Of a DNA stretch of 38,926 nucleotides, positions 1-38,926 are shown in pieces. Both the position numbers and the translations under genes were made by a program. Position 1 is the stretch's first letter; each line of letters opens with the position of its first letter. The notes under the pieces were generated by a model. It searched no databases. It was not told the DNA's origin and saw only the letters and a program-made list of their open reading frames with translations. Source of the stretch: a virus; IMG/VR virus record IMGVR_UViG_3300037189_002295, positions 1-38,926 of that record, one strand, 5' to 3'.

Positions 1-2585
1 CCACGCACAACCTTCTGCAAGGCTGACAGGCTGTCAGGGCCTTCGGCCTTGATGTCATCACCCATCTTCTTGAAGAAGCTCTTCAGGAAGTTGATGAACC
101 GGCGATAGGCCGGCTGCACTGTGGTGATGGGAATACCGCGCTTGGACATATCCAACAGAGACCCAAACACATAGGCTTGGATCTCAGAGACAGGCATGTC
201 CTTTGCGTTGTATGGGTTATCCTTCAAGAAGTCGAAGTAGGTCTGGGTGCCACCAGGAATCCTGTGAGAGTTCAATGCTTTCTGAATGTTCTCAGGAAGC
301 TCGCTGACCTTCATGTCCTTCTTGAAGTCACGGGCCAGTAGTTTGGAAAACTCAGGATCATACTTGGCGTAGTAGTCTTGCAGGACGTGGAAGGCTTCAT
401 GTGCCGCAGTCTCACGCAACAGCGGAAGCTGATCTTCCGCCAGCGAGAGGTTGATGATGCCATCCATACCCTCTGCTTGAGGGGCGGCCCGATTACCCTG
501 AACATTGGCGCTGATTGTATTCAGGAAGTTGATCTGGTGGTTAGCCCCCTGCGGCAGCAGATTGGCTATGATGTCAGCGGCGTGGAATGCCTCGTACAAC
601 TGCTCAGGTGTGGAGTCGCCCCGCTCAATGGCAGCCACAACCCCATCAGCGGCTTTGTTACCCTGAGTGCCTAGCTTCCTGAGCTTCTCAAGGCGCTGAT
701 CAACAACCTTCCTAGCCTGTTGACGAACAGCATCTTCCTCAGTGGTGGGTACGCTGTAGATGGGCTTTGGCTCAGCGGCCTTCTGCGCCAACCTTACGGA
801 GCGAGAGGAACTCTGATCATCAGCCTCACGGTCATCAAAGCCAACCTCAGCATTACGTTCATCAATCAACGAAATTGTTTTGGCCTTCTCCTCATCAGAG
901 AGGTTGTTCCATGTCGGCGCACTTCGACCGGAGGCCGACACCATAGCGTCAACAAGGAACCTGACATCGCCACCAGCAGCAACTCGCGCTTGCTCAAATG
1001 TGGGGACAACTACCGCCGCAGGAGCGGGAGAAGCCGGCACCGGAGTTTCTGTTGCTGGCTCTGTAGTCGCCTCAGGTGGCGCTTCAGGGGTGCCAGCAGG
1101 CTGAGTGGTATCGGTGGGTGCCTGTGCCTCTGGGGCTGCTGTAGGGGCTTCTGCTGGCTGCTGCTGAACCCCAGCCTCCGGAACGCGCAGCCGGTAGCTC
1201 TTGGTGGGTTTGTCATACTCCACCACACCGTCTGGCTTCTTGGCTTCGGCCCTTAGGTTCTGACTAACTGCACCGACATTCTCCACCCCCATAACGGAAG
1301 CCAGTTCCTGTGGGGTGAAGTTACCCACCATTCCTTGGTCCAGCAGGGTGGATTGAATGTTCTGGGGCTTAAGCTGGTCAGAGATCTTACTGGCTTCTTC
1401 AGCCTGTAGGGTGCGGAGGTGAAGCTGCCCTTGGATATCATTCGCTCGCTGAAGGATATCATCGTCTGGCATTTGCTGAAGGCTTGTGAGGTTAGGGAAC
1501 CTCGCAGTTAAGAACGCCCTAGCTTCATCAGGATCATTGTACTGAATGGGTTCCCGCTCAGGAGGCTGCACCACAATGCGCTGCTGACCGAGTTCACCAA
1601 AGGCGGCACGAAGCTGCTGATCCTTGAGTTCATCTTCAGCTTGACGACGCTCCTCAGCAGATACCGCCCTGTTCACATTGCCGATAGCGCCACCGACACC
1701 ACCACCAATAAACTCAGCCGCGATCTCGGCGTTGTTGAGTTTGCCTTCTGTGGCAAGCTGGGCACCAGCCTCGCCTAGGGCGCCACCAGCGCCTTCCATT
1801 GCAGCGCCACCAGCGATACGGGGCAGGGCACTTCTAGTGGCCAGCCTGCCGGCACCGTACCCAACAACAGCGTCTGTGCCCGAGATGATGCCAGCACGAA
1901 GGAAGGCATCGTTGCGGATCTTTTCGCGCGTAGCTGGGTCCGCATTGATGCGCCCAATGATTGTTCGGACATCTTCAGGTTTGGAGGGATCAAGACCAGC
2001 ATCCCGCACCGACTGAAGGATGGCTTGACCATGAGAGTTGGCAAACTCTGTCGGGAACCCAGCGGCACCAGCTAGCGCGCCAACAACCTGACGAACGAAT
2101 GGGATAGGTATTAAGTTCTCAACAACACCAAGGCCACCAGCCACGGGGTTGGAACCAATGCTTTCAAGGCCAATGTCACCAACAGCAGATGCAGATGAAC
2201 CAATGGCAGCCACTGACCCCAGCAAACTAGTTGCTTCTTGGGCCTTACGGAAAGCTTCTTGCGAAGCCCGCGTCTGAGGGATTTGTTCCAGCCGCCGCTG
2301 ACGTTCAGCAACTGCCGTCGCAGCCTCCGCTTCCGGAAGTCCATACCAGCTTTCCGGAGCAAGGCCTCGCGTGCCAGCAACGCCCTGCATGGTTTGCTGG
2401 TAGCCGCGCTCAAGTGGATCAAGGACGTTACGTTGAAGCGTGCTACGCCCTTGAGCTTCAGCAGTATTCAGTTGAGGAGCGTAGCGAGGAAGTATGTTGG
2501 ATCGAATAGCATCAACAATTTGTTCCTGCGACATCTCGTTCGGGAACTCAACGATACCAATCGTTGGGATGTTTACTTGAGTCAT
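1..2585 (-). CDS. Large virion (ejection-type) protein with HEXXH metallopeptidase motif, 3' end outside window
   Basis: Open for 861 codons from ATG at 2585 to the window edge without a stop. The start is set by GAGG seven bases upstream and lies 13 bases after the previous stop. The N-terminus (IPTIGIVEFPNEMS) resembles the opening of very large phage proteins that enter the cell with the DNA. Residues about 150-300 are glycine/alanine-rich and could be membrane-active; residues about 470-520 are a Pro/Ala/Thr/Glu-rich linker. Around residue 729 is AAHEAFHVLQ, a HEXXH zinc-peptidase motif (H729, E730, H733); E801 in PVSEIQAYVF may be the third zinc ligand as in gluzincins. From this I infer a virion-borne protease or cell-wall-processing domain, acting at infection or maturation. 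It is the last gene seen of the minus-strand structural operon. The coding call is firm; the peptidase activity is inferred from the motif alone. Confidence 0.8.
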   Translation of the reverse strand, partial: MTQVNIPTIGIVEFPNEMSQEQIVDAIRSNILPRYAPQLNTAEAQGRSTLQRNVLDPLERGYQQTMQGVAGTRGLAPESWYGLPEAEAATAVAERQRRLEQIPQTRASQEAFRKAQEATSLLGSVAAIGSSASAVGDIGLESIGSNPVAGGLGVVENLIPIPFVRQVVGALAGAAGFPTEFANSHGQAILQSVRDAGLDPSKPEDVRTIIGRINADPATREKIRNDAFLRAGIISGTDAVVGYGAGRLATRSALPRIAGGAAMEGAGGALGEAGAQLATEGKLNNAEIAAEFIGGGVGGAIGNVNRAVSAEERRQAEDELKDQQLRAAFGELGQQRIVVQPPEREPIQYNDPDEARAFLTARFPNLTSLQQMPDDDILQRANDIQGQLHLRTLQAEEASKISDQLKPQNIQSTLLDQGMVGNFTPQELASVMGVENVGAVSQNLRAEAKKPDGVVEYDKPTKSYRLRVPEAGVQQQPAEAPTAAPEAQAPTDTTQPAGTPEAPPEATTEPATETPVPASPAPAAVVVPTFEQARVAAGGDVRFLVDAMVSASGRSAPTWNNLSDEEKAKTISLIDERNAEVGFDDREADDQSSSRSVRLAQKAAEPKPIYSVPTTEEDAVRQQARKVVDQRLEKLRKLGTQGNKAADGVVAAIERGDSTPEQLYEAFHAADIIANLLPQGANHQINFLNTISANVQGNRAAPQAEGMDGIINLSLAEDQLPLLRETAAHEAFHVLQDYYAKYDPEFSKLLARDFKKDMKVSELPENIQKALNSHRIPGGTQTYFDFLKDNPYNAKDMPVSEIQAYVFGSLLDMSKRGIPITTVQPAYRRFINFLKSFFKKMGDDIKAEGPDSLSALQKVVR

Positions 2586-2598
2586 TTGTAGTCCTCAA

Positions 2599-4266
2599 TC
2601 AACGACCAAGTGTCCCAGTTGCCGGATTGTAGTTAAACGCAGGTGGCGCAGGGCTAGTTTGCGGTGCGGTCCCAGGAGTAGTAAACGTAGACCTGATTGC
2701 AGCATCAATCTCTGGTACGGTTGCGGGGCGCCCCAACTGACGACGAATAGTATTTCCCACAGAGGTTCTGAGTTCGGGGTTCCTCAATGCGGCACCGATG
2801 TCGCGTTGATTTTGGGTGTCCAAAGCAGCTTCACCGCGAGCCGTGAAGCCTCGCAGCATGTCAGCGGCCTGTCTCCTCGCTTCACTTGGCTTCATGTCGG
2901 GGTTATCCTTCAGGATGTCCGCGACAGTTTTATCCATATCGGTCAGGCGGTCACGCCCACCAGCCGCAATGCCAGCAGACTGAATATGACCAGCCACTTG
3001 CATCCTTGTTGTCTCTAGGCTTGTTCTAGCCTGAAGTTCAGCATTTAGCCGACTAATGGCGCTATTACGCTGATGCTCAGTCAGCATACCCTGATGGTAC
3101 TGCGCCTCCACATCAGCCTTAGCCAGATCAAACTGGGCCTTCAGTTCATCACGACCCTCCTTGCGGAGATTGGTCATCTGAGTCTGGTAGCCCTGAATGG
3201 CAGGGATGGCACCAGCAAGGTTCTGTGCGAAGTGCGGGGACGTGCCACCAGCAATAGCCAGACCAGCCTGAAGCAGCGCCATGTTGCGTGCATTCTCACG
3301 CTCGGTGGCCGGGTTAACCCGCTCACGCTCCATCCGCTCCATGATGGAGTTCAGATGAGAACGGTCGATAGTGGTGCCGGGAGGAATCGCCGATGCGGGT
3401 GCGGCAGCAGGTGCTGCTGTGGGTGCTGCTGTGGCCGTGGGTGTGGCCGTGGGTGTGGCCGTGAGCGCCTGCCTAACTAGAGCGCCGACACCATTGCCTT
3501 GAGTAGCAGCATTTCCCGTAGCAGTTTGGCGTTGAGGAGGCGGTGCATATGGGGGAGGAGTGGGAAGCACCTCTTCTTGTTCAGGATCAATTCGTTCGCC
3601 CAGTATGCTACCTGTCGCAGGTATTGCTTGAGTTGTGACCTCTTGTGCCGCAGCCGTATTTTTCCCAGGCTCGGACATGCGATACCGCAAAGCCTGTTCT
3701 ATCGCAGACCTAGGTGGCGCTCCAAACGCCCTTGATTGAGTTTGAGGATCAATGGGAATAAACTGTTGCTCAGGAAGATTTTCACGCCGGCCACCCCTAA
3801 GGAAGCGGGAGAACGCATTCTCTGTGGGCGGCTCTGTAACGGTGGGGGTAGGATCAAGAAGGGCGTTAAGTTGTTCTACCGTCATCCCTCGCAAACTAGC
3901 AGATGGCGGTGGGTCGCCGCCCCCGCTCATCCGCACCACACCACCTTCCCGCATACCAGGGACCGGGGAGGCTAGGCTCTGGATACCCACAGAAGGGGCG
4001 CTGGCAGGCTGCTGAGGAGCTTGGGCAGGCATCATACCGGGCGCTGTAGCAACCGACTGTCCGGGCTGCTGAGGACCTTGTGTGAGGTCATCAGCAACGG
4101 TGCTGCTGGGCGGCGACTGGTTCTGCTGACGCATATCTTTGCGGCGCTTCAGTTCACTCAACACAAGGAACTGCGGCACCTGACCTGTTGGGTCTTGCAT
4201 CTCAGACATGAGTTGCTGGTCAGACAGGCTCTTCAGGGAATCTTGAGTTTGAAGGAGATTTGCCAT
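2599..4266 (-). CDS. Phage structural protein, low-complexity middle (555 aa)
   Basis: The start at 4266 is chosen because the upstream gene stops one base before it and AGGAAC sits in the ribosome-binding position; the frame is open farther upstream but that part overlaps the neighbour. Residues about 10-50 (LSDQQL, PQFLVLSELKRRKDMR) form a helical segment seen in virion proteins of many short-tailed phages. Residues about 50-300 are rich in Pro, Gln, Ala and Thr, including an ATPTATPTAT run encoded by a 12-base tandem repeat. The C-terminal half is predicted helical (residues about 320-500), with many Ala, Gln and charged residues. It sits between the presumed ejection protein and a Gln/Asn-rich protein, which suggests an internal or tail-tip virion component. 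No enzyme motif is visible. Confidence 0.75.
   Translation of the reverse strand: MANLLQTQDSLKSLSDQQLMSEMQDPTGQVPQFLVLSELKRRKDMRQQNQSPPSSTVADDLTQGPQQPGQSVATAPGMMPAQAPQQPASAPSVGIQSLASPVPGMREGGVVRMSGGGDPPPSASLRGMTVEQLNALLDPTPTVTEPPTENAFSRFLRGGRRENLPEQQFIPIDPQTQSRAFGAPPRSAIEQALRYRMSEPGKNTAAAQEVTTQAIPATGSILGERIDPEQEEVLPTPPPYAPPPQRQTATGNAATQGNGVGALVRQALTATPTATPTATAAPTAAPAAAPASAIPPGTTIDRSHLNSIMERMERERVNPATERENARNMALLQAGLAIAGGTSPHFAQNLAGAIPAIQGYQTQMTNLRKEGRDELKAQFDLAKADVEAQYHQGMLTEHQRNSAISRLNAELQARTSLETTRMQVAGHIQSAGIAAGGRDRLTDMDKTVADILKDNPDMKPSEARRQAADMLRGFTARGEAALDTQNQRDIGAALRNPELRTSVGNTIRRQLGRPATVPEIDAAIRSTFTTPGTAPQTSPAPPAFNYNPATGTLGR
3431..3463. repeat. 12-base tandem repeat inside a structural gene
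   Basis: Two full copies and one partial copy of GTGGCCGTGGGT follow each other directly. The period is a multiple of three and encodes the repeated Ala-Thr-Pro-Thr linker of the overlapping gene, so copy number can change without breaking the frame. Confidence 0.8.
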
Positions 4267-4267
4267 G

Positions 4268-5269
4268 TTAAGTTCCTGACTTCCCACCCACCATGTTTGC
4301 CAAACCAATACCACCAATACCCAAGCCTGCAATCTGACTAACGGCGCTAGGGTTTGTGTAGCTAGATGTCTGAGTATTAGGCTGTACCGGCAGTCCATGC
4401 AGGATGTTCGACATGAAGCCCATCTGCTTGTACGGGAAGTCAACTTGGTTCTGGAAGTTCTGATAGCCGACATCAAGGCCTTGCTGTTCCAGCGCCTGCT
4501 GCTGAGCGCCAACCTGCTGCATGGCCCCAGCCTGAGCGAGAGTAAGGCCTTGGTTGGTAGAACCAAGGTTTGCATACTGAGCGCCGGCCTGTAGGCCAAG
4601 ATTGGCACCAGCTTGCTGAACACCAGCGGCTTGAGCTGCCGACTGATTTGTTGCCGTTTGTGCCTGCAACTGACGGGCTTGGTCAGCATTGAACTGGGTC
4701 TGAGCATTCTGAAAGGCGTTCTGTGCCCCAGTGGCTTCAATGCCCTGCATCTGCTGCATCAGCCCGCGCTGAGCCAGACCCTGCTGAATGGCGTCTCGAT
4801 ACCCACCAAAGGCGCCACCACCAGCCTGCACCGCTGTAGCGTCCCGACCAGACTGACCCTCAGCAAAGTCCCGCTGTGCCTGCTGCTTCTGGTAGTTGAC
4901 CACATTCCCCATGTACGGAGAGGCATACTGATTAAGCTGATCCTGGCCAAAGTTCTGGCTGGTGATCGGGGTGGACTGGAAGTTAGTGGTGCCAAGAGCA
5001 GCATTGGTGGCCATATTCGTCGCTTGGTTAGCGGCGTTGAAGTAAGGCTGTTGACCGCCCACGGTGCTTCGCGTGATGTCAAAGCCCTGCTGCTGCGCTG
5101 GGTTAAAGTCAGCAATCCGCTGGCCTGGATACGGTGTGTAAGAGTTGCCGGCCAAGTCCTGGCTAGAGTTCAGCAGCTTTTCAAAGTAGGGCTGAACATA
5201 AGCAGGCAGGTTGGTCTGCGTTACATTGGTCTGCGTCGGGCCAGAGCTACCACCACCACTACCGCCCAT
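4268..5269 (-). CDS. Gln/Asn/Ala-rich virion protein (333 aa)
   Basis: ATG at 5269 is preceded by AAGGAAC and overlaps the end of the upstream gene by 11 bases. The N-terminus is glycine/serine-rich (GGSGGGSSG) and is followed by PAYVQPYFEKLL and PYPGQRIADFNPAQQ, motifs found in conserved phage structural proteins. Residues about 80-290 are dominated by Gln, Ala and Asn and are probably helical, as in internal-core or tail-needle proteins. The C-terminal 40 residues (IAGLGIGGIGLANMVGGKSG) are glycine-rich and hydrophobic. Placement among virion genes supports a structural or DNA-ejection role; the exact function is not recognisable. Confidence 0.75.
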   Translation of the reverse strand: MGGSGGGSSGPTQTNVTQTNLPAYVQPYFEKLLNSSQDLAGNSYTPYPGQRIADFNPAQQQGFDITRSTVGGQQPYFNAANQATNMATNAALGTTNFQSTPITSQNFGQDQLNQYASPYMGNVVNYQKQQAQRDFAEGQSGRDATAVQAGGGAFGGYRDAIQQGLAQRGLMQQMQGIEATGAQNAFQNAQTQFNADQARQLQAQTATNQSAAQAAGVQQAGANLGLQAGAQYANLGSTNQGLTLAQAGAMQQVGAQQQALEQQGLDVGYQNFQNQVDFPYKQMGFMSNILHGLPVQPNTQTSSYTNPSAVSQIAGLGIGGIGLANMVGGKSGT

Positions 5270-6173
5270 ATTGAAGTTCCTTCTCTAACATGGTTGGGCT
5301 TTTAGCCGCCCTATGAGAGCGATCACCTTTGGTGACACCCTCGCTCAATGCGTAAAGAGCGCCATCACCAAAGATGTCTCTAAACCTTTTGAGCGCCTCT
5401 TGCGGCTTTGGATGCTCGCCACTTAGCGCCGCCTTAGCTTCTGCTACAATGCTAGCGGTGGTGCCGTGATGGGCGCTCCCTAGGCTAGCGAGGCCACCCT
5501 TAGCGTGGCGCTTGGGCGGTACGGGATGGTTGACACGGCCATTGTGGACCCAGCCACCAGCAGCGTCGTCACCACCACCACCACCATCGCCTCCATTCCC
5601 GGTGTCCGTACTGGCCGAATCACTACCACTGTCGCCGCTACCGGCGCCCACGCCTCCACCGCTGTTGCCGCCACTACCATCGTTGAGTGTGCGGTCCAAA
5701 GCAGAATCCGGCTGAAGATACTTTGGTGCGTTTGGTAGGTAATTCCACTCAGGGCTAAAACCCGGACGATAGGAGGGCGAAGGCGCGGAAGTGCCGTTTT
5801 CGAGAGTGACTCCCTGCTGTGCGCCAGAAGCTTGAGATGGTGCCGCTGGTTGTGCTGGCGAAAGTGCCGCTTGAAGCGCCCCGATATATCGCAGACGAGG
5901 ATCTCCAGCTTGACCTGACACGTAAGGATCAACAGTGACGTTCTTGAGTGACTCAAGGCCAGGATTGACCCTGGGCTGTGGAATGTTGCCGTTAATCGCA
6001 CTAGCCAACTGAGCTAACCGATCTTGGCTGTCTGATGTGCTGTTTGACCCAGACAAGTAGTTCCACTCTGGATGGAATCCAGACCGATATTGTGAAGGCG
6101 GAACCGATACGGTTGGCGCAGCGTGCTGGGGGATTCTAGTGCCACCATCAGTGGCAGCCATCATGCCAGCCAT
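5259..6173 (-). CDS. Glycine-rich virion protein, partial paralogue of the 517-aa protein two genes upstream
   Basis: ATG at 6173 follows AAGGAACT and the previous stop by one base. Two copies of a short motif occur inside it: YRSGFHPEWNYL (about residue 30) and YRPGFSPEWNYL (about residue 138). A Gly/Ser/Asp-rich linker covers about 165-205. The segment from about 225 (KGGLASLGSAHHGTTASIV) to about 285 (FGDGALYALSEG) is clearly related to part of the protein encoded at 6582-8135. The last residues, MLEKELQYGR, match the end of the acetyltransferase-like neighbour (MFEKEL) with the stop changed to Gln, so part of this gene appears to derive from duplicated material. Function unknown; virion location inferred from the operon. 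Confidence 0.7.
   Translation of the reverse strand: MAGMMAATDGGTRIPQHAAPTVSVPPSQYRSGFHPEWNYLSGSNSTSDSQDRLAQLASAINGNIPQPRVNPGLESLKNVTVDPYVSGQAGDPRLRYIGALQAALSPAQPAAPSQASGAQQGVTLENGTSAPSPSYRPGFSPEWNYLPNAPKYLQPDSALDRTLNDGSGGNSGGGVGAGSGDSGSDSASTDTGNGGDGGGGGDDAAGGWVHNGRVNHPVPPKRHAKGGLASLGSAHHGTTASIVAEAKAALSGEHPKPQEALKRFRDIFGDGALYALSEGVTKGDRSHRAAKSPTMLEKELQYGR
5266..5292 (-). repeat. Duplicated gene-junction sequence, copy A
   Basis: 27 bases matching 6170-6196 at 24 of 27 positions. The repeat spans the end of one gene, the ribosome-binding site GAGAAGGAACT and the start codon of the next. Confidence 0.85.
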
Positions 6174-6196
6174 ATTACAGTTCCTTCTCGAACATG
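6170..6196 (-). repeat. Duplicated gene-junction sequence, copy B
   Basis: Partner of 5266-5292. Here the upstream gene stops with TAA inside the repeat, while copy A has CAA and reads four codons further (Gln, Tyr, Gly, Arg). Confidence 0.85.
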
Positions 6197-6585
6197 ATTA
6201 GGCCCTTGGTTATTCCGAAAGGCTCTAACATCTTCAGCCATCCTTCTTTACCACAGCCTTCAATAGCCTCACACTGATTGTCTTTTGCCCACCGAACAAG
6301 AAGCTCCATCATCTCATTGCGCCAATGGCGGAGATTGGTGCCTCCAGTGAACATGGAGGTGAGGACTCGCTTTGATGGGTAATCAGTTACGCATGTAACT
6401 TCTATGCCCTTTATGGCTTGGTTATCAAACGCAATCCATAGTTGCATGGTGGACTTCTGCACCGCCACGTAGACATCGTAGCTGGTGTATCGCCCATTGG
6501 TTACAGCCACCGCTGGATCTAGGAGTGGCTGAACCCTATCCCAGACGGCGTTGATATGTTCAATGGGGACTAGGCTTACATTCAC
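6175..6585 (-). CDS. GNAT-acetyltransferase-like phage protein (136 aa)
   Basis: A compact 136-residue protein of a family common in virion operons of short-tailed phages and usually annotated as acetyltransferase-like. Recognisable parts are PIEHINAVWDRVQPLL, GRYTSYDVYVAV, QLWIAFDNQAIKGIEVT, and the terminal EGCGKEGWLKMLEPFGI. The alternating beta/alpha pattern fits a GNAT fold, but I see no clear acetyl-CoA loop, so catalysis is unproven; a structural role in the particle is equally possible. It starts with GTG at 6585, overlapping the previous TGA (GTGA). The C-terminal FEKEL is copied into the following gene. Confidence 0.7.
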   Translation of the reverse strand: MNVSLVPIEHINAVWDRVQPLLDPAVAVTNGRYTSYDVYVAVQKSTMQLWIAFDNQAIKGIEVTCVTDYPSKRVLTSMFTGGTNLRHWRNEMMELLVRWAKDNQCEAIEGCGKEGWLKMLEPFGITKGLIMFEKEL

Positions 6586-8135
6586 GCAGGCAGGGCCTTG
6601 TGGCTGATCGGCCCAGGCTGCTTCACCTTGCCAGTTTTATCTCGACGCACGCGGTTCATCATCTCTTGCAGCTTGCGAACGCCCTGGTCGGTTGACCCGT
6701 CACCAAGCGCCGACACCACATCCGACGAAACCACGAACTCGCCATCAGCCAGCCTCACCTTCTGACGGCCTTCGATGGTGCCAGGAACGAGGTCATCAAG
6801 ACCACCGCCGGCACCCCGAATGCGGCCACCCTCAGCGAAGCTCTCACTCAGGGCGCGCAAGGCGCTATCACCGAACGTCTCACGGAACCGCTGAAGTGCC
6901 TGCTTGGGATGAGGATGTTCACCCATCATGGCCGCCTTGGCTTCATGTACGATGTTGGCAGTGGTGCCGTGACGATGATCACCACCTAGGCTGGCAAGGC
7001 CGCCATCAGCAAAGTACCGGGCTTCTGGGCTGAAGCCAGGACGATAGCCAGGGCCGGGCATGGTCATGGGACGGCTGGTTGCCGGGATGGTGCTGTTATA
7101 GTCCCAAGGGGTTTCACCCGGCAGCTTAGGCTTCTTAGGCGGCGCCAAGGTGGATGCCATATAGGCGCTACCAGCCAACATGCCGGCACCCTTGAGGCCG
7201 TCTAGGGTGGTGAGGTTACTACCGATCTTGTCGAGAGCGGCTGTTGGGTTGTTAACCACATTGCCTAGGTTCATGCTGGCACGGTCAGCAATAGACATGG
7301 GCGCGTTAGTGGTGGCCGAGGGAGTGCCGGTAGCAGTGGTTGGAGCAGCATATGAGCTTGGATTAGGGCCGCCACCAATCTGACCAAACTGGGCCAGAGG
7401 AGCTTGCTGCTGAGGAACTCCTGGGGTGGTTTGATACCCACCAGCCACAGCATCTAAGCGAGATGTATCTGGCATCCCCCCAGACTGAGCGCCGCCATAG
7501 AAATTGTTCATGGTGTTAACAGCAGCATTACCACTCACCGGAGTGGCGCCCGCGCCGCCGGGTGACGGGCTACCAGTACCCATGAAGCCACCACCAGATG
7601 AGCTACCAACACCAACAGCCTCAGTGCTGGCAGCGCCTGGAACACCGCCGGATGCGGCACTACCAATACCGATAGCTTCAGTGCCGTTAGCAACGCCGCC
7701 AGCAAGATCAGCACCCACTTGCGGCAACACATCTGTCGCTGCGCCTGTCGCTGCTCCACCAGCAGCCTCAGCAACGCCACCCAAGACGCCAGCACCGGCA
7801 TAGGAGCCGATACCAGAGATCAACCCACTGGTCAGGGCGGTGCCGATGCTCTCGCCCTTGGCAGCGCCTACAGCGGTGCTGGTGGCAGCAGAGGCCAGGG
7901 CACCATACAATGCAGGAGCAGCAGCACCTGACGTTGCAATGGTCGCCACAAGGCCAGCAATGGCCGGGAGCATGTCCTCAAAGCCAAAGGCTTCAGGCAA
8001 ACCAGTGTGAGGGTTGTGAGTGAAGCGGCGACCAGTGAGGGTCTCGAGGCCAGCCAGTTCTCGGTTACTAACATGGACGAGGTTGTTGTCGCCATAACGG
8101 CCATAGGAGGCTAGGCGCCTGGATTCCTCAGTCAT
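6582..8135 (-). CDS. Large glycine/alanine-rich virion protein (517 aa)
   Basis: The frame is open to a TTG at 8153, but AGGGAA lies nine bases before ATG 8135, so the protein beginning MTEESRRLASYGRYG is preferred. Residues about 45-120 are a long Ala/Gly-rich hydrophobic stretch (MLPAIAGLVATIATSGAAAP) that could insert in a membrane during DNA entry. Residues about 120-340 are Gly/Ser/Ala/Thr-rich with low complexity. The C-terminus is distinct: YRPGFSPEARYFADGGLAS, then a conserved block ending FGDSALRALSESFAEGG, then GRQKVRLADGEFVVSSDVVS and a basic tail. The middle block is shared with the gene at 5259-6173. Probably a minor virion or ejection protein; no enzyme signature. Confidence 0.72.
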   Translation of the reverse strand: MTEESRRLASYGRYGDNNLVHVSNRELAGLETLTGRRFTHNPHTGLPEAFGFEDMLPAIAGLVATIATSGAAAPALYGALASAATSTAVGAAKGESIGTALTSGLISGIGSYAGAGVLGGVAEAAGGAATGAATDVLPQVGADLAGGVANGTEAIGIGSAASGGVPGAASTEAVGVGSSSGGGFMGTGSPSPGGAGATPVSGNAAVNTMNNFYGGAQSGGMPDTSRLDAVAGGYQTTPGVPQQQAPLAQFGQIGGGPNPSSYAAPTTATGTPSATTNAPMSIADRASMNLGNVVNNPTAALDKIGSNLTTLDGLKGAGMLAGSAYMASTLAPPKKPKLPGETPWDYNSTIPATSRPMTMPGPGYRPGFSPEARYFADGGLASLGGDHRHGTTANIVHEAKAAMMGEHPHPKQALQRFRETFGDSALRALSESFAEGGRIRGAGGGLDDLVPGTIEGRQKVRLADGEFVVSSDVVSALGDGSTDQGVRKLQEMMNRVRRDKTGKVKQPGPISHKALPA

Positions 8136-8165
8136 GTGTTCCATTCCCTGCAAAAGCCATGACCA

Positions 8166-8747
8166 TCATACCTGACACACGGTCACAATCATACTTGGAG
8201 ATGCCGGCGATACTGGGGATGTGCCAGCAGCAATCGGAGAAATAGACAAATTGGTGCTTGTCCCTGTCCAGTAGAACTCAAGATAAGAACCAGCACTCAT
8301 TGTCAGTACATAGTTCCAGCTAGCAATGGTTTGTCCGTTAATACCGCCATGACGGTTTGGAACATTCACATCACCTGCCGTCTGAGCTAGATTAACACCA
8401 TTCTTACGAAGCCATATCTTTGTATTATGGATTGATGTGTCTGTACTCAACAACTGCGCGGAGAACTGGACATTGTAAACACCAATAGCCCCAACCGTTA
8501 TCCTGCTTCCACTCACAATAGCAACGCCGTTGTTCTCAGCGGTGGTGTTGATCGTGATGGGATACGCAGTAGTGATGCTAGCAATGGATTGCGTCGTAGT
8601 GTCGTAGAACGAACCATACTGCCGGCCAGAGATTGGGTTCTGTATGGCAGACTCAAGATACTGAAACTCCGTCTCAATATCTCGTATCAGATTGTTTGCC
8701 CACGGCTGTTCGTAGTCGATAGGCGGGCTGGATAGGCGCTTACTCAT
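8166..8747 (-). CDS. Beta-sandwich (C1q/TNF-like) fibre or decoration protein (193 aa)
   Basis: ATG overlaps the previous stop by one base (TAATG). After a short helical N-terminus (IETEFQYLESAI) the rest reads as a beta-sandwich: alternating hydrophobic strands such as GVYNVQFSAQLLS, TKIWLRKNGVN and YLEFYWTGTSTNLSI. This order of strands resembles C1q/TNF-like trimeric head domains found on phage fibres. The N-terminal helix may trimerise or attach it to the particle. It sits directly after the big tail protein, fitting a role on the tail or as an adhesin. Assignment is by pattern only. Confidence 0.65.
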   Translation of the reverse strand: MSKRLSSPPIDYEQPWANNLIRDIETEFQYLESAIQNPISGRQYGSFYDTTTQSIASITTAYPITINTTAENNGVAIVSGSRITVGAIGVYNVQFSAQLLSTDTSIHNTKIWLRKNGVNLAQTAGDVNVPNRHGGINGQTIASWNYVLTMSAGSYLEFYWTGTSTNLSISPIAAGTSPVSPASPSMIVTVCQV

Positions 8748-10843
8748 TAGCGCCTACCATCAGTGCGGACATCCACTCGGGGGATGCCGACACGCCAAGA
8801 GACACCAATGTCAGAACTCTCAATCCGGAAGGTCATCATGCGCCCACGCAGGCGGAAGTAGACTTGCTCAGTGAACTGGGCGACAGGCACCGTAGCGGTC
8901 TGGACAACGCTCTTAGGGGATGTCTGAGAGTAGTTGGACCCGGAGTAGTCCTGAGCCTTCAGGGTCATTGTAACCTGCGGTGACGCCGCTGTGCTGTTCC
9001 TGAAGTCAAGATCTGGGATCATCCTCCAAGCGTAGCCGAAGTTATCTCCAACACCAATCTCGGTGGGGGCACTCTCAATGAAGGCGTAGATGGCAGAACT
9101 GGGTGTGGTTGACCCATCATCCATACCGTTCTCATGGTAATAGATGTACCCCTCACTGCTTGTGGCGCGAGGGTAGTCTTCAAGGCTGCGGTCCATCCAG
9201 CAGGTTCTGGCCAGAGATCCATAGAACCACACGCTCTCAGCGAAGTTGTAAGCTACGAACTTATCATTCTCTTGAGAGTCGGTAGATGGGTAGAACCACC
9301 ACACCTCGTTGTAGCTCATGTTGCTGCCAGCAAAGACCTTGTCGGCCTGGAGGAAGTTGATGTCGTTGAAGACATAGTCCTTCACGCTGCACGGAAGCGG
9401 AGATGTGCGACCGTTGTATTGGAAGAACCCATTAGCCCCCATCCAATACACAGTGTCATTGGCTGAAGCCATCGCGTTAGGTCCAGCGATTGTCGTATCA
9501 GCCAGTGGGTCGATTCTGTACTGATACGGGGCACCAATGTACCGCATGCTGTGAACCGTGCTGTCTGTCCAAACAAGAATCTCCTGCTTGGTTTCCATCG
9601 CCGCAACGAAACTCGCCCCCAGCGGGATACGAAACCCACCAGAGGCGTTGGTTTCCAGCGGCGTGAACATGGCTGGAGCGGCTGTGTCTGACCATCGAAT
9701 CAGCAGTGGGTCTTGGTCGCCGCCACCATACGGGGTGCAGCCAAAGGCGATTAGCTTCCGATCTTGGCTGGATACCATGATTTGCTTGGCAACGCTCGGT
9801 ACGTCCGCAGCGCCCGCGAGAGATGACAGAAGAACCGCTCTAGTGCCGAGACCATTTGTGTTTACCCAATAGTAGATTGAACTGTCTCGAGGATTGATAA
9901 CCAAGTCTTGACCGAAGTTGTCGTTAGACCAAATACGAAGCTTGGCGCCAGAGGAAGACGTGTTTGCTGCGCTACCCCACCCTGTACCGCCAACCGAAGA
10001 CATAGTGGTAGAAGCCACGGTCTTAGACGGGCTGACAGTGTAGGTGCCGGCACCACCTGTGCCCGTGCCCGAGGGGGCTGTGATGGTGGTGTAACTGCTC
10101 CCTGGAGGCCCTACAGAGACGTCAGTACCAGATACTACCTGACCAATCGCCAGGGTGCCCACAACCGATGGAGAGGACGCCACAGTCATGGTGGTGCCGG
10201 ATATGGATGCCGTGAATGTGGCACCCGTGGTGGTGACTACGCCACCCCAGAGACCTGCACCCCAACCATTGCCGTAGACGGTAGTGTTTAGGCCGCTGTT
10301 GATCTGGAACTGAGCGACGACACTAGAACCGCCGCCTGTGGTGGTAGATGTTGCGGCACTAGGGGCTGTTATGGTGAAGGCGTTTACATTAACAATGGAT
10401 GTAATCTGGTACTCACCAGCAATAGTGAAACCTCCTGCTGCGGTAGCGCCAGAGAATGTAACGTAGTCGTTTACGTATGCTCCATGACCAGCAGCCGTGA
10501 CTGTGACTACATTGCTTAAGTTAACCATAGAGAATGGGTTACTGGAGAGAGTAGGACTGTAGCGGATTGGTGTGATGTCATAGAACGAACCACCACGATC
10601 AATGTAATACTTAAGGTTGGTGCCGAGACCTAGGTATGTATTACCTGTCAGATCAACCCAAGCCTTCATAGACCGGCACGAACCCAAGAATGATGCGGCT
10701 GTAGTCTTTTGCCAGCCACCAATCTTCTCAGGATAACCCTGACGAAACCTCACCTTCTCCACATCAGACCAGTAACCGGAAGAGGCATAGCGAGATCCGT
10801 CTCGCTGCACCCCAGGTTTGAAGGTTAGCTTCGTGAAGGCCAT
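8747..10843 (-). CDS. Large tail/needle-region structural protein (698 aa), carrying an inserted beta module
   Basis: The N-terminus (MAFTKLTFKPGVQRDGSRYA, then EKVRFRQGYPEKIGGW) is typical of a widespread ~600-700-residue structural protein of short-tailed phages, apparently beta-rich and probably part of the tail hub or stabilising ring. Familiar family motifs follow: LGLGTNLKYYI, YDITPIRYS, VTVTAAGHGAYVNDYVTFSG, GWGAGLWGG, and later LLIRWSD, WTDSTVHSMRYIG and ESVWFYGSLART. Residues about 208-283 (starting FTASISGTTMTVAS and ending KTVASTTMSS) interrupt a GWGxG...GTGWGSA stretch and look like an inserted module. Start ATG 10843 follows the previous stop by three bases without a strong ribosome-binding site, suggesting coupling. 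Confidence 0.8.
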   Translation of the reverse strand: MAFTKLTFKPGVQRDGSRYASSGYWSDVEKVRFRQGYPEKIGGWQKTTAASFLGSCRSMKAWVDLTGNTYLGLGTNLKYYIDRGGSFYDITPIRYSPTLSSNPFSMVNLSNVVTVTAAGHGAYVNDYVTFSGATAAGGFTIAGEYQITSIVNVNAFTITAPSAATSTTTGGGSSVVAQFQINSGLNTTVYGNGWGAGLWGGVVTTTGATFTASISGTTMTVASSPSVVGTLAIGQVVSGTDVSVGPPGSSYTTITAPSGTGTGGAGTYTVSPSKTVASTTMSSVGGTGWGSAANTSSSGAKLRIWSNDNFGQDLVINPRDSSIYYWVNTNGLGTRAVLLSSLAGAADVPSVAKQIMVSSQDRKLIAFGCTPYGGGDQDPLLIRWSDTAAPAMFTPLETNASGGFRIPLGASFVAAMETKQEILVWTDSTVHSMRYIGAPYQYRIDPLADTTIAGPNAMASANDTVYWMGANGFFQYNGRTSPLPCSVKDYVFNDINFLQADKVFAGSNMSYNEVWWFYPSTDSQENDKFVAYNFAESVWFYGSLARTCWMDRSLEDYPRATSSEGYIYYHENGMDDGSTTPSSAIYAFIESAPTEIGVGDNFGYAWRMIPDLDFRNSTAASPQVTMTLKAQDYSGSNYSQTSPKSVVQTATVPVAQFTEQVYFRLRGRMMTFRIESSDIGVSWRVGIPRVDVRTDGRR
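9995..10222 (-). other. Inserted Gly/Thr-rich beta module within the 698-aa tail protein
   Basis: Encodes about residues 208-283. It is bounded on both sides by pieces of the family motif GWGxGxWG/GWGSA, so it appears spliced into a loop. The internal pattern (SGTTMTV, GQVVSGTDV, YTTITA, GTGGAGTYTVS) recurs in phage tail proteins, and a related segment is present in the GDSL protein at about 21860-22087. Confidence 0.6.
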
Positions 10844-10846
10844 TGC

Positions 10847-12046
10847 TTAGGTCTTGATGATGTAGTTGAGGATGATCGCTGGCGGGATGTTGGCAGAAGC
10901 TCCTGTGCCCCCAGTATTAACCGTTAGGCCAGTTGTGTTTGTCACGTTTGTGATGCCAGTGACCTTAGATGCAATATTGACACCAATGCCTGTAACGTTT
11001 CCAGATGTCGTGTATCCACGAAAACCAAAACTTGTACTGTCCATACCAAGATACAAACCACCGCCACCAACATTGAGGTTTAATGGGGTTGGGGCGCTAT
11101 GAAGGTGTCCAGGATCACTCACGGATGCTGTGTGAACGTGACCGGGGTCTGTAACTGTATGAGTGTGGCTAGGGTCAGTAACACCATGGCCGTGAGCGCC
11201 AACATTCTGATCACCACCAACAGCACCTAGCGTGGTGGCCACAAAGCCAGACACAGCATTAGTGATGCGATTAGCGGCCGTTCCGCCCATATCGTCTTTA
11301 CCAAACGGAGCGCGACCGCGAAGGTCTGGTAGGTTGAACGTAGTGGAACCATCACCAGCGCCATAGGCCGTGCCAATGACTGTATAGAGGCCCGCGTATG
11401 TCGTGCGGCTGACAGTCTGCCCATAGGTCAAGAGCCACCCAGTAGGCGCTGTAGTGCCTGCATACGGGCCTATGAATCCTGGAGGCACCAACCCACCAGC
11501 ATAACCGTTGTTGGTCATGGTGCCTGTCACAGACAGGTTTCCGCTGACCGTCTCATTCCCACCGATGGTGGAGTTGACGCCAACAACAATGGACCCCGGA
11601 ACAGCCAAGTCACCAGTTACGGTGTTAAACTCGGGACAAACCAACTTCACATTGGTGCCGTCGCAGTAAACCAATGCAGCGTAACCATTGGCTACAGCTA
11701 CACCAGAACCAGCAGATGTCTTGATAGTTAAGGCATACCCACCAGTGGTGAGGTTGTTCAGAATGTATAGCTTGGGAGTTGATGGGATAATCACATCGCG
11801 ATTGGCAGTCAGCGGCACACCACCGCCGGTCGTGAACACCAGTACTGCATTACGTGATTGATCTACAACGCCGCTGCTAGCCGAGAGGGTCAGGTTGCTA
11901 TTCGGCATCGTGATGGAACCAACGCCAGTGATGGCTTGTTCCAGCAGGCTGCCAAGGTTGTAGTTGGTGGTGTTACCCCAGGCACCGCTCTGCTCACCTG
12001 TAGCAATCAGTTCCAGCCGAAGGTTGGTAGAGTAGGTGCTGGGCAT
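10847..12046 (-). CDS. Tail fibre with phage collar domain and DPxHxH repeats (399 aa)
   Basis: Residues about 190-250 are a phage tail collar domain: GFIGPYAGTTAPTGWL, SRTTYAGLYTVIGTAYG, FNLPDLRGRAPFGKDD. The first 130 residues resemble fibre N-termini (TNLRLELIATGEQSGAWG) that build a beta-sheet shaft. Residues about 285-316 contain DPSHTH, DPGHVH and DPGHLH plus an upstream HGH; comparable HxH pairs bind metal inside trimeric fibres such as T4 gp12. The C-terminal part is Gly/Asn/Thr-rich and ends PPAIILNYIIKT, the usual end of collar-domain fibres. Role: receptor-binding or side fibre. Next to the tailspike gene, this gives the particle at least two adhesins. Confidence 0.88.
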   Translation of the reverse strand: MPSTYSTNLRLELIATGEQSGAWGNTTNYNLGSLLEQAITGVGSITMPNSNLTLSASSGVVDQSRNAVLVFTTGGGVPLTANRDVIIPSTPKLYILNNLTTGGYALTIKTSAGSGVAVANGYAALVYCDGTNVKLVCPEFNTVTGDLAVPGSIVVGVNSTIGGNETVSGNLSVTGTMTNNGYAGGLVPPGFIGPYAGTTAPTGWLLTYGQTVSRTTYAGLYTVIGTAYGAGDGSTTFNLPDLRGRAPFGKDDMGGTAANRITNAVSGFVATTLGAVGGDQNVGAHGHGVTDPSHTHTVTDPGHVHTASVSDPGHLHSAPTPLNLNVGGGGLYLGMDSTSFGFRGYTTSGNVTGIGVNIASKVTGITNVTNTTGLTVNTGGTGASANIPPAIILNYIIKT

Positions 12047-12055
12047 GGGTGCCTC

Positions 12056-12127
12056 TTAGGTCAGAGTCATGGTGTAGGTGACGGACAGAGTGTCGCCACT
12101 CAGCACAGCGTCGGTGCTTTCTTTCAT
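12056..12127 (-). CDS. Possible 23-residue protein
   Basis: ATG at 12127 is preceded by AAGGA at good spacing and the frame ends with TAA just before the collar-fibre gene. The product is short and polar with a strand-like end (DTLSVTYTMTLT). It fills the only gap between the preceding small gene and the fibre gene. It could be real, or a vestige of a longer gene. Confidence 0.4.
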   Translation of the reverse strand: MKESTDAVLSGDTLSVTYTMTLT

Positions 12128-12128
12128 C

Positions 12129-12305
12129 TCATTGTCCTTGATTTATGGTCATCCAAGTCCCCGTTCCTCCTGGAACTTGAGACCAATTGTTTACCACACC
12201 AGATATGGCCGACCAACTATTTGACGCTCCTACAATCAAGTCCCAGCCAACATACCCTGACAGACTTGATATTGACGCTGAGCTAAGGGCGTAGAAGCCT
12301 AGCAT
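12129..12305 (-). CDS. Small Trp/Ser-rich protein (58 aa), probably the 3' part of a split gene
   Basis: From ATG 12305 the product reads MLGFYALSSASISSLSGY, then WDLIVGASNSWSAISG and NNWSQVPGGTGTWMTI. The regular Trp spacing suggests a short beta protein associated with the tailspike, as in small proteins beside phage fibre genes. The start lies inside the last codons of the short frame at 12299-12364 (ATGCTAG), which permits translational coupling. No independent ribosome-binding site is seen. The frame stays open upstream, but only as an out-of-phase reading of the glycine-rich tailspike end. Confidence 0.5.
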   Translation of the reverse strand: MLGFYALSSASISSLSGYVGWDLIVGASNSWSAISGVVNNWSQVPGGTGTWMTINQGQ

Positions 12306-12364
12306 TGCGGTGTATATGCTGCGGTTGTTGGTGGATTCCGAGTGAGTGCTGGTTGATTGCTCAT
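12299..12364 (-). CDS. 21-residue frame, probably the 5' part of the same split gene
   Basis: ATG 12364 is two bases after the tailspike stop and has GGAG eight bases upstream, a good ribosome-binding site. It encodes MSNQPALTRNPPTTAAYTPQ and then stops. A single extra C in ACACCGC would join it in frame to the 58-residue protein, giving an 80-residue product with a natural-looking join (AAYTPAMLGFYALSS). No slippery heptamer is visible, so a mutation, a sequencing error or reinitiation are the options. Confidence 0.5.
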   Translation of the reverse strand: MSNQPALTRNPPTTAAYTPQC

Positions 12365-12366
12365 GC

Positions 12367-15330
12367 TCACCACTCCACCACAATGACAAAGCCAGCACCG
12401 CCACCGCCACCGGAACCACCGACGCGGGACAGGCTGCTGTTACCAGCGCCTCCACCACCACCACCGCCTCCGTAGCTGCCGCCGGAACCTCCCGCGCCGC
12501 CGTTTGCCGCGCTGCCCGCACCGCCACCCCCGCCGCCTGTCACGGCGTACTGAGAAGAGATGATCTGAGCCGTCGCGCCGACACCAGCGCCGCCATCCGT
12601 AGCCACGGCTCCAGCAGCGCCCGAGGTCACAGTGCCCGCAACGGAGGTGATACCAGATGCGGCGCCGGCTTGCGCCACAGCGGAGGCGTTAAATCCACCG
12701 CCGGAACCACCTCCGGTCAGTGCAGTGGTTGAGGTACCGCTTGAGAACGCAGCGCCAATCGCGCTACACCCACCGCCTCCAGTTCCCATACCAACAGTGC
12801 CGAAAGATTGGGCGCCGCCAACAGCACCAAACCCACCAACAGAAGAGAACGTACCGCCGCCTCCCGAAGAGTTGGTGCCGAATGATCCTTGATTATTTGT
12901 TGAACCCATACCCCCACCACCGCCGCTGGCGCTACCCAACACGCCGGGCGCGCCACCACCACCACCAGCAGCATACAGCTTGGTGCCGAAGCTGGTAATG
13001 CCGCCGCGCCCTCCTTGGCCGACGATGGTGCCGCCGCTAGGAGTGACGCCGATGGTGCCTGCCACAGTCTGTGCGCCTGTTGTGGCATTGATGTACGATA
13101 CCGACCCGGCCGACGATGCTGTGACTGTGTAGGTGCCGTTGTATCCGGCAGGTGTGACACCAGCCACAACAACTAAACTACCGACAACAATAACCTGGGA
13201 GCCGGAAAACAACAGCGTGGCTGTGGTGCCTGTTCCACTCGCGGACGTGGTCACCAGTGACGCTAACCCACCAGCGCCGCCAGCACCAACCGTGACAGTC
13301 TCAGAAGAGGCAAGGTCGGAAGCGCGGAACGTGGCAAGGATGGCACCAGCGCCTCCACCACCACCGCCACCAGACCCACCAGTGGTTCCTGGGTTATAGC
13401 TGCCGCCAAAGCCACCGCCACCGCCGCCACCAACAGCCAACACCTGAACGACCTTGCTGGTGCTACGTTTGGTGAAGGTGTTACTGCTAGTGAATGGGGT
13501 CACCAGCGGCACAACCGCCGCGTTGATACCTCCAATCATAGGCGTTCCGGTCAGCGCAGGTGAGGCCAATGGAGCGTAGGTGCTGGCCGCCGTGCTGGTG
13601 GTTAGATACCCCGGTATGGATGAACCACTACCATAGACCGTCAGATTACCACGGACAGCCATGCTGCCGGCGGCATCAATGGTCACGTCAGAAGCGGGGC
13701 CTGTGACGCCAGAGGTCGGATCACCATTCAAGATGGTGATGTAGTTGTCTGCGGACTGATAAATCTTCTTGTTGTTTACGTAACCACTAAACGTTAGGGC
13801 CGGGGCGGTAACGCCAGTGGAACCAATGGTGTTGCCAGCAATGATCGCTGGGTAAGTTCTAACTGCCGTGCCTATTGTCGGCCAGTAATCAACACCGCCA
13901 GTAGCTGACAGTGTCACCGCACCAATAGTGTTGTCGTGGAGCTTCAGTAGCGCCCAAGGACCAGACCATGTCGATGCGCCGACATAAGTGTTGCCCATAG
14001 ACACACAGGTGCCTGTCGTGGCTGCTGGGGCGGTAACAGAAACTGTAGACTCAAATACGTTGCCAACCAATGTCAGGTAGTTGATCTGAACACTTGGTGC
14101 GAGTGTGAATGAGCCGAATATCTGACTGTTTTCAATGGTCCAGTGGTCAACCAAGGTCGCAGCATTCAACGCGAGGAAGGGCGTCGTGCTGTTCCAGAAG
14201 AGTTGACTTATCGTAAGTCGAGGAATGGACGCCGTTCCAGCATCACTGACGATGCCATTACTAGCCTGCTCAACGTGACAGGCAGTGAAACCCCACTCCT
14301 CCGCAACCACCCCGCCAGTTGATGTGAAGTTCTTGAACTCCAACCAAGCGTTAGCAAAGTTGATCCCTTGATTGAACTGGCACTGTGAGAAGTTGACGGT
14401 GTTTGGCCCACCACCAACAACACCTCCTGTTATCCGCACGTAGGCATTACAGGTCAGGTCAATAGTGCCGTTAGTACCAAGCCGTGCATTGTTGCAGTAG
14501 AACTCTGGCCAACCATCAATCACAAGGTGAGCGTCTTGAATGGCCCCGGTGTAAAGGCGGTCTACGTGCGCCGATATGCCTCCAGTCAATCCATTGGCTG
14601 AAAACTGAAACCCCTTATCATGGCGCTGCGACATGACGTTACTGACGGAAGGGTTCTGACCACCATACACATAGACGCCGATGCTGCCTGTCGGGATGGT
14701 GCCAGCAGCGCGAGTGATGGTGATGTCGCGGATACCAGCCGACTGCACGCCGCCAGAACCCACGGTAACGCAAGTGGCCACCGAAAGATCAAACACCAAC
14801 TTACCAGAACCAACAGTACTACCAAACGCAGGCGCTGTTCCGGAAAGAATGACATTGGTTGGAATGGTAATGCCAGAAGCGCAGCGCGCTGTTCCCGGCA
14901 CAGTGACGGTGCCACCACCTGCTGCGTTTGCCGCCGTCATCGCGGAGGTAATGGCCGCTGAGTCGTCCGTGGTGCCGTCTAGCTTTGCGCCATAGCTTAC
15001 GACAGAGAACACGTTGTTTAGGTAAGACAGCGAAAACGCCGGCTCAGTGATAAACACATCCTTCGAGCCAGTAGTGAATGTAACAATGGAACCGGAGTTG
15101 CTGGAAGACAGGATCGTTGTGCGGGCCAGAGTGTTGGGGGAAGTGAAAGTACCAATACCAACTTCCCAGTTTGCACCGCCCTGATCAGCCACGCAGTAAT
15201 AGGTGGTATCACCAGTGCTAAGCACACTTGAGAAAGATTGATAGCCAGTAACAGCACCAGTCAAGGCGATGTTGCCGGTGCCTGTTGTTGTGGTTGTTTC
15301 CCTTACCCGATCAGCAATCTTCTGGGCCAT
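12367..15330 (-). CDS. Tailspike: phage-type N-terminus, pectate-lyase-like beta-helix, glycine-rich C-terminus (987 aa)
   Basis: Residues 1-100 form a particle-binding N-terminus found on many phage fibres (MAQKIADRVRETTTTTGTGN, then GYQSFSSVLSTGDTTYYCVA and FTTGSKDVFIT). Residues about 108-165 (FSVVSYGAKLDGTTDDSAAI, then GGTVTVPG) are the signature of a pectate-lyase-3-type right-handed beta-helix, which continues to about 560. Such helices bind or cut surface polysaccharide. From about 630 the sequence is glycine-rich (runs such as GGGGGGGFGG) and ends GGGGGGAGFVIVVEW, a C-terminal architecture of glycine-rich adhesins. A non-glycine module with AGYNGTYTVTASSAGSVSY interrupts the glycine-rich part. 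Probable receptor-binding tailspike; whether it depolymerises is not shown. Confidence 0.85.
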   Translation of the reverse strand: MAQKIADRVRETTTTTGTGNIALTGAVTGYQSFSSVLSTGDTTYYCVADQGGANWEVGIGTFTSPNTLARTTILSSSNSGSIVTFTTGSKDVFITEPAFSLSYLNNVFSVVSYGAKLDGTTDDSAAITSAMTAANAAGGGTVTVPGTARCASGITIPTNVILSGTAPAFGSTVGSGKLVFDLSVATCVTVGSGGVQSAGIRDITITRAAGTIPTGSIGVYVYGGQNPSVSNVMSQRHDKGFQFSANGLTGGISAHVDRLYTGAIQDAHLVIDGWPEFYCNNARLGTNGTIDLTCNAYVRITGGVVGGGPNTVNFSQCQFNQGINFANAWLEFKNFTSTGGVVAEEWGFTACHVEQASNGIVSDAGTASIPRLTISQLFWNSTTPFLALNAATLVDHWTIENSQIFGSFTLAPSVQINYLTLVGNVFESTVSVTAPAATTGTCVSMGNTYVGASTWSGPWALLKLHDNTIGAVTLSATGGVDYWPTIGTAVRTYPAIIAGNTIGSTGVTAPALTFSGYVNNKKIYQSADNYITILNGDPTSGVTGPASDVTIDAAGSMAVRGNLTVYGSGSSIPGYLTTSTAASTYAPLASPALTGTPMIGGINAAVVPLVTPFTSSNTFTKRSTSKVVQVLAVGGGGGGGFGGSYNPGTTGGSGGGGGGGAGAILATFRASDLASSETVTVGAGGAGGLASLVTTSASGTGTTATLLFSGSQVIVVGSLVVVAGVTPAGYNGTYTVTASSAGSVSYINATTGAQTVAGTIGVTPSGGTIVGQGGRGGITSFGTKLYAAGGGGGAPGVLGSASGGGGGMGSTNNQGSFGTNSSGGGGTFSSVGGFGAVGGAQSFGTVGMGTGGGGCSAIGAAFSSGTSTTALTGGGSGGGFNASAVAQAGAASGITSVAGTVTSGAAGAVATDGGAGVGATAQIISSQYAVTGGGGGGAGSAANGGAGGSGGSYGGGGGGGGAGNSSLSRVGGSGGGGGAGFVIVVEW

Positions 15331-15332
15331 AC

Positions 15333-15770
15333 TCAGTTGATCCTAATCACGGCTGTGGCGTCAGTCACCTGAGGGAACAACACTGTAAACAATCCATTGC
15401 TAGCAAAACGGACGATGCCGAAGTCCAGCACCACACAGGTTGGGTTCACATAAGAACCAGAGCTAGGTGTGGAGTTGTAGATCAAGGCTGCGCGGGCACT
15501 GAGGCTTGCGCTGGTCCATGTGACGTTAGCAAAGGAACAGACCGCAGCCGCGTTATATTGGCTTGGTGCTATATTTGTCAGGACCAAACCACCTGCGGTG
15601 TACCCGCTGTCAACGATCTCACCGTCTGTGGTGTAGGTCGTGGTGGTTGCATTGAGGTTAGCGGCCTCTGTGTAGAGGGCAATCTTGAACACATCCTGCC
15701 CAACACGGAAGTCGTGAACGCCCTCCATTAACTGCTGTTTGAATGATGTGCAAAAAGCCTGGATGATCAT
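15333..15770 (-). CDS. Conserved phage virion protein (145 aa)
   Basis: ATG 15770 follows AGGA at good spacing, and the stop is two bases before the tailspike start. The product opens with MIIQAFCTSFKQQLMEGVHD and has FKIALYTEAANL, GGLVLTN and ARAALIYN, motifs of a conserved tail-associated family usually encoded between the adaptor and fibre genes. The second half is beta-rich. No enzymatic residues are evident. Probably a tail or fibre-attachment component. Confidence 0.72.
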   Translation of the reverse strand: MIIQAFCTSFKQQLMEGVHDFRVGQDVFKIALYTEAANLNATTTTYTTDGEIVDSGYTAGGLVLTNIAPSQYNAAAVCSFANVTWTSASLSARAALIYNSTPSSGSYVNPTCVVLDFGIVRFASNGLFTVLFPQVTDATAVIRIN

Positions 15771-15778
15771 GGACTATC

Positions 15779-16414
15779 CTAGGTCGGAATCAACTTCGGG
15801 GAGTCAATGCGGAAGCTGTCCCGCTTGTTAAAGCCTTCACCCAGATTCTTCAATCTGGCAAGAGCTTCATCATAACGCCCTTTGTATAGGGCCATAAGAT
15901 CGGCGTCACCCTTCATGTAGACATAGGCTTCCGTCAGGGCGCCATAGAACAGCACGCTCTCCACCTCAGTGCCAAGCCAGCTTATGCCTGTATTGGCAAT
16001 GCTGTCAGGCTCGTAGAGGTAGTGAAGTTCAATCTGGTAGTCGGCGTTTGGTGTTGGCCCAACCAAGAATGTAGTTTGATTGAACAGAGAATAGAACCTT
16101 GGCTGACCAGTTGCGGTTGGCAGTGGGTAAGCCTCACCAATGAACGCAACTTCCTTCTCCAGCATGTAGTTATAAGAACCACTTGCTGTAATAACCGCCA
16201 TCGAATAGACGGCCAGGAAGTCAGTGGGGCAAGTTACATACTTGACCCCAGACACCAAGTTGGACGTAGCGTTCTTCTTGAGTGCAGGGATTTCTACTGA
16301 GCGGTAGATGCGATCCTCAGCAAGCCCAACAATGCTAGGGATAGCGGCAACAAACTCAGTAGAGTAGTTCTGCGTGTACTCCTGAAGGAGCGCACTGAGT
16401 TCTGTATAGTTCAT
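15779..16414 (-). CDS. Head-to-tail adaptor-like protein (211 aa)
   Basis: Begins MNYTELSALLQEYTQN and contains FVAAIPSIVGLAEDRIYR, YVTCPTDFLAVYSMAV, PRFYSLFNQTTFLVGPTPNA and LHYLYEPDSI. This order of helix and beta segments is that of the adaptor family of short-tailed phages, which docks under the portal. The C-terminal third is helical (FYGALTEAYVYMKGD, DEALARLKNLGEGFN), as expected for subunits packing around the portal. A second adaptor-like gene is at 16922-17596, so the neck may use two rings. Confidence 0.8.
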   Translation of the reverse strand: MNYTELSALLQEYTQNYSTEFVAAIPSIVGLAEDRIYRSVEIPALKKNATSNLVSGVKYVTCPTDFLAVYSMAVITASGSYNYMLEKEVAFIGEAYPLPTATGQPRFYSLFNQTTFLVGPTPNADYQIELHYLYEPDSIANTGISWLGTEVESVLFYGALTEAYVYMKGDADLMALYKGRYDEALARLKNLGEGFNKRDSFRIDSPKLIPT

Positions 16415-16426
16415 TGCCGCCGTCCA

Positions 16427-16603
16427 TTACGCCATAGGGCCGCGAGCCTTGATGCCACGCTCAGCCGCACCAGTGCCCCGGATCTTGATGCCGCCGCCAG
16501 CAGCCATCTTGGTGGTGCCCTGGTTCATGACCTTGGCCATGTTCTTACCAAACTTGGCACGGTCTTCACCAGTGGGGCCACCGGCCTTCATCTTCTTAGC
16601 CAT
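16427..16603 (-). CDS. Small basic glycine-rich protein (58 aa)
   Basis: A longer reading starts at 16621, but AGGAG lies seven bases before ATG 16603, so MAKKMKAGGPTGEDRAKFGK is preferred. It is rich in Lys, Gly and Met and ends GGIKIRGTGAAERGIKARGP. The tail recalls the C-terminal motif of the three basic proteins at 17789-19259 (GGG, then R/K-G-x-G). Probably a minor virion protein that binds DNA or a partner; no known domain. Confidence 0.65.
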   Translation of the reverse strand: MAKKMKAGGPTGEDRAKFGKNMAKVMNQGTTKMAAGGGIKIRGTGAAERGIKARGPMA

Positions 16604-16613
16604 CAATATTCTC

Positions 16614-16925
16614 CTAGCCATTCACGTAAACAGTGCCAGCATTCCCGTTCATGGTGGTCGCTGGGTTACCAACAGGGTTCCACCCGAAGAGGCTGCGCCC
16701 TGGATTGATGTCAGGACGCGGACTCTTCAAAGCTACTGGATCATTGATAGGAAACCTACCAAGCTGAAGCTGAGGGTGATCCTGATCGTTGCACTCGGGG
16801 CAAACTTTCAACCCACTTGGGCGTTGATTGATGATCTGGAACTGGAGAGAAGACAGGTTGTAACGCTCGTAGCACCGATCACAGAAACCAAAAGCTTTTT
16901 GGCCACGGGCAAACTTAACGGTCAC
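16614..16925 (-). CDS. Zinc-ribbon-like protein (103 aa)
   Basis: Four cysteines in two CxxC pairs (C15/C18 in FCDRCYER and C42/C45 in VCPECND) with 23 residues between form a likely zinc ribbon. The C-terminal half is proline/glycine-rich without clear structure. Start GTG at 16925 overlaps the preceding stop (GTGA). Similar proteins often sit between adaptor genes in short-tailed phages. Structural zinc binding is likely; its partner is unknown. Confidence 0.68.
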   Translation of the reverse strand: MTVKFARGQKAFGFCDRCYERYNLSSLQFQIINQRPSGLKVCPECNDQDHPQLQLGRFPINDPVALKSPRPDINPGRSLFGWNPVGNPATTMNGNAGTVYVNG

Positions 16926-17596
16926 GGGCTACCAATCCACGGCACGAACATCGCGCTCTCTCGACCACGGTCTTCCTGTGAGGCCAACTGAAACTGATAC
17001 TCATACTCAGCCTTGAGATCAGCCAGCCGACCCGTAACTTCCGGACGCTTCTGTGCGATGTAGTACGCGAGGCCAGCAACCAGAGCAGGCACGAACCTGA
17101 CCGGCACATCCATGTTGTCAGTGCCGCTAACGGCATCCTGCATACGGCGCATTCGCCAATAGATCAATGTATATGGAAGGTCAGGCACAGGCCACAGCGT
17201 GTATTGCGGGGCTATGGTTCGCTGCACATAGTTCTTCAGCGGACGCCCTGTGGTGAACTTATTGGGAATAGCCCCATAGTCACCAACACCCCAACGCTCA
17301 ATCACATAGTCAGAACCAGTGCCGGTGTTGTTCACCCGCACAATGGTTTCAATCATGTCGATGGTATCAGCCGGCAAGACATAGGTGGCTACACCGGGAG
17401 TGAGCAGTTGAGTCTGCTGGTCAACAGTCCAGAGGTTCAGGCCCCGGTTGGACCATTCAGCAGACATGATGTTGAGAGAGCGGCGGGCCGTGCGGAAGTC
17501 ATAGCCCGTCCGCATCTCAAGACCGGCACGCTCATACGACTCCTCGATGCAGTCAACAATGTCGAGGTTCCAGGTAGCTGTGCCAGACGTGGTCAT
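16922..17596 (-). CDS. Head-tail connector/adaptor-like protein (224 aa)
   Basis: The first part (WNLDIVDCIEESYERAGLEM, then YDFRTARRSLNIMSAEWSNR) is a helical signature of a widespread phage adaptor-like family. It is followed by beta segments (ATYVLPADTIDMIETIVRVN, YTLWPVPD, YTLIYWRMRRMQDA) and a helical C-terminus (FVPALVAGLAYYIAQKRPEV). The size fits portal-docking connector proteins. It overlaps the next gene by four bases. Probably works with the 211-residue adaptor at 15779-16414. Confidence 0.8.
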   Translation of the reverse strand: MTTSGTATWNLDIVDCIEESYERAGLEMRTGYDFRTARRSLNIMSAEWSNRGLNLWTVDQQTQLLTPGVATYVLPADTIDMIETIVRVNNTGTGSDYVIERWGVGDYGAIPNKFTTGRPLKNYVQRTIAPQYTLWPVPDLPYTLIYWRMRRMQDAVSGTDNMDVPVRFVPALVAGLAYYIAQKRPEVTGRLADLKAEYEYQFQLASQEDRGRESAMFVPWIGSP

Positions 17597-17597
17597 A

Positions 17598-17789
17598 TTA
17601 GCCCTTCCGGAGCTTGCTGAGGGTCACTGCAAGGCGAGCCTGTCTACCAGTAGCCCCAGGGGCCTTAGTGGCCTTCTGGAGCTTCCCCAGGGGGATTGGA
17701 GCGGTGCCCTTAGCCCCCAGCTTCTGACGCAGGGCACCGGGGTGCTTGATGGCGTCTTTGATCCAGTTCTTCGCCGCACCCTTAGCCAT
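17598..17789 (-). CDS. Small basic conserved phage protein (63 aa)
   Basis: A lysine/arginine-rich helix-forming product containing IKHPGALRQKLGAKGTAPIP and RQARLAVTLSKLRKG, a pattern common in short phage virion-operon proteins. Start ATG 17789 overlaps the previous stop in TAATGGCT, the same junction as at the two upstream genes. Function unknown. Confidence 0.68.
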   Translation of the reverse strand: MAKGAAKNWIKDAIKHPGALRQKLGAKGTAPIPLGKLQKATKAPGATGRQARLAVTLSKLRKG

Positions 17790-18100
17790 TAGACAATCTT
17801 TCCACGGGTCTTACCGCGACTGGCAATACCGCAGCCCTTCACCTTGCCGCCACCCTTGAGGCGACGGTCGGCGGTGTTGGGTGTGTAGAGGTTGTCACGC
17901 CCCTCCTTGGCCATAAGGTCTCTGCCCTGAGCCACATTCGGCCCAGTGCGGAAACGCTCCATAGCCTCGTAAGGAGGGGCTAGACTGATATCTTCCTCTC
18001 GCCGACCGGGGGCTGGGGGAGGCAGGGGAAGCGACTCACTCCTCCGCGCGGGAGGAACCCGACGAGGAGGACGCGGAGGCAGGGGAAGATCTTCAGCCAT
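17789..18100 (-). CDS. Proline/arginine-rich basic protein with shared C-terminal GCGIASRGKTRG motif (103 aa)
   Basis: Starts in TAATG at the end of the previous gene. The N-terminal third is Pro/Arg-rich and likely disordered (LPLPPRPPRRVPP). The C-terminal 20 residues, from KVKGCGIASRGKTRG, are nearly identical to those of the upstream gene. The unit looks like a truncated tandem copy. Possible minor virion or DNA-condensing protein; no known fold. Confidence 0.65.
   Translation of the reverse strand: MAEDLPLPPRPPRRVPPARRSESLPLPPPAPGRREEDISLAPPYEAMERFRTGPNVAQGRDLMAKEGRDNLYTPNTADRRLKGGGKVKGCGIASRGKTRGKIV
17792..17837 (-). repeat. Tandem copy of C-terminal motif coding sequence, copy 1
   Basis: Encodes the GCGIASRGKTRG tail of the 103-residue protein and closely matches 18103-18148 at nucleotide level. 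Confidence 0.75.
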
Positions 18101-18915
18101 TAGACCATACGCCCACGGGTCTTACCGCGACTGGCAATACCACAACCCCGGACAGCACCACCGCCAGCCATCTTCACAATGGAACCACCCTTCTTGTAGG
18201 CCTGTGCCTTACCGCCCTTCTTCATAGGCTCTGAGCTAGAAGGTTCAGGCCGCGAGTAGTTCTCCTGCATGATGCGATCCATTTCCATCGCATTTAGGCG
18301 ATCAGAATCACTCATACGCTGGGGTGCCGGGGCACGACGAGGCGCAGGGCGACGAACAGTTTCCGGGCGCTTGATGTCCGATGTCGAAGCGTAGTCTTCA
18401 GGCTCCGGGGCGGCGGGACGAGCAGCAGCGCGGCGCTCGGCGGCATCAAGGCGACCAGCCTCAAGCCCCATCATCCTCGCTGCATCTCGGCGGTTGCCTT
18501 CCTTCGCTGCCATACCGCGAGCAAGCCCAGCATTACCACCGGGGAGTTCGGCGGCGGCTGCTTCTGTTGGATTCATGGCCATACCAAGACCACCACCAAC
18601 AGCACCGAGGGCGCGAGAAGCTAGGGCGCGACCAACAGCAGCATCAGCGCCGGCCACTGACGCACTAGGCGCAGCCGGGATGCGGGTGGCACGGGCTGTA
18701 TCCATGGGGCGGCTGGCGCCTTCTGGAATAGCCGGGATGCGGGTAGCACCTTGGTTGCGAGCATAGCGGCGATTGCCTTCCATACCCTCTTCAACAACAG
18801 CAGCGCGCCGAGCAGCCTCAGCCCGCGCAGCCTCACGCATAGCCCGACCTTCACGGACGCGGCGCCCAGCTTCTTCAGCGGGGTCTACACCGGAACGACC
18901 AATATCATCAGCCAT
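18100..18915 (-). CDS. Alanine/arginine-rich basic protein with the shared C-terminal motif (271 aa)
   Basis: Rich in Ala, Arg, Glu and Met; the first 60 residues are a charged helix likely to coil (VREGRAMREAARAEAARRAA). Pro/Ala/Arg-rich linkers cover about 160-205. The end has two lysine/glycine segments (KKGGKAQAYKKGG, KMAGGGAV) and then GCGIASRGKTRGRMV. Start and stop are both in TAATGGCT junctions. The composition fits a nucleic-acid-binding or core virion protein; homology beyond the C-terminus is not apparent. Confidence 0.65.
   Translation of the reverse strand: MADDIGRSGVDPAEEAGRRVREGRAMREAARAEAARRAAVVEEGMEGNRRYARNQGATRIPAIPEGASRPMDTARATRIPAAPSASVAGADAAVGRALASRALGAVGGGLGMAMNPTEAAAAELPGGNAGLARGMAAKEGNRRDAARMMGLEAGRLDAAERRAAARPAAPEPEDYASTSDIKRPETVRRPAPRRAPAPQRMSDSDRLNAMEMDRIMQENYSRPEPSSSEPMKKGGKAQAYKKGGSIVKMAGGGAVRGCGIASRGKTRGRMV
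18103..18148 (-). repeat. Tandem copy of C-terminal motif coding sequence, copy 2
   Basis: Matches 17792-17837; a more diverged third copy ends the gene at 18915-19259 (GKTKGRMV). Confidence 0.75.
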
Positions 18916-19259
18916 TACACCATCCTCCCCTTGGTCTTGCCATTGCTCTCAACACCGCCGCCCTTAGCCATCTTCGCAGTGCCGCCCTTCTTCAGGCCCT
19001 TCATGCTCTGCTGCTCATCATGCTTCTTGTCGGCCGGGGACTTCTCCCACTGCGTCATCGACATGCCGCGCTTAGCCGCCAGCTTCTTGTCTTCGCGCTC
19101 ATCCTTGGCAGAGCCTTCAAATGCCTTGCCGCCAGCCTTCATGCCGCCGGGACGCTTGGCACGATCAATGAAGTCAGGAACCGACGGAGCGCCTGTGGCA
19201 CCAACGCGAGCGGTCTGCGGAGCAATCCCCAACGGGGACTTCTTAGGGCGAGTCATCAT
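18915..19259 (-). CDS. Lysine/glycine-rich basic protein, first of the tandem family (114 aa)
   Basis: The frame opens at 19265, but AAGGAG lies only one base before that ATG and seven before ATG 19259, so the latter is preferred ([14 protein letters not shown]). Middle part is charged ([31 protein letters not shown]). The end [13 protein letters not shown] then GKTKGRMV is the shared family tail. It is transcribed right after the lysin gene. Role unknown; probably a minor virion protein. Confidence 0.65.
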
Positions 19260-19315
19260 AACCATTCTCCTTAAGGATCAATCTCTTGGCTGGCTGGGAA
19301 AGGAGTTGTCATTTC

Positions 19316-19828
19316 TTATCCCATCATCTGTTGAGCGGCAAACTCACAATCAGTCACTCGGCGCAGCCACCCCTTACCGAAGTCAGGGAACCCCTTAAGG
19401 CCGCGATAGAAGCTACTACGGGCTGCATTATAGTCAGACACCATTGTAGATGCTTTGCTTTCTTTGGCAGCCTTTATGGTGACAGGACCGATAGACCCAT
19501 CCCGCTCAACGCCACAGACGCCTTGCAAGATCTTGATGGCACGCCCCGGACCTGCATTGACCGCAAAGTCAAACACAGCCAAGTCTAAGCCAGATGGTAA
19601 CTCATCACACTTACAAACATCCCAGTACATACTCCGGTAGATGTTTGACAACTGTTGGTTTGTAATGTTCTTGAGTTCGTCCTTTGTGACCGGACGCTTC
19701 ATGTACTTAGTGAATGTGCCGATGGTAATGCCCTTCATTGTGGCACCACCTGGATCACGCGGATCATCACTCCATCCACCCTCATGCTCAAGGGTAAAAC
19801 CCAGAGAGTTGGCGAAGTTGTACTTCAT
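19316..19828 (-). CDS. Endolysin: glycoside hydrolase 108 muramidase with PG-binding-3 C-terminus (170 aa)
   Basis: Residues 9-35 carry the GH108 signature around LEHEGGWSDDPRDPGGATM; E16 is the probable catalytic acid. YWDVCKCDELPSGLDLAVFD and FAVNAGPGRAIKILQ continue the catalytic fold, and from about residue 108 (VERDGSIGPVTIKAA) the sequence matches the PG-binding-3 domain that normally follows GH108. Length (170) is usual. It should cut the glycan strands of peptidoglycan at the end of infection. No signal peptide is present, so export depends on the holins. ATG overlaps the holin stop by four bases (ATGA), tying its translation to the holin. Confidence 0.92.
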   Translation of the reverse strand: MKYNFANSLGFTLEHEGGWSDDPRDPGGATMKGITIGTFTKYMKRPVTKDELKNITNQQLSNIYRSMYWDVCKCDELPSGLDLAVFDFAVNAGPGRAIKILQGVCGVERDGSIGPVTIKAAKESKASTMVSDYNAARSSFYRGLKGFPDFGKGWLRRVTDCEFAAQQMMG

Positions 19829-20223
19829 GGGGTTCTACTTGAAATGGCGCCGACCACCTGAGGAACAATCTTCTCAGCAGTACGGCCAATCACATAGCCA
19901 CCAAGGCCAAGCTGCACGATGTCCCAGAGCTTCAGAACCTCTGGTTCAGACAGGTTGGGTGACGACCAACCAAGCCAGCGTGCCACGATCAACGCGCCGA
20001 ATGTCAGCATGAGGATGGGACGCCAACAGGCTGCAAGCCAATGTTCGCTCTGGGCTTCTGTCTTAACGATGTCAGCAGCAGCAGCATTCACAGCACCCTG
20101 CTGTGCCAGCAATGCCAGGGTCATTTGCTGCTGAGCGGCAGCGGCCTGGGCTGGGTCTGGAAACAACCGCTTAAACACGTCATCGAAGATGGGAAGTAGT
20201 GCAGGTAGCAAAGCCGCTAACAT
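19825..20223 (-). CDS. Holin of the 3TM gene-transfer-release type (132 aa)
   Basis: The N-terminus MLAALLPALLPIFDDVFKRL is amphipathic or hydrophobic, followed by an Ala/Gln-rich helix, a clear membrane segment (about 68-85: RPILMLTFGALIVARWLGW) and a third hydrophobic stretch (LGLGGYVIGRTAEKI). The pattern and WRP entry match the GTA-holin-3TM family. It would form membrane lesions that release the lysin. Overlaps both neighbours: seven bases with the small holin and four with the lysin. Confidence 0.85.
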   Translation of the reverse strand: MLAALLPALLPIFDDVFKRLFPDPAQAAAAQQQMTLALLAQQGAVNAAAADIVKTEAQSEHWLAACWRPILMLTFGALIVARWLGWSSPNLSEPEVLKLWDIVQLGLGGYVIGRTAEKIVPQVVGAISSRTP

Positions 20224-20423
20224 TGATCTTTCCCCTTCTTTCTCTTGGAGAGGAAGGACTGGACCGTCTTGGACTCAAAGATCCTGATAGATGTCCAGAT
20301 TATGGTGAAGAGAGCAGCCACTTCTGGTAGCCAACCCGCTAACGCACCAACAACAGTGCCTGCTGATGCCACGTCAATCGTGTGCTTGAAGCCTTCACTA
20401 ACGTGATCAACAGTGTCAGTCAT
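20217..20423 (-). CDS. Small holin-like membrane protein (68 aa)
   Basis: Polar N-terminus (MTDTVDHVSEGFKHTIDVAS), a hydrophobic core at about 22-50 (TVVGALAGWLPEVAALFTII then WTSIRIFES), and a strongly basic C-terminus (SKRKKGKDQC). This is the layout of small phage holins with one or two membrane passes and a charged cytoplasmic tail. It is the first gene of a three-gene overlapping lysis module. Two holin-like genes side by side may set lysis timing together, or one may modulate the other. Confidence 0.75.
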   Translation of the reverse strand: MTDTVDHVSEGFKHTIDVASAGTVVGALAGWLPEVAALFTIIWTSIRIFESKTVQSFLSKRKKGKDQC

Positions 20424-20439
20424 TGATTCTGACCTATGG

Positions 20440-20688
20440 TTAGCATTTCCACGCTTTCCTTGCGAGGCGAAGGCGACTCTTGGGATCTTTCGCTGCCTCA
20501 GGCCACATCTTCATTTGGCCTTTTGATCGAGCGCAGAAGCTATCCTTACGAGGCCCACCCTCAGGCTGAGGTGCTTTGAGGCCGGGCTTGCCTGGATTGG
20601 CGGAATTATAGGATGCCCGGCCGGCTGCGTTCAGCCCCCCTTTAGGGTTCTTACCTTCCTTACGCTGCCAAGCTGGAGTCTTAGCCAT
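20440..20688 (-). CDS. Small conserved phage protein, DUF6321-like (82 aa)
   Basis: MAKTPAWQRKEGKNPKGGLN and AAGRASYNSANPGKPGLKAP followed by KDSFCARSKGQ are characteristic of a short basic family widespread in phages (I recall it as DUF6321). It has no membrane segment and is lysine/glycine/proline-rich. It is usually encoded among virion genes; particle association is assumed, function unknown. Confidence 0.8.
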   Translation of the reverse strand: MAKTPAWQRKEGKNPKGGLNAAGRASYNSANPGKPGLKAPQPEGGPRKDSFCARSKGQMKMWPEAAKDPKSRLRLARKAWKC

Positions 20689-20728
20689 TAGCAGTTCTTC
20701 TCATCAACTGGTGAGATGGTGGTCATGG

Positions 20729-22684
20729 CTACTGAATCATCAACGGCAAAACTGCGGAAGCCGCACCCTGTGCCAGATAACTATATCCCAAGGACGTTGG
20801 GTGCGTGCCATCACCGTACAGCGTTGTGTTGGCTGCGCTAGCACCCATAATTGGGTCTGACGCACCATCCCACAGCGCGCCAGCGATGCTGGCCCAGTTG
20901 GCGACAACTAGCGCATTAAAGGCCAGCCGCTCAGTATTTTGAGCGCCAGACATGCCATTGCGAGGCAAGATGGTTGCAGCGACGATTACGACGTTACTGC
21001 CAAGACTGCGAATGTAAGAACAGTAAGATTGGTACATGGTCCACAATGCTGCTCCGGTGGTGCCATTAGACACAATGTCATTTGTGCCGATGGCAGGAAC
21101 CACGATGAACTTCCGCGCCGTTGAGAGATACACCGAAGGCCAGATGGTGGCCTGATTGGTCTGCCGCGCAGCAAGTGTGGTGCCGTGCGTGCCAATGTTT
21201 CTAATTTCTACCGAACGACTGGCGTACAATGGCCTTTCAAAGAACGTTCGGTTTTGGTTGTACGTGCTGCCGGTGCCATGCGTGATGCTGTCACCATCAG
21301 CAACGACAACATAATCCGCCCGCTGTGGTGGGATGTTTGTCACCACAGCCAGAGACCCACGAGCGCGCGTTTGGTCAGTCGCGATCATGGTTTTGTTGTA
21401 AAGCAGCAGCGCGGTAATGTCCATTTGACAGTGCTGCGCTGTGCCGTCGCCGCCGACAGTGAAGCCCGTATAGTTGGTGCTACCGCCTGCCAAAAAGCCA
21501 GTTGCGTCACTGCGGTTATTGCACCACGTCGTAATGACTTGCGACGAGTTGGTGATCCAACCAAAAACGGCAGGCGACGACGAACCACACATCGCAGTCG
21601 AGTTGCCGCTGATTCCCATAGTCGCCTGAACATTGGTTGTGCTGTTGCTGCAAAAAATGCGGAACGTGCTGGACAAGCTAACCGGCCCCTGAGCGGCCAT
21701 CGTAGGGCGGGCTTGACCAGCACACCAGATGGACAGGCTGCGGTTACCAATGGTGCCGGTCGCGCACGTCATGAAATAGTCATAAATCGGGCTATCAGGG
21801 GAAGACGAGTAGAACGTGACTGCCGGGATGCCCTGGACAAAGTTGATCCCGATAGCGGGGCGGCTTACTGCTGTGATGGCAACACCAGCAAATGTAGCGA
21901 CAGCAGAGACCACATATGTCCCGGTGCTGCCGGTGGTGCCGGATGCCTGTGACACGATGGTCAAGCCAGACGGGACGCCGATGCCAGATAAGTAAGAACC
22001 GGGTATCAACGCACCAGAAGCAACCGCTGACACAGTCAGTGTTGTTGTGCCAGCCATTGTTCCGGTGACAGATGCCACCGCACCAGCCGTGACATTGTTG
22101 GCGCTGCCACTCTGGTCGTACCAGATATCCACCGCGCCCGTGGTGCCAGCAATGAACGCAGCAACGGCGTTCCAATCTAAAACTTCAACGATACCACCAG
22201 CCATCGCCAACTTAACGAAGCCAACATCAAGTGTGGTGTTATCGCTGGAGCGAAATACGCGAAGACAGTTACTTGTATAAGCCGAAGCCAGCTTCACTGT
22301 GCCGAACGCACCGATCAGCGAAGTGGTACCCAGTACGTCAATAGGCTTGGCTGCGTCTAGATTGACCGACCCGGCACCAAGCACCTGTGGCGCCCAACGG
22401 GCGGCGTTGGCGCCAACCGCGACGGCAGACCATAGGCGCGGCGAGGCCGACGACAAATAGAAATCGCCAACCTGAGCTTGCCGGGTTGTATCAAACGAAG
22501 CCCCTGGTGGCAGGAAAGGACGCTGCACATCTTCACGGGTTGCCAACTGCTGCGGAACGGTTCCGTTATTATAAACGGATACGGTGTTAAACACCGCATC
22601 ACCAGTGGCAGAGCCTGTTCCCCCCATGCTGACGGGCACTGGAACGGTAGGTACGGTTACGCCGCCACCCGATGTACCGCTCAT
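20729..22684 (-). CDS. GDSL/SGNH hydrolase fused to an arabinofuranosidase-like beta-sandwich (651 aa), tail-associated
   Basis: Residues about 1-100 are a Gly/Val/Thr-rich fibre-like N-terminus. Residues about 113-450 resemble the catalytic-type beta-sandwich of alpha-L-arabinofuranosidase B (PIDVLGTTSLIGAFGTVKLA, RVFRSSDNTTLDVGFV, WYDQSGSANN at 188-197), widely used as a carbohydrate module in phage spikes. From about 456 comes an SGNH hydrolase: block I DGDSITHG with S466, NIGTHG near 496, GTND at 533-536, and DGTHP with D625 and H628 as the rest of the triad. It probably deacetylates or de-esterifies host surface glycan. Residues about 200-275 look inserted just after WYDQSG. The gene lies upstream of the lysis module, but nothing links it to lysis. 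Confidence 0.85.
   Translation of the reverse strand: MSGTSGGGVTVPTVPVPVSMGGTGSATGDAVFNTVSVYNNGTVPQQLATREDVQRPFLPPGASFDTTRQAQVGDFYLSSASPRLWSAVAVGANAARWAPQVLGAGSVNLDAAKPIDVLGTTSLIGAFGTVKLASAYTSNCLRVFRSSDNTTLDVGFVKLAMAGGIVEVLDWNAVAAFIAGTTGAVDIWYDQSGSANNVTAGAVASVTGTMAGTTTLTVSAVASGALIPGSYLSGIGVPSGLTIVSQASGTTGSTGTYVVSAVATFAGVAITAVSRPAIGINFVQGIPAVTFYSSSPDSPIYDYFMTCATGTIGNRSLSIWCAGQARPTMAAQGPVSLSSTFRIFCSNSTTNVQATMGISGNSTAMCGSSSPAVFGWITNSSQVITTWCNNRSDATGFLAGGSTNYTGFTVGGDGTAQHCQMDITALLLYNKTMIATDQTRARGSLAVVTNIPPQRADYVVVADGDSITHGTGSTYNQNRTFFERPLYASRSVEIRNIGTHGTTLAARQTNQATIWPSVYLSTARKFIVVPAIGTNDIVSNGTTGAALWTMYQSYCSYIRSLGSNVVIVAATILPRNGMSGAQNTERLAFNALVVANWASIAGALWDGASDPIMGASAANTTLYGDGTHPTSLGYSYLAQGAASAVLPLMIQ
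21860..22087 (-). other. Inserted Gly/Thr/Ser-rich beta module in the GDSL protein
   Basis: Encodes about residues 200-275 (TGTMAGTTTLTVSAV, then SYLSGIGV, GTTGSTGTYVVS and VAITAV). It separates WYDQSGSANN from the RPAIGINFVQGIPAVTF strand that normally follows closely. The order of motifs parallels the insert at 9995-10222. Confidence 0.55.
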
Positions 22685-22685
22685 A

Positions 22686-23021
22686 TCAACCCATCCTGCC
22701 GGCTTGGATTACAGTGGTTGTCACCGTTCCAGACACAGAAGCAACATTTGTCCTCACCGCCCTAACCGGGAAGGCGATGTTTCCAGTGCTGTTGGCAGAC
22801 AAAGAAGCCAGCGTTGCATGGCTAAACCAAACGCCAGCACTGTTATACAAAGCCGGGGTGGCAAACGAAGCTGGATTATCCATGCTGAACTGAACAGTGT
22901 ATGTGCCAGTGCCGCTAATGGAGACACCAATAGACACATTAAACGGGTTTGTCTTTGTATCCAGCAACATTGGGTTAGATAACCCAGTCGCCGTCTGTGA
23001 GTATGTGATTGGCCGGGCCAC
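22686..23021 (-). CDS. Conserved beta-rich phage protein (111 aa)
   Basis: MARPITYSQTATGLSNPMLL, NPFNVSIGVSISGTGTYTVQ, FSMDNPASF, VWFSHATLASLSANSTG and PVRAVRTNVASVSGTVTTTV make a regular beta pattern recognisable as a small conserved family in phage structural operons. Start ATG 23021 has AAAGGAAAAGG upstream. Probably a particle-surface or tail component; function unknown. Confidence 0.72.
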   Translation of the reverse strand: MARPITYSQTATGLSNPMLLDTKTNPFNVSIGVSISGTGTYTVQFSMDNPASFATPALYNSAGVWFSHATLASLSANSTGNIAFPVRAVRTNVASVSGTVTTTVIQAGRMG

Positions 23022-23040
23022 GTTGAATCCTTTTCCTTTG

Positions 23041-23082
23041 TTTCAAAAGGAGGTTCAGGTCAGCATTTGTTTAACCTGAACC
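23041..23082 (-). terminator. Intergenic hairpin, probable weak terminator
   Basis: GGTTCAGGT pairs perfectly with ACCTGAACC (23074-23082 with 23052-23060), loop 13 bases, followed in the minus direction by TCCTTTTG. The T tract is modest, so partial termination between the 157-aa and 111-aa genes is likely. Confidence 0.55.
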
Positions 23083-23099
23083 ACCAAGCCTACTAAGGA

Positions 23100-23573
23100 T
23101 CAGACGGCGTACTGAATGGCCAGCGTAGCGGCACCTGTGGCCGAGAGGGCGCCTGTCTGAGCAATCGTCAGATACAGAGTGCCAGGGAAGCTCAGGAGGC
23201 CAGCAACAGCGGTGGCGGCCAGAGTAAGGGGGTAAACACCAGCGGCCTTGATGCTGGTGGCAGCCACGTACTGAGCAGCATCAGCAGTAGAAACGTTACC
23301 CAGAGCGATAGTGACATCCGTAGCGGCACCAAAGGCTGTGGTGGTGTAAACGATGATGCCCGTGATGCGGGCGCCAGTCGGAACCGTCACCGCCAACTGC
23401 GCCTTGGCTGCGGAAGCAGTGACAGACAGGGTCTGCGTCTGGCTTGCCGAAACATTCGCAATCGGGGAGTTGTTGGTGTTGTTGCCCGCAGTGCCGGGGC
23501 TGCTGTTGTAGTAGGAGCCGATGCGGAAGCCGTTGTTCGAGTATACGGGGCCGCTGAACTGTGTGTTCGCCAT
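23100..23573 (-). CDS. Beta-rich phage structural protein (157 aa)
   Basis: The frame opens at 23588, but AGAGG lies five bases before ATG 23573, giving MANTQFSGPVYSNNGFRIG, a usual start for phage head or tail surface proteins. The remainder alternates Ala/Thr/Val strands (LSVTASAAKAQLAVTVPTGA, ITGIIVYTTTAFGAATDV). It lies two genes after the capsid gene with an HNH gene between. A capsid decoration or fibre role is plausible; no enzyme residues. Confidence 0.72.
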   Translation of the reverse strand: MANTQFSGPVYSNNGFRIGSYYNSSPGTAGNNTNNSPIANVSASQTQTLSVTASAAKAQLAVTVPTGARITGIIVYTTTAFGAATDVTIALGNVSTADAAQYVAATSIKAAGVYPLTLAATAVAGLLSFPGTLYLTIAQTGALSATGAATLAIQYAV

Positions 23574-23640
23574 GGGAACCTCTTGCACGACTTAGGGCCA
23601 TACTGTCTTCGTGCGCGTCTGCCGGGACAGTCAATATGGC

Positions 23641-23676
23641 CGGGAACCCCGGTATTGAATGATGATACAATACGGG
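23641..23676. other. Two mutually exclusive hairpins after the HNH gene
   Basis: CCGGG-AAC-CCCGG and CCC(G)GTATTG...CAATACGGG share bases around 23647-23652, so only one can form at a time. Neither is followed by a strong T tract. It lies in the 125-base gap between the HNH stop and the next gene. Confidence 0.4.
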
Positions 23677-23698
23677 TGACGTGAATGGAAGCTTGTAT

Positions 23699-24358
23699 TT
23701 AGGTAACGAAGTTGTCTGAGTAGATCCTGGGACGGCGGTTATTTTCAACTTTAGGCAACGGCCTGAGGTTCCAAGGGACATGTAGACCACTAACCACTCT
23801 GCCTTGCAGGGGGACAATGTGATCGACCTCATAAGGGATGCCAGTCTCCTCTGACAGGCGCCTTGCTTCAGCGTACACAGCCCTGATCTGACGATGATGC
23901 TCTTTTGTTAGCCATAATGGAGTAGCTTTAAGGACAGCAGCACGACGCTTGGCCTTATAGCTGGTCACAAGAGATGGGTTTTTGAGAACAAACTCGCGAT
24001 CCATCTGACGTTTACGCTCAGGGTTCTTCTTTACCCACTCTTTGGTGCGCTTGCGTGCAGCATCTTGAACGTCGGGACGAGAGTGATAGCATTTTAGCTT
24101 TTCACGATAATACTCAGGATTGCTGTCGCGCCACTCTTGAGCTTTGACTTTGTATGTGTCTGAGTTTTGAATGTAGTGAACGTGCGCCCAAACTTTCTTG
24201 GCTGCTGGACAGAAGCCTTCCCCGCAGTTGTTAGAGTCTGGAGAGCGCCGACCAGCCGTTGGATCTCCGTGCCGCTTAAGGCGAAGCCTATGAGCATTGC
24301 ACATGCCATTGCGATATGGCGGCTTTTCACATCCTGGGATGCAGCATATAATGGACAT
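23699..24358 (-). CDS. Free-standing HNH homing endonuclease (219 aa)
   Basis: Starts are possible at 24364 and 24358; AGGTGA is six bases before the second, so MSIICCIPGCEK is chosen. N-terminal cysteines and a histidine (C-IPGC, MCNAH, residues 5-23) form a probable zinc finger, followed by a long basic helical region (RKRTKEWVKKNPERKRQMDR). The C-terminal HNH motif is VDHIVPLQG (D179, H180), then LHVPWNLRPL (N197) and N206. It should nick or cut DNA at a site in related phages lacking the gene. It stands alone between the capsid gene and a virion gene, each side isolated by hairpins, as expected of a recent homing insertion. Confidence 0.85.
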   Translation of the reverse strand: MSIICCIPGCEKPPYRNGMCNAHRLRLKRHGDPTAGRRSPDSNNCGEGFCPAAKKVWAHVHYIQNSDTYKVKAQEWRDSNPEYYREKLKCYHSRPDVQDAARKRTKEWVKKNPERKRQMDREFVLKNPSLVTSYKAKRRAAVLKATPLWLTKEHHRQIRAVYAEARRLSEETGIPYEVDHIVPLQGRVVSGLHVPWNLRPLPKVENNRRPRIYSDNFVT

Positions 24359-24392
24359 AGTCATTCACCTATTGATGTAGGTTGATGATCAG

Positions 24393-24426
24393 AAGCCCAG
24401 GCAGCGTTGATGCGTTGCTTGGGCTT
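24393..24426. other. Long stable hairpin between capsid gene and HNH gene
   Basis: A 14-bp stem (AAGCCCAGGCAGCG with CGTTGCTTGGGCTT, two G-T pairs) closes a short loop. There is no T tract after it in the minus direction. It precedes the HNH gene start by about 35 bases and may limit its expression, form an RNA-processing site or mark a homing-insertion edge. Confidence 0.55.
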
Positions 24427-24471
24427 TGTCGTTTGTAGCGCCTGTTAGTTTAACCAGCAATAGACCTGCAT

Positions 24472-24504
24472 CACAAAAGAAATGGGGCGCCGAAGCGCCC
24501 CATT
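24472..24504 (-). terminator. Strong terminator after the major capsid gene
   Basis: A perfect 10-bp stem AATGGGGCGC/GCGCCCCATT with a four-base loop (TTCG on the transcribed strand) is followed by TCTTTTGTG. It begins 37 bases after the capsid gene stop and should end most head-gene transcripts. Confidence 0.88.
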
Positions 24505-24541
24505 AAGCAACCACACTTTGTAGTTGTGAGTCCCTTTGGAG

Positions 24542-25450
24542 TTAGGTGCTTCCAGGGCTGCCAAAAATCCCCAAGGGGTCACTGACGCCGAAGGAGTACC
24601 GCTCACGACTCTTGTAACGAACGTTACCCGTATCGAAGTCGCCGTCCATCGAGGTGTTCAGCGCGGTACGAGTGAACTGCTTCAAGCCATTCGGCACATC
24701 CGTGGTCAGGAACCAGCCGTTTGTGTCGGTCAAGAAGTGGTTGACAGTATAACCTTCCGGAATGCTGCCATTGTTCTTGAGGGCGTTGATCGTGTTGTCC
24801 GCGCTATCGACACGCAGCTCTGTTTCGAGCAGGCGCGTAGCAACGAACATCAGGCTCGGCGGCACGATCAGCTTACGCGGGCGAGCCGCAATCAGCAGAC
24901 CACGTTCGTCGGTCCAGGCCGCGATCTGAATGACAGCAGCTTCCAGGCTGGTTTCATTCAAGTCGGCGTTGGTGCTGGGCTTGTTGCTGTTGTAGCCACC
25001 ACTCACCAGCGGGTGCAGCGTGCTGAACATGGTCACACCATCACCCGACTGGAAGGTGGTGAAGCCGTTGTTCAGCGGAGCAGCAGCCTTGATCTGCTTC
25101 GTGTACGCCATCGAGCGCGCCAGCGCCTTGGCATAACGAGCGGACAGACTATCGTACAGGTTATCTTCCATCGCCTCTTCGGTGATGCTGAAACCCATAG
25201 CGATTGTTTCGTGAGTGAAGCGAGCGGTCCAGGCTTCCTGAGCATTGTCATACGAGATGGCAGCGCCTTCGGCCTTAACCGGGGCCGACGAGAAGCCCGA
25301 CAGCTTCACTTCTTCTTCAAAGGAACGCTCCGAGGTCTCTTCCTCGTAGATTTCCTTATGCTCTTCCGCGTACCGCTTGTACTCCAGACCGAACAGAGCG
25401 TTCAGACCCGGCAGCAGTTCCTTGAGAAGTTGTGCGCGAGATACAGCCAT
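24542..25450 (-). CDS. Major capsid protein (302 aa)
   Basis: MAVSRAQLLKELLPGLNALF, then an acidic stretch EEHKEIYEEETSERSFEEEV, SYDNAQEAWTARFTHETIAM, GFSITEEAMEDNLYDSLSAR and RKLIVPPSLMFVATRLLETE are hallmarks of a HK97-fold phage capsid family related to Mu-type major head subunits. The order N-arm, E-loop-like acidic region, spine helix and A-domain is consistent with 302 residues. The ribosome-binding site GGGGGAGGT, six to seven bases before ATG, is the strongest seen in the window, as expected for the most abundant protein. A strong terminator follows. Confidence 0.87.
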   Translation of the reverse strand: MAVSRAQLLKELLPGLNALFGLEYKRYAEEHKEIYEEETSERSFEEEVKLSGFSSAPVKAEGAAISYDNAQEAWTARFTHETIAMGFSITEEAMEDNLYDSLSARYAKALARSMAYTKQIKAAAPLNNGFTTFQSGDGVTMFSTLHPLVSGGYNSNKPSTNADLNETSLEAAVIQIAAWTDERGLLIAARPRKLIVPPSLMFVATRLLETELRVDSADNTINALKNNGSIPEGYTVNHFLTDTNGWFLTTDVPNGLKQFTRTALNTSMDGDFDTGNVRYKSRERYSFGVSDPLGIFGSPGST

Positions 25451-25465
25451 TTTTCAACCTCCCCC

Positions 25466-26113
25466 TTAGCTAGCCGCTGTGCCAGCGCGACCGGTGTTAC
25501 CCGTGCGATGGAAGTGCGTGTTGATACGAACGATGACATCAGTATAGGTGTCGCCAATGGCGCTTGTGGCGCTATTCACGAAGTCCACAATGGTCACAGG
25601 CAGCGTGCTGGTTGTAGCCACGCTCGAAGCCTGAAGAGCCACACCCGAAGCCACGTAGGTGTTGGTGCCAGCCACAGTCTGAATCAGGGACGCATTGGTA
25701 CCAAGCGTCGTCTGAGCCAGCGTGCCATCAGCCTGCACCTGGAACAGCACATCCGGGTCATCAATGACATAAGCCTGGATGTCTGTAGCGGCATTGCCGG
25801 CCACATAGGTCTGACGGAACACCTTACCGTAGGTCGGATCAGTGTACGTGCAGCCCATGAACACACCAACAAAACCAAAGCCGCCACCAGTGCTGGTGAC
25901 AGTCGTGGCCGTTGTCGTTGCGTTGAAGCGAGCCAGATTGCCGCGAAGCGCCGCAGCCGTCGAGCCTGTGTTGATGATGATCACCGGATCACCAACCTGG
26001 ATGTTCACGGCGTAGCTCGGAGAAATCGCGTAGAGCCGGGTCGAGCCAGAGTACGGGCGACCACCCAGCAGGTTGATGGGCTTAAGCCCATACGGAGCAA
26101 GTGTTAGTGCCAC
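25466..26113 (-). CDS. Capsid-associated (decoration-type) protein (215 aa)
   Basis: Opens MALTLAPYGLKPINLLGGRP and contains STRLYAISPSYAVNIQVGDP, GFVGVFMGCTYTDPTYGKVF and AYVIDDPDVLFQVQADGTLA. This family regularly precedes the capsid gene in short-tailed phages with a Mu/T7-like head module. It is beta-rich and suits a capsid surface or stabilising protein. Lies 15 bases before the capsid gene start. Confidence 0.75.
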   Translation of the reverse strand: MALTLAPYGLKPINLLGGRPYSGSTRLYAISPSYAVNIQVGDPVIIINTGSTAAALRGNLARFNATTTATTVTSTGGGFGFVGVFMGCTYTDPTYGKVFRQTYVAGNAATDIQAYVIDDPDVLFQVQADGTLAQTTLGTNASLIQTVAGTNTYVASGVALQASSVATTSTLPVTIVDFVNSATSAIGDTYTDVIVRINTHFHRTGNTGRAGTAAS

Positions 26114-26156
26114 TTTCCGCTACCTTTCTAACATGGGTTAAAGGGATGTTCCAAGA

Positions 26157-26612
26157 TCAACTCTTGGAGTCACGGCCAAACGACACCCGAGACGAACGCT
26201 CAGGCGCAAGCAACGGCATGCGAGGATCATTCTCACGCATGAAGTTGTGATCAACGCTGCTCATCTGCTGCTGGGCCAGATTCTGGTAGTAGGCGCCGCG
26301 TTGATGCGCCACCTCCGTCGGAATCTTGCAAAGCAACAGACCACCCACTTCAACATTGCCTTTGAAGCGGCTGTTCTGGTCAGCCTCCAGCATAAGCTCC
26401 GGATGATCTTCGGCGCGTACAGGGACGTATCCCTCACGAAACTGACGGCTTACATTCGTGTTGTCTGCACTGCCAACCATGGAAGTGCGAATCCAACGGT
26501 AAGTGTAGCCCGGCTCAGCAACAGGATCAGGGAGAGTGGAGGGCGGCTTCCAAGAAGTAGCGCGTTGAGTCTGTTCGCGTGACTCAAGGTCACGGGGTGT
26601 GCGGTCAGCCAT
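26157..26612 (-). CDS. Conserved phage head-region protein (151 aa)
   Basis: MADRTPRDLESREQTQRATS, then GYTYRWIRTSMVGSADNTNV, FREGYVPVRAEDHPEL, VEVGGLLLCKIPTEVAHQRG and RENDPRMPLLAPERSSRVSF are motifs of a conserved family found between scaffold and capsid genes. Overlaps the scaffold gene by eight bases. No catalytic residues; possibly a morphogenesis or minor head protein. Confidence 0.75.
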   Translation of the reverse strand: MADRTPRDLESREQTQRATSWKPPSTLPDPVAEPGYTYRWIRTSMVGSADNTNVSRQFREGYVPVRAEDHPELMLEADQNSRFKGNVEVGGLLLCKIPTEVAHQRGAYYQNLAQQQMSSVDHNFMRENDPRMPLLAPERSSRVSFGRDSKS

Positions 26613-27543
26613 GACCGTAATCCTTTACATATTGAGCAGCGTACTGTTCTGGCGACAGGCCGAAGCGTTTAGCCAAGCGCACCTGACTAGACGTGAGAAC
26701 CACCCTGTTTGTATTGCGAGAGGTCCGCGTAACGGGTGCCACCACACTACTGACAGGAGCAGGACGATTGGACTGTGGTGTCGGTTCCTTATCCACCACA
26801 GTTGCTTCTGACCTGAAATACTCAGGGAATCGACTGCGAACAGAGCGGTCAATCTCCTTGTAGTACTCGTCAGAGCGAGGATCAATCTTCCGCTTATGGA
26901 TGAGTTTGTCACTCACAGCAAAAGCATAAGCGGTCATATCCTCTTCAAGCTCACCAGGGGAATCGAACCACTGGTTGTCCTTGTACCAATCTTCCGCCTT
27001 AGGATCGACCTTAACGGTCGGCTGCTGCGGAAGCTGGGCAGGTTGCTGAGGAATCTGAGGCGGTACGTAGTTTACGTACTTCTCATGCTCCGAAACCAAG
27101 CGATGGAGTTGCTCCTGGGCTTCCAGGAACTTCTCTGTCTCGCCGGCCTCAAAGGCTTCCTTGGCAGACTTCTTGATGCTGTCGATCTGGACTTCAGTGC
27201 GAACCTTCGCCTGTCCAACGAGAGCCTGTTCACTAGATACGCCAGCCCGCTTGAGGCGATTGTTTTCCTCAAACAATGCCTGGGCCAGACGAACTGCCTC
27301 ATCCTTCTCACGGCCAGCCAGTTCCTTGGCGCGCCGCTCAGAATGAGCCTTATGGGTGAGGTCTTTGATCCTCTTCTGAACACCCTTACTATAGGTGCCA
27401 ACCTCATCATCCGAGATCTGGATGTCGTCGTCGGAGTCAGTCTTCTCGGGCGCTACAGCGCGGCCACGGTCGGCCTCCGGGGTGTCATCAACGATCTCGA
27501 TCTCAATGTCGAGGTCGTCGTTCTTTTCCAGTTTCTCGCTCAT
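26605..27543 (-). CDS. Scaffolding protein (312 aa)
   Basis: Highly charged: an acidic first 50 residues (DDLDIEIEIVDDTPEADRG), then a long coiled-coil-type helix (KRIKDLTHKAHSERRAKELA, EKDEAVRLAQALFEENNRLK), a Pro/Gln linker (PPQIPQQPAQLPQQP) and a C-terminal basic end. This composition and the place between the portal module and capsid gene identify a capsid scaffold. GLSPEQYAAQYVKD near the end likely touches the capsid. ATG overlaps the co-chaperonin stop by four bases. Confidence 0.85.
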   Translation of the reverse strand: MSEKLEKNDDLDIEIEIVDDTPEADRGRAVAPEKTDSDDDIQISDDEVGTYSKGVQKRIKDLTHKAHSERRAKELAGREKDEAVRLAQALFEENNRLKRAGVSSEQALVGQAKVRTEVQIDSIKKSAKEAFEAGETEKFLEAQEQLHRLVSEHEKYVNYVPPQIPQQPAQLPQQPTVKVDPKAEDWYKDNQWFDSPGELEEDMTAYAFAVSDKLIHKRKIDPRSDEYYKEIDRSVRSRFPEYFRSEATVVDKEPTPQSNRPAPVSSVVAPVTRTSRNTNRVVLTSSQVRLAKRFGLSPEQYAAQYVKDYGHG

Positions 27544-27920
27544 GCGCGCTTAATCCCACGGGGATCTTCAACAACAGCCTCTACTGTATCATCATTGATG
27601 ATCCGGAACTCCTTCCCGTGGATCTTGATCCGAGTGCCAGAGTAAGCGCGGAACACAACCCAGTCGCCTTCCTTGCACCAAGGACCATGCGGGAACTTGT
27701 TCAAGTCATTGTACGCCAAAGAACCAAGCTTGAGAACAAAGCCGACAATAGAAGCTGTCTGCTCGCGTTCGCGCGAAGCATCTGGAATATACACACCGCC
27801 GTCTGTCTTGTCTTCAAACTCAGGCATTGTCACCAAGAGCTTGTAGCCGACAGGTTCAGGAAGTTGGCTAGCGGCACGAACTTCTTCAGAAACTTCGGGG
27901 ATCTTAATGTTCAGGTCCAT
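27540..27920 (-). CDS. GroES-like co-chaperonin (126 aa)
   Basis: A Cpn10-like fold can be read: PEPVGYKLLVTMPEFEDKTD, GGVYIPD (mobile-loop and roof region, residues 41-47), REREQTASIVGFVLKLGSLA, then CKEGDWVVFRAYSGTRIKIH and EFRIINDDTVEAVVED. The final strands are the conserved barrel. It would act with the host GroEL to fold capsid proteins, as T4 gp31 does; no GroEL-like gene is in the window. It lies directly ahead of the scaffold gene, which supports a capsid-folding job. The family is clear; target specificity is inferred. Confidence 0.82.
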   Translation of the reverse strand: MDLNIKIPEVSEEVRAASQLPEPVGYKLLVTMPEFEDKTDGGVYIPDASREREQTASIVGFVLKLGSLAYNDLNKFPHGPWCKEGDWVVFRAYSGTRIKIHGKEFRIINDDTVEAVVEDPRGIKRA

Positions 27921-27975
27921 ACTTACTCACCGCGCACATTGAAGGGTGTGCGACCCAGCATCCCGATTGGGACGA

Positions 27976-28179
27976 TTAGTCCGCTCGCTGGGCACGTTCG
28001 ACCAGATCAAGCAATTCGCGTTCTGCAAAGGCCAAGCCTTCGATAAAGCCTGTGTGGTGCTTGTAGTCGGAGAAGTCAGTACAACCGCCTCCAGCGACAT
28101 GATCAGCACGTTCATTCATCAAATCCCTGATGGCCTTGCGAAGAACAGAGAGGATGCTCTCATCAATGTTGTCTAGCAT
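27976..28179 (-). CDS. Small conserved phage protein (67 aa)
   Basis: ATG at 28179 overlaps the portal stop by one base (TGATG); a GTG one codon earlier is also possible. Helical protein: ESILSVLRKAIRDLMNERAD, then DYKHHTGFIEGLAFAERELL. This small family commonly follows the portal gene. No domain of known function; perhaps an assembly helper. Confidence 0.65.
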   Translation of the reverse strand: MLDNIDESILSVLRKAIRDLMNERADHVAGGGCTDFSDYKHHTGFIEGLAFAERELLDLVERAQRAD

Positions 28180-30623
28180 CACTCAAACCTATTCTTCATC
28201 ATGTCGTTGCCAACCTTGATTCCTTCAAGCCGCATGCGCTGGATAGCTTCCTCATACTTATGATCGGAAGCCTCCTTAGTCGCTGCTGCCTTGATGCCAG
28301 CGGTAACCCCAGCGGTGCGCTCCTGAGCCTTGATGCGCTCTGCATCCAAGGTAAGGCGCCCCAGGTTGAGCATAGCGTCAGCATCGTCCTTCTTGGACTT
28401 ACGCTGTAGGTCAGCCTGCTTAAGCTGAAGCTCCTGCATCTGAGCCTGTATGACAGGGTCTTGCATCTTCTGCATGTTCTGCTTCATCTGCGCCTCAGCC
28501 TGATCCTTCTTAAGCAGCTTGTCTGCGGCGTCAGCGATCAGCTTGGACAGAGCTACCTCAACATCCTCAGGCAGCGCCTCGTCCGGTGGCGGCAACTCAA
28601 CACCAAGCTGCTTCTCAATCTCGCGGCGGTACTGGAAGCCAATATGCTCAGCGATATGGGCCTGTGCAGCCGCCTGAGTGGCTGCCGCCTGCGGAGACTG
28701 GCCAACCATAGCCAGAATCTTCGGGTCCTGCATGGCGGCCATATGGACCTTAATATGGGCCTCATGGTCCTGATACAGGAACGCCTTGATCGGCTTGTTC
28801 GTCAGGATGGCCATGTTCTCCGAGACCGGGTCCATGGGCTTCTTATCCTTAGCGGACGGAACAATCTTCTCAACGTCCTGAATGCCAAGGATGGTCAGCA
28901 TCTGCCGGTGAAGCTCTGGCAAGTCATAGATTTGAGGTGACTGAGCAGCAAGTTGGAGTGCCGCTTGGTATTGAACAACACGCTGGGACAAGGACGCTGC
29001 GTTAGGGTCCGTGACCGGGATTACATCAATCCGCCGATCATAGTCCTCACCGCGCGTGGCACCATCATCTGTCTCGTACTCATACTCATCCGGCAGGCAG
29101 TCTTTGATGATCTCCACCAACAACGCCAGTTCCCGCTTCATGGAGGCGTGGAGACGGGCCTGCACGGCAGACATCACCTTCATCGCCCGCTCCATGAGAG
29201 CGAGCGTGGTGCCTACCGGAGCTTGTTGATTCGCATCACCAATTTGGAGATCAGCGATTGAAGCGAACCGACGGCCTTCTTCCACCATGTTGCCAAGGAG
29301 GCTAGCCAGGACTTGAGACGGCTCTTTGTAAGGAAGGAAGGTAATAGCATCTTTGATAGCTCCAGAAGGAACATCGACATCACGGAACTCGCCGGGCATC
29401 AATGGTGTGCTATCGCCCTTAATCCGAAGCCCACGGGCCTTTAGACCGGCCGGCAGGTTAGACAGGGTGCCAGCATCAATAAGCTGCCGCAGGATACTGG
29501 TGGCGCTCTTAGCAATACCACCAACCAGATGGATAAGGCCGAAGGCGTAGAAGCCAAAACCAGGGATGTAGTCATACTGGACGAAGTGCTGACGCTTGAT
29601 CCGCAGCTTATCCCCCGCCTTCCAGTTCCGGTAGATAGACAGAACCTGACTGGATGTGCGGTCAATGGTGACTACGTAAGGAAGGGCAATGCCTGTCTGC
29701 TCACCTTCAAGGTCCGAATCTTCAAAACCAGGAAGATCAATGTCTGCATGAATCTCCAGCAGGACATGGCGATCATCGTTGCCACTGACATCCTCTCCGG
29801 TCATCTCATCCTTAGTCTTCTGGATGTCAGAGATTTCCGGCGAAGGCGTAGGCAGATCAACATCTGCATAGAAACCAATAGCCTGTAGCTTCTTCACATC
29901 ATTGGGATACTTCCGCATGATGTGGGTATAGCGGGGGCAGGACAGCAGATCAGACGCCCCGTAGGGCACCACAAAGTCCTCAGCCGGCACGTACATGGAC
30001 GTAGGACGGCCCGCGTTGGGGTCGAAGTACACCTTCTTGAAAGCGGCGCCAGCCAGGGGGAGAGCAAACAACATACGCTCATGTTCAGAACGGAACTCAA
30101 CCATCCGCTCAGTCAGCATGTAGTTCAGGTCATTCTTGACCCGGATAGCCTGCTTTTCCCGCTGCGGGGTTACTTTGCCAATGATCTTCGTCTTAACCGG
30201 GCCGGCGGCCGGAAAAGTTTCCATGATAGCCTGCGACTGGAACCGAACGGCGGCTTCAGACAGGATGGGATGGAACACACCACAAGCCCCAGGCCAGGGC
30301 GTACTGCGGTCTTCGATCTTCAGACCCAGGAGATCCAGGCCCTTGCGATAAGTATCCGACCAATCCCGTCGGCTATTCAGATCGGACTGGAACTCCTGAA
30401 GGAGTTGGCTGCTAAGGGACATCACATCCCGGTCTTCCATGAACTCGACCAAGTTAGCCCCGAATGTGGGGTCAACCTGCTCGGCCTTCTCATGGCCCAA
30501 GATGACAATGGCGCCGCCGTCCGGAGTGCCAATACTTACGGACTCAGGGTTCTCAATGGCGATCTCAAGAGAAGGCTCGGGTGCCGGGATGAAGTTGGGG
30601 TCCAGAGCTTTATCAACGGCCAC
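28179..30623 (-). CDS. Portal protein, P22-like family (814 aa)
   Basis: Start GTG 30623 is supported by AAGGA seven bases upstream. Family motifs are FMEDRDVMSLSSQLLQEFQS, RRDWSDTYRKGLDLLGLKIE, STPWPGACGVFHPILSEAAV, PAAGPVKTKIIGKVTPQREK, ALPLAGAAFKKVYFDPN, PRYTHIMRKYPNDV and FGFYAFGLIHLVGGIAKSAT. The C-terminal 200 residues are a long Ala/Gln/Lys-rich helix (DQAEAQMKQNMQKMQDPVIQ) that could form the barrel of a P22-like portal. Twelve copies would make the vertex through which the terminase packs DNA. Adjacent to terL, as usual. Confidence 0.93.
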   Translation of the reverse strand: MAVDKALDPNFIPAPEPSLEIAIENPESVSIGTPDGGAIVILGHEKAEQVDPTFGANLVEFMEDRDVMSLSSQLLQEFQSDLNSRRDWSDTYRKGLDLLGLKIEDRSTPWPGACGVFHPILSEAAVRFQSQAIMETFPAAGPVKTKIIGKVTPQREKQAIRVKNDLNYMLTERMVEFRSEHERMLFALPLAGAAFKKVYFDPNAGRPTSMYVPAEDFVVPYGASDLLSCPRYTHIMRKYPNDVKKLQAIGFYADVDLPTPSPEISDIQKTKDEMTGEDVSGNDDRHVLLEIHADIDLPGFEDSDLEGEQTGIALPYVVTIDRTSSQVLSIYRNWKAGDKLRIKRQHFVQYDYIPGFGFYAFGLIHLVGGIAKSATSILRQLIDAGTLSNLPAGLKARGLRIKGDSTPLMPGEFRDVDVPSGAIKDAITFLPYKEPSQVLASLLGNMVEEGRRFASIADLQIGDANQQAPVGTTLALMERAMKVMSAVQARLHASMKRELALLVEIIKDCLPDEYEYETDDGATRGEDYDRRIDVIPVTDPNAASLSQRVVQYQAALQLAAQSPQIYDLPELHRQMLTILGIQDVEKIVPSAKDKKPMDPVSENMAILTNKPIKAFLYQDHEAHIKVHMAAMQDPKILAMVGQSPQAAATQAAAQAHIAEHIGFQYRREIEKQLGVELPPPDEALPEDVEVALSKLIADAADKLLKKDQAEAQMKQNMQKMQDPVIQAQMQELQLKQADLQRKSKKDDADAMLNLGRLTLDAERIKAQERTAGVTAGIKAAATKEASDHKYEEAIQRMRLEGIKVGNDMMKNRFE

Positions 30624-30634
30624 TGTTCATTCCT

Positions 30635-33169
30635 TCAGTAATAAGCAGCATGGCGCCGAGGAAGTTCTTCTTCCTCATAGTCACTGGGGAGGCGGATCAA
30701 GCCACCCTGCCTGTACCGCATCAATGCCATAACAACACTATCGACAAGGTCATCATTAGCGCCATTAGGGAATGCAGCGCAATCCTCAATGACTTCGTCT
30801 GCCCATTTACGCTCTGGTGCCCAGACCATACCAGAGGAAATGATGTCTGCAACACTATTTGCTCGAACGATCTTATCATTAGGCGCCATCTTGGTGCCGC
30901 GCGTTGGGGTGAAGTCAGACACCGGCACCCCCATTGAGCGAAGCTCATGGATCAGCGGCAGGCCAGAAGCCTTAGCCTCAATAAGCAGCGTGTCTGGCTG
31001 CCACTCCCTGTACATCTCCAAGGTCTTAGCCTTGAGTGCCGGGAACTCCAGGCGCTCCTTGAAGGCATCCAGGAGGATCAGACTGGGTCTGAAGTTACCC
31101 ATCTCATCCTCACACTGGAACACTCCCCACACAGTGAAAGCTGAATAGTCTGAGCGATTGTTCTTGGTGTAAGCGGTATCCGCCGAGATCATCACGTACT
31201 CAACATCAGGCGCATACGGCTTAGTCCATCGTTTCCACCAGTCCCGCTTAAGAATGGCACCTTCTTCATTGGTTGGCTGCTGCTGATACTGAGCATTCCA
31301 CTTGGAAGCGGGTAGCTCAGACTTCAGCGCATCCAGAGCCTCCTTAGACCAGTAGCCGGGCCACAGGGGGTTGCCAGAGGGCATGATGGCAGGAAGCTCA
31401 ATCACCTCCCACTCAGAGGTGCCGTCGCGTTCCGTTGAAGACTGGATTAAACGTCCGGTAAGATCCCGCTTACCCCATCGAGTCATTACAATTACGATTG
31501 CAGCTCCAGGCTGCAAACGCTGCCGAGGGCCAGATGTGTACCACTCAAATGCCTTGTCATAGACAGACGCATCATGGGCGGCGAGGATTGCTTCCTGCTC
31601 GGTGTGCGGATCATCAATGATGAATAGATCGGCACCCTTACCGGCAATAGCGCCACCAACGCCAACAGCAAAGTACTCGCCGCCCCGACTAGTGGCCCAC
31701 CGGCCAGCAGCCTTGCTATCTGACTGAAGACCTATGTTCCTAAAGATCTTCTGATAGGACTCCGTGTCGATCAGGTTCCTGACCTTACGACCAAAGTTAA
31801 CAGCCAACTCGGCGGTGTGAGTAGACTGAATGATCTTCTTCTCGGGAAAGTTACCCATAAACCATGCTGGAAGCAAGTAAGACGCAAACTCGCTTTTGGT
31901 GTTCAGTGTAGCAACCATCCCGTGACCAGCAAGGAAAGCCTCATCCTCGCGGGCGACCTTGATGCAAACCGTATCACCACTCCGGTCTAGCTTGGTAACT
32001 CGAATGAAACGCCCAACCACAGGGGCTTTAGTGCGATCTCGCTTCCTAGCAAGAAAGCAACAATCCTTCATATAGAAGGAAACCCTATGATGAATACCGT
32101 AAGAACGATCTCCAATCTTTGCTTCAGAAGATTGGATGGAGTTCTTAACTCCCAGGCTCCACAAGAGCTTTCTAAAATCATTGATCATATCAATGTTCTT
32201 CTGGGCAAAGAAGCATTGACCAGCTTTGGTAACGCACCCATCAGTGTCCATAAGGCCACGAACAAGGTCAACGCGATCCTGTATCGTTCCAAGAAGATAA
32301 GCCTCTGGGATGTGCTTGCCGTTAAGAACCCCTAGGTCTCGCAGCTTTACCTTCAGATCCAGTATCCCAAAGCTCATGCGGGTAGACTGGTCGGTGGTCT
32401 TGTACCCCCGTCGCTCAATTTCAGCCCGAATGATGGCCGCATCATCATCCTTCATGGTGATGATGGCCTGAGCGGAGGTGCCGTCACCAAGCCAAACCCC
32501 AAGAACATAAGGATCTATGAGAAGCTCAGTGCCAGGAAGATCGACGGCACTGAACTCCGGAAGCATGGCAGCCCGCACCTGATTACAGTCTTTCTCACAA
32601 GACATCAAAACACGCCCATTACGGAGCGTCTTTAAGAGAGCGCCCTGATCTCGGCACCAAAGCTGCTCAGTGGTGTAGATATGGAACTTGTTGAACTTCC
32701 GACTCAATCTGACGCGCCAGCGATGATCACCATCACAAACAACTTCAGCGCCGTCGTCAGTAGTGACCTTGTAAAGTTGCCGGTCCTTGTGAACCTCAGA
32801 CTTACCAACAACCTCTGTTGGCACACCATCAGGTCCAAACACCTGATCTCCAACTTTGATCTCACCAATCGTTGTCCAGCCAGATGGGGTGAGAAGCGGA
32901 GTTTCCACAGCAAGCGGGTGTCTTGGTGCCATGTTGATGATGAGCCTCTTGCATTCTCCGCTCAACACTCGCTCAAACGCTTCAGCCATAATCTGATGGT
33001 GCCGACCTTCAATAAAGCCCGGCCACATCTGCTTAACGAATGGAATGAAGCCCGTCTTAGCTGTCTCTCGGGCCTTGGCCTGCTCCAAGTCATCAATGAT
33101 CTTGAGCAACTCTTTCTGCTCATTGATCGGCATAGACTTGATCTTAGGAAGGATGGCCTTGAGGTCCAT
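30635..33169 (-). CDS. terL: Terminase large subunit interrupted by an intein (844 aa precursor, ~505 aa mature)
   Basis: The mature protein would be residues 1-84 plus 424-844. The ATP-binding motif is split: NMAPRH (79-84), then TKSEFASYLLPAWFMG (424-439). FIIDDPH (516-522) is the Walker B region. The nuclease domain has D664 (MISADTAYTKNN), D674 in RSDYSAFTVWG, E731 in TLLIEAKASGLPL and D806/D807 in ANDDLVDSVVMAL. The protein should translocate DNA into the prohead and cut the concatemer, and can work only once the intein is spliced out. The ATG at 33169 has only a weak GGAA and follows a strong terminator directly. The portal gene follows 11 bases later. Confidence 0.95.
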   Translation of the reverse strand: MDLKAILPKIKSMPINEQKELLKIIDDLEQAKARETAKTGFIPFVKQMWPGFIEGRHHQIMAEAFERVLSGECKRLIINMAPRHPLAVETPLLTPSGWTTIGEIKVGDQVFGPDGVPTEVVGKSEVHKDRQLYKVTTDDGAEVVCDGDHRWRVRLSRKFNKFHIYTTEQLWCRDQGALLKTLRNGRVLMSCEKDCNQVRAAMLPEFSAVDLPGTELLIDPYVLGVWLGDGTSAQAIITMKDDDAAIIRAEIERRGYKTTDQSTRMSFGILDLKVKLRDLGVLNGKHIPEAYLLGTIQDRVDLVRGLMDTDGCVTKAGQCFFAQKNIDMINDFRKLLWSLGVKNSIQSSEAKIGDRSYGIHHRVSFYMKDCCFLARKRDRTKAPVVGRFIRVTKLDRSGDTVCIKVAREDEAFLAGHGMVATLNTKSEFASYLLPAWFMGNFPEKKIIQSTHTAELAVNFGRKVRNLIDTESYQKIFRNIGLQSDSKAAGRWATSRGGEYFAVGVGGAIAGKGADLFIIDDPHTEQEAILAAHDASVYDKAFEWYTSGPRQRLQPGAAIVIVMTRWGKRDLTGRLIQSSTERDGTSEWEVIELPAIMPSGNPLWPGYWSKEALDALKSELPASKWNAQYQQQPTNEEGAILKRDWWKRWTKPYAPDVEYVMISADTAYTKNNRSDYSAFTVWGVFQCEDEMGNFRPSLILLDAFKERLEFPALKAKTLEMYREWQPDTLLIEAKASGLPLIHELRSMGVPVSDFTPTRGTKMAPNDKIVRANSVADIISSGMVWAPERKWADEVIEDCAAFPNGANDDLVDSVVMALMRYRQGGLIRLPSDYEEEELPRRHAAYY
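31901..32917 (-). other. Intein with LAGLIDADG homing endonuclease, class 3 features (339 aa)
   Basis: The boundary is set by N-extein ...APRH and C-extein TKSEF, which restore the terminase P-loop. The intein opens PLAVETPLLTPSGWTTIGEI (block A-like) with Pro at position 1 in place of Cys/Ser. Block B is GAEVVCDGDHRWRV with H65 and W67. A LAGLIDADG endonuclease occupies the middle: YVLGVWLGDG (about 137-146) and LVRGLMDTDG (218-227). Block F is DTVCIKV with C318; block G is GHGMVATLN with T337 and final N339, and Thr as the +1 residue. W67, C318 and T337 fit the Trp-Cys-Thr set of class 3 inteins, where the block F Cys replaces the missing first-residue nucleophile. The penultimate residue is Leu rather than His. 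Confidence 0.87.
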
Positions 33170-33177
33170 GTGATTCC

Positions 33178-33210
33178 AAAAAAGAACCCCGCCAGTTTCC
33201 CGACGGGGTT
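33178..33210 (-). terminator. Strong terminator directly upstream of the terL start
   Basis: AACCCCG pairs with CGGGGTT (33185-33191 with 33204-33210; loop 12) and is followed in the minus direction by TTCTTTTTT. The T run ends eight bases before the terL ATG. Confidence 0.88.
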
Positions 33211-33305
33211 AAGTTAACGGAAAGGAGAGAGCAGTCAGCGACGGGAGAAATCGCTAGACAACGCATCAATACCACTCACTCCCTTCGCTCTGCAAGCACC
33301 AATCT

Positions 33306-33515
33306 TCAAACCTTGTTTGTTGGTTTGATTGTCCTTGACTTACCCGGCCTCATCTCCAGCCATCCACCAGCAGCAAGCTCATGCACCTTCCGGTGAACGC
33401 CCGACACGGACTTAACAGCAAGGCCGTCAGCCACGATCCTATAGGACGGGGCAAAGCCATGTTCATCCCAGAACTTCTTAATGAAGTCCAAGACGGTCTT
33501 CTGTGCCGGGGTCAT
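33306..33515 (-). CDS. Stand-alone LexA-type winged-helix DNA-binding protein (69 aa)
   Basis: MTPAQKTVLDFIKKFWDEHG, then FAPSYRIVADGLAVKSVSGV, HRKVHELAAGGWLEMRPGKS follow the LexA N-terminal domain pattern: helix 1, the helix-turn-helix with SVSGVHRKV as recognition helix, then a wing and conserved R-x-I end. There is no autoprotease domain. It may bind an operator and regulate the phage or host SOS-type promoters. ATG overlaps the previous stop (TAATG). It ends the small-gene group before the terminator and terL. Confidence 0.8.
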   Translation of the reverse strand: MTPAQKTVLDFIKKFWDEHGFAPSYRIVADGLAVKSVSGVHRKVHELAAGGWLEMRPGKSRTIKPTNKV

Positions 33516-34012
33516 TAGGTTTTGTCCTCTGCGACATAGTCGCTCAAACAGTAGCGTTGGATGTCTTGGAGGTTACTCAGGGTGCCAGCACCACAGTTAG
33601 GGAACACCCTAAAGTCTTCTGCGAGAACTCCTCTAAACTCATTCAGAGTTTCATACTGCTTCATCACCCACAAAGATCTGGCGCTCACCAAAACACCATT
33701 CTTTGCCAAACTCCTCACCACGCGCTCAGAGAACCACACAGGCAGATCCTGCCTCTTGAAGCCATTCAGCTTCAGGAAGTCGCTGACAGCATCCTCACCT
33801 AAGGGCCTAGCACGAGTGCCAGACTTAACCGGAGGGGCCTTAGAAGCCTCCGTAGGGGCCTCCTGACTGGTCTTCTCCATCACCGTGGCTACCAGCTTGA
33901 TGATGTTAGCCACACCAGATTGCAGGTTCTGTTCAGCAATACCGGCCGCCTCCAGCATTCCCTGGATGAAAGCCTTACGCTGCTCCACATTCATTGTGCC
34001 GTAGTTATCCAT
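33515..34012 (-). CDS. Hypothetical protein (165 aa)
   Basis: AAGGAG lies seven bases before ATG 34012, inside the end of the previous gene. The first 50 residues are helical (EQRKAFIQGMLEAAGIAEQN, IIKLVATVMEKTS), then a linker rich in Pro/Ser/Lys, then a folded half (AVSDFLKLNGFKRQDLPVWF, SERVVRSLAKNGVLVSARSL, LNEFRGVLAEDFRVFP) that could be a small DNA-binding or adaptor domain. Not recognised; overlap-coupled to its neighbours. Confidence 0.65.
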   Translation of the reverse strand: MDNYGTMNVEQRKAFIQGMLEAAGIAEQNLQSGVANIIKLVATVMEKTSQEAPTEASKAPPVKSGTRARPLGEDAVSDFLKLNGFKRQDLPVWFSERVVRSLAKNGVLVSARSLWVMKQYETLNEFRGVLAEDFRVFPNCGAGTLSNLQDIQRYCLSDYVAEDKT

Positions 34013-34226
34013 TACGCTTCTCCTTCGCCTTCTTGATCACAAGCTCCATGGGGGGCATGCCAATGCTGACGACATCCTGCTTCTTGCGCCTCTGAGCCAT
34101 AAGGGCATAGCCCTCAAGGTAGAGATGCTTAGCATCAGCCAGAGACATGGGGGCATCCACATAAGGCTCCCACTCACCACTCCGCTCATACGCGATAGCA
34201 GTCCACTTCTCAGGGATGACTAGCAT
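34005..34226 (-). CDS. Hypothetical protein (73 aa)
   Basis: ATG 34226 overlaps the end of the 45-residue membrane protein gene by one base (TGATG). MLVIPEKWTAIAYERSGEWE and SLADAKHLYLEGYALMAQRR look like a compact alpha/beta protein, ending in a basic lysine-rich tail (VIKKAKEKRNG). Overlaps the next gene by eight bases. Not recognised. Confidence 0.65.
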   Translation of the reverse strand: MLVIPEKWTAIAYERSGEWEPYVDAPMSLADAKHLYLEGYALMAQRRKKQDVVSIGMPPMELVIKKAKEKRNG

Positions 34227-34363
34227 CAGAACAATGAAACCAGAAGCTTAAGGACAACAAGTGCCAGGATCACCGGAACCATGGCCGCTGTAGCCGCAAT
34301 GCTGGCCAAAATGACCCACTCAAAGGCGTTGTTAACGCCATCTCCTAGTCGGATATCCCGCAT
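34226..34363 (-). CDS. 45-residue single-span membrane protein
   Basis: ATG 34363 has GAGG eight bases upstream; the stop TGA overlaps the next ATG. MRDIRLGDGVNNAFEW is a short cytoplasmic-type start and the rest (VILASIAATAAMVPVI, then LALVVLKLLVSLF) is one long hydrophobic helix or a hairpin. It heads the group of small genes upstream of terL. Its role is unknown; a superinfection-exclusion, membrane-anchor or lysis-accessory protein are options. Confidence 0.65.
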   Translation of the reverse strand: MRDIRLGDGVNNAFEWVILASIAATAAMVPVILALVVLKLLVSLF

Positions 34364-34746
34364 AAGACCCGCCTCAACCCGTTCATGACACCCACAATGG
34401 GTGTGAAGAGATAGTGAACAGCTATTGAGGGAAGATCAAGTGTGTTTTGCAGAATTGTGGGGCTAGGAGTCCCTCAAAACAAGTGACGGGGGGTGTTCCT
34501 AGAGAAACACTTGAGGTAAGGTTGGCTAAAATAACAGGGGGGTGGGGGTACACGCAACAAAGTTGCGCTGAGTTCCCGAACAGACATACATAATGTTGCG
34601 TGGAGAGGAACTTAGAGTGAACAAGCTGTGATAGTTGAGGGTTATTGGTTGATTGATTGACGTAGATTGATAGGGACCAGTGCCGGATGAGGGCCTTTAG
34701 GAGGGTCTTTGGGTGGGATTGATGGGGAGTATGAGCGAGATGGGTG

Positions 34747-34769
34747 GGAAACCCAATCATTTGAGCGAG
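34747..34769. repeat. 23-base direct repeat, copy 1
   Basis: Core CCCAATCATTTGAGCGAG; identical to 34788-34810, centre-to-centre 41 bases (about four helical turns). A partial match TGAGCGAGAT lies just upstream. Confidence 0.85.
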
Positions 34770-34787
34770 GTGGATGAGAGTGTGTGA

Positions 34788-34810
34788 GGAAACCCAATCA
34801 TTTGAGCGAG
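34788..34810. repeat. 23-base direct repeat, copy 2
   Basis: Identical to 34747-34769. Confidence 0.85.
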
Positions 34811-34975
34811 ATACTATGTAGCTAGATGGCCGGGTACCGTTGCTCAAAAGGGTGGCCCCCCTGCCGGTGGGGTTCGCCGCCCTAGCCTTTTCCTTCCGCC
34901 ACCCCAAAGACCGGCCTTCTTTCCATAATGGACCTTATGCGTTGTATACGCAGACAATCCAATGAAATCAATGGC

Positions 34976-35605
34976 TTACGCTGATTTGAGTAAGGCTCGC
35001 AGACGTTCTTCAAGTTGGGCTTCGAGATCGTCGACAGTAACGTCGACCGTCTCTGTAGTAATGCGCTCTCGGAAGGCAGCAACGTCGGTCAGCTTGCCCA
35101 GTAGTTCGAGCGCTCTTACTCTAACACTTGCCGGGTTTGCTTTGTCGGAAGCTTCTATTTGTAGGCGTTCTATGACTGTTGCTTTGATTCTTGCGGCATC
35201 ATGCGTTGTTTTCCTACTCTTAGCCTCCACCAGAGTATTCACCCTCGCAGCAACATTGTCGCCCGCCATCAACCTAGATGCATGGGAGACTATTGTCTCG
35301 GCCATCATGTTACCGGCGTTGTATGCAGCCTTATAGCTGGCTGTTAGCGTCTTTCCGGCTGCTACACCCTGAGCGAAAAGCTCCTGCTTTGCCGTCAAAC
35401 CCCATTCGTTTTTACCCTGTCCATGCAATGCACCGCGCCCAGGCTGTCGTTGCGGTATCGTAGCCATATCCAGGCCTGCGACAACGCGTAGAGCTGCGGC
35501 CACGGGCTGGCCATCTATTGCGGGTCTGAGCCGTTTATTACGACTCCCCTTAGGCCGGCCAGCTCGGCGCCTACCTGTCGTGGTGATATCGTCACTGTGT
35601 GCCAT
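34976..35605 (-). CDS. terS: Terminase small subunit with AT-hook-like N-terminus (209 aa)
   Basis: The frame extends to a TTG at 35662, but ATG 35605 (MAHSDDITTTGRRRAGRPKG) is preferred. GRPKGSRNKR (about 15-25) resembles an AT-hook that binds the minor groove. From about 66 comes a terminase-small-type region: LTAKQELFAQGVAAGKTLTA, SYKAAYNAGNMMAETIVSHA, SRLMAGDNVAARVNTLVEAK, then a helical end (IKATVIERLQIEASDKANPA, VRALELLGKLTDVAAF) and a C-terminal acidic/helical segment (VDDLEAQLEERLRALLK) for ring formation. It should recognise the packaging site and present it to TerL. It is separated from terL by five small features and the repeat-bearing gap. Confidence 0.82.
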   Translation of the reverse strand: MAHSDDITTTGRRRAGRPKGSRNKRLRPAIDGQPVAAALRVVAGLDMATIPQRQPGRGALHGQGKNEWGLTAKQELFAQGVAAGKTLTASYKAAYNAGNMMAETIVSHASRLMAGDNVAARVNTLVEAKSRKTTHDAARIKATVIERLQIEASDKANPASVRVRALELLGKLTDVAAFRERITTETVDVTVDDLEAQLEERLRALLKSA

Positions 35606-35744
35606 CGCGTTTAGTCCGGGCTGGCGCCGGTTGCGGCCGGCGGGTTGCTGACAATCAATCAATGAATACCGCGCATGCGCGTACCTTAGCTTATGTCATC
35701 CAGCCGATCCTTGCCAGCCCCATGGCTCCTAAGCCTTTGTTTTC

Positions 35745-35757
35745 TCTAGTGTTTCCA
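35745..35757. repeat. Left arm of 13-base perfect inverted repeat
   Basis: TCTAGTGTTTCCA; its exact reverse complement is at 35833-35845, 75 bases away. Confidence 0.85.
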
Positions 35758-35802
35758 TAAATCTTCCAAAAATCTTATGGCCGCTTTCACACCTATTGCC
35801 CA

Positions 35803-35814
35803 GTAAGCCATTGG
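35803..35814. repeat. 12-base direct repeat, copy 1
   Basis: GTAAGCCATTGG; second copy at 35824-35835, period 21 bases (two helical turns). The same 11-base core occurs once more at 34969-34979 in opposite orientation. Confidence 0.85.
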
Positions 35815-35823
35815 TGAAACATG

Positions 35824-35835
35824 GTAAGCCATTGG
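35824..35835. repeat. 12-base direct repeat, copy 2
   Basis: GTAAGCCATTGG; its end overlaps the right arm of the inverted repeat. Confidence 0.85.
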
Positions 35836-35845
35836 AAACACTAGA
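35833..35845. repeat. Right arm of 13-base perfect inverted repeat
   Basis: TGGAAACACTAGA; partner of 35745-35757. Confidence 0.85.
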
Positions 35846-36168
35846 TAATGTTTTTTGTTGATCAATCTTTCTGCAGGGCCTAGGGTTTGTTCACCGGCAG
35901 AGAGGTTCTCTACCGGGCCGCCTAGCGCAACGTCATATGCCGAACCCACGGATTCGGTGACACTGCCCAGAGTCTAGGTTGCTGCTGTTTTACAATTGAA
36001 TCGGATCTACCCGTTACCTTCTCGGCGAGAGCCTAGGCGTTAATGGTTTCGCTCGACCCTCTCTCACGCCATGGCGCGAGATGCCAAGACCGCGAAATCA
36101 GGACATGCCAAGGATAAGCCTAGAACAATGGGGAAAATAGAATGCTGCGCTGGCGAATGCTGGCGCTT

Positions 36169-36206
36169 GCATCCCCCGCTATCCTGCAATGGGTGGCGCG
36201 GGATGC
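36169..36206 (+). other. Hairpin before the first plus-strand gene
   Basis: GCATCCCCCGC pairs with GCGCGGGATGC (seven pairs, one mismatch, three pairs), loop 16. It ends 32 bases before the ATG; the ribosome-binding site AAAGGA lies between. Confidence 0.6.
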
Positions 36207-36238
36207 AACAATGCATCAAACGGAAAGGATAAACACCA

Positions 36239-37030
36239 ATGATCATCTATCGCGGCCCAAGCATGATAGACGGCACTCCTATCGTAATGATCGCGACAGG
36301 CTTCGCCGGTTCACGCAACGAAAAGACGGGCGCGGGTTTGGTCCAGACCTATATCCTGCGCGACAATATCCACCCCGTCGCGGCGGCTCAGACCGGCGCG
36401 GATCACGGCATATGTGGCGACTGTGGGCACCGTGGGACGTTCAAGGACGGTTTGCGCGTTGCCGGCTCTCGCCGCTGCTACGTCAACCTCGGGCAGGGCG
36501 TTACAATCGTGCATAAATCCCTATCCAAGGGGGCCTATGCTGAGGTCGAACCGGACGCGGTAGCCGATACATTCGCCGGCCACGGCATCCGTATGGGCAC
36601 GTATGGCGATCCTGCGGCGGTGCCGGCATGGGTGTGGCATGCGGCCAATGATCGGGCCGGCATGAGAACCGGCTACACCCATCAATGGCGCGATGCGCGG
36701 TTCCAATACCTCCGCGCATACGCCATGGCGAGCGTCGACAGTGAGGAGGAGGCGTTCGTAGCCCGCGCTATGGGCTGGCGCACGTTTCGTGTTGGCCACG
36801 CTGTCGGCTGGTCAAAACTACCGGGAGAGGGTCTATGCCCGGCGAGCCATGAAGCAGGCAAGGCGACCACCTGCGATGCATGCGGCCTTTGCAGCGGCGT
36901 TGAAGGCAAAGGCCGGGGTTCAATAGTTATCCCGGACCATAGCGTAAGCGGCAATGCGCTAAAGCGGGCAGCTGGAATCCTGCCGCCTATCAAGCGAAAC
37001 CCGTCGGTGCGGGTCAAGGTCGCCGCCTAA
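36239..37030 (+). CDS. Conserved cysteine-rich phage protein of unknown function (263 aa)
   Basis: MIIYRGPSMIDGTPIVMIAT, then QTYILRDNIHPV, GADHGICGDCGHRG (C59, C62) and CYVNLGQG (C80) form the first half; the middle has IRMGTYGDPAAVPAWVWHA and GYTHQWRDARFQYLRAYAMA. A second Cys cluster, LCPASHEAG then TTCDACGLCSG, suggests a bound metal or iron-sulfur site. I recognise it as a family widely found in phages and plasmids but without an established function. AAAGGA is nine bases before ATG. It heads the plus-strand cluster, so it is probably expressed early. Confidence 0.8.
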   Translation: MIIYRGPSMIDGTPIVMIATGFAGSRNEKTGAGLVQTYILRDNIHPVAAAQTGADHGICGDCGHRGTFKDGLRVAGSRRCYVNLGQGVTIVHKSLSKGAYAEVEPDAVADTFAGHGIRMGTYGDPAAVPAWVWHAANDRAGMRTGYTHQWRDARFQYLRAYAMASVDSEEEAFVARAMGWRTFRVGHAVGWSKLPGEGLCPASHEAGKATTCDACGLCSGVEGKGRGSIVIPDHSVSGNALKRAAGILPPIKRNPSVRVKVAA

Positions 37031-37044
37031 TCCAATAGCCTAGC

Positions 37045-37067
37045 CTGCCGGGGTTACAGCCCGGCAG
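37045..37067 (+). other. Perfect 8-bp hairpin between plus-strand genes
   Basis: CTGCCGGG and CCCGGCAG with a 7-base loop; no T tract follows, so not a typical terminator. Confidence 0.65.
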
Positions 37068-37107
37068 AATAGACTAGTGGAATGAACCGCTAGCAGGAGA
37101 AGCAACA

Positions 37108-37371
37108 ATGGAAACCCGTACTATCATCCTATCAGACGACGGTCGCCACATTACGCTCGGTCGCCATTCGGAACCGAGCGACACCGAGGTTGCAGCTGCT
37201 GGCGCATCCCTCGCAGCTCTCGGCATGGGTGGGTGGCTATGCACCCTCACAGGCACCTACTACGGCCGACGCAAAATCACGCTGGCATGCATCCGCGAGG
37301 TTGCGGCACCACGCGCTGACTTCGCCACGGCAGAAGCCGCGTTCCACGCCAACCGCAAGGCGGCAACCTAG
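37108..37371 (+). CDS. Hypothetical protein (87 aa)
   Basis: AGGAG precedes ATG at good spacing. METRTIILSDDGRHITLGRH, then EVAAAGASLAALGMGGWLCT, LTGTYYGRRKITLACIREVA. The Ala/Gly-rich centre followed by beta segments suggests a small compact alpha/beta protein. Similar proteins occur beside phage early genes; function unknown. Confidence 0.72.
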   Translation: METRTIILSDDGRHITLGRHSEPSDTEVAAAGASLAALGMGGWLCTLTGTYYGRRKITLACIREVAAPRADFATAEAAFHANRKAAT

Positions 37372-37397
37372 CCGCACCGCAATAATAGGAGCGAGAC

Positions 37398-37946
37398 ATG
37401 AAGGTGCTAATCGCCTGCGAGTATTCCGGACGTGTACGCAATGCGTTCCGGTTACGTGGCCATGATGCATGGTCCTGCGACCTGCTACCCGCCGAGGATG
37501 GCAGCCCGCATCACGTACAGGGCGACGTGGTCGGCATGCTGGGGAGCGGGTGGGATTTGATGATAGCCCACCCACCTTGCACATATCTGGCGGTTTCGGG
37601 CGCGAGATGGTGGGGTGCCAGGCAACAGGAACAAGCCGCCGCGCTAGACTTCGTGCGCCTGCTGATGGCCGCACCGATACCCCGCATCGCAATAGAAAAC
37701 CCAATATCGTGCATCAGTACAGCCATACGTAAGCCGGAACAAATCATACAGCCGTGGATGTATGGTCACGGTGAGACCAAGGCAACACGCCTGTGGCTGC
37801 ACAACCTGCCGAAATTGCAGCCGACCAATGTAGTGACCGGGCGCGAAGCTAAGGTGCATCGCATGTCGCCCGGACCCAACCGCTGGCGTGAGAGAAGCAG
37901 GACATACGAGGGTATCGCGGCGGCAATGGCCGCACAGTGGGGATAA
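37398..37946 (+). CDS. Cytosine-methyltransferase-like phage protein (182 aa)
   Basis: AATAGGAGCGAG is a good ribosome-binding site. MKVLIACEYSGRVRNAF resembles the cofactor-binding first strand of C5 methyltransferases; SCDLLPAEDG corresponds to the second strand; WDLMIAHPPCTYLAVSG carries a PPC catalytic-type loop (C61) and IAIENP (E100, N101, P102) an ENV-like motif. The end, SRTYEGIAAAMAAQWG, recalls the last helix. At 182 residues it lacks the target-recognition region of normal enzymes, so specificity or even activity is uncertain. Such compact proteins are frequent in phages and may protect the genome or modify nucleotides. Confidence 0.78.
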   Translation: MKVLIACEYSGRVRNAFRLRGHDAWSCDLLPAEDGSPHHVQGDVVGMLGSGWDLMIAHPPCTYLAVSGARWWGARQQEQAAALDFVRLLMAAPIPRIAIENPISCISTAIRKPEQIIQPWMYGHGETKATRLWLHNLPKLQPTNVVTGREAKVHRMSPGPNRWRERSRTYEGIAAAMAAQWG

Positions 37947-37961
37947 CCGCGGATAATCGCG

Positions 37962-37987
37962 GCATCACATCGACAACGGTGTGATGC
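37962..37987 (+). other. 11-bp hairpin with ACAA tetraloop
   Basis: GCATCACATCG and CGGTGTGATGC pair fully (one T-G). No T tract follows. It ends 28 bases before the next ATG. Confidence 0.65.
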
Positions 37988-38015
37988 AGTGACTACCCGC
38001 AACAGGAGAGAACAA

Positions 38016-38294
38016 ATGAACATGAGCAAAACCGCCGCCATCAGCAAAGCCCGGCGTGAGGTCAGCGTGTGTCGTTTCGGTCGCGACTACGTGGTGCATA
38101 CATGGGACGAGCGGGCCAAGGGAACCCGCATATCGCACACCATGCCATACATCAACGCCATGACGGCTGCGGCGGCGGCGAAGCTCACGGCCGCGCTGGT
38201 TAACATGGGCTGGAACCATGAGGACGCAACGCACGTCGCCTACAACTGGGAACCCGGCACCCGTTGGGAAGCATTGGTGAGGGAGGATAACTAA
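38016..38294 (+). CDS. Hypothetical protein (92 aa)
   Basis: A GTG at 37989 is open in frame, but GGAG lies seven bases before ATG 38016, so MNMSKTAAISKARREVSVCR is chosen. SVCRFGRDYVVHTWDERAKG, then ATHVAYNWEPGTRWEALV follow. A helix MTAAAAAKLTAALVNMGWNH lies in the middle. Not recognised; stop overlaps the next ATG (TAATG). Confidence 0.7.
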   Translation: MNMSKTAAISKARREVSVCRFGRDYVVHTWDERAKGTRISHTMPYINAMTAAAAAKLTAALVNMGWNHEDATHVAYNWEPGTRWEALVREDN

Positions 38295-38389
38295 TGTTGC
38301 ACTACCGCAAGGTCGGAGGCATCCGCTTCCTCTCCATCTGGCGCCTACGCCTATCGTTCTGCATCGCAAACAAGAGGACCGCGACATGA
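38294..38389 (+). CDS. 31-residue basic protein
   Basis: MLHYRKVGGIRFLSIWRLRL, then SFCIANK, is a pattern (KVGxIxFLxIxRLxxSF) that I recognise in tiny phage proteins. Overlaps both neighbours (TAATG, ATGA), which supports translation. A short amphipathic or membrane-associated peptide; function unknown. Confidence 0.65.
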   Translation: MLHYRKVGGIRFLSIWRLRLSFCIANKRTAT

Positions 38390-38850
38390 AGCCCGTGCGC
38401 GTCTTCCGAAACCTCACCAAGCGGTGCCTGTCGATCCAGGCACGGTTGCCCGGCCGGGGCTGGCGCACCATCGCGCATGCCTCCAAGCTCTCGCTCTCCA
38501 GCCCGACCTTCAAGGTCAGCGAGGCGGGCCGGCTGCGCGGCTTGAAGACCGGCCGCAAGCAGGTGCATGCCTGGGTGTATGGCGACCTGACCCGCTGGGA
38601 TGGCGCCATGGTCGACGCCTACGTGCAGGACCACCGCGTCAACGACATCCTCATGCTGCCCGGCTGCGACTTCTGCTGCGACGGCGACAACGTGGTCTTC
38701 TACCGGCCGTATCTGCGCGGCGACTTCATGTCGCACCATGCGACCATCAACCCGCGCGCCACCGCGCCCATCGTGTCGGCCGACCGTGTGTTGATGCACG
38801 GCGACGGGCGTATGACCTGTCTCAAGCCCCGCTTCAAGCCTTCCCGCTGA
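38386..38850 (+). CDS. Hypothetical phage protein (154 aa)
   Basis: ATG overlaps the previous stop (ATGA). MKPVRVFRNLTKRCLSIQAR, GRGWRTIAHASKLSLSSPTF, EAGRLRGLKTGRKQVHAWVY, then DFCCDGDNVVFYRPYLRGDF. The basic N-terminal half resembles a small family encoded in phage early regions. Third codon positions are almost all G or C, much more than in the genes at 37108-37946, hinting at a separate origin. No known domain. Confidence 0.72.
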   Translation: MKPVRVFRNLTKRCLSIQARLPGRGWRTIAHASKLSLSSPTFKVSEAGRLRGLKTGRKQVHAWVYGDLTRWDGAMVDAYVQDHRVNDILMLPGCDFCCDGDNVVFYRPYLRGDFMSHHATINPRATAPIVSADRVLMHGDGRMTCLKPRFKPSR

Positions 38851-38860
38851 CCCTCGCACC

Positions 38861-38885
38861 TGCGGCACTCTACACGGGTGCCGCA
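38861..38885 (+). other. 8-bp hairpin before the next gene
   Basis: TGCGGCAC and GTGCCGCA pair perfectly with a 9-base loop; AAAGGAGAG at the end of the window is a ribosome-binding site for a gene starting just outside. Confidence 0.6.
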
Positions 38886-38926
38886 TAGCGAAGGCTACCC
38901 TTCGAGAGCGAAACAAAGGAGAGAAC

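Follow-up and report, generated by a model that had tools for sequence, protein, structure and literature searches.

Class 3 inteins are defined by the lack of a nucleophile at position 1 together with Trp at B:12, Cys at F:4 and Thr at G:5, the WCT triplet (PMC3196547, PMC5050341, PMC7891396). By 2020, 1701 of them were known, 82.5% with LAGLIDADG motifs (PMC7891396). Class 3 inteins in the phage large terminase subunit (TerL) and TerL inteins located in the P-loop have already been described; five spliced fast, and endonuclease activity was reported for two (PMC5050341). Several mycobacteriophage class 3 TerL inteins splice, and at the site of one of them, TerL1-c, which has LAGLIDADG blocks, the empty allele is cut (PMC5050341). 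The split class 3 intein AceL NrdHF, from another host gene, also splices well (PMC7891396). Here, we describe a class 3 intein that interrupts a phage TerL at a different point of the P-loop and ends in Leu-Asn in place of the usual His-Asn.

Insertion site and splicing residues

The window analyzed here is the whole of IMG/VR virus record IMGVR_UViG_3300037189_002295, 38,926 nucleotides in length. On its minus strand, one open frame runs from an ATG at 33169 to a stop at 30635 (30635-33169; 844 residues plus the stop) and matches TerL profiles (phrog_38, E 3e-95; TIGR01630, E 6.8e-13; Terminase_6C, E 4.5e-10). As judged from its sequence, this ORF is a phage large terminase with a nuclease domain, and it lies close to the portal gene (28179-30623) and the small terminase gene, TerS (34976-35662). 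A second TerL match was not seen in the record, which may be a fragment. Elsewhere in the window, a phage-encoded GroES/Cpn10-like co-chaperonin gene (27540-27920, minus strand; PF00166, E 1.5e-12) sits between the portal and head genes, and an opposite-strand ORF (37398-37946, plus strand) matches phrog_757, annotated as a DNA methyltransferase (E 1.6e-66).

The TerL frame consists of three parts, all on the minus strand. The N-extein (32918-33169; 84 residues) ends in RLIINMAPRH, with which the Walker A loop opens; the intein (31901-32917; 339 residues, ORF residues 85-423) runs from PLAVETP to GMVATLN; and the C-extein (30638-31900; 421 residues) begins with TKSEFASYLL, completes Walker A and carries the nuclease domain. 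The plus-strand translation of 31901-32917 is interrupted by stops. From IMG/VR and GenBank phages we checked 83 intein-less TerL relatives, and in the approximately 80 with a readable junction the two exteins are, in nearly all cases, joined directly, as an unbroken IINMPPRHTKSEFASYLL or a close variant of the PPRHTKSEF type. Because these relatives run through PPRH-TKSEF without interruption, both boundaries of the intein are fixed (P1 to N339, with His at -1 and Thr at +1), and the DNA junctions match the protein junctions codon by codon. The Walker A loop is thus split at PPRH-TKS; the GK|S/T site, which is common among the other TerL inteins compared, lies two residues further downstream. 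The initial annotation had placed a 339-residue insert between APRH and TKSEF, in the P-loop, at 31901-32917; the intein-less relatives confirm the insert and its location, the coordinates are exact, and the strand, which it did not state, is the minus strand.

The residues that it had named (P1, H65-x-W67, C318, T337-L338-N339 and two LAGLIDADG motifs) are all present. Block A, PLAVETPLLTPSG (32879-32917), and block B, GAEVVCDGDHRWRV (32711-32752), were placed by alignment; the former starts with Pro at position 1, which is not a nucleophile, and the latter holds D62 (B:7), H65 (B:10), R66 (B:11) and W67 (B:12). Block F, DTVCIKVAREDEAFLA (31928-31975), carries C318 at F:4 (31964-31966) and lacks the block F His, and block G, GMVATLN plus Thr+1 (31898-31921), provides T337 (G:5), L338 (G:6, normally His) and N339 (G:7); all four blocks are on the minus strand. 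The insert therefore has the Trp, Cys and Thr of class 3 at B:12, F:4 and G:5, as well as His at B:10, Asn at G:7 and, at +1, Thr out of the permitted Cys, Ser or Thr. The WCT residues, H65, N339 and Thr+1 are conserved across relatives: in our 34-row alignment, Trp is found at B:12 in 34/34 rows, His at B:10 in 33/34 and Cys at F:4 in 31/34, so that 30 of the other 33 rows align a Cys with C318. C318 also lines up with the catalytic Cys of 6bs8 and 6rix in both sequence and profile alignments. The single sequence matched the structurally solved class 3 DnaB intein of M. smegmatis (phmmer, E 6.6e-19), and the family profile matched M. chimaera DnaB1 (E 3e-38).

Matches of the insert to generic intein and Hint models are weak (E 0.047 for TIGR01445, E 0.0015 for Hom_end_hint), as would suit an intein of class 1 or 2 or a non-intein Hint domain. 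This reading was rejected, being contradicted by the alignment, and we regard it as extremely unlikely: position 1 is neither Cys nor Ser, the WCT triplet is complete, class 3 inteins give the strongest matches in sequence, and empty alleles reveal an exact in-frame insert flanked by N339 and Thr+1. The class 3 assignment agrees with the predicted fold. Our AlphaFold2 model of the intein without exteins, built on the 34-row alignment, reached pLDDT 94.1 and pTM 0.90 and supersedes an earlier run on a 5-row alignment (pLDDT 61). Its best fold matches are PI-SceI over the whole length (E 9e-22) and the class 3 MsmDnaB intein 6bs8 (TM 0.84 by target length); its HINT part is the region that class 3 DnaB inteins match. 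The initial annotation had called the insert class 3 and proposed a profile alignment against class 3 inteins as a check; that alignment, which puts C318 on the catalytic block F Cys, upholds the assignment together with the WCT residues, the class 3 matches and the fold. We conclude, with a probability of about 0.9, that the insert is a class 3 homing intein competent for splicing.

The annotation had also described Pro at position 1 as unusual, and here the comparison gave a different result. In a set of 59 class 3 relatives that includes the window, 23 start with Ala and 11 with Pro, with boundaries based on alignment except at the PRH|[ST]KS and Naira sites, where empty alleles are available. 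The TerL intein of mycobacteriophage Naira likewise begins with Pro, and its boundary is set by intein-less alleles in related phages. By these counts, Pro1 is ordinary among class 3 inteins.

We infer the splicing chemistry, the role of R66 and the activity of the endonuclease as follows. After translation, C318 would attack the His(-1)-Pro1 bond, aided by the H65/T337 pair and with W67 packing the core. The N-extein would be held as a block F thioester and then passed to Thr+1. Since the penultimate His and the block F His are both missing, cyclization of N339 may depend on R66 (B:11), to which we give a little under an even chance. Cyclization would release the intein, and the O-N shift would leave PRH-TKS joined as a working P-loop. 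At the DNA level, the endonuclease would cut intein-less TerL alleles, whose repair would copy the intein in.

Endonuclease domain, selection and distribution

The homing-endonuclease region spans intein residues 73-300 (32018-32701, minus strand), matches LAGLIDADG_3 (E 1e-6) and gives fold matches to PI-SceI and I-DmoI. As the initial annotation had read from the motifs, a LAGLIDADG domain is present, and both motifs keep their acidic residues: YVLGVWLGDG (intein residues 137-146; 32480-32509, minus strand) has the catalytic-type D145, with Asp in 27/34 rows, and LVRGLMDTDG (residues 218-227; 32237-32266, minus strand) has the catalytic-type D226, with Asp in 29/34. Separately, a free-standing endonuclease VII/HNH-like ORF (23699-24364, minus strand; phrog_1035, E 2e-10) lies in the structural block beside the major head protein gene, and it is possibly another mobile endonuclease.

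We compared the window with a same-site counterpart, IMG/VR contig L001, by the raw-proportion ratio pN/pS, because dS is saturated across the intein as a whole; the values are 0.13 for the N-terminal splicing part, 0.08 for the C-terminal splicing part, 0.20 for the endonuclease and 0.20 for the C-extein. The final 25 residues of the intein are identical in protein sequence between the two. All parts, endonuclease included, thus appear to be under purifying selection.

The distribution of the intein is sporadic. When the C-exteins of 83 TerL proteins are arranged in a tree, the window and L001 belong to a supported seven-member clade in which intein-less lineages separate them; the intein-less L032 shares its metagenome of origin with L001. 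By extein, L156 (59% identity to the window) is nearer than L154 (55%), whereas by intein L154 (58%) is nearer than L156 (41%). Because the two orders of similarity disagree, gain and loss by homing fits better than purely vertical descent; the direction of transfer is not given by them. With the intein alone as query, tblastn matched 724 GenBank phage records, many of them annotated as TerL, and a scan of genome contigs with the intein found no relatives.

The penultimate Leu and the Arg at B:11

The initial annotation had singled out Leu in the place of the penultimate His as unusual, and it is indeed rare. Of the 59 class 3 relatives, 52 end in THN, and the only two that end in TLN are the window and L001, both of the same-site subfamily. 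In the 34-row alignment, 25 rows can be read at G:6 and 23 of them have His, the exceptions being L338 of these two; in the wider set G:6 is His in 54/59, and one of the other five, L171, has a misread end. The Leu338 codon differs between the window and L001 (CTG/TTG), which argues against both an error and a recent copy. The penultimate His is usual for class 3 but not defining, as AceL NrdHF is without it too, and splicing in its absence is known from AceL NrdHF (PMC7891396) and from a mycobacteriophage class 1 intein (PMC5050341).

Five same-site inteins were found (the window, L001, L154, L156 and L158), which form one clade (SH-aLRT 98) whose nearest outgroup, L155, comes from the GK|S site. 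L154, L156 and L158 keep His at G:6, with Ile or Leu at B:11 and Ala or Arg at position 1; the combination of Leu at G:6 with Arg at B:11 (TLN, HRW) is confined to the window and L001. By parsimony, the change from His to Leu at G:6 and the gain of Arg at B:11 would fall on one branch. L154 (match 3001-4020) is a same-site class 3 intein with Ala1 and with Ser rather than Thr at +1 (SKSEF), so the extein nucleophile varies inside a clade that occupies one insertion site.

What the arginine could do is suggested by AceL NrdHF, which lacks both C-terminal His residues: its Arg69 (B:11) lies 2.5 Å from the C-scissile carbonyl, mutation of Arg69 slows splicing, and putting His back kills activity (PMC7891396). 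Because Arg69 at B:11 partly compensates there, we consider R66 a reasoned candidate for the role of the lost penultimate His, a proposal that falls just short of being probable. Counter to it, Arg occurs at B:11 with His kept in four relatives, and the near-identical L167 and L169 have Ser at G:6 without Arg at B:11. Given these exceptions, the proposed role rests on one evolutionary event and on precedent. L167 and L169 are themselves class 3 inteins at the GK|T site ending in TSN, another loss of the penultimate His. More tentatively, we suggest that a clade at one site, with and without the penultimate His, records a change of catalytic group for Asn cyclization that arose naturally and can be traced, in which His gave way to Leu as Arg was gained at B:11, with the His-bearing siblings as a built-in comparison.

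Without the penultimate His, the C-terminal step could become slower or be uncoupled. In the extreme case, the insert would be a decayed class 3 intein that splices poorly or only cleaves, comparable to the Arthrobacter pseudo-intein Arth_1007; inactivity of a class 3 intein has precedent (PMC3196547), and the residue has gone here while same-site siblings keep it, with the block F His missing as well. We judge decay very improbable, since the insert sits in an essential protein and this record, possibly a fragment, showed no other TerL match. The ORF is also intact, with the splicing parts the most constrained (pN/pS 0.08-0.13), Leu338 is retained through different codons in two diverged phages, and every essential class 3 residue is in place, including H(B:10) and C(F:4), both of which Arth_1007 lacks.

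A regulatory intein has also been considered, the initial annotation having suggested that splicing could time packaging: loss of the His would slow splicing and so delay assembly of the packaging motor until late infection or a signal. The location in the P-loop and the noncanonical penultimate residue are compatible with this, the class 3 DnaBi1 intein splices conditionally under oxidation (PMC6195587), and it is a fair inference that the P-loop of an unspliced precursor cannot work. Still, many close relatives carry the gene without the intein, the five TerL inteins tested elsewhere spliced quickly and mostly to ligated product (PMC5050341), and in the phage class 1 intein RDF it is the addition of a penultimate His that makes precursor accumulate, the form without His being faster (PMC5050341). 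We found no support for the timing claim and consider regulation quite unlikely. A class 3 homing element fits both the sporadic distribution and the conserved endonuclease, and a regulatory role is not needed to explain the intein.

Comparison with known inteins

The PI-SceI intein (Sce VMA) shares with the window intein its architecture of HINT plus LAGLIDADG endonuclease; it is longer, lies in a eukaryotic host gene and is a class 1 intein with Cys1. The best sequence relatives with known structure are M. smegmatis DnaBi1 and M. chimaera DnaB1 (6bs8, 6rix, 6riy), which have the same WCT triplet, DxxH block B and HINT fold; DnaBi1 is likewise inserted in a P-loop. They differ in being mini-inteins without an endonuclease, in retaining the penultimate His and in having DnaB as host. 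AceL NrdHF (PMC7891396) resembles the window intein in lacking the block F and penultimate His and in having Arg at B:11, but it is split, has no LAGLIDADG domain, carries Met at B:12, Gly at G:6 and Ala1, and resides in another host gene.

The mycobacteriophage inteins TerL1-c, -d and -e (Kelley et al. 2016, PMC5050341) are, like the window intein, class 3 inteins in the TerL ATPase domain. The window intein differs from them in its site, PRH|TKS, in its identity to them of about 30% and in its Leu for the penultimate His; PRH|TKS is an extra allele that does not match the P-loop sites of that survey (PMC5050341). It thus joins the known class 3 TerL inteins as a member whose insertion site is less common and whose penultimate residue, Leu, is rare. 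The PPRH|[ST]KSEF site is shared with L001, L154, L156 and L158, all IMG/VR contigs, and the main value of the locus lies in this group: its members occupy one insertion site, belong to one clade and differ in whether they have the penultimate His, which makes them a comparison set in which the replacement of that residue can be tested, with Arg at B:11 as the candidate.
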